Source: Pedobacter cryoconitis (lineage in GTDB: Bacteria; Bacteroidota; Bacteroidia; Sphingobacteriales; Sphingobacteriaceae). From it: a stretch of DNA of 64,000 nucleotides. Shown here in pieces: positions 1 to 64,000 of the stretch (positions within the stretch are counted from its first letter, which is position 1; every line of letters begins with the position of its first letter). The notes beneath the pieces are model-generated. The model searched no databases, was not told where the DNA came from, and worked only from the letters and a program-made list of their open reading frames with translations. The position numbers and the translations under genes are program-made. Location of the stretch: positions 404,654 through 468,653 of the forward strand of contig NZ_JACHCG010000005.1 of assembly GCF_014200595.1 (NCBI RefSeq). Reading direction: 5' to 3'.

Positions 1-410
1 TAAGGTTCATTGGTTTCTTCCAGCAAACCTGTTAAAAGATATTCCTCTTTCAAAGGCTGCGGAGCTAATTTCGGATAGATACAGCTTGAACCCAGGAACA
101 TCAGTTTTTTGACACCTGTTTCATAAGCCTGATGAATTACATTATTCTGGATTGATAAATTCTCATAGAGAAAATCAGCTCTGTAAGTGTTATTAGCGAT
201 AATACCGCCTACTTTTGCGGCAGCAAGAAATACATAATCAGGTTTCTCTGCTGCAAAAAAGTCTGTTACAGCCTGCTGATTACGCAAGTCTAACTCTGAA
301 GAAGTCCGGGTAACCAGGTTTGTATAACCTTCACTCAGCAATTTACGGTGAATAGCTGATCCTACCATCCCACGATGGCCTGCGATATAAATTTTTGCGC
401 TCTTTTCCAA
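1..410 (-). CDS. fcl: GDP-L-fucose synthase, 5' part (runs off the left edge)
   Basis: NADP-dependent epimerase/reductase that makes GDP-L-fucose from GDP-4-keto-6-deoxymannose for surface polysaccharide. About 136 N-terminal residues are visible. The Rossmann loop reads [11 protein letters not shown], followed by [16 protein letters not shown] and the GSSCIYPK active-site segment, all typical of the short-chain dehydrogenase family of Fcl/WcaG. No in-frame ATG lies between the promoter-like box at 434-441 and the coding frame, so the start is most likely TTG at 408-410 ([11 protein letters not shown]). The C-terminus lies outside the window. The family call is firm; the start codon is inferred. 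Confidence 0.9.
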
Positions 411-433
411 TTTGTTCTGAAGTAATGTTCTTA

Positions 434-441
434 CAAAAATA
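434..441 (-). promoter_or_regulatory. Bacteroidota -7 box for the fucose synthase gene
   Basis: TATTTTTG on the minus strand fits TAnnTTTG and lies 23 nt upstream of the proposed TTG start. It faces away from the trmB promoter, so the two genes are divergently transcribed. Confidence 0.55.
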
Positions 442-503
442 CGAATTACAGCCGAGCATAACCACCCATCTAAAATTAAACAGACGCTGAAAAGATTAAA
501 TTG

Positions 504-511
504 TATTTTTG
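504..511 (+). promoter_or_regulatory. Bacteroidota -7 box for trmB
   Basis: TATTTTTG matches TAnnTTTG. It overlaps an in-frame upstream TTG (501), which argues against that TTG as the start codon and in favour of GTG at 528. Confidence 0.6.
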
Positions 512-527
512 CATAAAAAAAATAATA

Positions 528-1178
528 GTGGGTAAAGATAAGTTAAGGAAATTTGCTGAAATTGATACCTTCCCGAATGTCTATCAGATGGAGGAAGGAA
601 TGGCGCTTCAAGGCAAATGGGCATCGCAGCATTTTAAAAATGACAATCCGGTAGTACTGGAACTGGCTTGTGGTAAAGGAGAATATTCAGTTAATATGGC
701 TAAATTTTTCCCGGAGAAGAATTTTATAGGCATAGATTTAAAAGGGAACCGCATCTGGAGAGGGGCGAGAACCGGAGTAGATGAAAACATCAATAACCTG
801 GCATTTTTAAGGATACAGATTGAGGATATTGCAGGCTATTTTGGTGAAAACGAAGTGGATGAGATCTGGATTACTTTTCCTGATCCGCAGCCGCAAGACA
901 GCAGAGAAAAGAAGAGATTAACTTTTCCAGGCTTCCTGAACAAGTATAAAGGCTTTTTAAAACCAGGGGGTAAGATTAATTTAAAGACCGACAATGACGG
1001 TTTATATGCTTATACCGTTGAAAAAGTGGAAGAATTAAATCTGCCATGTTATAAAAAGACAGATCATTTATATACTTCAGAATTCTATGATGAGGTATTA
1101 AAGATCAAAACGCACTACGAAAGAATTTATTTAAAACAAGATAAAAATATAAATTACATCCAATTCTCTCTTGACTAA
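528..1178 (+). CDS. trmB: tRNA (guanine-N7-)-methyltransferase
   Basis: Methylates G46 in the variable loop of tRNAs using S-adenosylmethionine. The SAM-binding motif is [15 protein letters not shown], followed by [11 protein letters not shown]. The family hallmark ITFPDPQPQ and the [11 protein letters not shown] segment are present. The frame is open further upstream to a TTG at 501, but a -7 box occupies 504-511, so GTG at 528 (VGKDKLRKF) is preferred, giving 216 residues, a normal TrmB length. The stop overlaps the ATG of the next gene by one base, which suggests translational coupling. Confidence 0.93.
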
Positions 1179-1504
1179 TGGAACAATCATTTTATGAGCA
1201 GGTTTATGAAGTAGTGAGGTTAATCCCAAAAGGGAGAGTAACCTCTTACGGCGCAATTGCGAAAGCTCTTGGAGCTGGAAAATCTTCCCGTTTGGTAGGT
1301 TATGCAATGAACAATGCTCATGATGCATTACCTCCTATACCAGCGCACCGGGTCGTAAACCATAAAGGATTACTGACCGGGAAATTTCATTTTCCCACTC
1401 CGGAGCTGATGCAGGAATTATTAGAAAACGAAGGACTGGTGATCGAGCAGGATAAGATAAAGGACTTTAAAACCCATTTTTGGGACCCGGCATTGGAGCT
1501 GTAA
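1178..1504 (+). CDS. alkyltransferase-like (ATL) DNA-repair protein
   Basis: A 108-residue protein of the O6-alkylguanine-DNA alkyltransferase C-terminal fold. The helix-turn-helix/arginine-finger region is visible (IPKGRVTSYGAIAKALG, SSRLVGYAMNN). The catalytic PCHRV motif of true MGMT reads P-A-H-R-V here (Ala56), so it cannot accept an alkyl group. Proteins with Trp or Ala at this position (ATL family) bind O6-alkylguanine and flag it for nucleotide excision repair. It starts within the trmB stop codon. Neighbouring tag and polA fit a repair role. Annotating it as an active methyltransferase would be wrong. Confidence 0.88.
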   Translation: MEQSFYEQVYEVVRLIPKGRVTSYGAIAKALGAGKSSRLVGYAMNNAHDALPPIPAHRVVNHKGLLTGKFHFPTPELMQELLENEGLVIEQDKIKDFKTHFWDPALEL

Positions 1505-1519
1505 TTATTTAAATATTAT

Positions 1520-1861
1520 ATGGGCAAATTAGTAGAAGAATTTAATGACTACCGTTCAAAGATGAACGACAGGATCATGGAAACTGCCAACACAAACATC
1601 AAGCGTTTCTTTGCACTGGATACCACAACGTATGCTGCCGGAGCACTGGATGTAAAAAGCAAAGAAATGATGGGCCTGGTAGCTTCTATGGTTTTGCGTT
1701 GTGATGATTGTATCAAATATCATTTGGAAAAATGTTTTGATGCAGGCGTGAACGATGCAGAAATTAATGAAGTATTCATGATCGCAAACCTGGTTGGCGG
1801 TTCTATTGTTATCCCGCATTACCGCCGTGCGGTAGAGTATTGGGATGAATTAAGCATGTAA
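1520..1861 (+). CDS. carboxymuconolactone decarboxylase/AhpD-like protein
   Basis: A 113-residue all-helical protein of the CMD/AhpD superfamily. The segment LRCDDCIKYHLEKCFDAG carries the CxxC plus His typical of AhpD-like alkylhydroperoxidase members. KSKEMMGLVASMVLR and EINEVFMIANLVGGS match the family core. The likely role is a small thiol-dependent peroxidase or reductase; the substrate cannot be told from sequence. It lies 15 bp after the ATL gene and 8 bp before tag, so it is probably in the same operon. Confidence 0.8.
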   Translation: MGKLVEEFNDYRSKMNDRIMETANTNIKRFFALDTTTYAAGALDVKSKEMMGLVASMVLRCDDCIKYHLEKCFDAGVNDAEINEVFMIANLVGGSIVIPHYRRAVEYWDELSM

Positions 1862-1869
1862 TAGAGCAC

Positions 1870-2433
1870 ATGAGCGCAGAAGTGAAAAGATGTGGCTGGT
1901 GTGGAACCGACCCTTTGTATATAAAATATCATGACGAAGAATGGGGTAAGCCTGTTTATGATGATCATGTTTTATTTGAATTCCTGATTCTGGAAGGCGC
2001 ACAGGCTGGTTTAAGCTGGATTACGATTCTGCGCAGACGAGAAGGTTATCGTGCGGCATTTGCTGATTTCGATGTACAAAAGGTTGCCGCTTTTACGCAG
2101 GCCGATGCAGAACGGTTAATGAATGATACCGGGATTATCAGAAATAAGCTCAAAGTCAATTCTGCCATTAAAAATGCACAGCTTTTTATAGCAATACAAA
2201 AGGAGTTCGGCTCTTTCTCCAACTATATCTGGGGATTTTTGCCAGACCGGAAACCTGTTGTCAATCGTTTCAAATCTCTGGCGGAGGTTCCGGCAAGAAC
2301 AGAAATATCTGACGCGATTAGTGGCGACATGAAAAAACGGGGTTTCAAGTTTTTCGGAACAACAATTTGTTATGCTCATATGCAGGCTACAGGAATGGTT
2401 AATGATCATATTGAGGGCTGTATTGCACGCTAA
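1870..2433 (+). CDS. tag: DNA-3-methyladenine glycosylase I
   Basis: Removes 3-methyladenine from alkylated DNA, starting base-excision repair. The N-terminus RCGWCGTDPLYIKYHDEEWG, the central LEGAQAGLSWITIL, and the C-terminal CYAHMQATGMVNDHIEGC contain the Cys and His residues that hold the structural zinc in Tag. At 187 residues it has the usual length. It abuts the downstream gene with no spacer. Together with the ATL protein this gives two alkylation-damage functions in one operon. Confidence 0.95.
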   Translation: MSAEVKRCGWCGTDPLYIKYHDEEWGKPVYDDHVLFEFLILEGAQAGLSWITILRRREGYRAAFADFDVQKVAAFTQADAERLMNDTGIIRNKLKVNSAIKNAQLFIAIQKEFGSFSNYIWGFLPDRKPVVNRFKSLAEVPARTEISDAISGDMKKRGFKFFGTTICYAHMQATGMVNDHIEGCIAR

Positions 2434-3129
2434 ATGCTGGAGCTGGTTTCTGATTTAACAAATTACCTGAAGCGTCCTTATCTGATCAGGATTCCTGCAA
2501 AGGCAGATAAGCCAATTAGCTTGTTATTAAAGTTAGCTTTTATCTGTATCGTAGTGGGTATTGGCTGCGGAATGTTAATGGGAATATTAATCGGGCTGAA
2601 GCTGATTCCTGATCCTGGACCATCCGTAATTGACCATAAAAAGATGTCAAAGATTGTACTCTTTGCAATGGCTGTAATTTGGGCCCCTTTATCTGAAGAA
2701 CTTCTTTTCAGAGCGCAGTTGAGGCGTTTTACGGCTAGCATTGCTTTTATAGCATTTATCTGTGGTGCATTTTTAAGCGTTATAGTTCAAACAAACTGGG
2801 CTTTTCTGATCAGTCCTTTTATTTTTATCATTTTATACCTGGTCTACCGGTATAATCTGGCCCGGAGCATCACTTTAAAGTTTGAATTCTGGGAGCGGAT
2901 TTTTCCGTGGCATTTTCACCTGACCGCGATTTGTTTTGCGCTGGTACATCTCAGTAACTATGAGAAAGGGATCAGCCTGTTACCTTTGGGGATATTGTAC
3001 ACTTTACCTCAGCTGGCTGTAGCTCTTGTTTTGGGTTACACCCGGATGAATTACGGGCTTAAATATTCCATTATACTTCATGCCATGTATAATTTCTTTC
3101 CTGTACTTTTATTTATCTCCAAATACTAA
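2434..3129 (+). CDS. CPBP-family intramembrane metalloprotease
   Basis: A 231-residue polytopic membrane protein of the CPBP (CAAX protease and bacteriocin-processing) family. The paired glutamates lie in PLSEELLFRAQLRRF, the first conserved His region in AICFALVHLSN, and the last conserved segment near LHAMYNFFPVLL. Several hydrophobic helices separate these motifs. The ATG directly follows the tag stop codon. The substrate is unknown; its link to the repair genes may be only transcriptional. Confidence 0.8.
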   Translation: MLELVSDLTNYLKRPYLIRIPAKADKPISLLLKLAFICIVVGIGCGMLMGILIGLKLIPDPGPSVIDHKKMSKIVLFAMAVIWAPLSEELLFRAQLRRFTASIAFIAFICGAFLSVIVQTNWAFLISPFIFIILYLVYRYNLARSITLKFEFWERIFPWHFHLTAICFALVHLSNYEKGISLLPLGILYTLPQLAVALVLGYTRMNYGLKYSIILHAMYNFFPVLLFISKY

Positions 3130-3166
3130 AAATAATCGCAAATTAGGTTAGCTCATCTTCAGATGT

Positions 3167-3174
3167 TAACTTTG
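3167..3174 (+). promoter_or_regulatory. Bacteroidota -7 box for polA
   Basis: TAACTTTG matches TAnnTTTG and lies 62 nt before the polA ATG, in the 107-bp spacer after the CPBP gene. polA can therefore be transcribed separately. Confidence 0.5.
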
Positions 3175-3236
3175 GGCAGATAACCTGTGAAGTAGCTGGC
3201 AGGGTTCAATATTGATAAAAATATAAATATATACTA

Positions 3237-6050
3237 ATGAAGAAACTTTTCCTGCTTGACGGTATGGCGTTGATCTACAGAGCGCATTTTGCATTAAGTA
3301 AAAGCCCTAGATTTACCTCTACCGGTATCAACACCTCCGCAGTAATGGGCTTTGCCAATACTTTAATGGAAGTCCTGAAAAAGGAAAAACCAAGTCATAT
3401 CGCGGTAGTATTTGATACAGATGCACCTACGGAAAGACACACTGATTTTGTTGCTTATAAGGCACACCGGGAAAGTATGCCAGAAGATTTATCTGCTGCT
3501 TTACCTTATATCTTTAAACTGATTGAAGGCTTTAACATTCCTGTAATTACCAAGGATGGTTTTGAAGCAGATGATATTATAGGGACGCTGGCTAAAGAAG
3601 CCGAAAAAGCAGGGTTCACTGTTTTTTGTATGACACCTGATAAAGATTTCGCGCAGTTGGTTTCTGATAATATCTTTATCTATAAACCAGCAAGAATGGG
3701 CAATGAGATGGAAATCATTGGTGTTCCTGAAGTACTTGCAAAATGGGAAATAGAAAACGTATTACAGGTTATTGATATCCTTGGTTTATGGGGAGATGCA
3801 GTTGATAATATTCCTGGAATCCCTGGAATAGGCGAAAAAACTGCGAAACTGCTGATCAAACAATACGGTTCCATGGAGAACATTATTGCCAATGCGGAAC
3901 AGTTGAAAGGTAAGCAGCGCGAAAACGTGATTGCATTTGCCGATCAGGGAATGATCTCTAAAAAATTAGCAACGATTATCCTGAATGTTCCAGTTGAATT
4001 TGATGAACAGTCTTTATTGTTAGAAGAGCCTAGCAGAGAATTATTAGAGCCTCTTTTTGCGGAATTAGAGTTTCGTACTTTAGGTAAACGCGTATTTGGA
4101 GACGGTTTCAGTATCGGGGATGCGAAAGCAAACGTATCACAGCAAACTGATTTATTTGGTAATGCAGTGGACGAACCTGTCAGCAAAGCGAAACCCTTTG
4201 AACAATTACCAAACTTATTTGAACAGCCTCCGGTAGGAAAAACAATTGCAGATACTAAACCTGATTATCAGCTGGTAGATACCGCGGAGAAAAGAAAAGT
4301 ATTAATTGATTTATTGCTTCAGCAGGAAAGTATCTCATTTGATACTGAAACAACCGGAATAGATGCGAACAGAGCAGAACTGGTTGGGCTGTCTTTCTGT
4401 ATTGAAGCTGGAAAAGCATGGTATATTCCTATTTCGGCAGATCAGGCAGAAGCGCAGGCGGTTGTTGATGAATTCAGACCGGTATTGGAGAATGAAAAAA
4501 TAGGTAAGACGGGACAGAATATTAAATACGATATTTTAGTGCTTAAATGGTATGGTGTAGATATCAGAGGGAAATTATTTGATACGATGCTGGCACATTA
4601 CCTGATTGACCCTGATACACGTCACAATATGGATGTACTATCGGAAAACTATTTAGGATACACACCAATCTCTATTACTACGTTAATTGGCCCCAAAGGA
4701 AAGAATCAGGGAACAATGAGAGATGTACCTGTAGAAAGTGTGGTTGATTACGCAGCAGAAGATGCTGATGTGACTTTACAGCTTGCCCATGTTTTCAGGC
4801 CAATATTGAAAGACCTGAACGCAGAAGAGCTGATCACCAATATCGAAAACCCACTGGTTTATGTTCTTGCGGATATGGAGAAGGAGGGGGTTAGAATTGA
4901 TATGGAAACTTTGATCAGCTATTCTAAAGATCTGGAAGTTGATATCCGCAGGTTTGAGCAAAGTGTTTATGATAAAGCGGGTGTCGTATTCAACCTGGCT
5001 TCCCCAAAACAATTGGGTGAAGTTCTTTTTGATAAGTTGAAACTTGATCCTAAAGCAAAGAAAACAAAAACAGGCCAATATCAAACTGGAGAAGATGTTT
5101 TATCGGCTCTGGCACATAAAAGTGATATTGTAAAAGATATTCTTGATTTCCGTCAGCTGCAAAAGTTAAAATCAACTTATGTAGATGCACTTCCTTTATT
5201 GGTTAATCCAAAAACAGGCCGTGTACATACCAGTTACAACCAGGCAGTAGCAGCTACGGGAAGATTAAGCTCAAATAATCCGAACCTTCAGAATATTCCT
5301 ATCCGTACAGAACGTGGCAGGGAAGTCCGTAAGGCATTTATTGCAAGAGATGCGGATCATGTATTGCTTTCGGCGGATTATTCGCAGATAGAGCTTCGTA
5401 TTATTGCTGATATCAGTAAGGAAGAAAATATGCTGGATGCTTTTAGTAAAGGAATTGATATCCATACGGCAACGGCAGCTAAAGTTTACGGAATCACCAT
5501 TGAGGAAGTTGATTCTACGCAGCGCCGGAATGCGAAAGCAGTAAACTTTGGTATTATTTACGGACAGTCTGCTTTTGGGTTATCTCAGAACCTGGGTATA
5601 CCAAGAAAAGAGGCTGCGGAAATGATCGAGCAATATTTTGCACAATATCCGGGTATCAAAAGATATATGACGGATACCATGAACTTTGCACGTGAAAATG
5701 GCTTTGTAGAAACGATGATGGGCAGAAGAAGATATTTAAGAGATATCAATTCGGCTAATCAGACGGTCCGTGGTTTTGCAGAACGAAATGCAATTAATGC
5801 TCCGATACAGGGATCTGCGGCTGATATGATTAAGATCGCAATGATTCATATTCATCAGGATATTAAGGACCAGAAGTTACAGTCCAAAATGACTATGCAG
5901 GTGCATGATGAGTTGGTGTTTGATGTGTTGAAATCGGAAGTTGATGCGATGAAGAAAATTATCACACACCGGATGAAGAATGCCATCAAAACAACTGTAC
6001 CGATTGAAATCGAAATCGGCGAAGGGAATACCTGGCTGGAAGCACATTAA
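3237..6050 (+). CDS. polA: DNA polymerase I
   Basis: Full three-domain Pol I of 937 residues for gap filling and Okazaki-fragment maturation. Residues 1-290 form the 5'-3' exonuclease (LFLLDGMALIYRAHFAL, DGFEADDIIGTLA, GIPGIGEKTA). The 3'-5' proofreading domain is about 350-540 and looks active: SFDTETTGID carries the DxE pair, and GQNIKYD and DYAAEDADVTL the other acidic residues. The polymerase domain follows, with ADYSQIELR near 712, RRNAKAVNFGIIYGQ, and QVHDELVF near 887. A linker near 290-340 contains short DLFGN/NLFEQ-like stretches and is low in conservation. It follows a repair operon and ends in a strong terminator. Confidence 0.97.
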   Translation: MKKLFLLDGMALIYRAHFALSKSPRFTSTGINTSAVMGFANTLMEVLKKEKPSHIAVVFDTDAPTERHTDFVAYKAHRESMPEDLSAALPYIFKLIEGFNIPVITKDGFEADDIIGTLAKEAEKAGFTVFCMTPDKDFAQLVSDNIFIYKPARMGNEMEIIGVPEVLAKWEIENVLQVIDILGLWGDAVDNIPGIPGIGEKTAKLLIKQYGSMENIIANAEQLKGKQRENVIAFADQGMISKKLATIILNVPVEFDEQSLLLEEPSRELLEPLFAELEFRTLGKRVFGDGFSIGDAKANVSQQTDLFGNAVDEPVSKAKPFEQLPNLFEQPPVGKTIADTKPDYQLVDTAEKRKVLIDLLLQQESISFDTETTGIDANRAELVGLSFCIEAGKAWYIPISADQAEAQAVVDEFRPVLENEKIGKTGQNIKYDILVLKWYGVDIRGKLFDTMLAHYLIDPDTRHNMDVLSENYLGYTPISITTLIGPKGKNQGTMRDVPVESVVDYAAEDADVTLQLAHVFRPILKDLNAEELITNIENPLVYVLADMEKEGVRIDMETLISYSKDLEVDIRRFEQSVYDKAGVVFNLASPKQLGEVLFDKLKLDPKAKKTKTGQYQTGEDVLSALAHKSDIVKDILDFRQLQKLKSTYVDALPLLVNPKTGRVHTSYNQAVAATGRLSSNNPNLQNIPIRTERGREVRKAFIARDADHVLLSADYSQIELRIIADISKEENMLDAFSKGIDIHTATAAKVYGITIEEVDSTQRRNAKAVNFGIIYGQSAFGLSQNLGIPRKEAAEMIEQYFAQYPGIKRYMTDTMNFARENGFVETMMGRRRYLRDINSANQTVRGFAERNAINAPIQGSAADMIKIAMIHIHQDIKDQKLQSKMTMQVHDELVFDVLKSEVDAMKKIITHRMKNAIKTTVPIEIEIGEGNTWLEAH

Positions 6051-6065
6051 GAACTTTAATTATAT

Positions 6066-6103
6066 AAAAAGGCCGCTGTTTTCTGAAAACAGCGGCCTTT
6101 TTA
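6066..6103. terminator. bidirectional rho-independent terminator
   Basis: The stem AAAAAGGCCGCTGTTTTC / GAAAACAGCGGCCTTTTT has a very short loop. It has A-run and T-run sides, so it can serve polA (+) and the convergent gene at 6118-6795 (-). Confidence 0.92.
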
Positions 6104-6117
6104 TGCAATAACTTGTT

Positions 6118-6795
6118 TTAAAGCTGAATTGTTTCTCCTATTTCCGGTAACAACAATACTTTACCTTCTCTCTTGAATTTCTCAACTGCATCCTTTGTAT
6201 CAATCTCAATTGCCGGGAAAGTGTTATAATGAACACCGATCACGTTGCTGCAATTAATGTATTTAGTGGAAATTAAAGCGTCATCCACATCCATCGTGTA
6301 ATTACCACCAATCGGCAGTATTGCATAATCTAAACTGTATAGCTCAGCAAGAATCTTCATGTCAAGATTCAACGAAGTATCACCTGCATAATAGATTGTT
6401 TTACCCCCGGTTTCCAGTACGAATCCCGCAGGATTTCCACCATAGCTGCCATCAGGCATTGAACTTGAATGTGTAGCCCAGACCATACGTAATTTTCCAA
6501 AGTCAAATTTCGCAGCACCGTAATTCATTTGGTGGATATTAGTCAGGCCTTGTTTTTCTGCCCATGCAGCAACCTCAGGCATTGCAATAATCACTGCACC
6601 GGTTTGTTTTCCTAAAAGAACAAGGTCGGCCACATGGTCACCATGTCCATGACTTACCAAAATATAATCAGCCTCAATTTTTGAAATATCAACTGCTGAA
6701 GCCAGCGCATTGGGTGTAATAAATGGATCAAATAGAAACTTCTTTCCATCAGCTTCTAAAAGAAAGCAGGATTGTCCGTAATAGGTGTATTTCAT
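6118..6795 (-). CDS. metal-dependent hydrolase, UPF0173 (MBL-fold) family
   Basis: A 225-residue metallo-beta-lactamase-fold protein of the YtkL/UPF0173 type. The metal-binding motif SHGHGDH lies near residue 50. Further ligands are in AGDTSLNLDM and IGVHYNTFPAIEID. Members are probable zinc hydrolases with unknown substrate. It is downstream of the ybaB-like gene with a 17-bp spacer, so the two are probably cotranscribed. Confidence 0.85.
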   Translation of the reverse strand: MKYTYYGQSCFLLEADGKKFLFDPFITPNALASAVDISKIEADYILVSHGHGDHVADLVLLGKQTGAVIIAMPEVAAWAEKQGLTNIHQMNYGAAKFDFGKLRMVWATHSSSMPDGSYGGNPAGFVLETGGKTIYYAGDTSLNLDMKILAELYSLDYAILPIGGNYTMDVDDALISTKYINCSNVIGVHYNTFPAIEIDTKDAVEKFKREGKVLLLPEIGETIQL

Positions 6796-6812
6796 CTTTA
6801 TGTGTTTTAATA

Positions 6813-7118
6813 TTATTGGCCGAACATGCCGCCTAAGCCACCAAGCATATCCTGGGTTGCAGCTTGCATTTCGGTCGCATTCACAGTTTCTGCTTGTTGC
6901 AGCACTTTATTGATTGCAGTTAAAAGTAGTTCCTCTACTTCTTCTTTATCAGCTTGTTTAAAGAACTCTTCATCGATTTCTATAGCTGTAATTGTTTTAT
7001 TCGCCGTTGAAGTTACTTTGATTGCACCACTTTCAACTTCTGCCTGAACGTAAACAGTATCCAGACGTTTTTTTATTTCTTCAGCTTTTTGCTGAGCAGC
7101 CATTAATTTATCGAACAT
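6813..7118 (-). CDS. YbaB/EbfC-family nucleoid-associated protein
   Basis: A 101-residue protein with the YbaB pattern: an N-terminal helix rich in Lys and Gln (MFDKLMAAQQKAEEIKKRL), a central beta section (VESGAIKVTSTANKTITAIEIDEE), and a C-terminal helix ending in a Gly/Met-rich tail (DMLGGLGGMFGQ). Family members bind DNA as dimers and influence nucleoid structure. The usual partners dnaX and recR are not adjacent. Confidence 0.88.
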   Translation of the reverse strand: MFDKLMAAQQKAEEIKKRLDTVYVQAEVESGAIKVTSTANKTITAIEIDEEFFKQADKEEVEELLLTAINKVLQQAETVNATEMQAATQDMLGGLGGMFGQ

Positions 7119-7141
7119 AATTATCTTGTTTTATGAAAGAA

Positions 7142-7149
7142 CAAAATTA
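7142..7149 (-). promoter_or_regulatory. possible -7 box for the ybaB-like gene
   Basis: TAATTTTG on the minus strand matches TAnnTTTG, 24 nt upstream of the ATG. No clear -33 element was seen. Confidence 0.4.
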
Positions 7150-7220
7150 AAACAAATTGGTTTAGAAACAGCTTAAAAATGGAAGCATCTTATTTTTGAA
7201 ATAGGGGTGCAAATAACTGT

Positions 7221-8297
7221 TTAGCTCTTTTTTCTGGGTTTGGCGCGCACATATTGATCCGGCCATTTGATTTCATCTTCCAATTCAAAAGCAGCATGTA
7301 ATGGGAAATAAGGATCTCTTAAGAGTTCTCTCGCTAAAATAATCAGATCGGCTTTTCCTTCCTGAAGAATCTCTTCTGCGTGTTTTGCTTCAGTAATTAA
7401 GCCAACTGCGCCAGTTAACACACCTGTTTCTTTCCGGATTGAAGCAGAAAACTGTACTTGGTAACCTGGAAAAAGAGGGATTTCCTGGTAGTGGATATTT
7501 CCGCCAGATGAACAGTCAATCAGGTCTACGTCCTTTGTTTTAAGAATAGCAGACAATTGAATTGAATCTTCAGGTGACCATCCTTTTTCAGCCCAGTCAG
7601 TAGCAGAAATGCGGACAAATAAAGGTTTTTCAGAAGTCCATACTTCACGTACGATGTCTACTACTTCCAGTAAAAGACGTATCCTGTTTTCAAAGCTTCC
7701 ACCATATTCATCTGTACGTTTGTTGCTGAGCGGAGAGAAAAACTGGTGAAACAGATAACCGTGGGCTGCATGGAGTTCTATCACCTGATATCCTGCCTCA
7801 ATACTTCTTAGCGTCGCTGATTTAAAATCGGCTTTTATTTTTTCGATATCACTTCCGGTTAAAGCGATCGGAGGTTCATCATGGTCATTAAAAGGGATTG
7901 CGCTCGGCGCAACAGTTTTCCATCCTCCATCTTTCTCCAGAATTTGCTTACCACCATTCCATGGCACATCAAAACTTGCCTTTCTGCCAGCGTGAGCCAG
8001 CTGAATACCAGCTATAGCGCCCTGCTGATGAATAAAAGAAGTGATTCGTTTGAGTACAGGAACGTGGCCATCAGACCAGATTCCTAAATCACCCGGTGAA
8101 ATTCTTCCGATCGGAGAAACAGCAGTTGCTTCCTGAATGATCAAAGCGGCTCCGCCAACTGCACGGCTGCCTAAATGAACTAAATGCCAATCATTAGCGT
8201 AACCATCTTCTGCGGAATACTGGCACATTGGGGAAATGACAATCCTGTTTTTCAGGCTGATGTTTTTTATAGTTAGTGGAGATAGTAAAATTGACAT
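7221..8297 (-). CDS. NADH:flavin oxidoreductase of the YqjM/NamA (Old Yellow Enzyme) class
   Basis: An FMN-dependent ene-reductase of 358 residues that reduces activated C=C bonds. The N-terminus NRIVISPMCQYSAEDG contains the Cys that tunes FMN in the YqjM subclass. ELHAAHGYLFHQFFSPLSN carries the paired His/His active-site region, followed by NKRTDEYGGSFENR. VGLITEAKHAEEIL and DLIILARELLRDPYFPL form the phosphate-binding end of the TIM barrel. The physiological substrate is unknown. It stands alone, about 100 bp from both neighbours. Confidence 0.9.
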   Translation of the reverse strand: MSILLSPLTIKNISLKNRIVISPMCQYSAEDGYANDWHLVHLGSRAVGGAALIIQEATAVSPIGRISPGDLGIWSDGHVPVLKRITSFIHQQGAIAGIQLAHAGRKASFDVPWNGGKQILEKDGGWKTVAPSAIPFNDHDEPPIALTGSDIEKIKADFKSATLRSIEAGYQVIELHAAHGYLFHQFFSPLSNKRTDEYGGSFENRIRLLLEVVDIVREVWTSEKPLFVRISATDWAEKGWSPEDSIQLSAILKTKDVDLIDCSSGGNIHYQEIPLFPGYQVQFSASIRKETGVLTGAVGLITEAKHAEEILQEGKADLIILARELLRDPYFPLHAAFELEDEIKWPDQYVRAKPRKKS

Positions 8298-8415
8298 CGA
8301 TGTATATATTTATTAGCAAATAAACGATCACAGTGTCAATTTGTTAGTTTGGAAATTGACACAATTAAAGATATGACAGAAAATCGATAATGAACAAAGG
8401 AATAGTGGCCTGTTG

Positions 8416-9570
8416 TTAAGAGGATTTCATCAATGCACCATTAAATTTTACAAATAACTTAAATAAGTCGGCAAACTCCGTTAAAGGCAGTGTTGCAGGT
8501 ATATCTTCCACATCGTGATAAGCGCTTACGCCTCCCTGAGTGTAGATGAAGAAAGCTGGGACACCTTTTTCAGTAAAGAAATAATGATCGCTGTTGGCCG
8601 CTTTATTCCGGGGGGTAATTTTGCTGAGGTAATGATACTGATCGTTGATTTTATTCAGCAAAGAGAATTCTTTCGGAAGGATAGTCGCATTCACTACAGT
8701 AATTCCTTTTTCTCCTGTTCCTACCATATCTACATTGATCAGGAACCTGATATTGGATAGTGGGACAGGGGGGAAGGTCGTAAAGTAAGAAGAACCTTTA
8801 AGTCCTGGCTCTTCACCGGCAAAACAAACGAAAGCAATGGTATAAGGTGCTGGATTTTTGGCATAATACTTCGCCAGGTTTAATAAAAGCGCTATTCCAC
8901 TGGCATTGTCATTGGCTCCCGGAAAAAATGTGTGTTCTCCCATGCCGCCCAAATGATCGTAATGAGCGGTTAACATGAGTATGGAGTCTGGATGTTTCGT
9001 CCCTTTGACCACGCCGCAGATATTGCTGGTTATAAATTCAGGAATAACTTCATTGTCGATGTCTACGTGAATGGAGTCAGGTTTGGCTGTCAATGCTTTT
9101 TTATTGATTTCAAGAACGGTATAGTCATTTGCCTTCTGTGCGACGCTCCAGGTCAGCTTATCTTTAAGTACGACAAACATCCGCTGGGCGCGGTTCATGT
9201 AAATACTGTCTTTTTGTTCCAGTTTCATCAGACCATGCAGGCCTTGGCTTGCAGGTTCAATAATGAAATCCTTACCAGGAATCAGCTTTTTTCCATTCAC
9301 TGTTACGTCCATTTTTCCGGGAAAAGTATTCACAGGGTAAGAGAAATTCTGTCTGTAATCATTTCCTTCCATCGGTTTGAGGCCTGCCTTTTTAAATTCA
9401 TCACAAAGGTAAACCGCGGCCTTTGCCATTCCGTCTTTGGTATAACCTCTTCCCCAGAAATCGGGAGCAGCCAATTTGTTTATCGTTTTTCTGGCTGCGC
9501 GTAAATCCTGTGCAGAGGTTATTGAGGTAAATGAAAGGAGTAAAAAAAGCAGGAAAAGGAGTCTTTTCAT
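8416..9570 (-). CDS. secreted M28-family zinc peptidase
   Basis: A 384-residue exported aminopeptidase-like enzyme. A signal peptide is evident (MKRLLFLLFLLLSFTSITSAQ). The two-zinc site is complete: LTAHYDHLGG, GANDNASGIALL, CFAGEEPGLKGS (catalytic Glu pair), INVDMVG and the terminal SDHYFFTEKGVPAFF. The N-terminal 180 residues form the non-catalytic part seen in Bacteroidota M28 proteins. It probably releases amino acids from peptides in the periplasm or outside. It is monocistronic as far as can be seen. Confidence 0.9.
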   Translation of the reverse strand: MKRLLFLLFLLLSFTSITSAQDLRAARKTINKLAAPDFWGRGYTKDGMAKAAVYLCDEFKKAGLKPMEGNDYRQNFSYPVNTFPGKMDVTVNGKKLIPGKDFIIEPASQGLHGLMKLEQKDSIYMNRAQRMFVVLKDKLTWSVAQKANDYTVLEINKKALTAKPDSIHVDIDNEVIPEFITSNICGVVKGTKHPDSILMLTAHYDHLGGMGEHTFFPGANDNASGIALLLNLAKYYAKNPAPYTIAFVCFAGEEPGLKGSSYFTTFPPVPLSNIRFLINVDMVGTGEKGITVVNATILPKEFSLLNKINDQYHYLSKITPRNKAANSDHYFFTEKGVPAFFIYTQGGVSAYHDVEDIPATLPLTEFADLFKLFVKFNGALMKSS

Positions 9571-9691
9571 AAAAAGGGGTATTAGCTATCAGGATAAACG
9601 TACAAATAAATAAAGATCTTGCATTTTAGCGGTACAATCTGAATTTAAAATAGATTTGCGGGATTATAACTTTGTTGATTAACTTAGGTGA

Positions 9692-9699
9692 TACATTTG
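9692..9699 (+). promoter_or_regulatory. Bacteroidota promoter for the lipoprotein gene
   Basis: The -7 box TACATTTG is preceded 17 nt upstream by TTTG (9671-9674). The predicted transcript start is near 9705, which makes the ATG at 9703 unlikely and favours ATG at 9724. Confidence 0.6.
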
Positions 9700-9723
9700 T
9701 AAATGTTGTTTAAAATCGAAATA

Positions 9724-10158
9724 ATGAAAGTTACTAAATCTCTGTTTGTATTTGCGATGAGCTTTATATTGCTAGTGATACAAGGATGTGATAGCAGAGA
9801 GAAAAGGGTAGTCCGTACCTCTTATCTTGCGATTAAAGGAGCAGATACAGCTATTCTGAAACTGGTAATTACAGGAACACAATTTACAGGACAGTATGAA
9901 GTAAACTATCATGGCAGTTTTAAAGATTCCGGAGATGTAAAGGGCGCTATCAAAGGTGATACTTTAATCGGGGATTATCATTTTCAGCATTATGGTCTTG
10001 AAAAATGGCTGAGGGGGCCAATAGCTTTATTGAAGAAAGATGGAAGGCTGATTTTGGGAACAGGTACGCTGGAGAGCTACATGGACATAAATTATTTTAA
10101 AAAAGGCGCACCGATTGACTATAGTGCACCTAAATTTATATTCCGAAACACCTATTAG
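9724..10158 (+). CDS. small putative lipoprotein of unknown function
   Basis: No family was recognised. The 144-residue product begins with MKVTKSLFVFAMSFILLVIQGCDSRE, a lipoprotein signal with a Cys after a small-residue lipobox (IQGC). The mature part is beta-rich (TAILKLVITGTQFTGQYEVNY, DTLIGDYHFQHYG), resembling small Bacteroidota lipoproteins with a barrel-like or lipocalin-like fold. A start at 9703 is open but would lie at the predicted transcription start. Its own promoter and position before the arg leader suggest it is monocistronic. Confidence 0.65.
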   Translation: MKVTKSLFVFAMSFILLVIQGCDSREKRVVRTSYLAIKGADTAILKLVITGTQFTGQYEVNYHGSFKDSGDVKGAIKGDTLIGDYHFQHYGLEKWLRGPIALLKKDGRLILGTGTLESYMDINYFKKGAPIDYSAPKFIFRNTY

Positions 10159-10235
10159 TTAACCTCCTGGTTTTTCATAGCTTTCTCTCCTGAAATTTAA
10201 CGAAAATTTAATCTTTATTATCAACAGATATCACG

Positions 10236-10243
10236 TATTTTTG
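10236..10243 (+). promoter_or_regulatory. -7 box of the arginine locus promoter
   Basis: TATTTTTG, a TAnnTTTG match, lies 345 nt before the GNAT start. Transcription would start near 10249, at the edge of the palindrome at 10250-10263. Confidence 0.55.
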
Positions 10244-10249
10244 AGCGGT

Positions 10250-10263
10250 GACCTCATGAGGTC
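10250..10263. promoter_or_regulatory. 14-bp perfect palindrome at the predicted arg transcript start
   Basis: GACCTCATGAGGTC is self-complementary. As DNA it could be an operator over the start site. As RNA it would form a 5-bp stem with a CATG loop at the extreme 5' end. A second pairing, GAGTTG (10268-10273) with CAACTC (10306-10311), encloses an A-rich loop directly downstream. Confidence 0.5.
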
Positions 10264-10367
10264 CAAGGAGTTGATTAAATGTAAAAAAATAAAAAACCTG
10301 TTGCACAACTCGAAATTTATTTAAACCTTTACACTATTAATATTTTAAAGCGGGAATTATACAGAAA

Positions 10368-10502
10368 ATGATCAAACAGATAATACATAAACTTTCAATC
10401 GTAACAGCAAAGAACATTGCTGCGAGAAGTTTATATATTGAACGTCTGGAGCCTGTCATTTATGTAACAACCAGCCGGCAAAATTATACACCCCGTATTT
10501 GA
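10368..10502 (+). CDS. possible 44-codon leader ORF upstream of the arg genes
   Basis: An ATG-initiated ORF lies in the roughly 340-nt leader between the promoter box and the GNAT gene. The product begins MIKQIIHKLSIVTAKNIAAR and ends QNYTPRI. It has four Arg codons, one just before the stop. The stop codon TGA falls inside a perfect 8-bp hairpin (10499-10518), and a second small stem (10521-10543) follows. This arrangement resembles leader-peptide regulation, but Arg content is only mildly raised and no U-tract terminator follows. It could be a chance ORF. Confidence 0.4.
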   Translation: MIKQIIHKLSIVTAKNIAARSLYIERLEPVIYVTTSRQNYTPRI

Positions 10503-10518
10503 GTTAATTCTAACTCAA
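10499..10518 (+). promoter_or_regulatory. hairpin over the leader ORF stop codon
   Basis: TTGAGTTA (10499-10506) and TAACTCAA (10511-10518) are perfect complements with a 4-nt loop. CTGAG (10521-10525) and CTCAG (10539-10543) form a neighbouring inverted repeat. There is no following T-run, so this is not an ordinary terminator. Confidence 0.5.
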
Positions 10519-10587
10519 TCCTGAGAATTTTATAGCTCCTCAGAACCAATTAATAAGAATATTTTATCTTTTTTTCGTTAACTATTA

Positions 10588-11295
10588 ATGAATATAAACG
10601 ATTTTATAGTGCAGGTTGCACTTCCTGAACATCGTGTTTTTGCAGAAGAAATCTGTGAAGAAATGGCTGAATCTGCTAAGGCACGAGGTACAGGTATCGC
10701 TAAACGCTCGCCTGAATATGTTGCAGGAAAGATGACTGAAGGTAAATCAGTTATTGCTTTCCACAAAGACGGCTCCTGGGCTGGGTTCTGTTATATTGAA
10801 ACATGGAGCCATGGCCAGTTTGTGGCCAATTCAGGTTTGGTAGTCAGTCCTAAATACAGAAAAATGGGGCTTGCGCATACCATTAAAAACAAAATCTTCG
10901 AATTATCACGTCAGAAATATCCTAAAGCCAAGATCTTCGGATTAACGACAGGGCTTGCTGTGATGAAAATCAATTCCGACCTGGGTTATGAGCCTGTCAC
11001 CTATTCAGAACTTTCACAAGATGAAGAATTCTGGAAAGGCTGTCAAAGCTGCGTAAACTTTGAGATTCTGAAAAGCAAAGACCGTAAAAACTGTATGTGT
11101 ACAGCGATGCTTTACGATCCTGCAACGCAGAAACATGATGTAGCAAAGAAATTTGCCGAAGAGTTAGAGCGCAAACCTAAATTATACGAGCGTTTTATGC
11201 GCATTAAACAAAGATTAGTGCTAAAGCCCAAACCATCGGATGACAAAGGAAGCTTAAAATCATTCTTATACCAATCAGTCCTATTTTTTAAATAA
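10588..11295 (+). CDS. GNAT-family N-acyltransferase, candidate first enzyme of arginine synthesis
   Basis: A 235-residue protein whose first 160 residues fit the GNAT fold: GLVVSPKYRKMGLAHTIKNKIFEL contains the acyl-CoA-binding segment with a relaxed version of the Q/RxxGxG/A loop (RKMGLA), and KIFGLTTGLAVMKINSDLGYEPV the later strand and helix. The C-terminus carries a Cys cluster (CQSCVNFEI, NCMCTAML) and a basic tail. It heads a locus with argG, C, D, F-type, B, E and H but no argJ and no fused argA. It is therefore the best candidate for N-acyl-glutamate synthase. Acetyl versus succinyl donor cannot be decided here. Confidence 0.7.
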   Translation: MNINDFIVQVALPEHRVFAEEICEEMAESAKARGTGIAKRSPEYVAGKMTEGKSVIAFHKDGSWAGFCYIETWSHGQFVANSGLVVSPKYRKMGLAHTIKNKIFELSRQKYPKAKIFGLTTGLAVMKINSDLGYEPVTYSELSQDEEFWKGCQSCVNFEILKSKDRKNCMCTAMLYDPATQKHDVAKKFAEELERKPKLYERFMRIKQRLVLKPKPSDDKGSLKSFLYQSVLFFK

Positions 11296-11373
11296 TAACA
11301 ACTAAAACGGTTATGGAGGCTGACAGCGAAAAAACGCAAACAGGCTTCATCACCACAAAAACACACATTGCTC

Positions 11374-12567
11374 ATGAAAAAGAAAGTAGTTTTAGCTTTT
11401 AGCGGAGGTTTAGATACTTCATTTTGCTGTATTCACCTGGCACAGGACCGTGGACTGGAAGTTCATTCGGTTATTGTTAATACAGGTGGTTTTTCTGATG
11501 AAGAATTACAGGAAATCGAAAAAAGAGCTTACGCTTTAGGAGTGGCCTCTCATGCTGTAGTTGACGAGACTGCAAATTATTACGAGGGCTGCATTAAGTA
11601 CCTGGTATTTGGTAATGTATTGAAAAATGCAACTTATCCGCTTTCTGTAAGTGCTGAGCGCGTAAGCCAGGCTACTGCAATAGCAAACTATGTTAAAAAA
11701 ATAGGTGCTGATTATGTAGCACATGGAAGTACTGGTGCTGGTAATGATCAGGTACGTTTTGATATGATCTTTAATATTATCATTCCTAACGTAGAGATCA
11801 TCACACCAATCAGAGATTTGAAATTATCCCGCGAAGCGGAAATAGAATATTTAAGTAAACACGGAGTTGAATATAGTGCTGAAAAAGCAAGATATTCTAT
11901 CAACAAAGGTTTATGGGGTACATCAGTAGGAGGAAAAGAAACTTTAACTTCTAACGAGACTCTACCAGAAGAAGCATGGCCAACACAGGTTTCTGAAACT
12001 GAGAGCCGTAAAATCGAACTTACTTTTGAAAAAGGGGAATTGGTTGCCTTAGATGGTGAGCAATTAGAACCAGTCAAAGCAATCCAGAAATTACAGGCAA
12101 TCGCACAGCCTTATGGTATCGGTCGTGATATCCATGTGGGAGATACAATTATTGGAATCAAAGGACGTGTAGGTTTTGAGGCAGCAGCTCCAATGGTAAT
12201 TATCAAAGCACACCATACTTTAGAAAAACATACTTTAACTAAATGGCAGTTGTCATGGAAAGAGCAATTAGCTTCTTTTTATGGAAACTGGCTGCATGAA
12301 GGTCAATTCCATGATCCGATTATGCGTAATATCGAAGCTTTCCTTGCAGACACACAAAGTACTGTGAGCGGAAAAGTATTTGTAGAGTTATTGCCTTACC
12401 GATTCCAGATTATCGGTATCGAGTCTGAGCATGATCTGATGAGCAATAAATTCGGCAGCTACGGAGAAATGAACAATGCATGGAGTGGTGAGGACGTTAA
12501 AGGGTTCTCTAAAATTTTTGGTAACCAGGTTATGATCTGGCATAAAGTGAACGGAAATGAAGATTAA
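11374..12567 (+). CDS. argG: argininosuccinate synthase
   Basis: Condenses citrulline and aspartate with ATP to argininosuccinate. The PP-loop AFSGGLDTSFC lies at the N-terminus. The family pattern AHGSTGAGNDQVRFD and the C-terminal EHDLMSNKFGSYGEMNNAW are present. The frame is open to a TTG at 11368, but ATG at 11374 gives the expected MKKKVVLAFSGG start and 397 residues. The gene overlaps argC by 11 bp, consistent with translational coupling. Confidence 0.96.
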   Translation: MKKKVVLAFSGGLDTSFCCIHLAQDRGLEVHSVIVNTGGFSDEELQEIEKRAYALGVASHAVVDETANYYEGCIKYLVFGNVLKNATYPLSVSAERVSQATAIANYVKKIGADYVAHGSTGAGNDQVRFDMIFNIIIPNVEIITPIRDLKLSREAEIEYLSKHGVEYSAEKARYSINKGLWGTSVGGKETLTSNETLPEEAWPTQVSETESRKIELTFEKGELVALDGEQLEPVKAIQKLQAIAQPYGIGRDIHVGDTIIGIKGRVGFEAAAPMVIIKAHHTLEKHTLTKWQLSWKEQLASFYGNWLHEGQFHDPIMRNIEAFLADTQSTVSGKVFVELLPYRFQIIGIESEHDLMSNKFGSYGEMNNAWSGEDVKGFSKIFGNQVMIWHKVNGNED

Positions 12568-13528
12568 AGCAGGTATAGTTGGCGGTGCCGGGTATACCGG
12601 TGGTGAAATGCTGCGCCTGTTAGTGAATCATGATGGCGTAGAAATCGTATTTGTACACAGCAACAGTAATGGTGGAAATCTGATCTCAGACGTTCATACT
12701 GATCTTTTAGGAGATACTGACCTGCGTTTTACGGATGAACTTTCTTCTGCTATAGACGTACTTTTTTTATGCGTAGGCCATGGCGATGCAAAGAAATTCC
12801 TGGTTGCAAACCCTATTGCAGCTGGTATTAAAATAATAGACCTGAGCCAGGACTTCAGATTAGCTGAAGCTGCGGGGCAGGACTGGGTTTACGGTTTACC
12901 TGAACTAAACAGAGAACGTATTCAATCGGCAAACTTTATTGCGAATCCGGGTTGCTTTGCAACTTGTATCCAATTGGCTTTATTGCCACTGGCAGCAAAA
13001 GGTTTATTGAAAAGTGAAGTTCATATCAATGCAACAACTGGTTCAACAGGTGCAGGACAAAGCCTTGCGGCAACTTCTCATTTTAGCTGGCGTAACAATA
13101 ACCTGTCTGTTTATAAGGCTTTTGAACATCAGCATCTGAATGAAATCGGACAAAGTCTTTTACAGCTGGATGATGATTTTAATCAGGAGCTGAACTTCAT
13201 CCCGCAACGCGGAGACTTTACCAGAGGTATCCTTGCTGCGGTTTATCTGGAAAGCGATTTAACAGCTGAACAGGCACAAAAGCTTTATGAAGACTATTAT
13301 AGCGGACATCCTTTTACACATGTCAGTCAAAAAAATATTGATCTTAAACAGGTCGTGAATACGAATAAGGGTTTGGTACATGTAGAAAAACATGGCAACA
13401 AATTATTAATAATCAGTATGATCGATAATCTGTTAAAAGGAGCAAGCGGACAGGCGGTACAGAATATGAATTTGATGTTTGGCTTAGACGAACGGCAAGG
13501 GTTGAAACTTAAAGCAGCTGCTTTTTAA
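12557..13528 (+). CDS. argC: N-acetyl-gamma-glutamyl-phosphate reductase
   Basis: NADPH-dependent reduction of the acyl-glutamyl phosphate made by ArgB. The N-terminal GIVGGAGYTGGEMLRLL binds NADP, and the catalytic Cys133 is in NPGCFATCIQ. DLSQDFRL and HINATTGSTGAGQS are also typical. At 323 residues this is a short, type-2-like ArgC. In Bacteroidota the acyl group may be succinyl rather than acetyl. Confidence 0.94.
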   Translation: MKIKAGIVGGAGYTGGEMLRLLVNHDGVEIVFVHSNSNGGNLISDVHTDLLGDTDLRFTDELSSAIDVLFLCVGHGDAKKFLVANPIAAGIKIIDLSQDFRLAEAAGQDWVYGLPELNRERIQSANFIANPGCFATCIQLALLPLAAKGLLKSEVHINATTGSTGAGQSLAATSHFSWRNNNLSVYKAFEHQHLNEIGQSLLQLDDDFNQELNFIPQRGDFTRGILAAVYLESDLTAEQAQKLYEDYYSGHPFTHVSQKNIDLKQVVNTNKGLVHVEKHGNKLLIISMIDNLLKGASGQAVQNMNLMFGLDERQGLKLKAAAF

Positions 13529-13540
13529 ACAACAACTACG

Positions 13541-13555
13541 CCTGTTTAACAGGCA
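13541..13555 (+). other. short hairpin in the argC-argD spacer
   Basis: GCCTGT / ACAGGC with a 3-nt loop, and no T-run after it. It is one of three hairpins found in the spacers of this locus and is possibly an RNA stability or processing element. Confidence 0.35.
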
Positions 13556-13618
13556 TTGCAATCAAATTATTTTATGAATCTCCTGAGGTGAAAACCTGGG
13601 GTAAAAAGCTTTAAAAAG

Positions 13619-14752
13619 ATGAACTTATTCGATGTATACCCTTTAAATGATATAGAAATTGTTAAAGCCTCTGGCAGTGCCGTATGGGACGCCAATGGGC
13701 AGGAGTACCTTGATCTTTACGGCGGACATGCCGTAATTTCTATCGGTCATACTCATCCTCACTATGTAAAACGTTTGACAGACCAGCTGAACAAAGTAGG
13801 ATTTTACTCTAATTCAGTGAAAATACCTTTGCAGGTAGAGCTTGCAGAGAAACTGGGTAAAGTTTCCGGAAAGACTGATTATCAGTTATTCCTTTGTAAC
13901 TCTGGTGCTGAGGCCAATGAAAATGCTTTGAAACTGGCTTCTTTCTATAATGGAAGAAAAAAAGTAATTGCTTTTAAAGGAGCTTTTCACGGCCGTACAT
14001 CCCTAGCTGTTTCAGCAACGGATAACCCTAAAATTATTGCGCCAGTAAATAGTACGGATAATATCGTTTTTCTTCCCTTCAATGATGAAGAAGCCCTGAA
14101 ACATGCTTTTGAAGCTTATGGAGAAGAAATCAGCTCTGTGATTATTGAAGGTATACAAGGTGTTGGTGGAATTAAAGAAGCTTCCATTAGCTTCCTTCAA
14201 CTGATCCGCACATTATGTGACCAATACAATGCCGTTTATATCGCTGACAGCGTTCAATGTGGTTATGGCAGAACAGGTTTATTTTATTCTCATGATTATG
14301 CCGGGGTAAATGCCGATGTATATACCATGGCAAAAGGAATGGGAAATGGTTTTCCTGTAGCGGGAATTTCTATTGCTCCTAAATTTACAGCATGGCATTC
14401 TATGCTGGGCACTACTTTTGGCGGAAATCATTTGGCTTGCGCAGCTGCGTTAGCGGTGCTGGAAGTTATGGAACAAGATCAGCTGATGGAAAATGCAGCG
14501 AAAACAGGTGATTATTTAATCACTGAACTTAAAAAGATCGAAGAAATCCGTGAGGTAAGAGGACGTGGTTTAATGATCGGTATTGAGCTTCCTGAGGAAC
14601 TTTCACAGGTTAAAAAGAACTTGCTGTTCAAGCAGTTTATCTTCACGGGAGAGGCCAAACCAAATGTGATCAGATTGTTGCCTGCGCTTAATCTGACCAA
14701 AGCACAAGCAGATCAATTTTTAGAAAACTTTAAAATTGCTATAAAAGGATGA
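13619..14752 (+). CDS. argD: acetylornithine (or succinylornithine) aminotransferase
   Basis: Class-III PLP aminotransferase of 377 residues, transferring the amino group of glutamate to the acyl-glutamate semialdehyde. Visible parts are LDLYGGHAVISIGHTHP, LCNSGAEANENALKLA, AFHGRTSLAVSATDNP, the cofactor Asp in IADSVQCGYGRTG, and the Schiff-base Lys in YTMAKGMGNGFPVAG. Its stop codon overlaps the ATG of the next gene (ATGA). Confidence 0.95.
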   Translation: MNLFDVYPLNDIEIVKASGSAVWDANGQEYLDLYGGHAVISIGHTHPHYVKRLTDQLNKVGFYSNSVKIPLQVELAEKLGKVSGKTDYQLFLCNSGAEANENALKLASFYNGRKKVIAFKGAFHGRTSLAVSATDNPKIIAPVNSTDNIVFLPFNDEEALKHAFEAYGEEISSVIIEGIQGVGGIKEASISFLQLIRTLCDQYNAVYIADSVQCGYGRTGLFYSHDYAGVNADVYTMAKGMGNGFPVAGISIAPKFTAWHSMLGTTFGGNHLACAAALAVLEVMEQDQLMENAAKTGDYLITELKKIEEIREVRGRGLMIGIELPEELSQVKKNLLFKQFIFTGEAKPNVIRLLPALNLTKAQADQFLENFKIAIKG

Positions 14753-15714
14753 ACCAGTTCACTTCAGTAAACGATGTTGAAGACATCGGCCAATTAGTAA
14801 AAGATGCCCTTACTTTAAAGAGCAATCCTTATGCAGATCAGCAATTGGGGAAAAATAAGACGCTTGGTCTTGTTTTTCTGAATCCAAGTTTGCGTACCCG
14901 CTTAAGTACCCAGAAAGCAGCTATTAACTTAGGAATGAGTGTAATGGTGATGAATATGGATAAAGAAGGATGGGCACTGGAAACTGAAGACGGAGTGGTC
15001 ATGAACGGAACTACTGTAGAGCATATTCGCGAAGCAGCAGCGGTAATGGGCCAATATTGTGATATCCTGGGACTTCGCTCTTTTCCAAAACTGGTGAACA
15101 GGGAGGAAGACTATAACGAAGATTTCTTTAACAAGTTTATCAAATATTGCGGTGTTCCTGTGGTAAGTTTAGAAAGTGCTACCCGTCACCCTTTACAAAG
15201 TCTGGCAGATCTGGTAACGATTAAAGAAACCTGGAAGGGAACTACTAAACCTAAAGTGGTTCTGGCCTGGGCGCCACATATCAAGGCTTTGCCACAAGCG
15301 GTTCCAAACTCTTTTGCAGAATGGATGTGTAAAGCACAGCAGGAAGATATGCTTGATTTTACGGTTGTTCAGCCAGAAGGTTACGAGCTTTCTGAAGATT
15401 TTACACCGGGTGCTCACATTACGCATAACTTGCAGGAAGCACTAGCAGGTGCAGATTATATTTATGTAAAAAACTGGTCGAGTTATAAAGAATATGGTAA
15501 AATCCTTCCTTATCCTGAAGGATGGATGCTGAACAATGAACTTTTAAAAGGGACAAATGATGCGAAAGTAATGCATTGTTTACCGGTTAGAAGGGATCTG
15601 GAACTTTCATCTGAGGTATTGGACGGGCCAAACTCTTTAGTGATCCATGAGGCGGGAAATCGCTTATGGGCTGCACAGGCAGTTTTGAAAGGTCTGTTAC
15701 AAAAGCTATCTTAG
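14749..15714 (+). CDS. argF': N-acyl-L-ornithine carbamoyltransferase (acetyl- or succinylornithine type)
   Basis: Carbamoylates N-acyl-ornithine, so deacylation happens later, at acyl-citrulline. The carbamoyl-phosphate loop is FLNPSLRTRLSTQKA, and the ornithine side is HCLPVRRDLELSSEV, with RR after HCLPV as in N-acetyl/N-succinyl-ornithine enzymes rather than the HCLP(A) of true OTCases. APHIKALPQAVPNSFAEW resembles the Bacteroides fragilis succinyl enzyme. The residue that separates the two specificities in studied enzymes (Pro90 in B. fragilis SOTC, Glu92 in Xanthomonas AOTC) appears to be Val90 here (NGTTVEHIREA). The exact acyl substrate stays open. Length 321. Confidence 0.9.
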   Translation: MNQFTSVNDVEDIGQLVKDALTLKSNPYADQQLGKNKTLGLVFLNPSLRTRLSTQKAAINLGMSVMVMNMDKEGWALETEDGVVMNGTTVEHIREAAAVMGQYCDILGLRSFPKLVNREEDYNEDFFNKFIKYCGVPVVSLESATRHPLQSLADLVTIKETWKGTTKPKVVLAWAPHIKALPQAVPNSFAEWMCKAQQEDMLDFTVVQPEGYELSEDFTPGAHITHNLQEALAGADYIYVKNWSSYKEYGKILPYPEGWMLNNELLKGTNDAKVMHCLPVRRDLELSSEVLDGPNSLVIHEAGNRLWAAQAVLKGLLQKLS

Positions 15715-15719
15715 GGGGT

Positions 15720-15743
15720 GCCTGATTGCTTAAGAAATCAGGC
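15720..15743 (+). other. hairpin between the argF-type gene and the hydrolase gene
   Basis: GCCTGATT (15720-15727) and AATCAGGC (15736-15743) form a perfect 8-bp stem with an 8-nt loop. No T-run follows, so it may be a weak attenuator or a processing site rather than a terminator. Confidence 0.4.
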
Positions 15744-15782
15744 CTCTATTGGCTTAAAAACCGTTAAAACCTAAGAAATCTC

Positions 15783-16742
15783 ATGAAAAGGCTCAATCTT
15801 TTAATCTGTGCGCTTTGTTTTGCCGCACTCTCTTTTGCTCAGCAAAAAACTGTAGATAGCTGGACTGATGGTAAATTTATTACTGTCAACGGTGCTAAAT
15901 TATGGGTAGTTACGGTTGGGCAGGGTGATCCAATTATTTTTATTGCTGGTGGTCCTGGTGGCGCGCATCCTGGCTTAAGAAGTTTTGATCCTTTAGCGGA
16001 TGCAAATCATCAGCTGATTTATTTTGATGGGTTTGGCAGAGGAAAATCAGATACTGCGAAAGTAGTTTCAGATTATAGCCTGCAAAGAGATATTGAAGAT
16101 ATAGAGGGGCTAAGAAAAGCATTGAAACTCAATAAAGTGTCTCTTTTGGGGCACTCTTACGGTGGATTAGTTGCGCAGGGGTACGCCATTAAGTATCCAA
16201 ATAATGTAAGTCACCTGATTCTGGCCAATACTTTTCACAGTTATGTGATGTGGCAGGAGAATGATGATAATTCTAACCATGAGATCAAAACGAATTATCC
16301 GGAAGTCTGGGCAGATCTGATGAAAATCAGGGAGCAGGGGGCTGTTTCAAGTGATGCACAGCATCAGGAGATTTATGGTAAAGTTCCTTATGGGTTTTTA
16401 TACGCTTACAACCCTGGTCAGTTTGTTTCCAGAGGCAGAAAACCCTATCCAAATAGCATGAATACCAAGCTATACTATCAAATGGTAGGCAGAGATGGTG
16501 ATTTTTATGTGGGAAGTGATATTGGAACTTTTGACTTCAGGAAACAGTTAAAGGATTTAAAGATGCCGATATTAATAATTGGCGGCCGGTTTGACAGAGT
16601 AGCTACGCCCTGGATGATGGTAAAGTATAAAGAATACTGTCCGCAGGCGCAGTTTGTCATGTTTGAGAAATCGGGTCATAATCCACAGGTGGAAGAGCCT
16701 GAAAAAGAATTTCCTATCATCAATGAATTCCTTAAGAAATAA
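15783..16742 (+). CDS. secreted alpha/beta hydrolase, prolyl-iminopeptidase-like
   Basis: A 319-residue alpha/beta-hydrolase with a signal peptide (MKRLNLLICALCFAALSFAQ). The nucleophile elbow is GHSYGG (Ser125). The oxyanion region AGGPGGAHPG resembles the HGGPG of the S33 prolyl iminopeptidase family. The catalytic Asp probably lies near GGRFDRVATP, and the His is in EKSGHNPQVEEP. It sits in the middle of the arginine locus, 3 bp before argB, so it is very likely cotranscribed, yet an exported enzyme has no place in the pathway. Substrate unknown. Confidence 0.8.
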   Translation: MKRLNLLICALCFAALSFAQQKTVDSWTDGKFITVNGAKLWVVTVGQGDPIIFIAGGPGGAHPGLRSFDPLADANHQLIYFDGFGRGKSDTAKVVSDYSLQRDIEDIEGLRKALKLNKVSLLGHSYGGLVAQGYAIKYPNNVSHLILANTFHSYVMWQENDDNSNHEIKTNYPEVWADLMKIREQGAVSSDAQHQEIYGKVPYGFLYAYNPGQFVSRGRKPYPNSMNTKLYYQMVGRDGDFYVGSDIGTFDFRKQLKDLKMPILIIGGRFDRVATPWMMVKYKEYCPQAQFVMFEKSGHNPQVEEPEKEFPIINEFLKK

Positions 16743-16745
16743 AGA

Positions 16746-17534
16746 ATGAAGCAGTTAACGATTATAAAAATAGGTGGAAATGTAATTGATAACTCTGAGA
16801 AGCTACATCAGTTTCTCGTTGATTTTACAGCTTTACCGGGAGATAAGATCCTGATCCATGGAGGCGGTAAGATTGCCACAGAATTAGGGGCCTCCCTGGG
16901 AATTGAACCTAAACTCGTTGATGGCAGAAGGATTACAGATATTGAGACCCTGCGTGTAGTGACGATGGTTTATGGCGGGTTGATTAATAAAAATATGGTA
17001 GCGCAATTACAAGCCAGAGGATGTAATGCGATTGGATTAAGTGGAGCAGATGGCAATGTGATTAAGGCAGTAAAACGCCCGGTCAAAGAGATAGACTTTG
17101 GTTTTGTAGGTGATCTGGATGAAAATTCTGTCTCTGTAACAACATTGGATAGTTTGCTTAAAAGTAAGCTGATCCCTGTTTTATGTGCGATTACGCATGA
17201 CGGAGATAGCCAGTTACTGAATACCAATGCAGATACAATTGCTTCGGCGGTTGCTGTTGCAATGTCTTCGGTTTATGAAACACGCCTGGTTTACTGTTTT
17301 GAGAAAAAGGGTGTTTTACGTGATGTAGAGGATGAAACTTCGTTGGTAACAGAGATCAAAAGAGAAGATTTTGAACGTTTGCAGACCGAAGGGGTAGTTT
17401 CAGGAGGGATGATCCCTAAATTACATAATGCATTTGAAGCCATCAGGCAAGGGGTTAGTGCGGTCTATATTGGCAAAGCAGATGAATTACCACAGATTGA
17501 TACACAGGGTTTTGGAACCCGATTAATAGATTAA
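16746..17534 (+). CDS. argB: acetylglutamate kinase
   Basis: Phosphorylates N-acyl-glutamate. Amino-acid kinase fold of 262 residues: the first Lys loop KIGGNVIDNSE, the Gly-rich ILIHGGGKIATELG, the substrate loop DGRRITDIETL, and GVVSGGMIPKLHNAFEAI at the ATP site. It lacks a long N-terminal helix, the feature linked to arginine-sensitive hexameric kinases, so feedback control may differ. It ends one base before the proC start. Confidence 0.93.
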   Translation: MKQLTIIKIGGNVIDNSEKLHQFLVDFTALPGDKILIHGGGKIATELGASLGIEPKLVDGRRITDIETLRVVTMVYGGLINKNMVAQLQARGCNAIGLSGADGNVIKAVKRPVKEIDFGFVGDLDENSVSVTTLDSLLKSKLIPVLCAITHDGDSQLLNTNADTIASAVAVAMSSVYETRLVYCFEKKGVLRDVEDETSLVTEIKREDFERLQTEGVVSGGMIPKLHNAFEAIRQGVSAVYIGKADELPQIDTQGFGTRLID

Positions 17535-17535
17535 T

Positions 17536-18354
17536 ATGGGACAATTTACAGGCAAGATAGCGATACTGGGCAGTGGTAATATTGGAATTTCACTAGCCAA
17601 AGGATTAGTTAAAGCGAATTATGTACCTGCTGGTGCGATTACTTTAACCAGAAGGACTTTAAGTCATTTAACCGGATTTGCAAATCTTGGTTATCAGATC
17701 AGTGCTGATAATGCTGCGGCTGTAGCAGCTGCGGATGTAATTGTTCTGGCGGTTTTACCACAGCAGCTCAATCAGCTGATGGAACAAATTTCTGGTGTGA
17801 TTGATATCAAACGTCATCTGGTGATTTCTGTGGCTTCAGGAGTGAGCTGTGCAGCAATCCGGGAGAAACTTGGTGAGCAATTAGAAGTTATCCGTGCAAT
17901 GCCCAATACAGCTATTGCCATTGGCCAGTCTATGACCTGTGTGGCTGCGGATCGCGCTTCAGCAGAAAATATAGTTGAAGTGACCAGGATGTTTGAAACG
18001 GTTGGTGCAGTAGTTAAAATTAATGAAGACCTGATGACCGCTGCCACTGCTTTATGTGCTTGTGGTATTGCTTTCTTTTTAAGAGGTATCCGTGCAGCTT
18101 CGCAAGGTGGTGTAGAAATTGGTTTCCATGCAGATGAAGCGCTTAAAATGGCTGTTCAGACTGCAAAAGGAGCCGCAGATTTACTCTTGCAAATGCAATC
18201 GCATCCAGAGCAGGAAATTGATAAAGTAACTTCGCCAAAGGGATGTACTATTGCAGGCTTGAATGAAATGGAGCACAATGGATTCAGTTCATCCCTGATC
18301 AAAGGCATTAAGCTTTCGGCTATAAAAGCCGGGGCATTATATACAAAAGAATAA
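17536..18354 (+). CDS. proC: pyrroline-5-carboxylate reductase
   Basis: Final step of proline synthesis, from P5C to proline. The N-terminal IAILGSGNIGISLAKGLV is the dinucleotide-binding loop. AMPNTAIAIGQSMTC and the C-terminal TSPKGCTIAGLNEMEHNGF are ProC signatures. 272 residues. Its place inside the arg locus links arginine and proline synthesis, possibly through ornithine or acyl-glutamate semialdehyde, although proA and proB are not present in this window. Confidence 0.93.
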   Translation: MGQFTGKIAILGSGNIGISLAKGLVKANYVPAGAITLTRRTLSHLTGFANLGYQISADNAAAVAAADVIVLAVLPQQLNQLMEQISGVIDIKRHLVISVASGVSCAAIREKLGEQLEVIRAMPNTAIAIGQSMTCVAADRASAENIVEVTRMFETVGAVVKINEDLMTAATALCACGIAFFLRGIRAASQGGVEIGFHADEALKMAVQTAKGAADLLLQMQSHPEQEIDKVTSPKGCTIAGLNEMEHNGFSSSLIKGIKLSAIKAGALYTKE

Positions 18355-18357
18355 ATT

Positions 18358-19425
18358 ATGATAGAGACGCTGCAAAAAGATAGTTTGGAATTGTTGAAGA
18401 ATCTGATCAGTATTCAATCTTTCAGTAAGGAAGAGGACAAAACTGCTGATCTGATCGGGCAATTTTTGCAGGAACGAGGAATTAAAATACACCGTAAGCT
18501 GAATAATATCTGGGCTTATAATCAGCATTTCGATGCAAGTAAACCTACAGTGCTTTTAAATTCGCACCATGATACGGTAAAGCCAAACTCAGGTTATACG
18601 AGAGATCCTTATGAACCGAAAATAGAAGACGGAAAGTTATATGGATTGGGAAGTAATGATGCAGGAGGCTGCCTGGTTTCACTGATTGCTACTTTTCTGT
18701 ATTTCTATGCACAGGAAGATCTGGCTTATAATATCTGTTTAGCAACTACAGCCGAGGAAGAAATTTCAGGGAATAACGGACTGGAATGTATTATTCCTGA
18801 TCTTGGGGAACTGGAATTTGCTATTGTTGGTGAGCCAACAGAAATGCAGCTTGCGATTGCAGAAAGAGGATTGCTGGTGCTGGATTGTACAGTTACCGGA
18901 AAAGCTGGCCACGCGGCAAGAGAAGAAGGTGATAATGCAATTTATAAAGCATTGAAAGATATTGAATGGTTCAGGAACTACCGTTTTGCAAAAGTATCTG
19001 AAGTATTCGGGCCTTTGAAAATGTCGGTTACGATTATCAATGCTGGTTCTCAGCACAACGTAGTGCCTGCAACTTGCACTTTTACCGTAGATGTAAGGGT
19101 TACTGATGCGTATACCAATGAAGAGGTGCTGCGGATTATCCGTACCCACGTGGATTGTGACGTCCAGGCACGCTCTGTCCGGTTAAAGCCTTCATCAATT
19201 GATAAAGAGCATCCGCTTGTTCAGTCTGGTATTGCATTGGGCAGAACTACTTATGGTTCGCCAACCACATCTGATCAGGCTTTATTAAGTATTCCTTCTG
19301 TAAAAGTAGGGCCTGGTGATTCAGCACGGTCACATATGGCGGATGAATATGTATTCGTTAAGGAGATTGCTGAAGGAATACAACTATATATTGATATGCT
19401 TAAACCGGTTATTAACGGGAAATAA
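18358..19425 (+). CDS. argE: M20-family deacylase, acetylornithine/acetylcitrulline deacetylase type
   Basis: Zinc-dependent amidohydrolase of 355 residues. Metal and catalytic residues are visible in LNSHHDTVKPNSGYTRDP, GLGSNDAGGCLVSL, TTAEEEISGNNGLE and VGEPTEMQLAIAERG; the last His region is in GDSARSHMADEYV. Because the adjacent carbamoyltransferase uses N-acyl-ornithine, the expected substrate is N-acyl-citrulline. It is 3 bp from proC. Confidence 0.88.
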   Translation: MIETLQKDSLELLKNLISIQSFSKEEDKTADLIGQFLQERGIKIHRKLNNIWAYNQHFDASKPTVLLNSHHDTVKPNSGYTRDPYEPKIEDGKLYGLGSNDAGGCLVSLIATFLYFYAQEDLAYNICLATTAEEEISGNNGLECIIPDLGELEFAIVGEPTEMQLAIAERGLLVLDCTVTGKAGHAAREEGDNAIYKALKDIEWFRNYRFAKVSEVFGPLKMSVTIINAGSQHNVVPATCTFTVDVRVTDAYTNEEVLRIIRTHVDCDVQARSVRLKPSSIDKEHPLVQSGIALGRTTYGSPTTSDQALLSIPSVKVGPGDSARSHMADEYVFVKEIAEGIQLYIDMLKPVINGK

Positions 19426-19430
19426 CATTT

Positions 19431-19444
19431 GCTCCTGCGGGAGC
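19431..19444 (+). other. small hairpin between argE and argH
   Basis: GCTCC / GGAGC with a TGCG loop, followed by GTTTTA. It is a short GC-rich stem with a weak T-tract, so partial termination before argH is possible. Confidence 0.4.
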
Positions 19445-19466
19445 GTTTTATAATTTATAATAGACA

Positions 19467-20798
19467 ATGAAAATCTGGCAAAAAAATATAGAAGTAAATA
19501 AAAGTATTGAGAGTTTTACTGTAGGTCAGGACAGGGAGCTGGATTTACAAATGGCGGCTTTTGATGTGCTGGGTTCTCTGGCACACGTAGAGATGCTGGA
19601 AAGTATCGGTTTACTGACTGCTGCTGAGCTTGCAGAAATACAAAAGGAACTGAAGCATATTTACGCTGAAATTGAAGCTGGAGAGTTTAAAATTGAAGAT
19701 ACAGTAGAGGATGTACATTCACAAGTTGAATGGTTACTGACGCAGCGTATCGGTGAAGCGGGTAAGAAGATCCATAGCGGAAGATCACGTAATGACCAGG
19801 TTTTAGTGGATCTGAAATTGTTTTTCAGAGACAGGATTGAAGAGATGGTGCGTAATTCTGCGGTCTTGTTTCAGCAGTTAATTACATTAAGTAATACACA
19901 TAAAGACAAGTTGTTACCGGGTTATACACATTTGCAGATTGCAATGCCTTCTTCTTTTGGACTTTGGTTTGGCGCTTATGCAGAAAGCTTAGTGGATGAT
20001 ATGGAAATGATGCTGGCGGCATGGAAGATCTGTAATAAAAACCCTTTAGGCTCTGCTGCGGGTTATGGTTCATCTTTTCCATTGAACAGAACGATGACTA
20101 CCAATCTTTTAGGGTTTGAGAACCTGAATTATAACGTAGTTTATGCACAGATGGGCAGAGGGAAAACAGAAAGGATACTGGCTCAGGCGATGTCTTCTGT
20201 CGCAGCTACCCTGGCTAAAATGGCGATGGATGTATGTTTATTTATCAATCAGAACTTTGGTTTTATCAAATTTCCTGATGAACTGACTACAGGTTCAAGC
20301 ATTATGCCGCATAAAAAGAACCCGGATGTGTTTGAACTGATCCGTTCAAGATGTAATAAGATTCAGGCATTGCCGAATGAGATTGCAATGATGACGACTA
20401 ATCTGCCATCAGGCTATCACCGCGACTTGCAATTATTGAAAGAGAACCTTTTTCCTTCGATAGTTTCTTTAAATGAGTGTCTGGAAATGACAACATATAT
20501 GTTACAGCATATCACGCTGAAGGATGATATATTGGCAGATAAGAAATATGCTTATTTGTTTAGTGTAGAGGTGGTTAATGATTTGGCTTTAAAGGGTGTC
20601 CCTTTTAGAGAAGCTTATCAGATAGTGGGAGAGACGATTGAAAATGGTACCTTTGTACCGGGAGTTCAGGTAAATCATACCCATGAAGGCAGCATAGGAA
20701 ATCTATGTAATCCGGAAATTGAAGTGATGATGGAAACTATTCTCGACCAGTTTAATTTTGAAAAAACCAAGTTAGCTATTCAAAGTTTGCTAGCTTAA
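19467..20798 (+). CDS. argH: argininosuccinate lyase
   Basis: Splits argininosuccinate to arginine and fumarate, the last step of the pathway. The fumarase-superfamily signature GSSIMPHKKNPDVFELIR is intact. DVHSQVEWLL, KKIHSGRSRNDQVLVDL and GYTHLQIAMPSSFGLW carry the other substrate-binding residues. At 443 residues it has a normal length. It closes the pathway set encoded in this locus. Confidence 0.96.
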   Translation: MKIWQKNIEVNKSIESFTVGQDRELDLQMAAFDVLGSLAHVEMLESIGLLTAAELAEIQKELKHIYAEIEAGEFKIEDTVEDVHSQVEWLLTQRIGEAGKKIHSGRSRNDQVLVDLKLFFRDRIEEMVRNSAVLFQQLITLSNTHKDKLLPGYTHLQIAMPSSFGLWFGAYAESLVDDMEMMLAAWKICNKNPLGSAAGYGSSFPLNRTMTTNLLGFENLNYNVVYAQMGRGKTERILAQAMSSVAATLAKMAMDVCLFINQNFGFIKFPDELTTGSSIMPHKKNPDVFELIRSRCNKIQALPNEIAMMTTNLPSGYHRDLQLLKENLFPSIVSLNECLEMTTYMLQHITLKDDILADKKYAYLFSVEVVNDLALKGVPFREAYQIVGETIENGTFVPGVQVNHTHEGSIGNLCNPEIEVMMETILDQFNFEKTKLAIQSLLA

Positions 20799-20824
20799 TT
20801 CTAACCATTAATAAATTATATAAC

Positions 20825-22078
20825 ATGAATGTATCGGTATTAGCAAACTCACTCATTGGATCAGAAATCATTAAAATTGGCAATGAGGTTAATGAGCTGA
20901 AGAGCAAAGGTGCTAAAATTGCAAATTTAACTATCGGTGATTTTGATCCTTCAATTTTCCCTATACCTGCCGGGCTGAAAGCTGAGATTGTTGATGCTTA
21001 TAATCATAATCAAACCAACTATCCGCCTGCTGATGGTATTTTAGCTTTACGTGAAACGATTGTAGACGTATTAAAGGACAGATATGATCTTGACTTTAAA
21101 ACAAATGAAATATTGGTTTCTGGTGGTTCCCGCCCTTTGATCTATGCGACTTACCTTGCCTTAATTGATCCGGGAGATAAAGTTATTTATCCTGCCCCAT
21201 CATGGAATAATAACCATTACTGTCATCTTTCTTCTGCGGAAGGAATCGCTGTGGAAACTACTGCGGAAAGCAATTTCATGCCTACTGCTGAGTTGTTAAA
21301 ACCACATCTTAAAGGTGCAACTTTACTGGCTTTATGTTCTCCATTAAACCCAACGGGTACAATGTTCACTAAAGAACAGCTGGAAGAAATTTGTGATCTT
21401 GTGATTGCAGAAAATCAATCGAGAGCTGAGGGAGAGAAACCGTTGTATATCATGTACGATCAGATTTACTCTTTATTGACTTTTGGTAAAGAACATATCA
21501 ACCCGGTAAGCTTACGTCCTGAGCTGAAAGATTACACCATTTATATTGATGGAATCTCTAAATGTCTTGCAAGTACTGGTGTACGCGTAGGCTGGGCTTT
21601 CGGACCAGATAAAGTAATTGGTAAAATGAAAGCTTTACTGACGCATATCGGTGCCTGGGCGCCTAAAGCTGAACAAGTGGCGGTTGGTAAGTATTTTGCA
21701 GATAAAGGACAGGTTGATGAGTTTTTAGGTGCGTTTAAAACTCAGATTCAGGATAGTCTTAATGCTTTGTATGAAGGCTTTACCAGCTTGAAAGAGGATG
21801 GTTTTGCGGTAGATGCAATTGCGCCTATGGGAGCAATTTATCTGACACTGAAAATCGATTATATTGGTAAAACTACTGCGGATGGTGATTTATTGAAAGA
21901 CAGTACTGATGTGAATTCTTACTTGATTAAAGAGGCTCAGGTGGCGTTGGTGCCATTCTCTTGTTTTGGTACGGATGAAACTAAATCATGGTTCCGTGCT
22001 TCGGTTGGTGCTTGTTCTCTGACCGACATCAAAGAAATGATTCCACGTGTTAGAGCTGCATTAAGCAAATTGAAATAG
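20825..22078 (+). CDS. class I/II PLP aminotransferase, aspartate-aminotransferase-like
   Basis: A 417-residue fold-type I aminotransferase. Visible motifs are NLTIGDFDPSIFPIP near the N-terminus, NYPPADGILALRE, SPLNPTGTMFTKEQLEEI, and the cofactor Lys in IYIDGISKCLASTGVRVGW. The substrate could be aspartate, an aromatic amino acid or another; this cannot be fixed from sequence. It lies 26 bp after argH with no terminator between them, so it may be the last gene of the arg transcript. A role in supplying aspartate or glutamate to the pathway is inference. Confidence 0.85.
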   Translation: MNVSVLANSLIGSEIIKIGNEVNELKSKGAKIANLTIGDFDPSIFPIPAGLKAEIVDAYNHNQTNYPPADGILALRETIVDVLKDRYDLDFKTNEILVSGGSRPLIYATYLALIDPGDKVIYPAPSWNNNHYCHLSSAEGIAVETTAESNFMPTAELLKPHLKGATLLALCSPLNPTGTMFTKEQLEEICDLVIAENQSRAEGEKPLYIMYDQIYSLLTFGKEHINPVSLRPELKDYTIYIDGISKCLASTGVRVGWAFGPDKVIGKMKALLTHIGAWAPKAEQVAVGKYFADKGQVDEFLGAFKTQIQDSLNALYEGFTSLKEDGFAVDAIAPMGAIYLTLKIDYIGKTTADGDLLKDSTDVNSYLIKEAQVALVPFSCFGTDETKSWFRASVGACSLTDIKEMIPRVRAALSKLK

Positions 22079-22096
22079 TATTTTCCAACTTAATAT

Positions 22097-22145
22097 AAAG
22101 GGTATTCTGGTTGCATGATTATGTAAATTCAGGATGCCCTTTTTT
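22097..22145 (+). terminator. terminator after the aminotransferase gene
   Basis: The stem AAAGGGTATTCTG (22097-22109) pairs with CAGGATGCCCTTT (22130-22142), with two G-T pairs and a run of T after it. It probably ends the long arg transcript. Confidence 0.8.
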
Positions 22146-22314
22146 ATTTGGCAATTGATATGCTTGTCTTGTCTAAAGATGTGGTTACAGTTGTTTTTAC
22201 GACTTCTGATGCCTGATCAGTATGGCTGTTATTGGTTACAATTGTCAGGATCATCATTACAAATGCAGGAACTAACAGGAGTAGAAATGGCGATATGTTA
22301 AACAGAGATTTCAT
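22144..22314 (-). CDS. small single-span membrane protein, 56 residues
   Basis: The ORF starts MKSLFNISPFLLLLVPAFVM and ends TSISIAK. One strongly hydrophobic helix (about residues 8-27) is followed by a polar Thr/Ser-rich tail. No family was recognised. The gene fills the space between two terminators and has plausible codon usage. No good TAnnTTTG box was seen upstream, so expression is unproven. Confidence 0.5.
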   Translation of the reverse strand: MKSLFNISPFLLLLVPAFVMMILTIVTNNSHTDQASEVVKTTVTTSLDKTSISIAK

Positions 22315-22394
22315 AATATTTCGTTTTGTTGAAACAAATAGAATGAATAAAAAAATCCTGCTAAAATGTTTTATACCAAGTGTATATTATCGTA

Positions 22395-22471
22395 GACGAA
22401 CTGTTTAATTAGGGAATAAAGGTGTTTTTGTGCTTTTTGAAGCTTTCGTAGAATAAAAATGCCAGTTCGTC
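22395..22471. repeat. spaced 9-bp inverted repeat
   Basis: GACGAACTG (22395-22403) and CAGTTCGTC (22463-22471) are exact complements, 59 nt apart, in the spacer downstream of prfC. A strong terminator follows at 22487. Together they could frame a small RNA or an extended 3' structure. Confidence 0.4.
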
Positions 22472-22486
22472 GAAACAGGTGGTATG

Positions 22487-22526
22487 AAAAAGGCTGTAGC
22501 GGTTTTTCCCGCTACAGCCTTTTTTT
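22487..22526. terminator. strong symmetric terminator downstream of prfC
   Basis: The 16-bp stem AAAAAGGCTGTAGCGG / CCGCTACAGCCTTTTT has a loop of six bases. It has A-run and T-run flanks, so it can end transcripts from either side. Confidence 0.92.
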
Positions 22527-22532
22527 TATTGC

Positions 22533-24113
22533 TTATTTGAATTCAGAGGTCTTATGGAATTCAATATCCGGATAATCTCTTTTAGTCATATTGATCATAA
22601 AGTCATTGTCTGCAAGAAAAACAGGGTTTCCGTCTTTATCTTCTCCGATGTGCTGACCTTTACGTTTCACAAATTCTTCCAGTTTCTTTTTATCTGTAGA
22701 AGTTACCCAGTTTGATCTGCTGTAACTCAACATACGGAAGTGTGCTTTCGCGCCATATTCATGTTCCAGTCTGAATGCAATTACCTCAAATTGTAATTCA
22801 CCTACAGCACCAATGATTTTCCTGTTTCCTGGTTGTTGCGTGAATAACTGGGCAACACCTTCTTCTGTGAGTTGTTGTATGCCTTTTTCAAGCTGTTTGG
22901 TGCGAAGCGGATCTTTGTTCTCTACTTCCTTAAATATTTCAGGAGAGAAGCTAGGAATGCCTTTAAATTGCAATTGCTCTCCCTCAGTCAATGTATCTCC
23001 GATTTTAAAGTTCCCGCTGTCATATAATCCGACAACATCACCTGGCCATGCTTCTTCTACAATGCTTTTCTCATTGGCCATAAAGTCCATTGGGTTAGAA
23101 AACTTAAGTTTTTTACCCTGACGCGTATGGAAATAGAATTTGTTTCTCTCGAACTTACCGGAACATATCCTTAAGAAAGCAATACGGTCACGGTGTTTAG
23201 GATCAAGATTGGCGTGTATTTTAAATACGAATCCGGAAAAGTTTTTCTCTTCTACCAGGACTTCTCTTTGTTCAGCTTCTCTGCTTCTTGGACTTGGCGC
23301 GATATTAATGAAGGTGTCCAACAATTCTTTAATACCGAAGTTGTTGATGGCACTTCCAAAAAATACAGGGGCAAGGAGACCTTCTGTATACATATTCTGG
23401 TCTAATGTACCATAAACTCCCTCTACAAGTTCCAGATCATTTTTTAATTCTCCAAGTTCCTTTGGTTTAAGGAAATTATTCAGGTTCGGATCATTCAGAT
23501 CACTGACCTCTATAACGGGATCAGCAATTTTTGTTTTATCCGGTTCAAACAGGTTCAGGTGTTTATTGTAAATACTGTATACACCTTTAAAGGTATGTCC
23601 TTGTCCGATTGGCCATGATAACGGGCATAAACTGATATTTAGTTTATTTTCGATTTCATCCAGCAGATCAAAGGCATCTTTACCCTCGCGGTCCATCTTG
23701 TTAATAAAGATAATTACGGGAGTATTCCGCATCCGGCATACGGCCATCAGCTTTTCTGTTTGTTCCTCAACACCTTTTACACAGTCTACAACAAGGATTA
23801 CGCTATCTACAGCAGATAAAGTCCTGTAGGTATCTTCGGCGAAGTCTTTGTGACCTGGTGTATCCAGAATATTGATGCGTTTATCTTTGTATTCAAAACC
23901 CATTACTGAGGTCGCAACGGATATTCCACGTTGTTTCTCAATCTCCATAAAATCTGAAGTACTGCTTTGATTGGCTTTGTTACGTTTTACAGCACCAGCG
24001 GTATTAATTGCTCCTCCAAACAGCAGAAACTTTTCAGTTAGTGTTGTTTTTCCGGCATCCGGGTGACTGATAATGGCGAATGTTTTTCGTTTTTCTATTT
24101 CGGGGTGAATCAT
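22533..24113 (-). CDS. prfC: peptide chain release factor 3
   Basis: Translational GTPase (526 residues) that recycles RF1/RF2 after termination. G1 is [15 protein letters not shown], the switch region holds [13 protein letters not shown]3 is [16 protein letters not shown], and G4 is [11 protein letters not shown]. The central and C-terminal beta domains ([35 protein letters not shown]) fit RF3 and not EF-G. Monocistronic, with terminators on both sides. Confidence 0.96.
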
Positions 24114-24167
24114 AAAGGGTTAAGCATATTGCTTGATGAGGCTGCAAAGATAATTATAATATATAAA

Positions 24168-24195
24168 ATAAAAACCGGCCATTATAGCCGGTTCT
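24168..24195 (-). terminator. terminator of the Gln-rich protein gene
   Basis: On the minus strand, AACCGGC / GCCGGTT with a 7-nt loop is followed by a T-rich tail. It lies between the stop of the 24209-25726 gene and prfC. Confidence 0.85.
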
Positions 24196-24208
24196 TATTT
24201 TATAGTGA

Positions 24209-25726
24209 TTAATTTCTTCCTGATCTGGAAGATTCGCTTCTTTGGGGAGCATCACCGCCACTTCTTGAATCCTGAGAACGTTGCTGTTGCTGCTGTTGTT
24301 GCTGCTGCTGACGTTGTTGATCCTGTTGCTGGCGTTGTTGTTGCTGCTGCTGACGTTGTTGATCCTGTTGCTGGCGTTGTTGCTGTTGTTGTTGCTGGCG
24401 CTGCTGATCTTGTTGTTGGCGTTGTTGCTGTTGCTCCTGCTGACGTTGCTGATCTTGTTGTTGGCGCGCCTGACTATCACGTTGTTGTTGCTGACGTTGT
24501 TGCTGTTGAGCTTGCTGCTGACGTTGTTGATCCTGCTGTTGGCGTTGTTGCTGTTGAACTTGCTGTTGGCGTTGTTGCTGAACTTGCTGCTGACGCTGCT
24601 GATCTTGTTGTTGTCTTTGCTGATCCGGATTCGCTGATCTGGAGGTATTATTATTTCCTGCCCTGGAATTGCCCATATCTGATCTGCCAGAACGATTAGT
24701 ATTCCCATTTACCGGAATACCGGCATCTGGTCTTACAGGAGCAGTATTTCCTGATCTTGAAGTATTAATGTCTCCTCTTCCTGAACGGTCAATACTTCCG
24801 GCCCTTGAATTATTGACATCCGGCCTTGTAGTACTGGTATTTCCAGATCTTGAAGTATTAATATCTCCTCTTCCTGAACGATCCACACTACCTGCTCTTG
24901 AATTATTTATATCACTTCTTCCGGAACGGTCAACATTTCCTGATCTTGAACCACCATTATCACCCGCTCTTGAAGACCCGTTAACTCCTGATCTTGGATT
25001 GTATATATTAATATTATTATTCGTAATACTTGTTCTTCCAGGTCTTTCTGAACGGGAGATATTATAAACTCTTACATCTCTGTTTGTTGCTCTTCTGATA
25101 TCATCAGCTCTTGGGCCAGTGTAATAAGTATCTCTGCCACCACGACCGTAAGTATTATTGATAATCGTAGTACGGTTAATGATCGTAATGTTTCTGCTTG
25201 AATATCTTGGATAATTATTGCTGTAAATACTGCGCTGAGGGATAAAGTTCCACCAGTTATTCGGCGTATTATAACCACCGCCACCAATATTGATGTTAAT
25301 ACTGATACCAGGGCCTAAAGGAGCCCAGCCATAATAACCAGCGCCGCTTCTCCAGCTAACCCACGCAGGTCCCCAAACTGTATCCGGAATCCAGACCCAT
25401 TGATTGAACCTGTTATTTACCCAGCGGCCATAATGAAACGGAGCCCAGCCCCAGTCATAATCGGATACCCAGGTATTTCCATATTCAGTCATCGCCCAGC
25501 GGCCATCACTGTAATAAGGCCTGAAATCATCCTGATCTACATCAGGGCGCCATACGTTACCATATTGAGGATCCTGTATCCAGGTTCCATAAGGGGATAA
25601 TTCGTCATAAAACGATTGCAGTGAGATATCGTCATAGCCCCCCTGAGCCATCGATTTCTGTGCTGTGAAGCCGAACAAGAGCATAAGCCCCAGTAATGCA
25701 GCTGGAAATTTGATCATGTTTTTCAT
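24209..25726 (-). CDS. secreted DUF6600-like protein with a Gln/Arg-rich repeat tail
   Basis: A 505-residue exported protein in three parts. After a signal peptide (ending about residue 27) comes a Trp/Tyr/Gly-rich domain (residues 35-145; YDELSPYGTWIQDP, DYDWGWAPFHYGRWV, VWGPAWVSWRSGAGYYGWAPLG), typical of DUF6600/YXWGXW-type proteins. Residues 230-355 hold imperfect repeats of the kind DRSGRGDINTSRSGN. The last 130 residues are almost only Gln with regularly spaced Arg and Asp. It is probably a cell-envelope or extracellular protein of unknown function. The DNA of the tail is a tandem repeat and may vary in length between strains. Confidence 0.8.
   Translation of the reverse strand: MKNMIKFPAALLGLMLLFGFTAQKSMAQGGYDDISLQSFYDELSPYGTWIQDPQYGNVWRPDVDQDDFRPYYSDGRWAMTEYGNTWVSDYDWGWAPFHYGRWVNNRFNQWVWIPDTVWGPAWVSWRSGAGYYGWAPLGPGISININIGGGGYNTPNNWWNFIPQRSIYSNNYPRYSSRNITIINRTTIINNTYGRGGRDTYYTGPRADDIRRATNRDVRVYNISRSERPGRTSITNNNINIYNPRSGVNGSSRAGDNGGSRSGNVDRSGRSDINNSRAGSVDRSGRGDINTSRSGNTSTTRPDVNNSRAGSIDRSGRGDINTSRSGNTAPVRPDAGIPVNGNTNRSGRSDMGNSRAGNNNTSRSANPDQQRQQQDQQRQQQVQQQRQQQVQQQQRQQQDQQRQQQAQQQQRQQQQRDSQARQQQDQQRQQEQQQQRQQQDQQRQQQQQQQRQQQDQQRQQQQQQRQQQDQQRQQQQQQQQQQRSQDSRSGGDAPQRSESSRSGRN
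24281..24637. repeat. CTG/TTG-rich coding tandem repeat
   Basis: A low-complexity tract encodes the poly-Gln/Arg tail on the minus strand. Part of it is a near-perfect 42-bp tandem (unit starts at 24301 and 24343). The two other frames are also open over this region, producing long spurious Leu-rich and Ala/Val-rich ORFs. Confidence 0.85.
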
Positions 25727-26039
25727 TTGTGTGTGTATTTATAATATAACCTAACTTATATCTATGAGTAAAAAAATATACAATGGTTTAACGTTTTATG
25801 TGTTAAATTAAGGATCGGCAAGGTTCGTATTGAAAAATTACATACGGAAGACACGGGATTTACAGGCTTTAAAAAGCTAAACTTAAGATTTAGATTCTTA
25901 TTTTCTCTTTCCAAATATTTATTCTTTTCCTTTGTAATTCCAAATACTGTTGATCAAAGCCCTTATAGCCATTAAATTGGTATAGACGGAATTCATTACA
26001 GTGCTACATAAATTATACCAAAAAACAACAAATATTCAA
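25727..26039. other. AT-rich intergenic region
   Basis: This spacer lies between two divergent genes and must hold both promoters. No exact TAnnTTTG box with good spacing, no convincing hairpin and no small ORF could be supported here. Confidence 0.5.
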
Positions 26040-26747
26040 ATGAAGAAAGGTGTATTATTCCTGATTCCTGTTCCATTGGCAGAAAATGCCTCTGCGAAAT
26101 CATTCACTCCATATCTGATTGATACTATCAATGCTATAGATACTTATATCGTAGAGAATGAAAAAACTGCAAGGAAGTCTCTGAAAGAGGCAGGCTTAAA
26201 AATTCCACAGAGTGATCTAACCATTCATGATTATGGTAAACATAAAAGGAATGACTCTATGGTTCCTTATTTTAAAGAATTAATGACAGGAAAAGATGTA
26301 GGTCTGATGAGTGAAGCAGGTTGTCCCGGAGTAGCTGATCCGGGTGCTGAAATCGTCTCTGAAGCACACAAACGCGGAATTAAAGTAGTACCTCTGGTAG
26401 GCCCTAACTCTTTGTTGTTAGCGCTGATGTCTTCGGGCTTTAACGGACAGAGTTTCACTTTCCATGGATATTTACCTATTGACAAAGTAGAAAGAGTAAA
26501 GAAGATTAAAGAGCTGGAGCAACTGGCCGAAAAAAATAAACAAACTCAGCTATTCATTGAAACTCCTTTCAGGAACAATCATTTATATGAGGATATTATA
26601 AAAAATACAGCAGCAAATACTTTGTTATGTGTAGCAAGTAATATTACAGGAGAAGATGAATATATCAGAACGCAGAGTATTGGTCAATGGCGTCAGGAGA
26701 AGATAGATCTTCATAAAAAACCGACTATATTCTTAATCTACCGTTAA
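26040..26747 (+). CDS. SAM-dependent methyltransferase, RsmI/tetrapyrrole-methylase family
   Basis: A 235-residue member of the family that includes RsmI (2'-O-methylation of C1402 in 16S rRNA). GVLFLIPVPLAEN corresponds to the N-terminal GxLYxVxTPIGN strand in altered form. SEAGCPGVADPGAEIVSEAH matches SDAGTPxISDPG with Cys for Thr. VPLVGPNSLLLALMSSGF and FIETPFRNNHLYEDI are also family features. It is shorter than E. coli RsmI, as is common for this Bacteroidota subgroup. The start is set at MKKGVLFLI; an upstream start at 26001 is possible but adds unconserved residues. Confidence 0.82.
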   Translation: MKKGVLFLIPVPLAENASAKSFTPYLIDTINAIDTYIVENEKTARKSLKEAGLKIPQSDLTIHDYGKHKRNDSMVPYFKELMTGKDVGLMSEAGCPGVADPGAEIVSEAHKRGIKVVPLVGPNSLLLALMSSGFNGQSFTFHGYLPIDKVERVKKIKELEQLAEKNKQTQLFIETPFRNNHLYEDIIKNTAANTLLCVASNITGEDEYIRTQSIGQWRQEKIDLHKKPTIFLIYR

Positions 26748-26755
26748 ACAGCAGT

Positions 26756-27331
26756 TTAGCGATACATATTTTTACTGTCCATAAATGAGATTACATTTTC
26801 AGGAACAAGGAACTGAATATTTTTATTGTCTTTTAAAGCTTGTCTGATAAAGGTCGATGAAATTTCCATCTGAGGTGTTTCTGTCAATGTAATCGAAGGA
26901 TGGTTAACCCATTCTGTAACATCCGATCCCGGTCTGGGATACACATAGATCGCATAGTCCCTGAGCAGGACCTCATAGTTCTTCCATTTTTTTAAAGAAG
27001 CCAGGTTATCAGCCCCCATAATCAAAACGAACTCTTTTGCAGGATGTTTTTCCTGAAGATAGGCGAGGGTATCAATAGTATAAGAAGGCTGGGGCAGGTT
27101 AAATTCAATATCACTTACCTTAAGTTGTTCTGCCGGTTCAATTGCTAACCGGGCCATCTCAAGTCTGTCATACATATTACCAAGCCCCTTTTTATTTTTC
27201 AGTGGGTTCTGTGGGGAAACGACCAGCCACACCTCATCCAGATCGGTGAAATTAGCCATATAACTGGCTATAATCAGATGTCCTGCATGAATAGGATTGA
27301 AAGAACCAAAAAATAAACCTGTTTTCGCCAT
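26756..27331 (-). CDS. nadD: nicotinate-nucleotide adenylyltransferase
   Basis: Makes deamido-NAD from nicotinate mononucleotide and ATP. GLFFGSFNPIHAGHLIIA carries the GxFxPxHxGH nucleotide-binding motif, and the C-terminal MEISSTFIRQALKDNK carries ISxTxxR. 191 residues, the normal length. It is the last gene of a leftward run yicC-gmk-nadD. Confidence 0.95.
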   Translation of the reverse strand: MAKTGLFFGSFNPIHAGHLIIASYMANFTDLDEVWLVVSPQNPLKNKKGLGNMYDRLEMARLAIEPAEQLKVSDIEFNLPQPSYTIDTLAYLQEKHPAKEFVLIMGADNLASLKKWKNYEVLLRDYAIYVYPRPGSDVTEWVNHPSITLTETPQMEISSTFIRQALKDNKNIQFLVPENVISFMDSKNMYR

Positions 27332-27347
27332 TCTTTTGATCAGCTTC

Positions 27348-27917
27348 TTATTTATTAAGAAAATCGGTAACTAATTTTTCTGCTTCTGCACAGGCTATAT
27401 CAAGATCAAAGTTTTTAAGGATCACATCGAACTTATCTGCATATTGCAGCTCTTTCTCCGCTTTAATAAATCTTTCCTGAAGTTTTGATTCACTGTCAGT
27501 ACCACGGCCGCTTAAACGTTCTTTTAAGACTTCCAGAGATGGTGGCTGAACAAAGATAGCTAACGCATCCTCTTCGTATTTACGTTTTAAACGTAAACCA
27601 CCTTCTACATCAATGTCAAAAATCACATGTTTGCCTTCGTTCCAGATCCTTTCGATTTCTGAACGCAAAGTACCATAGAAAGTTCCATTGTAAACTTCTT
27701 CAAATTCTACGAATTCCTGGTGTGCAACTTTGTGTAAGAACGATTCCTTAGAGATGAAATAATAATCATTCTCATGTTTTTCATCACCACGTAATTCCCT
27801 TGTTGTTGCTGATATAGAAAAGCTTAGTGATGGAAACTTCTCCAGTAAGTGTTTAACGATTGTTGTTTTTCCTGCGCCGGACGGAGCGGAAAATATAATT
27901 AGTTTGCCTTGTATCAT
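27348..27917 (-). CDS. gmk: guanylate kinase
   Basis: Phosphorylates GMP to GDP. The P-loop SAPSGAGKTTIVKHLL, the GMP-binding SFSISATTRELRGDEKHENDYYF and the lid region KERLSGRGTDSESKLQERF are all present in 189 residues. It lies between yicC and nadD with short spacers, a common order in Bacteroidota. Confidence 0.95.
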   Translation of the reverse strand: MIQGKLIIFSAPSGAGKTTIVKHLLEKFPSLSFSISATTRELRGDEKHENDYYFISKESFLHKVAHQEFVEFEEVYNGTFYGTLRSEIERIWNEGKHVIFDIDVEGGLRLKRKYEEDALAIFVQPPSLEVLKERLSGRGTDSESKLQERFIKAEKELQYADKFDVILKNFDLDIACAEAEKLVTDFLNK

Positions 27918-27941
27918 TGGTGTGTAAATCTTGCCGGCGTA

Positions 27942-28817
27942 TTAAATTACGTTTAGCAACTGTTCTTTAATTTTTTCTAATTCCTCTTTCATACCAACAA
28001 CTAATTGCTGTATCTGTGCATCATTTGCTTTTGCACCCATGGTATTGATCTCTCTGCCTATTTCCTGAGATATAAAACCAAGTTTTTTACCATTGGCATC
28101 TTTACTTTTTAAAGTCTCAGTAAAATAGTCACAGTGGCTTTTAAGACGAATTTTTTCTTCCGTAATGTCAAGTTTGTCTATGTAATAGATTAATTCCTGC
28201 TCTAAACGGTTTTGATCAACATTAACCTTTCCTGATACCTCTTCTAATAATTGGTTCAGTTTTGCCCTGATATGAGGGATTCTCAAAGGAGCTAAAACTT
28301 CAATCTGAGAGAAAAAGCCAAGTATATTTTTAATCCTAAGTTCCAGATCCTGTTTTAATGCATTTCCTTCAGTTTCTCTGAACTGGTTGAAGCTGGCTAA
28401 AGCAGTATAGAATGTTTTTTGCAAAATATCCCATTCACCTTCATTTACTACTTCTTCAGTATAGCTGATTACGTCCGGAAAATTCAATACAGCCTGAAGA
28501 AGGTTACTTGAATTTGCACCTAAATCAATGTTAATTGCTTCTAATTGTTTGTAATATTTGCTCAGTAAAGCTGCATTGATCGTTGCACCTTTAAGGTTTT
28601 CTTCACTGCGCTCAATATTAATAGAAACATTTACTTTTCCGCGTTCAATATCCTTGCTACAGACATTACGCAGTAAAAGTTCTTTATCTGCATATGCCCT
28701 TGGGAGTTTTAGATTAAGCTCTAAAAACTTACTGTTCAGGGATTTTATCTCTACGGAAAACTTTGTATTTTCCTGATCTGTAGAGGCCAGGCCATAACCT
28801 GTCATTGATTTTATCAT
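27942..28817 (-). CDS. yicC: YicC/YloC-family endoribonuclease
   Basis: A 291-residue YicC-like protein. The N-terminal MIKSMTGYGLAS and the C-terminal KLDITEEKIRLKSHCDYF, KKLGFISQEIGREINTMGAKAND are the conserved ends of the family, which includes RNases acting on mRNA and small RNA. A perfect -7 box (TATCTTTG, 28821-28828) ends only 3 bases before the ATG at 28817, so the transcript may be leaderless or start at the inner Met (28805, MTGYG). The upstream TTG at 28823 is overlapped by the box and is unlikely. Confidence 0.88.
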   Translation of the reverse strand: MIKSMTGYGLASTDQENTKFSVEIKSLNSKFLELNLKLPRAYADKELLLRNVCSKDIERGKVNVSINIERSEENLKGATINAALLSKYYKQLEAINIDLGANSSNLLQAVLNFPDVISYTEEVVNEGEWDILQKTFYTALASFNQFRETEGNALKQDLELRIKNILGFFSQIEVLAPLRIPHIRAKLNQLLEEVSGKVNVDQNRLEQELIYYIDKLDITEEKIRLKSHCDYFTETLKSKDANGKKLGFISQEIGREINTMGAKANDAQIQQLVVGMKEELEKIKEQLLNVI

Positions 28818-28820
28818 GTG

Positions 28821-28828
28821 CAAAGATA
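28821..28828 (-). promoter_or_regulatory. -7 box directly at the yicC start
   Basis: TATCTTTG on the minus strand is an exact TAnnTTTG match. The spacing leaves almost no 5' untranslated region. No clear -33 element was seen. Confidence 0.5.
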
Positions 28829-28968
28829 TAATTTATTGTTAAAATGAGCGTCTATTTTAAACAGACACCCCTGAAGATATGAAATTTTTAACGTGCTGAA
28901 TAGCATTTATAAAGTCATATGGCAATTTATGCTATGGCAGATTCACAAACAATAGTTAAATTTACTCC

Positions 28969-29703
28969 ATGCATCACAGACCAATGATCCGTACAATCCA
29001 GAAAAGTTTACTTGTTTTTGCCTTTATAACTGCTTCCGTATCTGTTGTTTTCGCGCAACAGGATTTTCAATTAAATGGCGTGGTCATGACAAAAGGGACT
29101 ACCACACGTATTGCAATGGCGCAGGTTACTAACTTGCGGACAAAGTTTACCGTTAGCAGTAATGATCTGGGGCTTTTCCAGGTGAAAGCGAACATAGGAG
29201 ATACGCTTGTTATCTATAAACAGGACTTTTCAGATAAGCAAATGATCGTTTTATCAAATAAGGATTTGATTGTTTACCTGGATAATGGCGCAGGTACAAC
29301 CTTACATGAAGTAAATATCAGGGGTAAATCTAAAAAAGCAGAACTGGATGAGTTGAAACAGGACTACAGGGATAAAGGTTCTTTTTATGCGGGAAAGCCA
29401 CCTTTGCTATCTTATATTTTTGCGCCCATAACTGCTTTATACGAATTATTTGGTCGTACACCTAAGAATGCAAAGCGATTTGGGAATTATTATAACAGGG
29501 AAATGCAGCAGACTCAGATTGACGGATATTTCAATGAATCCCTGATTAAAAAGAATACTGAACTGAGTGGTAAAGAGCTGGAAGATTTCATGCTAAACTA
29601 CCGTCCTGATTATCAGAAGGCAAAAAACTGGACAGAATATGATGCAGTAAAGTATATCAGAGATACTTATAAAAAGTATACAGATACGGTAAAGAAGAAA
29701 TAA
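28969..29703 (+). CDS. exported protein with a carboxypeptidase-like regulatory domain
   Basis: A 244-residue protein with a signal peptide (LLVFAFITASVSVVFAQQ). Residues 35-110 look like the CarboxypepD_reg-like beta-sandwich common in Bacteroidota (FQLNGVVMTKGTTTRIAMAQVTNL, FTVSSNDLGLFQVKANIGDTLVI). The rest is helical and charged and is not recognised. Function unknown; possibly an envelope-associated protein. ATG at 28984 (MIRTIQKSLL) is an equally good start. It converges with rnc. Confidence 0.7.
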   Translation: MHHRPMIRTIQKSLLVFAFITASVSVVFAQQDFQLNGVVMTKGTTTRIAMAQVTNLRTKFTVSSNDLGLFQVKANIGDTLVIYKQDFSDKQMIVLSNKDLIVYLDNGAGTTLHEVNIRGKSKKAELDELKQDYRDKGSFYAGKPPLLSYIFAPITALYELFGRTPKNAKRFGNYYNREMQQTQIDGYFNESLIKKNTELSGKELEDFMLNYRPDYQKAKNWTEYDAVKYIRDTYKKYTDTVKKK

Positions 29704-29711
29704 GCCTGTTT

Positions 29712-30440
29712 TTATAGAGATAATGCCTCACAAGCCTTTTCTGCGGCTTGTTTTTCTGCATTTTTCTTATTGTAATCTCTTCCGATACCGAAACTTTCAC
29801 CATCGATAATGGCCTGTATAGTGAAAAGTTTGGCACTGTCGCCTTCACTGTTCTCCATCATTTCGAACGTGATATCTTTAGCATGGCGCTGACACCATTC
29901 TATCAATTTACTTTTGAAGTTTGTTTCAGTAAGTTCAAGGGTATGAACGTCGATATACGGCTTGACAATACGTTTAAGCAATAACTCTTTGGTGAAATTA
30001 TATCCTTTATCCAGGTAAACAGCGCCTATCAGTGCTTCGAAAGCATCACCGAGCATAGAGTGGTGTTTAGTCTGCATGTTAACCATTTTCTGATCGAAAA
30101 CGATCAGCTGATCAAAGCCCATTTTTCTGGCTAGCTGATTTAAATTCACCCTGTTAACGATCTTAGAGCGCATTTCTGTAAGGAAACCTTCTTCTTTATA
30201 AGGGTAACTTTTGAAGAGTAGTTCTGCAATAACAGCGCCAAGGATGGCATCGCCCAAAAATTCCAGGCGTTCGTTACTGCTCCGACTTCCATTTTTCAAT
30301 ACTTTAGCCACAGACCTGTGCCTGAATGCCATTTTATACAAAACGGTATTTCCAGGCACAAAGCCTAACATATTTTTCAGCTTTTTTATAAACTCTTTAT
30401 CAGGCGATAAATAGAGTTTATATAGGTCAAATAGGGGCAT
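29712..30440 (-). CDS. rnc: ribonuclease III
   Basis: Double-strand RNA endonuclease for rRNA and mRNA processing. The RNase III signature ERLEFLGDAILGAVIAELLF and the second acidic site LGDAFEALIGAVYLDKGY are present. The C-terminal double-strand-RNA-binding domain ends with FGIGRDYNKKNAEKQAAEKA. 242 residues. It is the third gene of acpP-fabF-rnc, a widely conserved order. Confidence 0.96.
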   Translation of the reverse strand: MPLFDLYKLYLSPDKEFIKKLKNMLGFVPGNTVLYKMAFRHRSVAKVLKNGSRSSNERLEFLGDAILGAVIAELLFKSYPYKEEGFLTEMRSKIVNRVNLNQLARKMGFDQLIVFDQKMVNMQTKHHSMLGDAFEALIGAVYLDKGYNFTKELLLKRIVKPYIDVHTLELTETNFKSKLIEWCQRHAKDITFEMMENSEGDSAKLFTIQAIIDGESFGIGRDYNKKNAEKQAAEKACEALSL

Positions 30441-30472
30441 TAAATTTATTAAAATCGATATTTCGTGACGTT

Positions 30473-31726
30473 TTACTCTTCGTATTTTTTGAAAATTACT
30501 GATGCATTATGACCACCGAAACCAAAAGTATTGCTTAATGCAGCACGTACTAATCGTTTTTGCGGCTTATGAAAAGTGAAATTCAACTTAGGATCAAAAT
30601 CAGGATCGTCGGTGAAGTGATTAATTGTTGGAGGTACGATGTCGTTTTGTACAGCAAGAATAGCAGCAATGGCCTCAACAGCACCAGCAGCACCCAAAAG
30701 GTGACCAGTCATTGATTTCGTTGAGCTGATGTTCAGTTTGTACGCATCTTCACCAAATAAATTAACAATTGCGCTTGTTTCACTGATATCTCCAAGTGAG
30801 GTAGATGTTCCGTGAACATTGATATAATCAATATCTCCAGTTGTCATACCTGCATCTCTTAGTGCATTGGTCATCACCATTTTAGCACCTAATCCCTGCG
30901 GATGCGGAGCTGTAATATGATTTGCATCTGCACTCATTCCACCACCAACTAATTCGGCGTAGATTTTAGCACCACGTGCTTTTGCATGCTCTAACTCTTC
31001 CAGGATAATAGTTCCGGCACCTTCACCTGCTACAAATCCATCCCTGTCTTTATCAAACGGTCTGGAAGCAGTTGACGGGTCGTCATTTCTTGTTGAAAGC
31101 GCATGCATTGCATTGAAACCGCCAATACCAGCTTCATTAATAATCGCTTCAGATCCACCGCTGATAATCACATCGGCCATATTCAGGCGTATGTAATTGA
31201 AAGCATCGATCATTGCATTAGTTGAAGAAGCACAGGCAGATACGGTAGCAAAGTTAGGGCCACGTAAGCCATATTTTATGGAGATGTGGCCAGGAACGAT
31301 ATCAATAATCATCTTTGGAATGAAGAACGGATTAATACGGGGAGTTCCATCGCCCGCAAAATAGTTTCTCATTTCTTCCAGAAACGTCTTGATACCACCG
31401 ATACCAGTACCCCAGATAACGCCAATACGATTGGTGTCCATTTGCGAGAAATCGAATCCCGCATCTTTTACCGCCTCGTCTGTTGATGCTATCGCGTATT
31501 GCACAAAAGGATCTAATTTACGAGCTTCTTTTTTTTCTAAAAAGTCTTCAGGATTGAAGTTTTTCAGCTCGCAGGCAAATTTTGTTTTGAATTTTTCTGT
31601 ATCAAAACTTGTAATCGGCCCAGCGCCACTCACCCCTTTTAACAAATTATCCCAGAATTCTGGGATAGTATTGCCAATTGGAGTGAGTGCACCTAGACCT
31701 GTAACTACTACTCTTTTTAATTCCAT
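30473..31726 (-). CDS. fabF: beta-ketoacyl-ACP synthase II
   Basis: Elongating condensing enzyme of fatty-acid synthesis, 417 residues. The catalytic Cys165 is in TVSACASSTNAM, the first His in NVHGTSTSLGD, and the second in KSMTGHLLGAAGAVEA. ASRPFDKDRDGFVAGEGAG is another KAS-II hallmark. It lies 29 bp downstream of acpP. Confidence 0.97.
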   Translation of the reverse strand: MELKRVVVTGLGALTPIGNTIPEFWDNLLKGVSGAGPITSFDTEKFKTKFACELKNFNPEDFLEKKEARKLDPFVQYAIASTDEAVKDAGFDFSQMDTNRIGVIWGTGIGGIKTFLEEMRNYFAGDGTPRINPFFIPKMIIDIVPGHISIKYGLRGPNFATVSACASSTNAMIDAFNYIRLNMADVIISGGSEAIINEAGIGGFNAMHALSTRNDDPSTASRPFDKDRDGFVAGEGAGTIILEELEHAKARGAKIYAELVGGGMSADANHITAPHPQGLGAKMVMTNALRDAGMTTGDIDYINVHGTSTSLGDISETSAIVNLFGEDAYKLNISSTKSMTGHLLGAAGAVEAIAAILAVQNDIVPPTINHFTDDPDFDPKLNFTFHKPQKRLVRAALSNTFGFGGHNASVIFKKYEE

Positions 31727-31755
31727 TTATACGGATTATACGGAGGCCGTATGTT

Positions 31756-31992
31756 CTACTTTACGTTTTTCTCTAGATAAGCAATTGCTTGACCAACTGT
31801 ACCGATAGTCTCAGCTTGATCATCAGGAATTGCTACATTGAATTCTTTTTCGAATTCCATGATAAGTTCTACAGTATCCAAAGAATCCGCACCTAGGTCA
31901 TTAGTGAAAGAAGCTTCTGGGGTAACCTCGCTCTCATCCACACCTAATTTTTCAACGATAATAGCCTTAACTCTTGAAGCAATATCAGACAT
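31756..31992 (-). CDS. acpP: acyl carrier protein
   Basis: A 78-residue acidic ACP with the phosphopantetheine Ser37 in [17 protein letters not shown]. The frame is open upstream to 32049, but the extra 19 residues are not ACP-like, so ATG at 31992 ([11 protein letters not shown]) is chosen. It heads acpP-fabF-rnc. Confidence 0.97.
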
Positions 31993-32157
31993 AATGTTAT
32001 AATTTAATGGGTTAAATAATTCAGTGCAAAGAAAAATAAATTCTGACACATTTCAAATGTTTTTATTTCTCTGTCAATTTTAATGTTTTTATTTCAAATG
32101 ATAAAGCAAAATTAGTTTTATAATTTCGTATCCTAAAATATATCTTACTAAGCTGCT

Positions 32158-32577
32158 TTGAACAAAACTTATTTAAAACTTTCTCTGGACCTGGATTTTG
32201 TCTTAATCGCAATCACAGCGTCCTTAAAGGATTATGTGCTGTGTCATAAGATCAACACAAGACTCAATTTAAATTTTGAAAAAGTTGAAGATCATGAGGT
32301 GTTTTTTAATGTAGACGAGCCTCCTTTAGCATTTTCGAAGTATAATTTTTACGTAGAACAGGGTGATAATGATTTTTTTATACTCAGTAACCGCAGTAGT
32401 GAAGGATTCTTGATTCCGGAGATGAATAAAGTGGATTATTTTATGATTATTCAGGGATATATTGATAAAGAAGACCTGGATTATATCATTTCAGGTCTTA
32501 ATAAACTGCCTGATATTCAGGTTGCTGCGCAGATAGATCCCCTCAAATTGAAGTCAAATGAGAATTTGGTAATATAA
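32158..32577 (+). CDS. IPExxxVDY-family protein
   Basis: A 139-residue protein with the family-naming motif at LIPEMNKVDYFMII. Such proteins occur in Bacteroidota and are often next to pyruvate kinase, as here; the function is unknown. The only start available is TTG at 32158 (MNKTYLKLSLDLDFVL when initiated). A near-consensus -7 box, TAATTTCG, lies at 32121-32128. It is divergent from acpP. Confidence 0.82.
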   Translation: MNKTYLKLSLDLDFVLIAITASLKDYVLCHKINTRLNLNFEKVEDHEVFFNVDEPPLAFSKYNFYVEQGDNDFFILSNRSSEGFLIPEMNKVDYFMIIQGYIDKEDLDYIISGLNKLPDIQVAAQIDPLKLKSNENLVI

Positions 32578-32591
32578 ATTTTATATGTAAG

Positions 32592-32606
32592 GTGTATTAA
32601 ATACAC
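32592..32606. promoter_or_regulatory. palindrome immediately upstream of the pyk -7 box
   Basis: GTGTATT-A-AATACAC, perfect 7-bp half sites around one base. It ends at the base before the -7 box (32607), so a bound protein would block RNA polymerase. It is a candidate operator. The regulator is unknown. Confidence 0.5.
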
Positions 32607-32614
32607 TATATTTG
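32607..32614 (+). promoter_or_regulatory. -7 box of the pyruvate kinase promoter
   Basis: TATATTTG, an exact TAnnTTTG match, lies in the 139-bp spacer between the IPExxxVDY gene and pyk. It gives a leader of about 95 nt. Confidence 0.6.
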
Positions 32615-32716
32615 AATCTAACATTATTTAGTTAAATAACAGAATCAACCAGGCTAACAGTGGTTTTTAATAGCTAAAACCTTCTTTTGTTAGTCGTAAC
32701 AAATAAAATAACTCAA

Positions 32717-34144
32717 ATGAAACCCTTTCATTCCAGAACAAAAATTGTAGCCACGCTAGGTCCGGCCTCAGCAAAACCAGACGTTTTATTAAGCATGTTT
32801 AATGCAGGACTAGACGTTTGCAGACTTAACTTTTCACACGGTTCACAAGCCGATCACCAGGAAGTCCTGGATACGATCCGTGCAATCAATAAAAAACACA
32901 ACTATAACGTTGGTATTTTAGCTGATTTACAAGGCCCTAAAATTAGAATTGGAATCGTTAAAGATGGTGGTATACACTTAGTTAATGGAAGTCGTACAAT
33001 CATCACAACTAAAGAATGCATCGGTAACGAAGAACGTATTTATATCACTTATACAAGCTTCCCTAAAGATGTAAAACCAGGAGAAATCATTCTTTTAGAT
33101 GATGGAAAACTGCAAATGAGAGTGATTGAAACGAATTATGAAGATGAGGTTGTTTGTGAAGTTGTTCACGGTGGTATTTTAACCTCGAGAAAAGGCGTAA
33201 ACTTACCAAACACTAAAGTATCTATCCCTTCTTTAACTGTAGAAGATCGTAAGAACCTTGAGTTTGTGTTAGAAAATGACGTGGACTGGATCGGTCTTTC
33301 GTTTGTACGTAATGCTGCTGACATCATCGAATTAAAAGATATTATCAAGCAAAGAGGTAAAGGCGCAAGGGTAATCGCTAAAATCGAAAAACCTGAAGCG
33401 ATTGATAACATTGATGAAATTATCGCAGTTTCTGACGGTATCATGGTTGCCCGTGGTGACCTTGGAGTTGAAATGCCGATGGAAGAAGTTCCATTGTTAC
33501 AAAAAATGATTGTTCAGAAATGTATTGCTGCTTCTAAACCTGTAATTATTGCTACCCAGATGTTGGAAAGCATGATCACTACACCAAGACCAACACGTGC
33601 TGAGGTGAATGACGTTGCAAATTCAGTATTGGATGGTGCAGATGCAGTGATGCTAAGTGGAGAAACTTCAGTTGGAGAATTTCCTTTGATCGTTATCGAA
33701 ACGATGCAAAAAATCATTCAGAACATTGAAACAAATAATTATCCATTCCATGTTGAGAAAGCTTTAAAAGCTGACTCTGAAACTTTCTTAAGTGACGCAA
33801 TTTGTGATTCTGCTTGTATTTTAGCGAGCCGTACGAATGCTGTTGGTATCGTTTCTATGACAGTGAGTGGTTATACTGCTTTTGAAATATCTGCACACAG
33901 ACCAAAAGCATTGACTTATATTTTCACGAATAACAGACAATTATTAAATACTTTAAGTTTGGTTTGGGGTGTTCAGGCTTTCTTTTATGATAAGTTTGAA
34001 AGTACTGATGAGACCATTTTAGATGTAAACAGTCTGCTGGTTAAAATGAAACTGATCAAAAAAGGAGATACTTTAATCAATACTGCTGCAATTCCTATGG
34101 AAAGCAAAGGCAAAACAAACATGGTAAAAGTTACTGTTATTTAA
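32717..34144 (+). CDS. pyk: pyruvate kinase
   Basis: Last step of glycolysis, 475 residues. KIVATLGPASAKPDVLLSM at the N-terminus, DLQGPKIRIG, the catalytic Lys/Glu region ARVIAKIEKPEAIDNIDEII, and MLESMITTPRPTRAEVNDVANSV are all intact. The C-terminal domain is complete. ATG at 32717 (MKPFHSRTKIV) is the start; the open frame to TTG at 32687 adds unconserved residues. Confidence 0.97.
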   Translation: MKPFHSRTKIVATLGPASAKPDVLLSMFNAGLDVCRLNFSHGSQADHQEVLDTIRAINKKHNYNVGILADLQGPKIRIGIVKDGGIHLVNGSRTIITTKECIGNEERIYITYTSFPKDVKPGEIILLDDGKLQMRVIETNYEDEVVCEVVHGGILTSRKGVNLPNTKVSIPSLTVEDRKNLEFVLENDVDWIGLSFVRNAADIIELKDIIKQRGKGARVIAKIEKPEAIDNIDEIIAVSDGIMVARGDLGVEMPMEEVPLLQKMIVQKCIAASKPVIIATQMLESMITTPRPTRAEVNDVANSVLDGADAVMLSGETSVGEFPLIVIETMQKIIQNIETNNYPFHVEKALKADSETFLSDAICDSACILASRTNAVGIVSMTVSGYTAFEISAHRPKALTYIFTNNRQLLNTLSLVWGVQAFFYDKFESTDETILDVNSLLVKMKLIKKGDTLINTAAIPMESKGKTNMVKVTVI

Positions 34145-34190
34145 TTTATAAAAATCAGGCAGGCTCAGGTTTAACAATCAAAAAAAATAC

Positions 34191-34198
34191 TACTTTTG
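34191..34198 (+). promoter_or_regulatory. -7 box of the tRNA-Ser gene
   Basis: TACTTTTG, followed by CACTCCCC, lies 13 nt before the tRNA. The same TACTTTTGCA context recurs at the right edge of the window (63970). Confidence 0.7.
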
Positions 34199-34211
34199 CA
34201 CTCCCCGAATT

Positions 34212-34299
34212 GGAGAGGTGTCCGAGTGGTTGAAGGAGCACGCCTGGAAAGTGTGTATACCTCAAAAGGGTATCGAGGGTTCGAATCCCTCTCTCTCCG
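34212..34299 (+). tRNA. tRNA-Ser (anticodon GGA)
   Basis: An 88-nt class-II tRNA. The acceptor GGAGAGG pairs with TCTCTCC, discriminator G. The anticodon loop is CTGGAAA (GGA, reads UCC/UCU). A long variable arm follows, and the T-arm is GAGGGTTCGAATCCCTC. CCA is not encoded. Confidence 0.95.
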
Positions 34300-34316
34300 C
34301 GAGATTATAAATTTAT

Positions 34317-34352
34317 AAAAGCGCTTTAAGCTAATGCTTAAGGCGCTTTTTT
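34317..34352 (+). terminator. terminator after tRNA-Ser
   Basis: GCGCTTTAAGC (34321-34331) pairs with GCTTAAGGCGC (34336-34346), with a TAAT loop and one T-G pair, then six T. The A-run on the left side also lets it serve the leftward kinase genes. Confidence 0.9.
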
Positions 34353-34360
34353 GTAATTAA

Positions 34361-35455
34361 TTAATTGTGTCTGATTGCGTTCTGCACTTCAATAGCGGTA
34401 TGAAAATATCCTTTGACATCCAGACCATAATCGAATGTAGCCTTTTCGCCATAAGCCAGAGAAAGGCGTTCTTTAATATTTTTCAAGCCAATGCCATGAC
34501 CTGGAATACTGCTGTTTCTGGATTCTTTATTGACTGTTTCAATACGCAGAATTGAATTTTCATAGCTTATTCTAATTTCCGCAGGCCTATCCGGATCGTC
34601 CAGTTTACCGTGTTTTAACATATTCTCAGTCAGGGTCATCAATACTAAAGGGACAAACCAGGCAGATAAGATGTCCTGACTATAAACTAATTTTAATTGC
34701 GCTTGATGTACCTGCCTTGCCTGGTGTAAAAGAAGGAAGTTCTCTATGAGTTCAATTTCTTTTTCAAGTTTTACAAAACCGGTAGAGGCTTCTTTACCTA
34801 GTGCATATTGCATCATGTTTGATAATGATATGATACTTTCGGCTGCTTTCGGTGCAATTTTAATTGTTTCCTCGTAAAAATAATTTAATGTATTGATTAA
34901 GAAGTCCGGATTGATCTGTGACTTCAAAAAAGCATTTTGTGTTAAGACCAGTTCGTTCTTGATTTCTTTCTCCTGTATTAGGTTTCTTAGTTCCTGTTGC
35001 TCCATTTCTTCTACCTGCTGCCGTTGATGATGGGTAGCTATCAGAAAATAATATCCCGTGCTATAACAGATGAAATATACAAACCTGTATATGATGGGCG
35101 ATAAAACTGTTAAATTAAATGCATATCCTTTAATAGCACCAGGGTCCAGATTTCTAAGGAATATTAAGTCAAACTGATATTTTAAACCGACATAAACCAG
35201 TAGCTCGATTAATATCAAAAACACTAAACTAAACTTAAGCAGCTTATTTGAACTTCCCAGCGTATACTTCAAGAGTACATTGGCATGGAAATAAAATAAT
35301 AGGATATAAAAAACAAAGTAGTAGGTGTATACGATCAGTAAAGGCCTTTTATCAAAAATCAGCCATGTGACAGACATTTCATAAATTAAATAAGCGGACC
35401 ATACCAAAAAGTGATATTTATATTTTTTAAAGAAATCTATCAGTTGATTGTTCAT
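34361..35455 (-). CDS. LytS-like histidine kinase paralogue lacking the phospho-acceptor His
   Basis: A 364-residue membrane protein: about four hydrophobic helices in residues 10-140, then a coiled stretch (HQRQQVEEMEQQELRN), the His_kinase (LytS-type) segment and a GHKL ATPase domain. The usual QINPHFLFNTL motif reads QINPDFLINTL, with Asp184 (codon GAC, 34904-34906) in place of the phosphorylated His. The ATP site looks intact: N-box LTENMLKHG (Asn278) and G-box GHGIGLKNIKERL (Gly319, 321, 323). It can probably bind ATP but not autophosphorylate at the normal site. It lies 2 bp after its paralogue and is the last gene of the three-gene operon. Confidence 0.85.
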   Translation of the reverse strand: MNNQLIDFFKKYKYHFLVWSAYLIYEMSVTWLIFDKRPLLIVYTYYFVFYILLFYFHANVLLKYTLGSSNKLLKFSLVFLILIELLVYVGLKYQFDLIFLRNLDPGAIKGYAFNLTVLSPIIYRFVYFICYSTGYYFLIATHHQRQQVEEMEQQELRNLIQEKEIKNELVLTQNAFLKSQINPDFLINTLNYFYEETIKIAPKAAESIISLSNMMQYALGKEASTGFVKLEKEIELIENFLLLHQARQVHQAQLKLVYSQDILSAWFVPLVLMTLTENMLKHGKLDDPDRPAEIRISYENSILRIETVNKESRNSSIPGHGIGLKNIKERLSLAYGEKATFDYGLDVKGYFHTAIEVQNAIRHN

Positions 35456-35457
35456 AA

Positions 35458-36540
35458 TTAAAATTGCAACTGAATAAGGGTATGAAAATAGTTCTTTGAA
35501 TCGAGCTGAAAATGAAAGGTAGCTTTTTCTCCATAAGCCATGTGTAGTCTATTGCTGATGTTTTTTAAGTCTGAATCAGATTCCAAAATCGGGTTTTCTG
35601 TTCCCTCAAGGCTTGAAGTCTCAATATGCAGACTTGAATTCTTATAAATTACTTTGATCTCTGCGGGAGCCATTGGATCATCGAACTGACCATGTTTGAC
35701 AATCTTTTCAGTAAGGGACATCAATATTAGAGGGATAAAAGGAATAGCCAGCACTTCTTTATTATAAGAAAGGTTCAGATGTATTTTTTGTACCTGTTTT
35801 ACCTGATGTAAAATCAGAAAACTCTCTACAAGTTTGATTTCGTTTTCTAGTTTCACATATTCTGATGATATCTCTTTGCTTAAAGCATATTGCATAATAT
35901 CAGATAAAGACAAAATACTATTAGCCACATTTGGAGCTATCTTGCGGGTTTCATTGTACAGGTAACTTAGCGTATTAATTAAAAAATGCGGATTGATCTG
36001 GGCTCTTAATAAGGCATTTTGAGTTAAAATAAGTTCATTCTTAATCTCTTTTTCTAATAAAATGGCTTTAAGCTCCCTTCGCTTCATCTTCTCTATTTGT
36101 TGTTTTTGCAGTAGATCACGAACTAAGAAATAGTAAACAGTGCTATTACCTATAAAATAAATACACCGCCATACTTTCGATGCAAGATAAATCCTGAGTG
36201 AATTATTTGACCCAAAATGAGGAGGGCCTGTATAGCTATAGACGTATTTATCAGTAAAATATCTTATCGCAATGTAGCAGGTGATTTCAAGCAGGATTAA
36301 TAATGGCAGGCTATACTTTAGCAGCTTATTTTTGGTGTTGAGGGTGTATTTTAATAAAATATGTGCATGGAAATAGAAAATGACAGCACCTGTGGAATAA
36401 GCAATAATGAGTTCTTTTATATTGCTCTGTCTCATTCCGGTTAACCGTTGCATCATTAGCTCATAACCAATGAAAATACTCCATACCAGAAAATGATATT
36501 TATATTTATTAAAGAAGGTAGCCGGATGAAAAATTGCCAT
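35458..36540 (-). CDS. LytS-like histidine kinase paralogue with intact His but a broken ATP site
   Basis: A 360-residue paralogue of the neighbouring kinase with the same layout (membrane helices in residues 10-145, linker, His box, GHKL domain). The phospho-acceptor is present: AQINPHFLINTL (His185, 35986-35988). The ATP-binding residues are lost: the N-box reads LTEKIVKHG (Lys279 for the Mg-binding Asn), and the G-box reads ILESDSDLKNI, where all three glycines are replaced (Glu320, Asp322, Asp324). It is the mirror image of the adjacent gene's defect. It follows the response regulator by 11 bp. Confidence 0.85.
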   Translation of the reverse strand: MAIFHPATFFNKYKYHFLVWSIFIGYELMMQRLTGMRQSNIKELIIAYSTGAVIFYFHAHILLKYTLNTKNKLLKYSLPLLILLEITCYIAIRYFTDKYVYSYTGPPHFGSNNSLRIYLASKVWRCIYFIGNSTVYYFLVRDLLQKQQIEKMKRRELKAILLEKEIKNELILTQNALLRAQINPHFLINTLSYLYNETRKIAPNVANSILSLSDIMQYALSKEISSEYVKLENEIKLVESFLILHQVKQVQKIHLNLSYNKEVLAIPFIPLILMSLTEKIVKHGQFDDPMAPAEIKVIYKNSSLHIETSSLEGTENPILESDSDLKNISNRLHMAYGEKATFHFQLDSKNYFHTLIQLQF

Positions 36541-36551
36541 TCTGAATAATC

Positions 36552-37301
36552 TTACTGCGGTTTGGGAGGCTTGATCCTTGCAGATACCACCGTATTATTC
36601 TTCACATAATCAAAAAATGATTTTTTATAAGTATTGCCTATCGGGATCTGGGTTCCCTTCACCATAATAATCAGGTTCCCTTCTATCATTTCTATCTTAT
36701 TCCGGGCTATGACAAAAGACTTCTGCACCTGTACCAGGTTATTGAGCTGATTCAAAGTGTGAAGTGCCTCTTTTAGCGTGAGATAAGTGATGATACTATC
36801 CTTGTCCGTATGAACAATAATATAGTTATCCCTTGCTTCCAGATAAATCACCTCTTCGGGACTAACCTTGATAATTTTATTCATTACCCCTGTTTTGATA
36901 AATATCTCTGATTTAGCAACAGGCTGAACAGGGGCTTTGCCAATTTTTCTGATGATCTTTTCTATGGCTACCGTAAATTTCGGGAAGGTAACAGGTTTAA
37001 TAATATATTGATCAGCTTCCAGCTCAAATGCTTCTACCGCATATTGATGATACGCAGTAGTAAAAATCAGGAAGCGCGCTTTCGGACGAAGGATCTTAGC
37101 CAGATCCATTCCCGATATACCAGGCATATTTATATCCATAAAAAGAATATCTATATGATCCTCCTCTGTTATTTCTGCCAGCGCAATTATAGGTTGAGAA
37201 TAAACTTTAAGTAAATGAAGATTAGGCATGTTCTGAATATGGTCTGTCAGCAATTCAATCGCATGATTTTCGTCCTCTATGATGACACAATTTAATAGCA
37301 T
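36552..37301 (-). CDS. LytTR-family response regulator
   Basis: A 249-residue two-domain regulator. The receiver domain (1-120) has the acidic pocket IIEDENHA, the phospho-acceptor Asp56 in DILFMDINMPGISGMDL, the Thr/Ser region FLIFTTAYHQYAVEAF, and Lys in QYIIKPVTF. Residues about 135-235 form a LytTR DNA-binding domain (EIFIKTGVMNKIIKVSPEEVIYLEARDN cut here as two segments; VQVQKSFVIARNKI). All receiver residues look functional. First gene of the operon with the two defective kinases. Confidence 0.92.
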   Translation of the reverse strand: MLLNCVIIEDENHAIELLTDHIQNMPNLHLLKVYSQPIIALAEITEEDHIDILFMDINMPGISGMDLAKILRPKARFLIFTTAYHQYAVEAFELEADQYIIKPVTFPKFTVAIEKIIRKIGKAPVQPVAKSEIFIKTGVMNKIIKVSPEEVIYLEARDNYIIVHTDKDSIITYLTLKEALHTLNQLNNLVQVQKSFVIARNKIEMIEGNLIIMVKGTQIPIGNTYKKSFFDYVKNNTVVSARIKPPKPQ

Positions 37302-37320
37302 AAAGCAAGAATTAATAGTT

Positions 37321-37337
37321 ATGGTTTCTTAAACCAT
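37321..37337. promoter_or_regulatory. 17-bp palindrome upstream of the response regulator
   Basis: ATGGTTT-CTT-AAACCAT, perfect 7-bp arms, lies 20 bp before the regulator start codon in the 155-bp divergent spacer. It is a candidate operator for autoregulation or an RNA hairpin in the 5' leader. LytTR proteins usually bind direct repeats, so the binder may be another protein. Confidence 0.4.
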
Positions 37338-37456
37338 TAAAAAACTAAATTACAATACATTATTGTTAATTGTACATTAAAATGTCATGATCAGCAGCAA
37401 TTGAAGATTATTCCTTCCATTATCATACATTTAGTTATTATTTAATAGTGAAACAG

Positions 37457-38416
37457 ATGAAAGCATTGACATTTTCCAGCTTTGGCGGGTCGGAAGTACT
37501 GGAATACATAGAAGTACCCAAACCAATCTTAAAAAAAGGAGAGATACTACTTGAAATGAAGGCCATTGGCCTGAACTTCGCAGATATTTACCGGAGGAAA
37601 GGAAATTATCACTTAACAGGAGAACCACCCTATATTGCCGGTTATGAAGGTGCAGGGATAGTGGTAGATGCAAATGATCATGCTGAATTTAAACCAGGCG
37701 ATAGGGTTGCATTTGCTGATGTACCTTTTGCGAATGCAGAATATGTGGCATTACCTGTAAGTCATGCCTTACCAATTCCCGAAGACATTAGCTTTGAAAC
37801 TGCTGCCGCTGTTTTACTGCAAGGGCTGACTGCACAATATCTGGCTACAGACAGTCATCAGACTAAAGCCGGAGACATCGTTTTGATTCATGCGGTAGCA
37901 GGTGGGGTGGGGCAACTGCTGACACAAATAACCAAACTTTTGGGCGGTACAGTAATTGGTTTAACTTCTTCTGAAGAAAAAGCAGCTATTGCGCTGCAAA
38001 ATGGAGCTGACCAGGTTTACCTTTATCAGGATAACTGGAAAAAACAAGTGATTTTCTTCGCTGCTGGCGGTGTGGATGTTGTTTATGACAGTATAGGAAG
38101 TACCCTGCAAGATAGCTTTAACGTCACTAAAGACTGTGGTCAGGTTGTGTTTTTTGGGATGAGTGGTGGAGATCCTGCTTTTGTAGATCCCCGGATGCTG
38201 ATGGACGGTTCTAAAACACTTACCGGCGGAGACCTATGGAGTTATCTGACTTCCAGAGCAGCGCGTGTAAAAAGATCAGGTCAATTATTTGAATGGATCA
38301 GAACAAAACAAATTAAAGTAGCTGAACCAACTTCTTTTAAACTTGCAGCAGGAAAAGACGCACATGACTTTTTAGAAAGCAGAAAAAGCACAGGAAAAAT
38401 AATTCTGATTCCTTAA
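37457..38416 (+). CDS. zinc-independent quinone oxidoreductase (medium-chain dehydrogenase family)
   Basis: A 319-residue NADPH:quinone-reductase-like MDR protein. MKALTFSSFGGSEVLEYIEVPKP is the typical start. GLNFADIYRRKGNY and GYEGAGIVVDAN belong to the catalytic domain, and IHAVAGGVGQLLTQITKLLGG is the NADP-binding loop. Zinc ligands are missing, as expected for this subgroup. ATG at 37457 is preferred to the GTG at 37448. It is divergent from the two-component operon. The natural substrate is unknown. Confidence 0.88.
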   Translation: MKALTFSSFGGSEVLEYIEVPKPILKKGEILLEMKAIGLNFADIYRRKGNYHLTGEPPYIAGYEGAGIVVDANDHAEFKPGDRVAFADVPFANAEYVALPVSHALPIPEDISFETAAAVLLQGLTAQYLATDSHQTKAGDIVLIHAVAGGVGQLLTQITKLLGGTVIGLTSSEEKAAIALQNGADQVYLYQDNWKKQVIFFAAGGVDVVYDSIGSTLQDSFNVTKDCGQVVFFGMSGGDPAFVDPRMLMDGSKTLTGGDLWSYLTSRAARVKRSGQLFEWIRTKQIKVAEPTSFKLAAGKDAHDFLESRKSTGKIILIP

Positions 38417-38449
38417 AATAACTATACTTGAAAAACTAAACAGACAATA

Positions 38450-39031
38450 ATGCATAAAGGAAGAATGGAAGCTTTCAGTGATGGTGTAATCGCCATCATT
38501 ATCACAATCATGGTCTTAGAATTAAAAGTACCACATGGTGGTCATGACCTCAATGCATTAGTTCCGCTTATACCGGTGTTTATGAGTTATATCCTCAGTT
38601 TTGTCTATGTAGGTATTTACTGGAATAACCATCACCACATGCTTCAGGCTGCAAAATCTGTGAACGGACGTATCTTATGGGCTAATCTGCACCTGCTGTT
38701 CTGGCTCTCGCTGATCCCTTTTGTGACTGCCTGGATGGGTGAAAACCATTTCAGTCAATGGCCGGTCGCCTGTTATGGATTTGTGATGGTCATGAATGCA
38801 TTTGCCTATTCCATCTTGTCAAATTCTCTGATCAAACATGAAGGCAAGAACTCAAATCTCAGTAAAGCGATAGGGGAAGGTACTAAAGGGATGATCTCAG
38901 TCGGATTATATCTAACAGCTATTGGCCTGTCTTTTGTGAATCCGTGGATCAGTTTTTCCCTCTATATATTAGTTGCGGTGATCTGGTTCATACCCGACTC
39001 CCGTATTGAAAAAACTATGGAACAGGAATAA
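38450..39031 (+). CDS. TMEM175-family (DUF1211) potassium channel-like protein
   Basis: A 193-residue protein with about six membrane helices. The family filter motif FSDGV is at the start of helix 1 (MEAFSDGVIAIIITIMVLEL). Bacterial TMEM175 homologues are potassium channels or leak channels with one such repeat. It follows the oxidoreductase by 33 bp and may be cotranscribed. Confidence 0.85.
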   Translation: MHKGRMEAFSDGVIAIIITIMVLELKVPHGGHDLNALVPLIPVFMSYILSFVYVGIYWNNHHHMLQAAKSVNGRILWANLHLLFWLSLIPFVTAWMGENHFSQWPVACYGFVMVMNAFAYSILSNSLIKHEGKNSNLSKAIGEGTKGMISVGLYLTAIGLSFVNPWISFSLYILVAVIWFIPDSRIEKTMEQE

Positions 39032-39084
39032 TACCAAGATAGTACGGTACAGTTAGTCCGGCTGGAATTTTTATACTTGTCTAT

Positions 39085-39092
39085 TATTTTTG
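39085..39092 (+). promoter_or_regulatory. possible -7 box of the lut operon
   Basis: TATTTTTG, an exact TAnnTTTG match, lies 125 nt before lutA, leaving a leader of about 115 nt with no recognised element. Confidence 0.4.
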
Positions 39093-39216
39093 ATATAGCA
39101 ATAAAGCTGTATGTTTTGCCAAAATCAGAGATAGAAGAGCAGCACGTTAAGCGTATTTTCGTAGATTGTGCTTTCAGTAAACATGAAATTTACACAGTTC
39201 CCAATGATTTCGCTTT

Positions 39217-39954
39217 ATGAAAAGAGTAGGCCTTTTTATTCCCTGTTACGTAGATCAATTTTATCCTAATGCTGGTATTGCAACCTATCAGCTGCTTAAA
39301 AAGCTAGGACTGGACGTTACTTATCCAACCGGGCAAACCTGTTGCGGACAACCCATGGCCAATTCAGGCTTTGAACATCTTACCGGAGATTGTAATCAGT
39401 TGTTTGTAGACAATTTCGCAGAGTTTGATTATATCGTATCTCCTTCTGGCAGCTGTGTTTTACACCTTAAGGAACACCTGCATACCGAAAAATCAGAACC
39501 ACAGGCGGCCGCAATAAGGACTAAAGTCTATGAACTCGTAGAATTTTTGGTAGATGTACTCCAGGTGAAAAATCTTAAAGCAAAATTCCCTTACAAAGTA
39601 GGCTTACATCAAAGCTGTCACGGCCAAAGAGGATTATTGCTTACACAAATGAGTGAGCTGGTTGCTCCTTATTTTTCTAAACCTCAACAACTTCTGGCGC
39701 AGGTAGAAGGACTGGAACTCATCAACTTGAAAAGAGAAGATGAATGCTGTGGATTTGGCGGGACTTTTTGTGTGGTTGAAGAAGCTGTATCAGTGAAAAT
39801 GGGAAAAGACAGAGTAAAAGATCACCAGGCAAATGGCGCAGAATATATTACCGGTGCCGATATGTCTTGTCTGATGCATATGGAAGGGATTTTAAAAAGA
39901 GAAAATAGCAACGTGAAGGTGCTGCATATTGCAGAAATACTAAATGCAGGATAG
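39217..39954 (+). CDS. lutA: L-lactate utilization protein A (CCG-domain Fe-S protein)
   Basis: A 245-residue subunit of the LutABC complex that oxidises L-lactate to pyruvate. Two CCG modules hold the cofactor: TCCGQPMANSG near residue 45 and CCGFGGTFCVVEEAVSVKMG near 180. IPCYVDQFYPNAG at the N-terminus is typical. First of three tightly spaced genes. Confidence 0.92.
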   Translation: MKRVGLFIPCYVDQFYPNAGIATYQLLKKLGLDVTYPTGQTCCGQPMANSGFEHLTGDCNQLFVDNFAEFDYIVSPSGSCVLHLKEHLHTEKSEPQAAAIRTKVYELVEFLVDVLQVKNLKAKFPYKVGLHQSCHGQRGLLLTQMSELVAPYFSKPQQLLAQVEGLELINLKREDECCGFGGTFCVVEEAVSVKMGKDRVKDHQANGAEYITGADMSCLMHMEGILKRENSNVKVLHIAEILNAG

Positions 39955-39959
39955 AATTT

Positions 39960-41333
39960 ATGAGTACAACAGCGAAAACCCATCCTGAATTATCAGAAGT
40001 ATTTAATAAAGATGAACAGCGTGTAAACTGGCATGATGAAACCTTATGGTGGATCAGGCAGAAAAGAGATAAATCAGCACATAGTATTCCCGAATGGGAA
40101 GTGCTGAGAGAAAAAGCCTCGCAGATTAAGAACAATGCCTTATCTAACCTTGCCGAATACCTGGTTAGCTTTGAAGAAAAAGCGCTTGCGAATGGCATTA
40201 TTGTGCATTGGGCGGCAGATGCACAGGAGCATAACCAAATCGTACATCAGATTTTACAAAAACACGATATCCGCCAGCTGGTAAAAAGTAAGTCCATGCT
40301 AACGGAAGAATGCCATTTAAACGAATATTTAGAAAAACAAGGACTGGAAGTGATTGACTCTGATCTGGGAGAGCGCATCGTTCAATTAGCTAAAGAACCG
40401 CCAAGTCATATCGTTCTGCCTTGTATACATAAGAAAAAAGAAGAAATAGGGGATTTATTCCATCAGCATCTTGGCGTAGCCGCCGGAACCTCAGATCCGC
40501 AAATATTGACCGAAGCTGCAAGAGTACATCTGAGAGAGACCTTTCTGACCAGAAGAGCAGCTTTGACAGGGGTTAACTTTGCGATTGCCGAAACCGGTGA
40601 ATTTGTAGTTTGCACCAACGAAGGAAATGCTGATATGGGTGCTCATCTTGCTGATGTTCATATCGCTTGTATGGGGATCGAGAAAATCATCCCTAAACGT
40701 AAACATTTAGGCGTATTTCTGCGCTTACTCGCCAGAAGTGCAACCGGACAGCCGATTACCACTTATTCCAGTCACTTTAAAAAACCAAGAGCAGGACAGG
40801 AAATGCACCTTGTGCTGGTTGACAATGGCCGTACCGTACAAATGGGGAGGGAAGATTTCAGAGCTTCTTTAAAATGTATTCGTTGTGGCGCCTGTATGAA
40901 TACCTGCCCTGTTTACAGAAGAAGTGGCGGACATAGTTACCATTATGCAATTTCAGGGCCTATTGGCGCAATTCTGGCGCCTAATCTGGATCGGGAAAAG
41001 TATGCCGATCTGCCTTTTGCCTCTACCTTATGCGGATCTTGCTCTAATGTATGTCCGGTCAAGATTGATATTCATCAGCAACTTTATAAATGGAGACAGG
41101 TGATCGTTCAGGAGGGATATGCAACGTCAGGCAAAAAGATGAGCATGAAAATTATGAACTATACACTTTCTTCACCAGGAGTTTATAAAACCGCAGGAAA
41201 AGCAGGCAGATGGGTTTTAAAATACATTCCCTTTGCAGTGAATAATCATTTTAATCCGTGGTACAAGCAAAGAGAGATGCCCGAAGTTCCAAAGGAATCA
41301 TTTGGGGAATGGTATAAGAAGAACGTTAAATAG
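39960..41333 (+). CDS. lutB: L-lactate utilization protein B (LUD domain, two 4Fe-4S clusters)
   Basis: A 457-residue subunit. Residues about 60-290 form the LUD domain (GVNFAIAETGEFVVCTNEGN). Two ferredoxin-like motifs follow: CIRCGACMNTCPVYRRSGG and CGSCSNVCPVKID. The C-terminal part (FNPWYKQREMPEVPKESF) is typical. It starts 5 bp after lutA and is followed by lutC after 2 bp. Confidence 0.93.
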   Translation: MSTTAKTHPELSEVFNKDEQRVNWHDETLWWIRQKRDKSAHSIPEWEVLREKASQIKNNALSNLAEYLVSFEEKALANGIIVHWAADAQEHNQIVHQILQKHDIRQLVKSKSMLTEECHLNEYLEKQGLEVIDSDLGERIVQLAKEPPSHIVLPCIHKKKEEIGDLFHQHLGVAAGTSDPQILTEAARVHLRETFLTRRAALTGVNFAIAETGEFVVCTNEGNADMGAHLADVHIACMGIEKIIPKRKHLGVFLRLLARSATGQPITTYSSHFKKPRAGQEMHLVLVDNGRTVQMGREDFRASLKCIRCGACMNTCPVYRRSGGHSYHYAISGPIGAILAPNLDREKYADLPFASTLCGSCSNVCPVKIDIHQQLYKWRQVIVQEGYATSGKKMSMKIMNYTLSSPGVYKTAGKAGRWVLKYIPFAVNNHFNPWYKQREMPEVPKESFGEWYKKNVK

Positions 41334-41335
41334 CA

Positions 41336-41923
41336 ATGAGCAGAGACAAAATATTAGCCGTATTAAGAGAAAACCAACCAGAGTTAGTCCCTCTTCCGGC
41401 CGCAATGCCCTTAGCGCGTGTAGAAATTCTTGAACTACAGGCTAAATTTAAGGCAATGGCCGAAGGAATAGGTAGCACAGTACATCTGGTTGATGAATTT
41501 GCCTCAATAGAACCTTTAATCGCAGCCCGGTTTTCGGGTGAAAAACGAATAGTTTCTACTGTAAAAGAATTAGTGTCTGCTGTTATTCCTGCCTTTGAGC
41601 TTCATCCGGATCCGCATAGTTATGCTGATGTAGACGTGGCCATTTTTAAATCGTCAATTGGAGTTGCAGAAAACTCGGCACTCTGGCTTACTGAAGATCA
41701 AATGGGGACCAGGGTTTTACCATTTATTACCCAGCATATGGTGATGATAGTCCCTCTTTCGGCATTAGTTCCCGATATGCACACCGCCTATCAGAAAATT
41801 GGGGAAGCCGGATATGACTTCGGAACTTTTATTGCAGGCCCTTCCAAGACCGCAGACATAGAACAATCATTGGTTTTAGGGGCTCACGGGCCAAGAAGCA
41901 TGGATATATTTATTTATGCTTAA
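41336..41923 (+). CDS. lutC: L-lactate utilization protein C (LUD domain)
   Basis: A 195-residue LUD-domain protein completing LutABC. The C-terminal FIAGPSKTADIEQSLVLGAHGPRSMDIF is cut here to its key part, GPSKTADIEQSLVLGAHGP, the family signature. SIGVAENSALWLTEDQ is the other conserved segment. No LutR-type regulator or lactate permease lies next to it in this window. Confidence 0.92.
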   Translation: MSRDKILAVLRENQPELVPLPAAMPLARVEILELQAKFKAMAEGIGSTVHLVDEFASIEPLIAARFSGEKRIVSTVKELVSAVIPAFELHPDPHSYADVDVAIFKSSIGVAENSALWLTEDQMGTRVLPFITQHMVMIVPLSALVPDMHTAYQKIGEAGYDFGTFIAGPSKTADIEQSLVLGAHGPRSMDIFIYA

Positions 41924-41979
41924 CCTGTTAAAAAAGAATTCTTTAATCTGGTTTTAATCTCAGTAATATTGTATTCTAA

Positions 41980-41987
41980 TATCTTTG
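41980..41987 (+). promoter_or_regulatory. -7 box before the porin gene
   Basis: TATCTTTG ends 10 bases before the porin ATG. The porin can thus be made separately from lutABC, with a very short leader. Confidence 0.5.
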
Positions 41988-41997
41988 CGCTCATCCT

Positions 41998-43308
41998 ATG
42001 AAGAAGATAATATTACTGGGTATAGCCACTTTACTGGCAGCACCAACTTTCGCACAAACAGATAGCCTGTTTAAAAAAAGATTCAACCTCCATTTCCAGC
42101 AAACTGTAATTACACAGACTAAGCCTGGATTTAGTGCACAATATTCCGGTACCAATAGTCTTTCTACTGTTCATGAAACAGCTACCTCTTTGACCACGAC
42201 CTTATTTGGTGGTGCCAGGCTATGGAAAGGAGCTGAAGCATATTTCAATCCGGAGATGTCTGGTGGAAAAGGATTTAGTCAGGCAGTTGGGGTAGCGGGG
42301 TTTCCGAATGGGGAAACCTTTAGAATTGGCTCCCCTGAACCAGCGATTTACATTGCCAGAGCTTACCTTGTCCAGACTTTTGGCTGGGGAAAAGAAACAG
42401 ATACCATAGCTGACGATGCCAATCAGCTGGCCGGTTACCGCAAAAAGAAATACTTCTCTATTACTGCGGGTAAATTTGGATTAAGCGACTTCTTCGATAA
42501 CAATGCTTTTAGCCATGATGCGAGATCGCAGTTTATGAACTGGTCACTAATGGCAAATGGGGCATGGGACTATCCGGCCAATACAAGAGGTTATGTATTT
42601 GGGGTTGTATTCGAACTCGGGCAGCCAACCTGGGCATTACGTTTAGCCACTACTATGGTGACCACTACAGCTAATGGATCAATTTGGGATGGTAAAATAG
42701 GCAAAGCACATGCCTTTACACTTGAATATGAAAAACGATACCAGATTAGCGGACAAAAAGGAACATTACGTGTATTAGGTTATGACAACGCCGCAAAAAT
42801 GGGAGATTACCGTTTAGCAATTGCCCAAAATCCAATAGCACCCGATATTACGGAGACCCGCGCTTATGGCAGAAATAAATATGGTTTTGGGGTCAATATA
42901 GAACAAAACATCAATTCAAATCTGGGTGTTTTTGCTAAAACAAGCTATAATGACGGAAAGACTGAAACCTGGGCCTTTACAGAAATTGACAGGTCAGTAA
43001 GTTTGGGGGCGATTTTAAAAGGAGATAGCTGGAATCAAAAAGATGCAGAGATCGGTCTTGCTTTTGTAGGCAATGGAATCTCTAAAGACCATCGTGATTA
43101 TCTCGCCCACGGAGGATACGGATTCATTATCGGTGATGGGAAATTGAACTATGCGCCGGAAATGATTGCTGAAACGTATTATAAGGTGAACGTTTATCAG
43201 AAGAAGTTCTTCCTTTCTCCCGATTATCAGTTTATCTTACATCCCGCCTATAATAAAGACCGGGGGCCTGTTCATGTTTTCTCATTAAGAGCACATGTAG
43301 AATTTTAA
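41998..43308 (+). CDS. outer-membrane carbohydrate-selective porin, OprB-like
   Basis: A 436-residue beta-barrel protein with a signal peptide (MKKIILLGIATLLAAPTFAQ). SGGKGFSQAVGVAGFPNGE, YLVQTFGWG, SITAGKFGLSDFFDNNAFSHD and YKVNVYQKKFFLSPDYQFILHP match the OprB-type carbohydrate porin pattern, and it ends in VEF as outer-membrane proteins do. Its position 75 bp after lutC suggests a role in uptake of a lactate-related or other small substrate; that is inference. Confidence 0.8.
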   Translation: MKKIILLGIATLLAAPTFAQTDSLFKKRFNLHFQQTVITQTKPGFSAQYSGTNSLSTVHETATSLTTTLFGGARLWKGAEAYFNPEMSGGKGFSQAVGVAGFPNGETFRIGSPEPAIYIARAYLVQTFGWGKETDTIADDANQLAGYRKKKYFSITAGKFGLSDFFDNNAFSHDARSQFMNWSLMANGAWDYPANTRGYVFGVVFELGQPTWALRLATTMVTTTANGSIWDGKIGKAHAFTLEYEKRYQISGQKGTLRVLGYDNAAKMGDYRLAIAQNPIAPDITETRAYGRNKYGFGVNIEQNINSNLGVFAKTSYNDGKTETWAFTEIDRSVSLGAILKGDSWNQKDAEIGLAFVGNGISKDHRDYLAHGGYGFIIGDGKLNYAPEMIAETYYKVNVYQKKFFLSPDYQFILHPAYNKDRGPVHVFSLRAHVEF

Positions 43309-43309
43309 C

Positions 43310-43350
43310 AAAAAGCCCTGCTTCTGATTAGAGAAGTCAGGGCTGATTTT
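43310..43350. terminator. terminator between the convergent porin and beta-barrel pseudogene
   Basis: AGCCCTG (43314-43320) pairs with CAGGGCT (43338-43344), extended by CTTCT/AGAAG, followed by GATTTT on the right and preceded by an A-run on the left. Confidence 0.75.
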
Positions 43351-43368
43351 CCATAGGTATGGATATAC

Positions 43369-43979
43369 TTAAAACTTAATACCTACACCAACAGAGAATA
43401 CCTGATTCCTGAATTCTGGTGTAGAAGAAGTCCCATTTTCATTGTTCTTCTGGAAATCTAAAGCATAACGTCCATGAATATCAAATTTCTCATTGATATC
43501 ATATCTGAAACCGATCAGACCACCAACCAGACTTTTCTTAAATCTGTCTGAGTCTTTCTCCACATTGGTTTGTTCTACAGTACCGAATCCATTGTCAAAC
43601 TTGTTTTTAGTAGACAATAAAAAGGAAACCTGTGGACCAGCAACAATATTAAAGCTGCTACCCAGTCTGAAACTAGCTAGAATAGGCACATCAATAAAGC
43701 TTGTGGTTTGTCTTAACTCTCCTAAAGAAGAAGTTAATTTGTAACCCTTTTGTGAGTACAGCACTTCGGGTGTGAAGGCTAGTCCTGCAATTAATGGGAT
43801 TTCTACAGTAACACCTGCATTAAATCCTGTTTTACTTTGGTGTCGAAGTTGTTGTTGCCATCGCCTTTGATAATGTCTGATAGATTTAATCCGGCTTTAA
43901 CACCAAATTTAATCTTATCCTGTGCATTTGCTGCTGTAGCTACAAAAAGGCCGATGGCCAAAATAAAGATCTTTTTCAT
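43369..43979 (-). pseudogene. outer-membrane beta-barrel protein gene with a frameshift
   Basis: Two frames together encode one porin-family (OMP_b-brl-like) protein of about 200 residues. The first frame gives a signal peptide and strand 1 (MKKIFILAIGLFVATAANAQ, then KIKFGVKAGLNLSDI), and stops after NNFDTKVKQDLMQVLL. The second frame continues from KTGFNAGVTVEIPL through LYSQKGYKL to the terminal VGVGIKF. One missing A in the short A-run at 43836-43838 (a T-run on the + strand) explains it; adding it back gives NNFDTKSKTGFNAG. It could be a real mutation, a phase-variable site or a sequencing error. Confidence 0.8.
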
Positions 43980-44173
43980 AATTAATTTTTTGATTAACGC
44001 GGAGTGCATAGAAATAAATGTGCCAGTTTAAGAGACCTCAGGAATATTAAAAGCAAGTACTGTTCTTAGGTATTGATATACAGTAGTTTGGTTCCCATTT
44101 TTAAAATCATGTTTTTTACCTTGAAATCGCTTCTTGTGTATCAAATCTGATACATTGGTTTGGAGGTTTTAAT

Positions 44174-44181
44174 TAACTTTG
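44174..44181 (+). promoter_or_regulatory. -7 box of the GH3 gene
   Basis: TAACTTTG, an exact TAnnTTTG match, lies 24 nt before the ATG at 44206. Confidence 0.5.
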
Positions 44182-44205
44182 TGAGACTAACCATATCAAT
44201 TATCC

Positions 44206-45909
44206 ATGATTCAAAAAAAGTTCCCCGCATTTATAATCCTATTATTCCTCGCCTTCTCTGCTCAGGCACAAAAGAAATCTTATATCCAGAGTTTAGATGA
44301 ACCTAACCATTGGGTAGATTCTGTACTGCATAAATTAAAAAAGCGCCATAAGATTGCGCAGTTGTTTTTTGTAAGGGCGCATACCAATAAAGGACAGGCT
44401 TTTGAAGATTCTGTCGGACTTGTGATCAAAAAAGAGCGTATCGGTGGACTGGTTTTCTTTCAGGGCGGCCCAGGCAGGCAGGCTATTTTGACCAATAAGT
44501 ACCAGGCATTAGCGCATACGCCTTTATTAATTGCATCTGATGGAGAATGGGGATTGGGTATGCGTTTGGATAGTACAATCGCTTATCCTTATCAAATGGC
44601 ACTGGGTGCTATACAAGATAAAGAGCTGATTTATAAAATGGGGCTGGAAGTCGCTAAAGATTATAAAAGAATAGGGATGCAGATGAATCTTTCACCTGAT
44701 GTTGATATTAATAACAATCCGAAAAACCCGATTATCAATTACCGCTCTTTTGGAGAAGACAAATATAATGTAGCAGTGAAAGGTGGTGCTTATCTCAAAG
44801 GGATGCAGGATGGTGGATTACTGGTTACGTTAAAACACTTTCCAGGCCACGGAGATACCGATGTGGATTCACATTATGACCTCCCTCAGCTTAATTTTAC
44901 TAAAGCCCGTTTAGATAGTCTGGAAATATATCCTTTCAAAGAGTTAATCCGGGAAGGTGCTGCGGGCGTAATGATCGCGCACATGAACATTCCTTCACTG
45001 GACAATACACCAAACCTTCCTTCTACCTTGTCAAAACCTATTGTGACTGATCTTTTAAAAGGGGAACTTGGTTTCCGTGGATTGATCGTGACCGATGCGA
45101 TGGAGATGAAAGGGGTAGTGAAGAATTTTAAAGATGGTGAGGCAGATGTCATGGGAGTTATTGCTGGAAATGATATTTTGGAACTTTCTGAAAATAGCAA
45201 GAGAGCAGTTAAATTGGTACGTCAGGCAGTGAGGGATGGAAGGATCAGTATGGAAAGGATTGACGAAAGTGTCCGGAAGATCCTGATTGCTAAATACTGG
45301 TCAGGCGTTTATAAAAGAGATACTGTCAATACACATCACGTTGCTGCTGAAGTTAACAGAGCAGAGAGCCTGGCTTTATTACAACAGCTGGCTGATGCAT
45401 CTATGACTATTTTAAATGGTGACGGAGGAATAAAATCGTTGGATCTGGCAAAAAGAACAGCTATTATTAGTATTGGCACACCTGACAAAACGGTGTTTCA
45501 GCGGGAGTCAGCGAAATTATATCAAAATTGTATGTTCTTCAACTTAGACAAAACAGCAAATGCAAATACAATTGCCGGCGTTGTGAAGCAGTTAGCTGGT
45601 TTTGATCAGGTGATTATTGGAATTCATGATACCAGATTGCGCCCCGGCAATGGGATGGAGTTAAGCGGTGATTTGAAGATGCTGATCAGAGATATGGCAG
45701 CAAAAAATACAGTATTTGCATTATTTGCCAATCCGTATAACCTTTCTGGTTTGCCGGGAATAGAAAATGCGAAATCTTTAGTAGTCGGCTATCAGAAAGA
45801 AGATTATATGCAGAAAGCTGCGGCTGAGGTTATTGGTCATGTAAAAATAGCTACTGGTAAATTACCGGTGACTGTCAATAATTTTTTCAGGTTCAACGCT
45901 GGACTATAA
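44206..45909 (+). CDS. secreted glycoside hydrolase family 3 enzyme, NagZ-like beta-N-acetylhexosaminidase
   Basis: A 567-residue exported enzyme (signal peptide to about residue 22). The NagZ-type loop KHFPGHGDTDVDSH (210-223) carries the His general acid/base, and the nucleophile is Asp297 in LIVTDAMEMKGV. RSFGEDKYNV is also typical. A GH3 C-terminal-like domain follows (residues 390-560). Many Bacteroidota homologues carry a fused beta-lactamase-like domain, which is absent here. The probable role is peptidoglycan recycling or removal of GlcNAc from glycans. Confidence 0.88.
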   Translation: MIQKKFPAFIILLFLAFSAQAQKKSYIQSLDEPNHWVDSVLHKLKKRHKIAQLFFVRAHTNKGQAFEDSVGLVIKKERIGGLVFFQGGPGRQAILTNKYQALAHTPLLIASDGEWGLGMRLDSTIAYPYQMALGAIQDKELIYKMGLEVAKDYKRIGMQMNLSPDVDINNNPKNPIINYRSFGEDKYNVAVKGGAYLKGMQDGGLLVTLKHFPGHGDTDVDSHYDLPQLNFTKARLDSLEIYPFKELIREGAAGVMIAHMNIPSLDNTPNLPSTLSKPIVTDLLKGELGFRGLIVTDAMEMKGVVKNFKDGEADVMGVIAGNDILELSENSKRAVKLVRQAVRDGRISMERIDESVRKILIAKYWSGVYKRDTVNTHHVAAEVNRAESLALLQQLADASMTILNGDGGIKSLDLAKRTAIISIGTPDKTVFQRESAKLYQNCMFFNLDKTANANTIAGVVKQLAGFDQVIIGIHDTRLRPGNGMELSGDLKMLIRDMAAKNTVFALFANPYNLSGLPGIENAKSLVVGYQKEDYMQKAAAEVIGHVKIATGKLPVTVNNFFRFNAGL

Positions 45910-45925
45910 AGACAGTTGTTAAAAT

Positions 45926-45955
45926 AAAAAGAGGCACTAAAATGCCTCTTTTTTT
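45926..45955. terminator. terminator between GH3 gene and hmp
   Basis: AAAAAGAGGCA (45926-45936) pairs with TGCCTCTTTTT (45943-45953), with a six-base loop and further T. It can serve both convergent genes. Confidence 0.9.
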
Positions 45956-45970
45956 ATGCCCTGATTTCGC

Positions 45971-47185
45971 TTAGTTCATTTGTAACAACTGAGGTCCGAA
46001 CTCTTCGAAAAATATTGACTTCTTATCAATGCCTTTTGCCTGAAGGTCCTGAAATTGTTTTTCTATAAAGGCCGATGGGCCACAGATAAAATAATTAGTA
46101 TCCGGATCATTGTGTAAATCCGGGATGCTATTAATATTTAGATGGCCCTCTAATATGCCATTCGCTTTATCTTCCGGAGTAACTATATTGTAGAAGGTAT
46201 GCTGTTTCACATTGCTCTTTGTGGCTGTAATGTGATCAAGGTGCCTTTTAAAGGCATGAACGGATTTATTTCTGCAACCATGTAACCACGTAACCGGGCT
46301 TTCATGATCCTGATCTATCAGACTTTGCAGCATACTCATGAGCGGTGTCAGGCCCACACCTCCGCTAATCAGCACAATTGGCGCAGTCGGATTTTTCATA
46401 AGTACAAAATTACCGGCAGGAGAGGTCAGGTCTAAAATGTCACCTTCATTTACAGCATCATGCAGATGATTGCTGATTAAGCCATTAGCATCCAGGTTCA
46501 CACCCTTTTCTCTTTTTACAGAGATACGGTAATAATCATCGTTCGGTGCACTTGATATACTGTACTGACGCGCCTGTTTTAAATTCAGGGATTTAAGAAA
46601 AGTGCGGATACTTAGATATTGGCCCGGAAGGTGAGGTGTTACTTTTCCGCCATCGCTTGGATAAAGGTAGAAAGACGTGATCTCTGCTGATTCTGCTTCT
46701 TTTTTGCCGAGTATAAACGGTCTCCAACCTGTCCATCCATTAGTTTTCAAAGTTTGTTGTTCGTAAAGTTTAGCTTCATGGCCCGACATCAGGTTCGCTA
46801 ATTGCTGATAAGCGATTCCCCAGGCATCGATAATTGCCGGAGTGGCTGCATCACCTAATACTTCTTTGATAGATTCGATCAGGTGAGTGCCTACAATCAT
46901 ATAATGTTCGGGACGAATATCCAGGCTAGTATGTTTATGTCCAATCCGGTCTACTACAGGCAGCAGTACCATAGGATTGGCTATATTTTCGGCATAAGCG
47001 AGTACTGCCATAGCCAGTGCAGTTTGCTGTTTCCCGCTTTGCTGATTTCCCATGTTAAAAATGTTCTTCAGCTCTGGATTATGCGTAAACATTCGTTTGT
47101 AGAAATGTGTGGTCAATAAAACGCCGTTTTCTTTTAGAATTGGTACTGTTGCTGTGATCAGTTTTTTTTGTTCGTCAGTCATCAT
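45971..47185 (-). CDS. hmp: flavohemoprotein, nitric oxide dioxygenase
   Basis: A 404-residue NO-detoxifying enzyme converting NO to nitrate. The N-terminal globin domain runs to about 140, with the proximal His in GHKHTSLDIRPEHYMIVG. The FAD domain follows (ARQYSISSAPNDDYYRISVKR), then the NAD domain (VLISGGVGLTPLMSMLQ, YFICGPSAFIEKQ). The open frame continues to 47233, but the start is set at the MMTDEQKKL Met (47185). A divergent Rrf2 regulator and a 34-bp palindrome lie upstream. Confidence 0.93.
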   Translation of the reverse strand: MMTDEQKKLITATVPILKENGVLLTTHFYKRMFTHNPELKNIFNMGNQQSGKQQTALAMAVLAYAENIANPMVLLPVVDRIGHKHTSLDIRPEHYMIVGTHLIESIKEVLGDAATPAIIDAWGIAYQQLANLMSGHEAKLYEQQTLKTNGWTGWRPFILGKKEAESAEITSFYLYPSDGGKVTPHLPGQYLSIRTFLKSLNLKQARQYSISSAPNDDYYRISVKREKGVNLDANGLISNHLHDAVNEGDILDLTSPAGNFVLMKNPTAPIVLISGGVGLTPLMSMLQSLIDQDHESPVTWLHGCRNKSVHAFKRHLDHITATKSNVKQHTFYNIVTPEDKANGILEGHLNINSIPDLHNDPDTNYFICGPSAFIEKQFQDLQAKGIDKKSIFFEEFGPQLLQMN

Positions 47186-47265
47186 AAAATATATTAATAC
47201 CTTTTTATCCTTTATTGTAATGCAACTATGCATTCTTTAAGGTGCGCTGGTATGGTTTGATGGGT

Positions 47266-47273
47266 CAAATATA
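47266..47273 (-). promoter_or_regulatory. -7 box of the hmp promoter
   Basis: TATATTTG on the minus strand is an exact TAnnTTTG match, 80 nt from the start codon. The long palindrome starts 6 bp upstream of it. Confidence 0.6.
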
Positions 47274-47279
47274 GTAAAT

Positions 47280-47313
47280 AAATAATAAAAGACTAAAATG
47301 TCTTTTATTATTT
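47280..47313. promoter_or_regulatory. 34-bp palindromic operator between hmp and the Rrf2 gene
   Basis: The arm AATAATAAAAGAC (47281-47293) is the exact complement of GTCTTTTATTATT (47300-47312), extended by one more pair to 14 bp, with the spacer TAAAAT. It covers the -33 region of hmp. The core GACTAAAATGTC resembles palindromes bound by Rrf2-family proteins. It is probably the binding site of the adjacent regulator. Confidence 0.75.
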
Positions 47314-47374
47314 TAATGCTTAAGATGAGATTCTTAAAAGAAATACTACACACATTCTATGGCTAATTTATTGC

Positions 47375-47382
47375 TATCTTTG
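47375..47382 (+). promoter_or_regulatory. -7 box of the Rrf2 regulator gene
   Basis: TATCTTTG, an exact TAnnTTTG match, ends 14 bases before the ATG at 47397. Confidence 0.55.
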
Positions 47383-47396
47383 TTTTATAATCAGAG

Positions 47397-47837
47397 ATGG
47401 GAATATTTTCAAAAACTTGTGAGTATGCAATCAGATCAGTTTTCTTCATTGCACACAGAACAGCCGGACAGAGCGGCAGGGTAGGCATTAAAGAAATTGC
47501 AGTGGGGATAGATTCACCTGAACCTTTCCTGGCAAAAATCTTACAGGATTTAAGCCGTAGAGGGATTGTGCAATCTACGAAAGGTCCGAATGGCGGGTTT
47601 TATCTTGATAGTGCTTCTTTAGAGAGGCCCTTAAGTGATATCGTCGCCGCTGTAGACGGAAACGATATCTTTTATGGTTGTGGTCTCGGGCTGAAACAAT
47701 GTTCCGAAATTAATCCATGCCCGTTACACAATGAGTTTAAGGACATCAGGAACAAAATACACCTGATGCTGCATGAAACAAAAATAGGAGAGTTCAATGA
47801 CGAGCTGATGAATGGAATGCTCTCCCTGAAAAAATAG
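47397..47837 (+). CDS. Rrf2-family regulator, NsrR-like
   Basis: A 146-residue winged-helix regulator. SKTCEYAIRSVFFIAH is the typical N-terminus. PEPFLAKILQDLSRRGIVQSTKG is the recognition helix and start of the wing. Three Cys (95, 102, 108; GCGLGLKQCSEINPCPLH) can bind an Fe-S cluster, as in NsrR and IscR. Divergence from hmp around a shared palindrome points to NO-responsive repression of hmp; this is inference. It ends one base before the stop of the convergent thioredoxin-like gene. Confidence 0.87.
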   Translation: MGIFSKTCEYAIRSVFFIAHRTAGQSGRVGIKEIAVGIDSPEPFLAKILQDLSRRGIVQSTKGPNGGFYLDSASLERPLSDIVAAVDGNDIFYGCGLGLKQCSEINPCPLHNEFKDIRNKIHLMLHETKIGEFNDELMNGMLSLKK

Positions 47838-47838
47838 A

Positions 47839-48372
47839 TTACTGTGCAGCAGCGTCTTTTTTGGTGTAGGTTGCAGGATCTAAGGCCTCATAAGTCCACC
47901 CCTGGAGAAATTCAGTTACTTTTTTAACACTATGCCCTTTTCCTTCTTCCAGGTAACCAGAATTCTGGATATGTAATATTTCTCCATCCCCATCAAGGAT
48001 CACAAATACAGGATAACCAAAACGTCCTGGATAACCTAAACTAGCCATGATTGCTTCGTTTTTATTTTCTTTACTGTAATTTACCAGTACAGTTTCATAA
48101 TGATCGTTCAGGTAAGTTTTCAACGCAGGGGTATTCTCCACTAAATGATGAAAAGCAATACACCATGAACACCAGTTTCCGCCGACCTGTATAAATACAT
48201 GTTTCTTTTCTGCTTTAGCCTTGGCAACAGCCGCAGTAATATCAGCTTTGGCATCAGCCGCAGGGTTATATATTTTTACTTCTTCTTTTGGTGCTTTAGT
48301 TTTGGTAGCCTGTGCAAATGTTGCAGTTGAAATTGCCAGTGTGGCTAATAGAATCAGTGATAGTTTCTTCAT
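47839..48372 (-). CDS. exported thioredoxin-like protein
   Basis: A 177-residue protein with a signal peptide (MKKLSLILLATLAISTATFAQ) and a thioredoxin fold. The redox motif is NWCSWC (Cys68, Cys71). DHYETVLVNYS and YPVFVILDGDGEIL follow, with cis-Pro in YPVF. It resembles periplasmic thioredoxin_7/DUF255-like proteins. It probably reduces disulfides in the periplasm. Confidence 0.85.
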   Translation of the reverse strand: MKKLSLILLATLAISTATFAQATKTKAPKEEVKIYNPAADAKADITAAVAKAKAEKKHVFIQVGGNWCSWCIAFHHLVENTPALKTYLNDHYETVLVNYSKENKNEAIMASLGYPGRFGYPVFVILDGDGEILHIQNSGYLEEGKGHSVKKVTEFLQGWTYEALDPATYTKKDAAAQ

Positions 48373-48467
48373 GTCCGGTTGTTTTTAATAATTTTAACAG
48401 AAGTTTAAAATAAGCAGTGCCATTTTAAACTTTTCTAAATGTATACAATTTGTCCTAACTTCACCAC

Positions 48468-51400
48468 ATGCCTCAACCACTTAAAATATTACAAGCTTCG
48501 GCAGGCTCAGGTAAAACATTCAGCCTTACGGCACACTACCTAACCCTCTTATTATCTGGGGAAACCAAGTACAGGGAGATTCTCGCAGTAACCTTTACCA
48601 ATAAGGCTACCGAAGAGATGAAAACCCGTATTATGGAAGTGTTAAAAGGCTTTGCTACGGGCGATGAGGAGGTTGAAGATTACAGAACCCTGGTTTTGCA
48701 GGCACATCCTGATTTAGATACAGCCACTTTACAGGAAAAATCAGCTAGAATATATAAAAGAATACTTCACGATTACAGCCGTTTCTCAGTCAGTACAATT
48801 GACGGTTTTGTACAAAAAGTTATCCGTGGTTTTGCCTTCGAACTAGGGCTCGACTCTGGTTATAAACTGGAGATGAACTTTGACAAGGTCAAAAACGAAC
48901 TGGCAGATAAACTCGATGAACAACTGGATGTCAACCCGGAATTATTGCAATGGATTATAGACCTGGCCTTAGACCGGATCAGCAATAATATCAGCTGGAA
49001 CTACAGGGCCGAACTGACAGATCTTGCCGGAGAGATATTTAAAGAACGATATCAGCCATTTGACAATGCCATCCAGGCACTGGTGCAGCATACAGATATG
49101 AATGTCCTGTTTGGAGATTATCATAAAGAGACTAAAAAACAGATTACGCTGTTTGAAGAAACTGTTAAACAGCTTTCTTTAAAAGCGCTTCATATTTTTG
49201 AAACTTCAGGAGTTAGTCCGGATTTTTTAAAAGGAAAGTCCAGATCCCCATTAAATAACCTGAAGAAAATTGCTGATGAAGACTTTGATAAAGTAGAAAG
49301 TTTAGGTAAGCTCATTGACGAACCCGAAGAATGGTTTAAACCAGGAAGTGATACCTTCTTATATGATACACTGAATCCGGTAATCAGGGATTTATATCAG
49401 ACTTACACCAACGGACTGCCTGACTATATCTTAGCACAGGCTTTCAATAAAAATTTATATTATCTGCGTTTGATGCAGGAAATGGCTATTCTGTTAAAAA
49501 CCTACCGGGAAGAAAGCGGGAGTTTACTGATCAGCGATGCACAGAACCTGCTGAAAGGAATTACCGGAGATGACGATGATAATCCCGCATTTATCTGGGA
49601 AAAAACAGGCAGCCGTTACCGGCACTTTTTATTTGACGAATTCCAGGATACTTCAGCCAATCAATGGGGGAATTTCAGGCCGCTGCTAAAAAATGCAATG
49701 GCAGAAGCGAACGGGAAACTTATTGATCATTTGATTGTAGGGGATGTGAAGCAGTCGATTTACAGATGGCGGAATGGCGATTGGAATATTCTTCACCAGC
49801 AAGCTAAAAAAGACATCGGCAGCACTTATGTTACCGATTCCAGTCTGGAAGAAAATTACAGAAGTACCAAAAACATCATTAATTTTAATAATATCCTGTT
49901 TAAGGCGCTGCCGATATTGATGCAGAAAAACATCAATACTACAGTAGAAGCACAAGCAGCTAACCTGACGCTCCATGACTGGTGGGAAGAGAAAGGCTTT
50001 AGTCATATTATTACAGATGTTTATGCAGAAGCAGAACAAAGGCTGACACCAAGAACAGCAGACGGGGGTACCATTGATTTTAATGTTTTAAAAACAGATG
50101 AAAATGATGCCCCTTTAAATAAAACAAGCTTCAAGACAGCAGCGCTTCACAAAATGGTGGAAACGCTTAAACGTCTTTTGATAGAAGAAAAACGTTATCA
50201 GGCCGGTGACGCCTGTGTACTGGTGCGCTCCAATTCAGAAGCGATTGCCGTGGTAGATATATTGATGGAGAATAACATCAATGTAATTTCCGGAGAAGCC
50301 CTGCTCATTGAGAACAATACCGCAGTGAAAATATTAATTGATACTTTAATGGTGATGGCAGGAATGCCATCCAATACCGCTTTGTATAAAGCAAATTGTA
50401 TCAGTTTATATGCACAACTACAACAACGTACCCTTGATCCTGCTTCTTTATTTAATTTGAAAAGTAAACAACTGGAAGAATTAACCGGCGTATTACCTGC
50501 TGATCTATGTATGCACTGGCGCAGCTGGATGCAGCAGCCGCTACCCGAATTACTCGAAAAACTGATTGCTGCTTATGGCTTAAATGAAACAGTCTATGCA
50601 AATCATCTGCCTTATTTATTTGCTTTGAGAGATCTGGCAGGGAATGTTGGCCGTCAGGGAGAAAAAGGGATTACTTCATTTTTGAAATATTGGGAAGAAG
50701 AGGGAAGCAGAAAAACCCTGCCTTCTTCAGAAAGCACAGATGCTGTACAAGTCATTACGATCCATAAATCTAAAGGACTTGCCTTTAAAGTAGTGATGAT
50801 CCCTTTTTGTAATTGGGATATCAATGGTAAGATTAATACGATATTTTGGGTACCTGCTGCAAACACTCCATACCATCAGTTGCAAAGTATTCCGCTCAAA
50901 TATACTTCGGCATTAGGGGCATCGGCAGTTGCCATTCCTTACTACGAAGAATTACTATATAATAATATGGATGCTTTAAATATGCTTTATGTAGCCACAA
51001 CGCGCACTAAAGAATATTTATATATGAGTTGTCTGGGCAAAAAATCTGATAGTATCAGTACCATCGGTGACTTGCTGATCCGGATCTTTGAAGATCAGCT
51101 CACACCAGAAGGGCAATTTCTCCTGGAAGAAGAAGTTATTAAAAAAGGGTCGGGAAAATCGTCCGTACACCTCAGTCCGGAAATTATTGATTTGAAAGCA
51201 TACCCATTATCAGGAAGGCTCAGTGAAGTTTTTAATAGCGATCTGAGAAAGAAAGAACTGGATATGCTATTAAATGATAGCGCAGGCAGGGAAGGAAGTA
51301 TTTTACATGAAGTGCTGGCCCGTGCTGCGGCTATCCAGGATATAGACGAAGTTTTAGGACAGATGCTGAATGAGGGATTCTTTAAAGAAAAGGAAATCGC

Positions 51401-51704
51401 AGATTTCAGAAAGCAGGCCATGATCGTTTTAGAACATGAAGCGCTGCAAAATCTATTGCTGAACAGCACACAAAGTGTCAGTGAAAAGAGTATTATTGAT
51501 TTTACAGGTAAAAGCTACCGTCCGGATAAAGTCTTGTTTACGACAACTGAAGTGATCGTGATTGATTATAAGTTCACTAAAAAACAGAGTCGTAATCACG
51601 TCAAACAAGTGCACGGCTATCGGGATCTTTTGCGCGAAATGGGTTACCCGAAAGTAAGTGCCTATTTATTTTATGCCACGATTGGCGAATTGATTTTAGT
51701 ATAA
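48468..51704 (+). CDS. addA: AddA-like UvrD-family helicase-nuclease
   Basis: A 1078-residue helicase-nuclease of double-strand-break repair. The SF1 motifs are complete: Walker A QASAGSGKTFSLT, Ia LAVTFTNKATEEM, II LFDEFQDTSANQW, III VGDVKQSIYRWRNGD, V ITIHKSKGLAFKVV, VI VATTRTKEYLYM. The C-terminus has a RecB-type nuclease (GREGSILHEVL, then VIVIDYKFTKKQ). It differs enough from Bacillus AddA that the symbol is by analogy. It is 15 bp from the AddB-like gene. Confidence 0.85.
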   Translation: MPQPLKILQASAGSGKTFSLTAHYLTLLLSGETKYREILAVTFTNKATEEMKTRIMEVLKGFATGDEEVEDYRTLVLQAHPDLDTATLQEKSARIYKRILHDYSRFSVSTIDGFVQKVIRGFAFELGLDSGYKLEMNFDKVKNELADKLDEQLDVNPELLQWIIDLALDRISNNISWNYRAELTDLAGEIFKERYQPFDNAIQALVQHTDMNVLFGDYHKETKKQITLFEETVKQLSLKALHIFETSGVSPDFLKGKSRSPLNNLKKIADEDFDKVESLGKLIDEPEEWFKPGSDTFLYDTLNPVIRDLYQTYTNGLPDYILAQAFNKNLYYLRLMQEMAILLKTYREESGSLLISDAQNLLKGITGDDDDNPAFIWEKTGSRYRHFLFDEFQDTSANQWGNFRPLLKNAMAEANGKLIDHLIVGDVKQSIYRWRNGDWNILHQQAKKDIGSTYVTDSSLEENYRSTKNIINFNNILFKALPILMQKNINTTVEAQAANLTLHDWWEEKGFSHIITDVYAEAEQRLTPRTADGGTIDFNVLKTDENDAPLNKTSFKTAALHKMVETLKRLLIEEKRYQAGDACVLVRSNSEAIAVVDILMENNINVISGEALLIENNTAVKILIDTLMVMAGMPSNTALYKANCISLYAQLQQRTLDPASLFNLKSKQLEELTGVLPADLCMHWRSWMQQPLPELLEKLIAAYGLNETVYANHLPYLFALRDLAGNVGRQGEKGITSFLKYWEEEGSRKTLPSSESTDAVQVITIHKSKGLAFKVVMIPFCNWDINGKINTIFWVPAANTPYHQLQSIPLKYTSALGASAVAIPYYEELLYNNMDALNMLYVATTRTKEYLYMSCLGKKSDSISTIGDLLIRIFEDQLTPEGQFLLEEEVIKKGSGKSSVHLSPEIIDLKAYPLSGRLSEVFNSDLRKKELDMLLNDSAGREGSILHEVLARAAAIQDIDEVLGQMLNEGFFKEKEIADFRKQAMIVLEHEALQNLLLNSTQSVSEKSIIDFTGKSYRPDKVLFTTTEVIVIDYKFTKKQSRNHVKQVHGYRDLLREMGYPKVSAYLFYATIGELILV

Positions 51705-51719
51705 CAGCCAGTTTAAAAC

Positions 51720-54629
51720 ATGAAAGCATTTTTAAAAGAAGTTGCAGAAGATTTAGTGGACAGGTTAGGGAATACGCTGCACAATTCTGCCGTGATCTTT
51801 AACAATAAACGCCCTGTACCTTATTTGCGGCATCACCTGGCAGATACGATTGGGAGACCTTTCTGGAGTCCGTCGTTTTATACCATACAGGAATTTTTTG
51901 CCTTATCGACAGATTTACTGATCGCTGATGGCTTTACACAATTTTTCACTTTACACCAGCAATACAATGAACTGTTAAAAGCAGAAGGAGCAAAAGAAAT
52001 TAATCCGGATGTCTTTTATCCCATTGCAAGAATTATACTGAGTGATTTTGCCCAGATAGACAATGATCTGGTGAATGCAGACCAGTTATTTGAAGAACTG
52101 GAAGACATCGCAGTTATTGAAAAAGACTTTCAGCACCTTACACTGGAGCAGCAACAATTTCTGGAGCAGTTCTGGACTTCATTTTCGACAGGGAAACAGA
52201 AAAATCACCAGGAACAGTTTATCCGGATGTGGCGCAGGATGCCTAAGTTATACCGTGGCTTTCATCAGGCATTAGCTTCAAAAGGGCTGACTTCGATGGC
52301 ACACGTATACCGGAAGCTAGCAAATGGTAAGGCAGATAAACCAGGTTTTATTGATGACTTTGCCAAAGGTAAGTTAGTCTTTGCCGGATTTAATGCCTTA
52401 AGCAATGCAGAAGCTGTGATTTTTAAAAGATGGAATGAAGCTGAAAAAGCACTCTTCTATTTTGATACAGATACTTATTATATGGAGGATGATACGCAGG
52501 AAGCGGGATTATTCCTTCGGAAAAATATTCAACGACTAGGCTTGCCTAATGCACTGGGACAAAGCAGGCCGCTGATCAGATCAGTGCAGAAAGAAGTCAA
52601 AGTCTATAAAACACAAGGACAGACTGCGCAGGCAAAGATCTTGCAATTGGAACTGGAAGAAGATTATCCAATACTGGATGCTGCGAATAATGCGGGCAAA
52701 ATAGCTTTAATCCTTGCGGATGAAAGCTTGTTGTTGCCTGTTTTGCAAACTATCCCTACCCATTATGAGGTAGAAGGGAAGCGTACCGCGGTAGAGCTGA
52801 ATGTAACCATGGGGTATCCATTATTAGCGACTTCCATTTTTGGGTTGGCAGATATATGGCTTTCTGTACAATCTCAGCTGGCAGGAGGCAAAAAAGATAC
52901 CGTTAACCATAGAGAGGTGGAAGCATTTTTATCTCATCCGCTGATTGGTATTTCGCAAGAAACAAGAAATACATTACAGCTTGAGATTTTGGCCAAACAG
53001 TTAATCGAGGTTGATATCCCTTTATTGCAACGTTCCGGAGAATTAGCCCAGTTGTTTTTTACCAAAAGAAATACGGCCGCTTCGGCCATTGTAAATCTTC
53101 AGGAGGTTTTTAAAGCTGTTTTAACACAACAAGTAGAAGAAAAGACTTTAAAACAAACAGAGGTAGATTTATTTATTGCCACGATCAAAGAGTTAAACCG
53201 TTTACATGATACGCTGGCAGAATTTGCTGCCCGCTTGCCTTTGCCATTTGTTTTGTCATTAATTCAAAAAGCGGTTCAGGGAATAGCGGTTCCTTTAAGT
53301 GGAGAACCTCTAGAAGGTGTACAAGTGATGGGATTACTGGAAAGCAGGAGCCTGGATTTTGATCATGTCTATATATTAGGTGTAAATGAAGGTATTTTAC
53401 CACAGGTAAGCGCGTCGCCAAGTTTTATTCCTGACAGTATCAGAAGAGCATATGGTTTGCCTGTTATTGAGAATCAGGATGCGATCTCCGCCTACATGTT
53501 TTACCGGCTGCTGCAACGTTCCAGAAAAATAAGCCTCGTTTACAATGGCCAGGCAGATGACAATACAACGGGAGAGCCAAGCCGGTTTTTACGCCAGCTG
53601 GAGTTTGAAAGTGGGTATAGCTTCAAATACTATGACCAGTCACAATCCGTAGCAACAGAACATCCGGTTACGGTTCAGATTAAAAAAGAAGGTGACGTTT
53701 TGAAACGTCTGGGTCTTTACCTGGATCTGCAAGATCCTTCAGTAAGAATTTCGGCCACCGCGGTTACTACTTATATGAACTGTCCGGTGCAGTTTTTTTA
53801 TAAATACATCGCCAAAATAGAAGAGCCGAAAGAGCTCTCAGAGAATCTGGAAGCAAACTATATTGGTTCGATGCTTCACTTTGTACTGGAGAAATTCTAT
53901 GAAGAACTAAAAGCAGAAACTCCTTATATCACTAAAGAGCGGATTGTTGCGCATCGCAAAAATCTGCCCCGTTTAACAGAGCTGGCCTTTGTGAAAGTGA
54001 TGTACGATGATGAAAAACAAGTACTCTCAGCAAACGGGATGCAGCAGGTGGTGCTGGCTATTGTGACCGAATATGCGAATGTAATTCTTGACCATGATGA
54101 AAAAGAAGCCCCTTTCTCTATTATAGGATTGGAGAGCAAGGATGAGATTTATTTCAAAATCAATGTTGCAGGCGTAGAAAGGCAGGTTACCTTACATGGG
54201 ATTATTGACAGGGTAGATCAGAAAAATGGGGTAACGCGGGTTGTCGATTATAAAACAGGTCGTGATGAGCTTCAATATAGTTCGCTGGAGGAGATTTTTG
54301 ATGCGGAAACCGATAAACAGAATAAGGCATTGATCCAAACTCTTTTTTATACCTATGTGTATGAACAGTCCAGAGGGATAACGGATATGGAGCCTAATTT
54401 ATACCTGATCCGCAAGATGAGAAAAGAAGGGACATTGTTTAGTTTTTCTGAAGGAAGAGGGAAGAAGTTGCAGCTGCAAGCCGAATATTTAGCGGACCTG
54501 AAAAAAGATTTTAGCCGTTTGCTACGGGAGAAACTGGAGGAATTATTTAACCCGGAAATCCCTTTTATACATACTACACTAGCCGATAATTGTACATATT
54601 GTCCTTATTTGTCCCTTTGCGGCAAGTAG
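51720..54629 (+). CDS. addB: AddB-like PD-(D/E)XK nuclease
   Basis: A 969-residue partner of the helicase-nuclease. The N-terminal half has a degenerate helicase fold without a Walker A (no GxGKT near VIFNNKRPVPYLRHHL). The C-terminal nuclease shows GSMLHFVLEKFYEEL and VDYKTGRDELQ. Cys residues in TYMNCPVQFFYKY and NCTYCPYLSLCG match the 4Fe-4S staple of AddB nucleases. It acts with AddA in end resection before recombination. Confidence 0.85.
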   Translation: MKAFLKEVAEDLVDRLGNTLHNSAVIFNNKRPVPYLRHHLADTIGRPFWSPSFYTIQEFFALSTDLLIADGFTQFFTLHQQYNELLKAEGAKEINPDVFYPIARIILSDFAQIDNDLVNADQLFEELEDIAVIEKDFQHLTLEQQQFLEQFWTSFSTGKQKNHQEQFIRMWRRMPKLYRGFHQALASKGLTSMAHVYRKLANGKADKPGFIDDFAKGKLVFAGFNALSNAEAVIFKRWNEAEKALFYFDTDTYYMEDDTQEAGLFLRKNIQRLGLPNALGQSRPLIRSVQKEVKVYKTQGQTAQAKILQLELEEDYPILDAANNAGKIALILADESLLLPVLQTIPTHYEVEGKRTAVELNVTMGYPLLATSIFGLADIWLSVQSQLAGGKKDTVNHREVEAFLSHPLIGISQETRNTLQLEILAKQLIEVDIPLLQRSGELAQLFFTKRNTAASAIVNLQEVFKAVLTQQVEEKTLKQTEVDLFIATIKELNRLHDTLAEFAARLPLPFVLSLIQKAVQGIAVPLSGEPLEGVQVMGLLESRSLDFDHVYILGVNEGILPQVSASPSFIPDSIRRAYGLPVIENQDAISAYMFYRLLQRSRKISLVYNGQADDNTTGEPSRFLRQLEFESGYSFKYYDQSQSVATEHPVTVQIKKEGDVLKRLGLYLDLQDPSVRISATAVTTYMNCPVQFFYKYIAKIEEPKELSENLEANYIGSMLHFVLEKFYEELKAETPYITKERIVAHRKNLPRLTELAFVKVMYDDEKQVLSANGMQQVVLAIVTEYANVILDHDEKEAPFSIIGLESKDEIYFKINVAGVERQVTLHGIIDRVDQKNGVTRVVDYKTGRDELQYSSLEEIFDAETDKQNKALIQTLFYTYVYEQSRGITDMEPNLYLIRKMRKEGTLFSFSEGRGKKLQLQAEYLADLKKDFSRLLREKLEELFNPEIPFIHTTLADNCTYCPYLSLCGK

Positions 54630-54734
54630 GGCAACAATAGCGTTAATAATAATCGCTTTGTAATGTAATTAAAACAAACTTTATTATTACGTTACAATAG
54701 TTATATTTGCCGGCAGTTAACATTTGAATATACA

Positions 54735-55721
54735 ATGAGAGAGATTCAATTTAGAGAAGCTTTGCGTGAAGCTTTGAGCGAAGAAATGCGTAAGAATGAA
54801 AACGTATTCTTAATGGGCGAAGAAGTTGCGCAATACAATGGTGCATACAAAGTAAGTCAGGGAATGCTTGATGAGTTTGGTGACAAACGTATCATCGATA
54901 CCCCAATTGCTGAGCTTGGTTTTACCGGTATCGGTATTGGTGCTGCAATGAATGGGTTAATTCCAGTCATAGAATTTATGACATTCAACTTCTCCCTGGT
55001 TGCAATCGATCAGATTATAAACGGAGCTGCAAAAATGTTATCCATGAGCGGTGGTCAGTTTTCTATTCCAATCGTATTCCGTGGCCCAACAGGTAATGCA
55101 GGTCAGTTAGGTGCACAACACTCTCAGAATTTTGAGAACTGGTATGCAAACTGTCCAGGTTTGAAGGTTGTTATTCCTTCAACTCCTTACGAAGCTAAAG
55201 GTTTATTAAAACAAGCTATCATTGATCCGGATCCGGTTATTTTCATGGAATCTGAGGTGATGTATGGTGATAAAGGTGAAGTTCCTGAAGAGGAGTATTA
55301 CCTGCCAATTGGAAAAGCAAGAATCGTTCAGGAAGGTACTGATGTAACTATCGTTACTTTTGGTAAAATGCTGACACGTGTTGTAAATCCAGCTGTAGAA
55401 GAATTAACTAAAGAAGGAATCAGTGTTGAAGTTATCGATTTACGTACCGTACGTCCTATCGACTACCCTGCAATCATTGAGTCTGTTAAGAAAACAAACC
55501 GCCTTGTAATTGTAGAAGAAGCATGGCCATTAGCTTCAATTTCTTCTGAAATTGCTTTTAACGTACAAAAAAATGCATTTGATCATTTAGATGCACCAGT
55601 TTTACGTATTACTTGTGCTGATGTACCATTACCATATGCACCAACTTTAATCGCTGCCAGCTTACCAAATGCTGAACGTGTAATTAAAGCAGTGAAAGAA
55701 GTAATGTACGTAACAAAATAA
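54735..55721 (+). CDS. pdhB: pyruvate dehydrogenase E1 component, beta subunit
   Basis: A 328-residue beta subunit of the heterotetrameric E1 (alpha is not in the window). MGEEVAQYNGAYKVSQGM, FTGIGIGAAMNGLIPVIEFM, FRGPTGNAGQLGAQHSQ and DLRTVRPIDYPAI are all characteristic. Transketolase-like pyrimidine-binding and C-terminal domains are complete. It is monocistronic, ending in a terminator. Confidence 0.95.
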   Translation: MREIQFREALREALSEEMRKNENVFLMGEEVAQYNGAYKVSQGMLDEFGDKRIIDTPIAELGFTGIGIGAAMNGLIPVIEFMTFNFSLVAIDQIINGAAKMLSMSGGQFSIPIVFRGPTGNAGQLGAQHSQNFENWYANCPGLKVVIPSTPYEAKGLLKQAIIDPDPVIFMESEVMYGDKGEVPEEEYYLPIGKARIVQEGTDVTIVTFGKMLTRVVNPAVEELTKEGISVEVIDLRTVRPIDYPAIIESVKKTNRLVIVEEAWPLASISSEIAFNVQKNAFDHLDAPVLRITCADVPLPYAPTLIAASLPNAERVIKAVKEVMYVTK

Positions 55722-55744
55722 GTTATTAAGAACTGTTGATATAT

Positions 55745-55779
55745 AATCCCGCTGGCTAACCCCATGCGGGATTTTTTGT
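55745..55779 (+). terminator. terminator after pdhB
   Basis: AATCCCGC (55745-55752) pairs with GCGGGATT (55766-55773), followed by a T-run. Confidence 0.88.
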
Positions 55780-55866
55780 TTTTTACCTTTGCCCGGAAGA
55801 AATTTAAATTCACAGAAACTGACTTACCGATAAGCTGTTTCTTAAAACATCACCCAATATTTTAAC

Positions 55867-58158
55867 ATGAATAATCACTCAAAGATTATTGCTGCGGAAT
55901 TAGCAGTCTCAGAAAAACAGGTTATTGCAACTATTGAATTATTAGATGAAGGAGCGACTGTACCTTTTATTTCCCGTTACCGTAAAGAAGTGACCGGAAG
56001 TTTAGATGAGGTGCAGGTGGCTGCGGTTCGTGACCGTTTCCAGCAATTGCGTGAATTAGACAAAAGACGCGAAGCTATTCTGAAAGCGCTGGCCACGCTT
56101 GGTAAATTAACACCAGAGCTTGAAGCGCAGCTGAATGTGGCTGAAAATATCACAACTATTGAAGATATCTACCTTCCTTACAAACCAAAAAGGAAAACAA
56201 GAGCTTCTGAAGCCAGACGTAAAGGTTTGGAGCCTTTAGCCCTGCTGATTTTTGAACAGGGGAAATTAAATCCTGATGAAGAAGCAACCAAATATCTGAA
56301 TACAGAGCTTGGTGTCGTGAATACGGAGGAAGCTCTGGCAGGTGCAAGGGATATTATTGCGGAAATGATCAATGAGAATGCAGAAGTGCGTACAGACATG
56401 CGTCAGTATTTTCAGCAGAAAGCGATCATGAAGTCTTCGGTAATTAAAGGAAAAGAAGAAGAAGGGATAAAATATAAAGACTATTTCGAATGGGAAGAAT
56501 CCGTAAAATCGGCACCTTCTCACCGTGTCTTAGCCATGAGACGCGGAGAAAATGAATCTATCTTAAAAGTTGAAGCCATGCCTGAAGAGGATGGTGCGAT
56601 AGCAATTTTAGAAAAACAGGTTATTCAGGGAAATGGTGCTGCTTCTAAACAAGTAGAATTGGCTTTACATGACTGTTATAAACGTTTGTTAGGCCCGGCG
56701 ATGGAAACAGAACTTCGTTTGTTAGCTAAACAAAAAGCTGATGAAGAAGCAATCCGTGTATTTGCTGAAAATGCAAGACAATTATTACTGGCTGCACCAA
56801 TGGGTCAGAAAAATGTACTGGCAGTTGATCCGGGTTTCCGTACAGGTTGCAAAGTGGTCTGCCTGGACAGACAAGGTAAATTATTAGAGAATACAACAAT
56901 CTATCCGCATACCGGACAGGGAAATATTAAAAATGCTGCGGATACAATCCAAAAACTTTGTATTAAACATGAAGTGGAGGCTATTGCGATTGGAAATGGT
57001 ACCGCAGGAAGAGAAACGGAAACTTTTATCAGAGGATTAAATCTTCCTGGTGTCTTAGTCGTGATGGTGAATGAAAACGGTGCTTCTATTTATTCTGCAT
57101 CAGAAGTTGCCCGCGAAGAATTCCCGACTCAGGATATTACCATTCGTGGCGCTGTTTCTATTGGCCGCAGGTTAATGGATCCTTTGGCTGAACTGGTTAA
57201 AATCGATCCTAAATCTATTGGTGTTGGGCAATATCAGCATGATGTAGATCAGACTAAGCTTCAGCAATCGCTCGATGATACGGTTATGAGCTGCGTGAAT
57301 GCAGTTGGTGTAGAATTAAATACAGCTTCTAAGCAAGTTTTAGCTTATGTTTCTGGCTTAGGGCCACAACTGGCTCAAAACATTGTGAGTTATAGAAATG
57401 AGCATGGCGCGTTTAAAAACCGCGAGAGTTTAAAGAAAGTTCCACGTTTAGGGGATAAGGCTTATGAGCAGGCAGCTGGTTTCTTAAGGATCAGAGATGC
57501 AGCTATGGTGCTGGACGCAAGTGGCGTTCACCCGGAACGTTATGCTTTGGTGAATCAGATGGCCAAAGATTTAGGTCATTCTGTGGATGAACTTTTAAAA
57601 GATGTAAAACTTCAAAAGCAGATTAAATTACAGCAATATGTTAGTGACAATGTGGGTTTACCTACATTAAATGATATTATGAAGGAATTAGCTAAACCAG
57701 GAAGAGATCCAAGGGAAGCTTTTGAAGCATTCAGTTTCACCGAAGGTGTGAATGAGATTAATGATTTAAAGGTAGGCATGAAGTTATCGGGTATTGTAAC
57801 GAACATTACCAATTTCGGTGCTTTTGTAGATATAGGGGTGCATCAGGATGGTTTGGTACATACCAGTCAGCTGGCAGATAAATTTGTAGCTAACCCGAAT
57901 GATATCGTTAAAGTAAGTCAGAAGGTAGAAGTAACCGTGAAAGAGATTGATGTGGTTCGTAAGCGTATTTCACTGTCTATGAAAAGTGAAAATGCACCAA
58001 AACCTGCTGCACGTGCTAAAGTAGAGCGGCCTGCTGTGCAGAGAAAGCCTGAAAATAACAGACCTCAACATAACAGGCCAAAGCCTCAGCAAGCAAAAGC
58101 ACAACCAGAAGGTGATTTGCAAACGAAGCTGGAAGCTTTGAAAAATAAATTTAAATAG
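55867..58158 (+). CDS. tex: Tex-family RNA-binding transcription accessory protein
   Basis: A 763-residue Tex protein. The N-terminal GATVPFISRYRKEVTGSLDEVQ and YLPYKPKRKTRASEARRKGL are family signatures. The YqgF-like domain has AVDPGFRTGCKVVCLD, and the helix-hairpin-helix part LGPQLAQNIVSYRNEHG and KVPRLGDKAYEQAAGFLRI. An S1 RNA-binding domain sits at about 640-710 (GIVTNITNFGAFVDIGVHQD). The tail is basic and rich in Pro, Gln and Asn (RKPENNRPQHNRPKPQQ), a likely disordered RNA-binding extension. Confidence 0.95.
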   Translation: MNNHSKIIAAELAVSEKQVIATIELLDEGATVPFISRYRKEVTGSLDEVQVAAVRDRFQQLRELDKRREAILKALATLGKLTPELEAQLNVAENITTIEDIYLPYKPKRKTRASEARRKGLEPLALLIFEQGKLNPDEEATKYLNTELGVVNTEEALAGARDIIAEMINENAEVRTDMRQYFQQKAIMKSSVIKGKEEEGIKYKDYFEWEESVKSAPSHRVLAMRRGENESILKVEAMPEEDGAIAILEKQVIQGNGAASKQVELALHDCYKRLLGPAMETELRLLAKQKADEEAIRVFAENARQLLLAAPMGQKNVLAVDPGFRTGCKVVCLDRQGKLLENTTIYPHTGQGNIKNAADTIQKLCIKHEVEAIAIGNGTAGRETETFIRGLNLPGVLVVMVNENGASIYSASEVAREEFPTQDITIRGAVSIGRRLMDPLAELVKIDPKSIGVGQYQHDVDQTKLQQSLDDTVMSCVNAVGVELNTASKQVLAYVSGLGPQLAQNIVSYRNEHGAFKNRESLKKVPRLGDKAYEQAAGFLRIRDAAMVLDASGVHPERYALVNQMAKDLGHSVDELLKDVKLQKQIKLQQYVSDNVGLPTLNDIMKELAKPGRDPREAFEAFSFTEGVNEINDLKVGMKLSGIVTNITNFGAFVDIGVHQDGLVHTSQLADKFVANPNDIVKVSQKVEVTVKEIDVVRKRISLSMKSENAPKPAARAKVERPAVQRKPENNRPQHNRPKPQQAKAQPEGDLQTKLEALKNKFK

Positions 58159-58168
58159 TATAGCGTTT

Positions 58169-58558
58169 TTATAACCAGGTTTCCTGTAAGTGGCGCCATC
58201 TTATTTTACCCTCCCCATCAGCAATGAATAACGCACTGGATCTGCGGTTATTTATCGTTGATGGGGTTTTTTGCATTTCATGATAGACGATGATAGCTAT
58301 ATTGTCTGCCGAATAACTCACGATGAACTGATCTGCTACAGCAGAAAACCCTTGTTTAGTACCAAATACTTTGGGTAACCAGGCCGCCAGATCCTCATGA
58401 CTTTTAACAGAACCGTCTGGTGCAACCATTATAAAGTCCTGATGTAGTCTTCCTAATACGTCATTAATATTTTCCCTGTTGGTTTCCCCTCTAAACCATA
58501 AAGTAATTGCCTGGTTGAAATCGTGAACTTGCTGTTGTGCTGATCGTGTAATATCCAT
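58169..58558 (-). CDS. SnoaL-like (NTF2-fold) protein
   Basis: A 129-residue protein resembling SnoaL/DUF4440 small NTF2-fold proteins (INDVLGRLHQDFIMVAPDGSV, FIADGEGKIRWRHLQETW). The function is not predictable. It starts 3 bp after the MFS gene in the same orientation and is probably cotranscribed with it. Confidence 0.65.
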   Translation of the reverse strand: MDITRSAQQQVHDFNQAITLWFRGETNRENINDVLGRLHQDFIMVAPDGSVKSHEDLAAWLPKVFGTKQGFSAVADQFIVSYSADNIAIIVYHEMQKTPSTINNRRSSALFIADGEGKIRWRHLQETWL

Positions 58559-58561
58559 ATT

Positions 58562-59998
58562 TTAATTTTTTAAGGGTAATTTGTTGAGTTTGATAGTTAA
58601 AAAGAAAGCAATGATGAAAATGGAGAGCAGACAACCTATTGCAATTGCGAAGGCTATTTTAAAAGATTGAACGCCGGAGTTGTTATTTAATAAGGAGAAA
58701 AAGATAGTTCCGATGAGCGCAACACCAATCGCACTGCCCATTTGTATCGCAGTACTTACTATGCCAGCTGCCATCCCGGCTTTTTCAGGGTTAACCGGAG
58801 CTAGCGTAATCCTGACGAGTGCCGGTAATACAATGCCATGTCCCATACCGGCAATCATTAAGCCTGTATATAGTAAAAATTCGGGGGCAGGATAATATAT
58901 AGTAGCTATAATCACCATTGCATAGCCTGTTGATAATAGCCCCAATGCAAGTAATACAACCGATGAACCTAGCTTTCCCGTGAGCATTGCACTGGTTAAA
59001 GGGCCAATAAAAAATCCTGCTGCATAAGGCAGTACGGCTAATCCGGCAGAAAGGACATCCCAATGAAGACCACTTTGTAAATAATACGGGTAGATCATAA
59101 AAAATGCTGCGGTACTGTTAAAGAAGAAAATAATGATTGCCCCGGTCACGAAATGCATATTGCGGAACATATTCAGGTCAATTAAAGGATCTTTGCCTTT
59201 GACCACTGTCTGTTTTTCGAGTTTAATAAATGTGATTAATACAGGAATTGCAGCTGCGAAGCATAAAAATATCCATAATGGCCAGCCTTCTTCTCTTCCT
59301 TTGATGAGTGGATAGATGATTAAGAACAAGGCGAGAGAAAGAAAAATTATCCCGGAAATGTCCAGTTTGGGTTGTTTTGCTGGTTTATTTTCTGGTAAAA
59401 CGAAAAATGCAAAGACAATAGTCAGTAATCCGATAGGAATATTGAGCATAAAAACTGACTCCCAGGTGAATCCAAAAGGATGAATTTTTAGGAGTACGCC
59501 ACCCAGGAGCTGGCCGGCAATAGAAGCCAGGCCGAAAGTCGCCCCAAAGAAACCCATTGCTTTAGGTTGTTCTTTTGCGGGAAAAATAATTCTGATGGAA
59601 GATAGAACTTGTGGGGCAAGCAGGGCCGCGGCTAATCCCTGTATAACTCTTGCACCAATTAACAGTTCGATATTTGGGGCAAAACCACAAATAGCAGAGG
59701 AACTGGTGAATAGAAGCATCCCGATTATAAACATACGCTTTCTTCCATAAATATCGCCGAGCCTGCCTCCTGTTACTACTAATACGGCATAAGTTGCGCC
59801 ATAAGCGATGATGACAAATTGTAATTGACTCGCTGTAGCATGGAGCACATCTTTAATAGCAGGTAGTGCAACATTGACGATAAAAAAATCGAGTGGGGAC
59901 AGAAATGCACCCATGAGCAGTACAAACAAGGCAAGCCATCTTTGGGTATAAGGCGAGGATGTATGAGTTAATAAGGTATCCGTTGTTGCTTTTTGCAT
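58562..59998 (-). CDS. MFS multidrug exporter, DHA2 (EmrB/QacA) type
   Basis: A 478-residue transporter with 14 predicted helices. LLMGAFLSPLDFFIVNVALPAI has the DHA2 motif D1 in altered form. GRLGDIYGRKRMFIIGM is motif A, and GARVIQGLAAALLAPQVLSSI motif B. It probably exports toxic compounds. The divergent AraC regulator upstream likely controls it. Confidence 0.88.
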   Translation of the reverse strand: MQKATTDTLLTHTSSPYTQRWLALFVLLMGAFLSPLDFFIVNVALPAIKDVLHATASQLQFVIIAYGATYAVLVVTGGRLGDIYGRKRMFIIGMLLFTSSSAICGFAPNIELLIGARVIQGLAAALLAPQVLSSIRIIFPAKEQPKAMGFFGATFGLASIAGQLLGGVLLKIHPFGFTWESVFMLNIPIGLLTIVFAFFVLPENKPAKQPKLDISGIIFLSLALFLIIYPLIKGREEGWPLWIFLCFAAAIPVLITFIKLEKQTVVKGKDPLIDLNMFRNMHFVTGAIIIFFFNSTAAFFMIYPYYLQSGLHWDVLSAGLAVLPYAAGFFIGPLTSAMLTGKLGSSVVLLALGLLSTGYAMVIIATIYYPAPEFLLYTGLMIAGMGHGIVLPALVRITLAPVNPEKAGMAAGIVSTAIQMGSAIGVALIGTIFFSLLNNNSGVQSFKIAFAIAIGCLLSIFIIAFFLTIKLNKLPLKN

Positions 59999-60083
59999 GG
60001 GTAATTTTTTTATGCTGCAAAGAAACGCCGCCTGGGTAAGAGTTGAATTGTATTTTAAGAGGCTTGTCTTGTATCTTTACAGG

Positions 60084-60953
60084 ATGGTAACACAGGATAT
60101 CAGAACCCTTTTTGAAATTTCGATTCTGGAAAAAGAAATTGGTATGACCAGAATGGATCAGCTTAATTATTTTCAGCTGATCTATATTCAACAAGGGAAA
60201 GGGAGCCATATTGTAAATGGGAATAGTTATTTGTATCAAAGTGGAAAGCTGTTTTTTCTGGCTCCTGAAGATTCGCACGCTTTTAACGTAGAAAGTCCGA
60301 CACGTTTTGTACATATCCGTTTTTCAGAAGTCTCCTTTTTTAAACTTCAGGCTGAGGCCGGACAGCTGGATTATTGTGACTGGATGAAAAAAATAGGTTA
60401 TATCTTTCATAATTATCATGCAAAGGCTGGTTGTCTGTTTAAAAATGAGCAGGATGAAGTATTTGGCTTGACCTTAATAGAAGGAATTATACGGGAGCAT
60501 GAGCAAAAAGAAATTGGTTCTTTAGCAATCATTCGTCAGTCCGTCTCTATTCTGATCAATTTAATTGCACGTAATATTATCCGGACTGAGCCTGATGAGA
60601 GATTAGAACGTGAAAGTGAGTCGGCCGTGATGAAGATTATCGCTTATTTACAGCAGCACATTTATGAACCAGAAAGTTTAAAAATGCAGGTTATTGCGGA
60701 TGAATTTCATCTTTCTGTGAATTATCTGGGAGAGTATTTTAAAAAGCGTACTGGGGAGAGTATTCAGGAGTATGTGATTAATTATAAATTGAAATTGGTA
60801 GATACACGGCTTGTGTACAGTAATAAACGTGTGAAAGAGATTGCACAAGAACTGAATTTTACTGACGAGAGTCATTTATCCAGAATATTTAAGAAATATA
60901 GAGGTATAACACCTGGTGCTTACAGGAGAAAACATAAAGCGGTTGAAATTTAG
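60084..60953 (+). CDS. AraC-family transcriptional regulator
   Basis: A 290-residue regulator: an N-terminal cupin-like sensor (about 20-110; GSHIVNGNSYLYQSGKLFFL, PEDSHAF) and a C-terminal two-HTH AraC domain (VIADEFHLSVNYLGEYFKKRTG; VKEIAQELNFTDESHLSRIFKKYRGITPGAYR). The frame is open to 59997, overlapping the MFS start. ATG at 60084 is chosen because the earlier residues are not family-like. A near -7 box, TATCTTTA (60072-60079), would make the mRNA almost leaderless. Confidence 0.85.
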   Translation: MVTQDIRTLFEISILEKEIGMTRMDQLNYFQLIYIQQGKGSHIVNGNSYLYQSGKLFFLAPEDSHAFNVESPTRFVHIRFSEVSFFKLQAEAGQLDYCDWMKKIGYIFHNYHAKAGCLFKNEQDEVFGLTLIEGIIREHEQKEIGSLAIIRQSVSILINLIARNIIRTEPDERLERESESAVMKIIAYLQQHIYEPESLKMQVIADEFHLSVNYLGEYFKKRTGESIQEYVINYKLKLVDTRLVYSNKRVKEIAQELNFTDESHLSRIFKKYRGITPGAYRRKHKAVEI

Positions 60954-60995
60954 CAGAGTTGCTATTGAACAACCCTGCTAAATTTTTAATTATGG

Positions 60996-61610
60996 TTATA
61001 ATCTTGCTGTTATAGTTTTTACTGGGTTTCCTCTTGCCAAAGCAGTATGATTTTGCCATTGTAATTGCTGCTGATCGACAAGCTGCCTGGTTTGCCATGA
61101 AATAACTTTGTTTTCCAGTCTTTCAAGGCAAATTTTTTTGTTTTGTAACTGTGAACGTGTATCCATGACCAATACTTGCAGACCAGAGGGTTTATGTATT
61201 GCTCTGACCGCAGTTTCTACTTTATTTACATTTTGCCCGCCCGGGCCTGACGCTCTGAGTGTTTCTATTACTATTTCTTTAGGGTTCCATTTTAATTTCT
61301 CCTGATTTTCATAGATCTCTACACCAATGAACCAGTTTTTCCGTTTATTGTATCTGCGATATGGGCTTTGTGCAATCCAGAGAATTGATCCTTGCCATTC
61401 TTTGATAAATGCAGTTAAATCTTCGCCTCTTGCCAGTAGTAAGGCAGAGCGCAAAGTTCCGTTGAGTTCTCCTTTAATATTTTCAAGCACTTCAATCTGT
61501 ATTTTTAATTGCCTGGCTCGCTTAATTAGCATTTCCTGCACTTTTGCTACGACTCTACAGCATTCCTCAGGACCTTGTCCTGAGGTGATTTGTATACTGA
61601 TGCTTTTCAT
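60996..61610 (-). CDS. prfH: peptide chain release factor H
   Basis: A 204-residue class-I release-factor-like protein with the catalytic GGQ at 124-126 (RASGPGGQNVNKVETAV). The codon-recognition superdomain of RF1/RF2 is missing, as in PrfH. The N-terminal ISIQITSGQGPEECCRVVAKV is typical of PrfH. It overlaps the stop of rtcB by one base. In known systems PrfH frees ribosomes whose 16S decoding centre has been cut, and the partner RtcB reseals the RNA. Confidence 0.92.
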   Translation of the reverse strand: MKSISIQITSGQGPEECCRVVAKVQEMLIKRARQLKIQIEVLENIKGELNGTLRSALLLARGEDLTAFIKEWQGSILWIAQSPYRRYNKRKNWFIGVEIYENQEKLKWNPKEIVIETLRASGPGGQNVNKVETAVRAIHKPSGLQVLVMDTRSQLQNKKICLERLENKVISWQTRQLVDQQQLQWQNHTALARGNPVKTITARL

Positions 61611-63010
61611 TAATCTTTATTCATTCTAACTATTTTTGGTAAAAATTTACCTTGTACCTCAATGAGGTCTTTTTGTGCCGCGATTACCTTTTCTATGTCT
61701 TTATAAGCCATAGGGCTTTCCTCCACGCTTCCGCCGATTAAAGTGACACCTGCGTTGTTCAGCAATTTTTTAAGCGCTGATGCAGTCATGTTTTGTTTCG
61801 CTTTTGTCCGGCTCATTGCACGGCCAGCACCATGTGATGCTGAATTAAGTGATAATTCTGCTCCTTTTCCTGCTATCAGGTAGGCTGGCGCGGTCATGCT
61901 GCCAGGAATAATTCCCATTTCTCCCTGGTGTGCAGGTGTTGCTCCTTTACGATGAACAATCATTTCATTCCCGTTTGCTGATTTTTCTTTCCAGGCGAAG
62001 TTGTGGTGATTTTCAATGTTTGTTAAAGTTTGTAATCCGAGGGACTTTAACAGTGTCTGATGTATGGTGTCATGACACGCTTTAGCATATTCACCTGCCA
62101 GATTCATGCTGATCCAGTATTCCTGCCCGGCTTCTGTGGCTAAGTCCAGCCATGCAAGCTTTTGTACTTCTCTTGGAAGTCTGCATCTTTCTACTGCAAT
62201 TTGGGTATAATGACCTGCTATATTAGCGCCCAGGCCCCGGCTGCCAGAGTGTGAGAGTAAGGCCATGTACTTTTTTGCAGGTAGCTTCATGGAGTTATTT
62301 TCGAATAATTCAATTTCTCCAAATTCTACGAAATGATTTCCACTGCCTGAGGTGCCCAGCTGTCTGGCTGCTTTTCCTTGCATGCGCCTCAAAAATTCTG
62401 TTTCATTGAATACCGGACTATCAAGGATTTCATGATAAGGCTGAATATCCAGCGAACCTTCCATCCCAAAATGAGTATGATTTTTAAGAGCCTGTTTAAT
62501 CTGGTGACTATAGCGCATAAAGAAGCTGGCACTTTCATCTATAATAGAAAGGGACATACGGCAGCCGATGTCTACGCCAACTGCATAAGGTATAACTGCA
62601 TTATGAGTAGCTATTACACCGCCAATAGGTAATCCATAACCGGTGTGAGCATCTGGCATCAGTGCTCCTTGTATGGCTACAGGAAGCGACATCGCAAGTT
62701 CCATTTGTTTTTTAGCACCAGTGTCTATTTCTTTTGTACCGTAAACTTTATAGGGGCCAGGCTGTGCTGAAAGTGAAAATGCTTCAAAATCACGGGATTT
62801 GGTTTTTCCTGTTAATGTTTCGGCAATCTTGCCGAGATGTTTATGGTCAAGGTAGTTTTCAGGGTTATTTATGATTTGAGTTAATAATTCAGTGATTTCG
62901 GTAGTGGTATGGTGTTTATAGTGTTTGGAGATGGTATTGATAACCAGGCTTCTTGCTTGATCATTAGTATAACCCATTTTACTGAGTTCTTTTGTTTTTA
63001 AATTGCTCAT
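61610..63010 (-). CDS. rtcB: RtcB-family RNA ligase (PrfH-linked)
   Basis: A 466-residue RNA ligase joining 2',3'-cyclic phosphate and 5'-OH ends with GTP and manganese. VGVDIGCRMS (Cys150), TSGSGNHFVEFGE, LSHSGSRGLGANIAGHY, VHRKGATPAHQGEMGIIPGSM and the guanylated His in NSASHGAGRAMSR are all intact. An extra N-terminal stretch of about 70 residues precedes the core, in line with prfH-associated RtcB proteins. First gene of the rtcB-prfH pair. Confidence 0.93.
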   Translation of the reverse strand: MSNLKTKELSKMGYTNDQARSLVINTISKHYKHHTTTEITELLTQIINNPENYLDHKHLGKIAETLTGKTKSRDFEAFSLSAQPGPYKVYGTKEIDTGAKKQMELAMSLPVAIQGALMPDAHTGYGLPIGGVIATHNAVIPYAVGVDIGCRMSLSIIDESASFFMRYSHQIKQALKNHTHFGMEGSLDIQPYHEILDSPVFNETEFLRRMQGKAARQLGTSGSGNHFVEFGEIELFENNSMKLPAKKYMALLSHSGSRGLGANIAGHYTQIAVERCRLPREVQKLAWLDLATEAGQEYWISMNLAGEYAKACHDTIHQTLLKSLGLQTLTNIENHHNFAWKEKSANGNEMIVHRKGATPAHQGEMGIIPGSMTAPAYLIAGKGAELSLNSASHGAGRAMSRTKAKQNMTASALKKLLNNAGVTLIGGSVEESPMAYKDIEKVIAAQKDLIEVQGKFLPKIVRMNKD

Positions 63011-63190
63011 CGCGTTTTAAATTGTTGCTTGTTGCCGGAAAAAGAGGAATGAAGATTCCTGATTTTAAAGCTTAAATATTGATATGAGTTGAATTTTCCT
63101 GTTGATACAAGGTGAAATTCAAATTTATCCTGTAAAGGGGGCCCCTTTTAGAAATGCTATGAATTACCTGAATCTGAGGCAGACGAATTG

Positions 63191-63216
63191 CATTGATTAA
63201 TTTTTATTAATCAATG
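63191..63216. repeat. 11-bp perfect inverted repeat in the rtcB leader
   Basis: CATTGATTAAT (63191-63201) and ATTAATCAATG (63206-63216) around TTTT. It may be an operator or an RNA hairpin in the long 5' leader of rtcB. Confidence 0.5.
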
Positions 63217-63349
63217 GTATCATTCCGGAAAATATTAATTATAGGAATAAACGTCAGCCTGATTTAGGCAATGAGCGATAGGGGCGATATGTAGTTATAC
63301 TCTGTCATGATTCCTGATTTTGAAATGATTAAACCACAAGGAATTGATA

Positions 63350-63382
63350 CAAAGGTATAATAAGAAAATTGATTGCGCCAAA
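63350..63382 (-). promoter_or_regulatory. candidate rtcB-prfH promoter
   Basis: On the minus strand the -7 box TACCTTTG (63350-63357) is preceded at a spacing of 21 nt by TTTG (63379-63382). This would give a leader of about 330 nt before rtcB. Confidence 0.45.
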
Positions 63383-63578
63383 TTTATTTTTTTATTGTTT
63401 GGTGATGGGTTGGGTTAAAAAGGATGATAGTGATTATAAGAGGTTTTATGGAGCGGCTTTAGTTATGTTATATATAGTATAAGAGAAGTAGGCGAAATGA
63501 AGTAAAAGGCGGGTTGGAGGAGGAAGTGGATTATGTTGTACCCCTGTTCTTCAATGTTTGAAGTGGGTTACTGGCTAT

Positions 63579-63650
63579 GTTCTCTTGCAGTTTAAAGCGG
63601 GTTTGATACGGGTTTGAAACGCCTCGACCCGTATCAAACTGCAAGAGAAC
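63579..63650. repeat. long imperfect hairpin, possible intergenic repeat element
   Basis: The right arm (63628-63650, ending in CTGCAAGAGAAC) is the complement of GTTCTCTTGCAGTTT (63579-63593) plus GATACGGG (63605-63612). An 11-nt piece (63594-63604) interrupts the left arm. GTTTGATACGGG/CCCGTATCAAAC is an inner perfect pairing. The pairing continues outward through TGGCT/AGCCA. Confidence 0.65.
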
Positions 63651-63946
63651 CCAGCCACAATAGGGCTTGAACAGTCGTTGTAAAGGTGTTTAAGGTGAAG
63701 TTGAACAGGGTGAAGGCTCTTTTTGCTGTATTATTAATGATTTTTTCGGATTTTGTTGGAATTTAAGATTGATGACCAAATCAGTATTTGGTATAAATTC
63801 TTTGTTTTGGATAATTTAAAGAGAGAATTATTAAAGATTGTAGATGATTTGTATTGTCAATGTGTGCGGGGTGCAGTAGCTGTTAAAGTTTTTATGGTTG
63901 TAAACCATGCAGTTAGGGAATGTATACAATTATTAGTGTGATATTG

Positions 63947-63977
63947 TTTGGAGGATGGGTTTATTTTCCTACTTTTG
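63947..63977 (+). promoter_or_regulatory. strong promoter at the right edge, probably for a stable RNA
   Basis: TTTG (63947-63950), 19-nt spacer, TACTTTTG (63970-63977). The box plus GCATCCCG resembles that of the tRNA-Ser gene (TACTTTTGCACTCCCC), suggesting a tRNA or rRNA gene just outside the window. Confidence 0.6.
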
Positions 63978-64000
63978 CATCCCGCTTCGGAGGAAGGGAA

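Follow-up and report, generated by a model that had tools for sequence, protein, structure and literature searches.

Two adjoining LytS-type histidine kinase genes on the minus strand of the window (the whole stretch of 64,000 nucleotides of Pedobacter cryoconitis DNA analysed here) encode paralogues with complementary losses of catalytic residues. The two proteins, HKa and HKb, are probably two halves of one LytS-type kinase, in which HKa would phosphorylate HKb in trans within a heterodimer. The first of the three genes of the locus encodes a LytTR response regulator (36552..37301, minus strand) with Response_reg (2.8 × 10−15) and LytTR (9.3 × 10−16) domains, for which the best NCBIfam model is BtsR, at 107 of 246 bits and far under the cut-off. 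It is followed, after a gap of 11 bases, by the gene for HKb, the putative acceptor half (35458..36540, minus strand; 360 aa), and, after a gap of 2 bases, by the gene for HKa, the putative donor half (34361..35455, minus strand; 364 aa). Both kinases match PF06580 (61.4 bits for HKa and 58.7 bits for HKb; cut-off, 25.2), and no other Pfam family scored above its cut-off in either protein. The initial annotation had described both kinase frames as intact and of near-equal length and the receiver of the adjoining regulator as complete; this was confirmed, with Asp56 found in the receiver.

A terminator-like stem-loop (34317..34350; no strand assigned) is found between tRNA-Ser (34212–34300, plus strand) and the 3′ end of the kinase genes. 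The detection was made on the plus strand, with one stem-loop found against a mean of 1.8 in shuffled sequences, which is weak alone. The structure is near-symmetric, is flanked by A and T runs, and could terminate both tRNA-Ser and the convergent kinase genes, its symmetry being what suggests use on the minus strand.

Alignment revealed that HKa has Asp184 (gac at 34904..34906 on the minus strand, as counted from the first base of the ORF, 35455) in place of the phosphorylated His, and that N-box Asn278, Gly319 and the G-box GHGIGLKN are kept. HKb retains the putative phospho-acceptor His185 (cat at 35986..35988 on the minus strand, as counted from the first base of the ORF, 36540), together with the Asn at +4, whereas its N-box Asn is replaced by Lys279 (TEKIVKHG) and its G-box stretch, ESDSDLKNI, is devoid of glycine. 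The residues are exactly those on which the initial annotation had based its claim of complementary losses (Asp184 and the N-box Asn in HKa; His185, the N-box Lys and ESDSDLKNI in HKb). Of the hallmarks of LytS-type kinases, the His of QINPHF is therefore present in HKb and absent from HKa, and the N-box Asn and G-box glycines are present in HKa and absent from HKb. On sequence alone, the pair displays the hallmark of a split kinase, with acceptor and ATP functions located on separate proteins. A model predicted from the HKa sequence alone was unusable (mean pLDDT, 41.7), and an alignment-based AlphaFold2 model was used instead (mean pLDDT, 88.8). Its N-terminal half contains four long helices, which are presumed to cross the membrane, and the DHp and CA domains come after them; the best PDB match is to GanS (kinase domain, 6swj; E-value, 5.4 × 10−10).

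The genome harboring the window contains 25 matches to HKb at E ≤ 0.001, HKa and HKb included. In the alignment of these matches, the His is missing from HKa alone and the N-box Asn from HKb alone; both residues, the ones scored across the set, are present in the other 23 matches. HKa and HKb are mutual closest relatives in the genome (49% identity), and the next two matches by E-value are 28–29% identical to HKb. To judge from these comparisons, the complementarity of HKa and HKb exceeds chance, because it is unique among the 25 matches, involves neighbours that are mutual closest relatives, and recurs in three other arrays.

Across 145 genomes of the genus, that of the window among them, five had a match to HKa at E ≤ 1 × 10−75, and the locus is present in four of these five, each time with one regulator gene alongside. 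Counted from the regulator, and with H denoting an acceptor and D a donor, the window array has the order H D (1 + 1), that of G068 is H D H D, with Glu in the last D (2 + 2), that of G022 is H D H D H D (3 + 3), and that of G006 is H H D D H D H, two IS21-like frames, D (4 + 4). In total, the four arrays comprise 10 H and 10 D genes, all of them full-length frames and with the two kinds equal in number in each array. The paired losses thus recur beyond the window, as expected of the obligate pair that the initial annotation had proposed, and none of the four arrays has lost one partner kind. The two extra frames of G006 (L057:5255-7572), which come after the last of its acceptors and before its final donor, resemble by eye an IS21 istA/istB pair. 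In the fifth genome, G141, a single intact kinase of the same clade adjoins a regulator. A contig scan with HKa yielded two loci, namely the array of Pedobacter cryoconitis DSM 14825, the kinase frames of which match those of G068, and one 29% match. Members of different arrays are mostly 46–64% identical, and silent sites are therefore expected to be saturated. Three copies from Pedobacter sp. NJ-S-72 (P0048, P0050 and P0061) are fragments of 209–247 aa, which may reflect truncation, frameshift or start choice.

For comparison of the catalytic residues across species, a clade set of 64 non-redundant proteins was assembled from two protein searches and the loci, all with more than 42% identity to HKa or HKb and the window pair included. 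Thirty-two of these proteins have the N-box Asn but no His (donors), 26 keep the His and have an eroded ATP site (acceptors), and six have both. Conservation in the donors is strict (His, 0/32; N-box Asn, 32/32; G321, 29/31; G323, 31/31), the two exceptions being donors without G321. Among the acceptors, the His is invariant (26/26), and the ATP-site residues are kept to varying degrees (N278, 11/25; G321, 2/25; G323, 7/25). Both N278 and G323 are gone in 12 of 25 acceptors, HKb counted, and both are retained in five of 25, from other genomes, which may still bind ATP. On these residue counts, ATP-site loss appears plain in the HKb of the window and gradual across the acceptors, none of which has all eight ancestral ATP-site residues. 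Loss of G321 alone proves nothing, since outgroup kinases of intact look are also without it (SHHLGL, SHHVGI). The His, N-box Asn, G321 and G323 are all present in the six intact kinases. Genomic surroundings of the latter were seen for G141 only, and none of the other five is found on a contig shared with a donor or acceptor (contig identity presumed). The position of the lost His is occupied by Asp in 24 donors, Glu in five, and Gly, Asn and Lys in one each; in view of this variety, a role of Asp184 as phospho-acceptor or phospho-mimic was rejected.

The H label was first assigned by lesions and then checked against a tree built on an alignment stripped of the catalytic columns (quick search with SH-aLRT support, no bootstrap). 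In this tree, the donors, including HKa, and the acceptors, including HKb, form sister clades (SH-aLRT, 93 and 95, respectively) that are united with a support of 99, with the six intact kinases outside. No kinase with both sites intact is therefore found inside the two clades, in line with what the initial annotation would lead one to expect. The simplest history suggested by the tree is one ancient duplication and one loss of the His. Each loss has a single origin on the tree, and the 58 donors and acceptors are therefore not independent events. Judged by this phylogeny, the complementary losses are not a matter of local decay.

At least two clade proteins were found on each of 16 contigs, 15 of which carry both kinds; the exception carries two donors (contigs of equal length presumed to be identical), and several of the 16 contigs are those of arrays described above. 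On three of the 15 two-kind contigs the numbers are unequal (one D and two H twice, two D and one H once), with the protein list consisting of cluster representatives and not of every gene. Distances among donors and among acceptors were compared for 18 pairs whose members adjoin or share a contig, 10 of these pairs being seen directly in array DNA, and were found to be correlated (Mantel r, 0.76; p = 0.0001), the pairing used ranking first of 288 within-genome donor–acceptor pairings. When doubtful pairs were dropped or swapped, r was 0.64–0.76 and the pairing ranked between first and ninth among the 288; the 10 array-DNA pairs alone gave an r of 0.69 (p = 0.0005; rank 2). Thus, to go by the matching distances, the donor–acceptor pair seems to have been inherited and multiplied as a unit. 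Such mirrored trees are compatible with physical contact, and equally with duplication as one piece of DNA, and are no proof alone.

The division of functions extends beyond the catalytic residues. Every column was scanned for entropy in donors versus acceptors and for retention of the residue shared by five or all six of the intact kinases. In the DHp domain, positions 184, 188, 191, 195, 198 and 199 are kept by acceptors and lost by donors, as are positions 22 and 123 in the sensor half. The six DHp positions share a single face of DHp helix 1 (resultant, 0.83; p = 0.004 when compared with random draws of six from the 31 positions of the stretch), and of these six ancestral His-face residues, 0–3 are retained per donor and 5–6 per acceptor. 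The residues kept by donors and lost by acceptors are those at ATP-site positions 278, 280, 321 and 323, and also at 83, 160, 226, 249, 274 and 343. Identity of the CA domain is 70% among donors versus 54% among acceptors, and that of the sensor is 46% within either group. In other kinases, the His-side face of DHp helix 1 is the docking site of the regulator, and the face lost in donors is presumably the docking face here too. The pattern of conservation suggests that donors seem to have lost contact with the regulator as well as the acceptor site, and acceptors the ATP pocket.

An exact DNA pattern for Q-x-N-P-D-F was scanned for in 399 genomes of the family and 395 genomes of the phylum. 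It was found at 16 places in 15 family genomes and at 15 places in 15 phylum genomes, with two places common to both. LytS kinases at these places are three members of the clade (one in G000 and two in G022) and one distant protein (L108), the other frames being short or unrelated. The pattern is blind to donors with another residue or with QINQDF, QINLDF or QISPEF, and G068, which has donors, gave no match. L108 (3020 bases, G643:C1; another Bacteroidota family) contains an intact LytS kinase and, in tandem, a QINPDF kinase without an ATP site, followed by a LytTR-like regulator. This His-less kinase is apparently an ordinary accessory pseudokinase of independent origin, to judge from its sequence. 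With L108 as the contrast, complementarity is not an automatic outcome of decay.

Based on these results, the following mechanism is proposed. An ordinary LytS-type kinase would have been duplicated, and the copies would have lost complementary functions. The donor HKa would bind ATP and, within the heterodimer, phosphorylate the His of HKb in trans; the phosphate would then pass from HKb to Asp56 of the regulator, which would dock on HKb. As HKa has no His and HKb no ATP site, the operon alone could phosphorylate the regulator only by way of HKa to HKb, in trans and in a heterodimer. Once the donor had lost its His, the ATP site of the acceptor would be under relaxed selection, which fits the strict conservation of donors and the gradual erosion of acceptors. 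The initial annotation had put forward the same reading, with the first protein binding ATP and phosphorylating the second; this reading is supported in that it withstood the two refutations that sequence can offer.

HKa could alternatively be an ATP-binding pseudokinase that acts as an allosteric brake or scaffold for HKb, with degenerate HKb homodimers phosphorylating themselves. Non-catalytic partners of histidine kinases, DivL and a variant of ChrS, are described in the accessible passages of a published account (PMC9491836), and the five acceptors of other genomes that keep N278 and G323 would suit such a role. Both residues are, however, gone in HKb itself and in almost half of the acceptors overall (12/25), a modulator needs no ATP site and yet the donors have kept theirs (N-box Asn, 32/32; G323, 31/31), and the face presumed to dock the regulator has disappeared from them; this explanation is consequently considered unlikely. 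Still less probable is the phosphorylation of HKb by another kinase of the genome, with HKa as a bystander or decoy. The genome does offer 23 further matches to HKb with the His and N-box Asn, and cross-phosphorylation between paralogous systems, from HrrS to ChrA, is on record in the same passages (PMC9491836). The nearest of these matches by E-value are, however, only 28–29% identical to HKb, which makes heterodimers unlikely, as compared with 49% for HKa, encoded 2 bases away, and neither an ATP site without the His in all 32 donors nor numbers equal to those of the acceptors would be expected of a bystander. Simple decay, with HKa and HKb as degenerating duplicates that have no joint function, has a precedent in the QINPDF kinase without an ATP site that stands beside an intact kinase in the distant Bacteroidota genome (L108). 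Unlinked decay predicts proteins with both losses, yet none of the 32 His-less proteins is without the N-box Asn, and the frames are full-length in four arrays, with equal counts and with complementary sites kept across species; this explanation is very improbable.

Split kinases found in print are chemotaxis kinases and, lately, one streptococcal pair. In the available passages on FasB/FasC/FasA of group A Streptococcus, two-hybrid data fit a FasB–FasC heterodimer and not homodimers, and the proposal is that FasC, which carries the acceptor His and can do without its kinase domain, acts as a pseudokinase and receives its phosphate from FasB (PMC12675982). Like the locus of the window, this system comprises two kinases and one regulator; the Fas kinases are membrane proteins encoded by co-transcribed genes and their regulator is ComE-like, and the gene order and the gaps of 11 and 2 bases in the window would be compatible with such an arrangement. 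Unlike HKa, FasB keeps candidate His residues (H241, H284), and a loss on the donor side is absent from those passages of the Fas account (PMC12675982). They describe one pair, as opposed to the multiplied arrays of Pedobacter, and the likeness drawn here is one of gene order and proposed function. According to the passages available on CheA3/CheA4 of Rhodobacter sphaeroides, neither protein autophosphorylates alone, and the ATP-binding one phosphorylates the other, from which the phosphate reaches a response regulator (PMC3591291). These chemotaxis kinases of a cytoplasmic cluster lack whole domains (P1 in CheA4; P3 and P4 in CheA3), whereas HKa and HKb have kept their domains and lost residues. 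Hik36–Hik43 of Synechocystis, which is called a split histidine kinase and acts with one regulator, Rre6 (PMC7656254), is, in the part of the account available, a CheA homologue split into two genes, in contrast to the paralogues with complementary point losses seen here. By analogy, FasB/FasC and CheA3/CheA4 can be regarded as functional precedents for a split kinase.

Among intact systems, BtsS/BtsR resembles the window genes in combining a LytS-type kinase that has a multi-pass membrane sensor (predicted for HKa) with a LytTR regulator (PMC10653868). As described in the passages available, BtsS differs from HKa/HKb in being a single kinase with both sites, which autophosphorylates at His382 and prefers Mn-ATP, and these passages leave the choice between cis and trans phosphorylation in this family undecided (PMC10653868). 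The pair is a direct test of trans phosphorylation in such kinases, because it could work in trans only. In the open-licence full-text literature, no description of a LytS-type pair or of arrays of this kind was found among the matches listed, and the initial annotation, too, knew of no such pair; the logic of the heterodimer itself is in print for FasB/FasC. The novelty lies in paralogues with complementary point losses, in their intact relatives outside the pair, and in the arrays, and the multiplied, balanced arrays are the most surprising of these. Duplication with complementary point losses, the intact relatives, the two descendants and the repeated multiplication of the pair across species are all visible here.

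In relatives of the window's strain, the donor–acceptor pair has expanded into arrays, each of which would signal to a single regulator, and the pairs may differ in ligand. A further reading, possible but with the balance leaning slightly against it, is that the arrays of Pedobacter species are combinatorial split receptors, in which one LytTR regulator serves a growing set of half-kinases, donors and acceptors in equal number (n of each) whose sensor halves have diverged, and only heterodimers work. If this is true, a 4 + 4 array could form up to sixteen receptors, and the signal repertoire would grow by duplication of complementary halves and not of whole kinases. The pair would be a natural two-part sensor, and the arrays places where one regulator may listen to many heterodimers.

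Tandem LytS kinases of the genome are not split as a rule, and this possibility was rejected: the four kinases at C1:1428344-1434116 keep the His, the N-box Asn and the second G-box Gly. They belong to a second tandem kinase cluster (L106; G000:C1:1425500-1437000), which consists of two successive units, in each of which an additional gene (472 and 475 aa) precedes a pair of LytS kinases.
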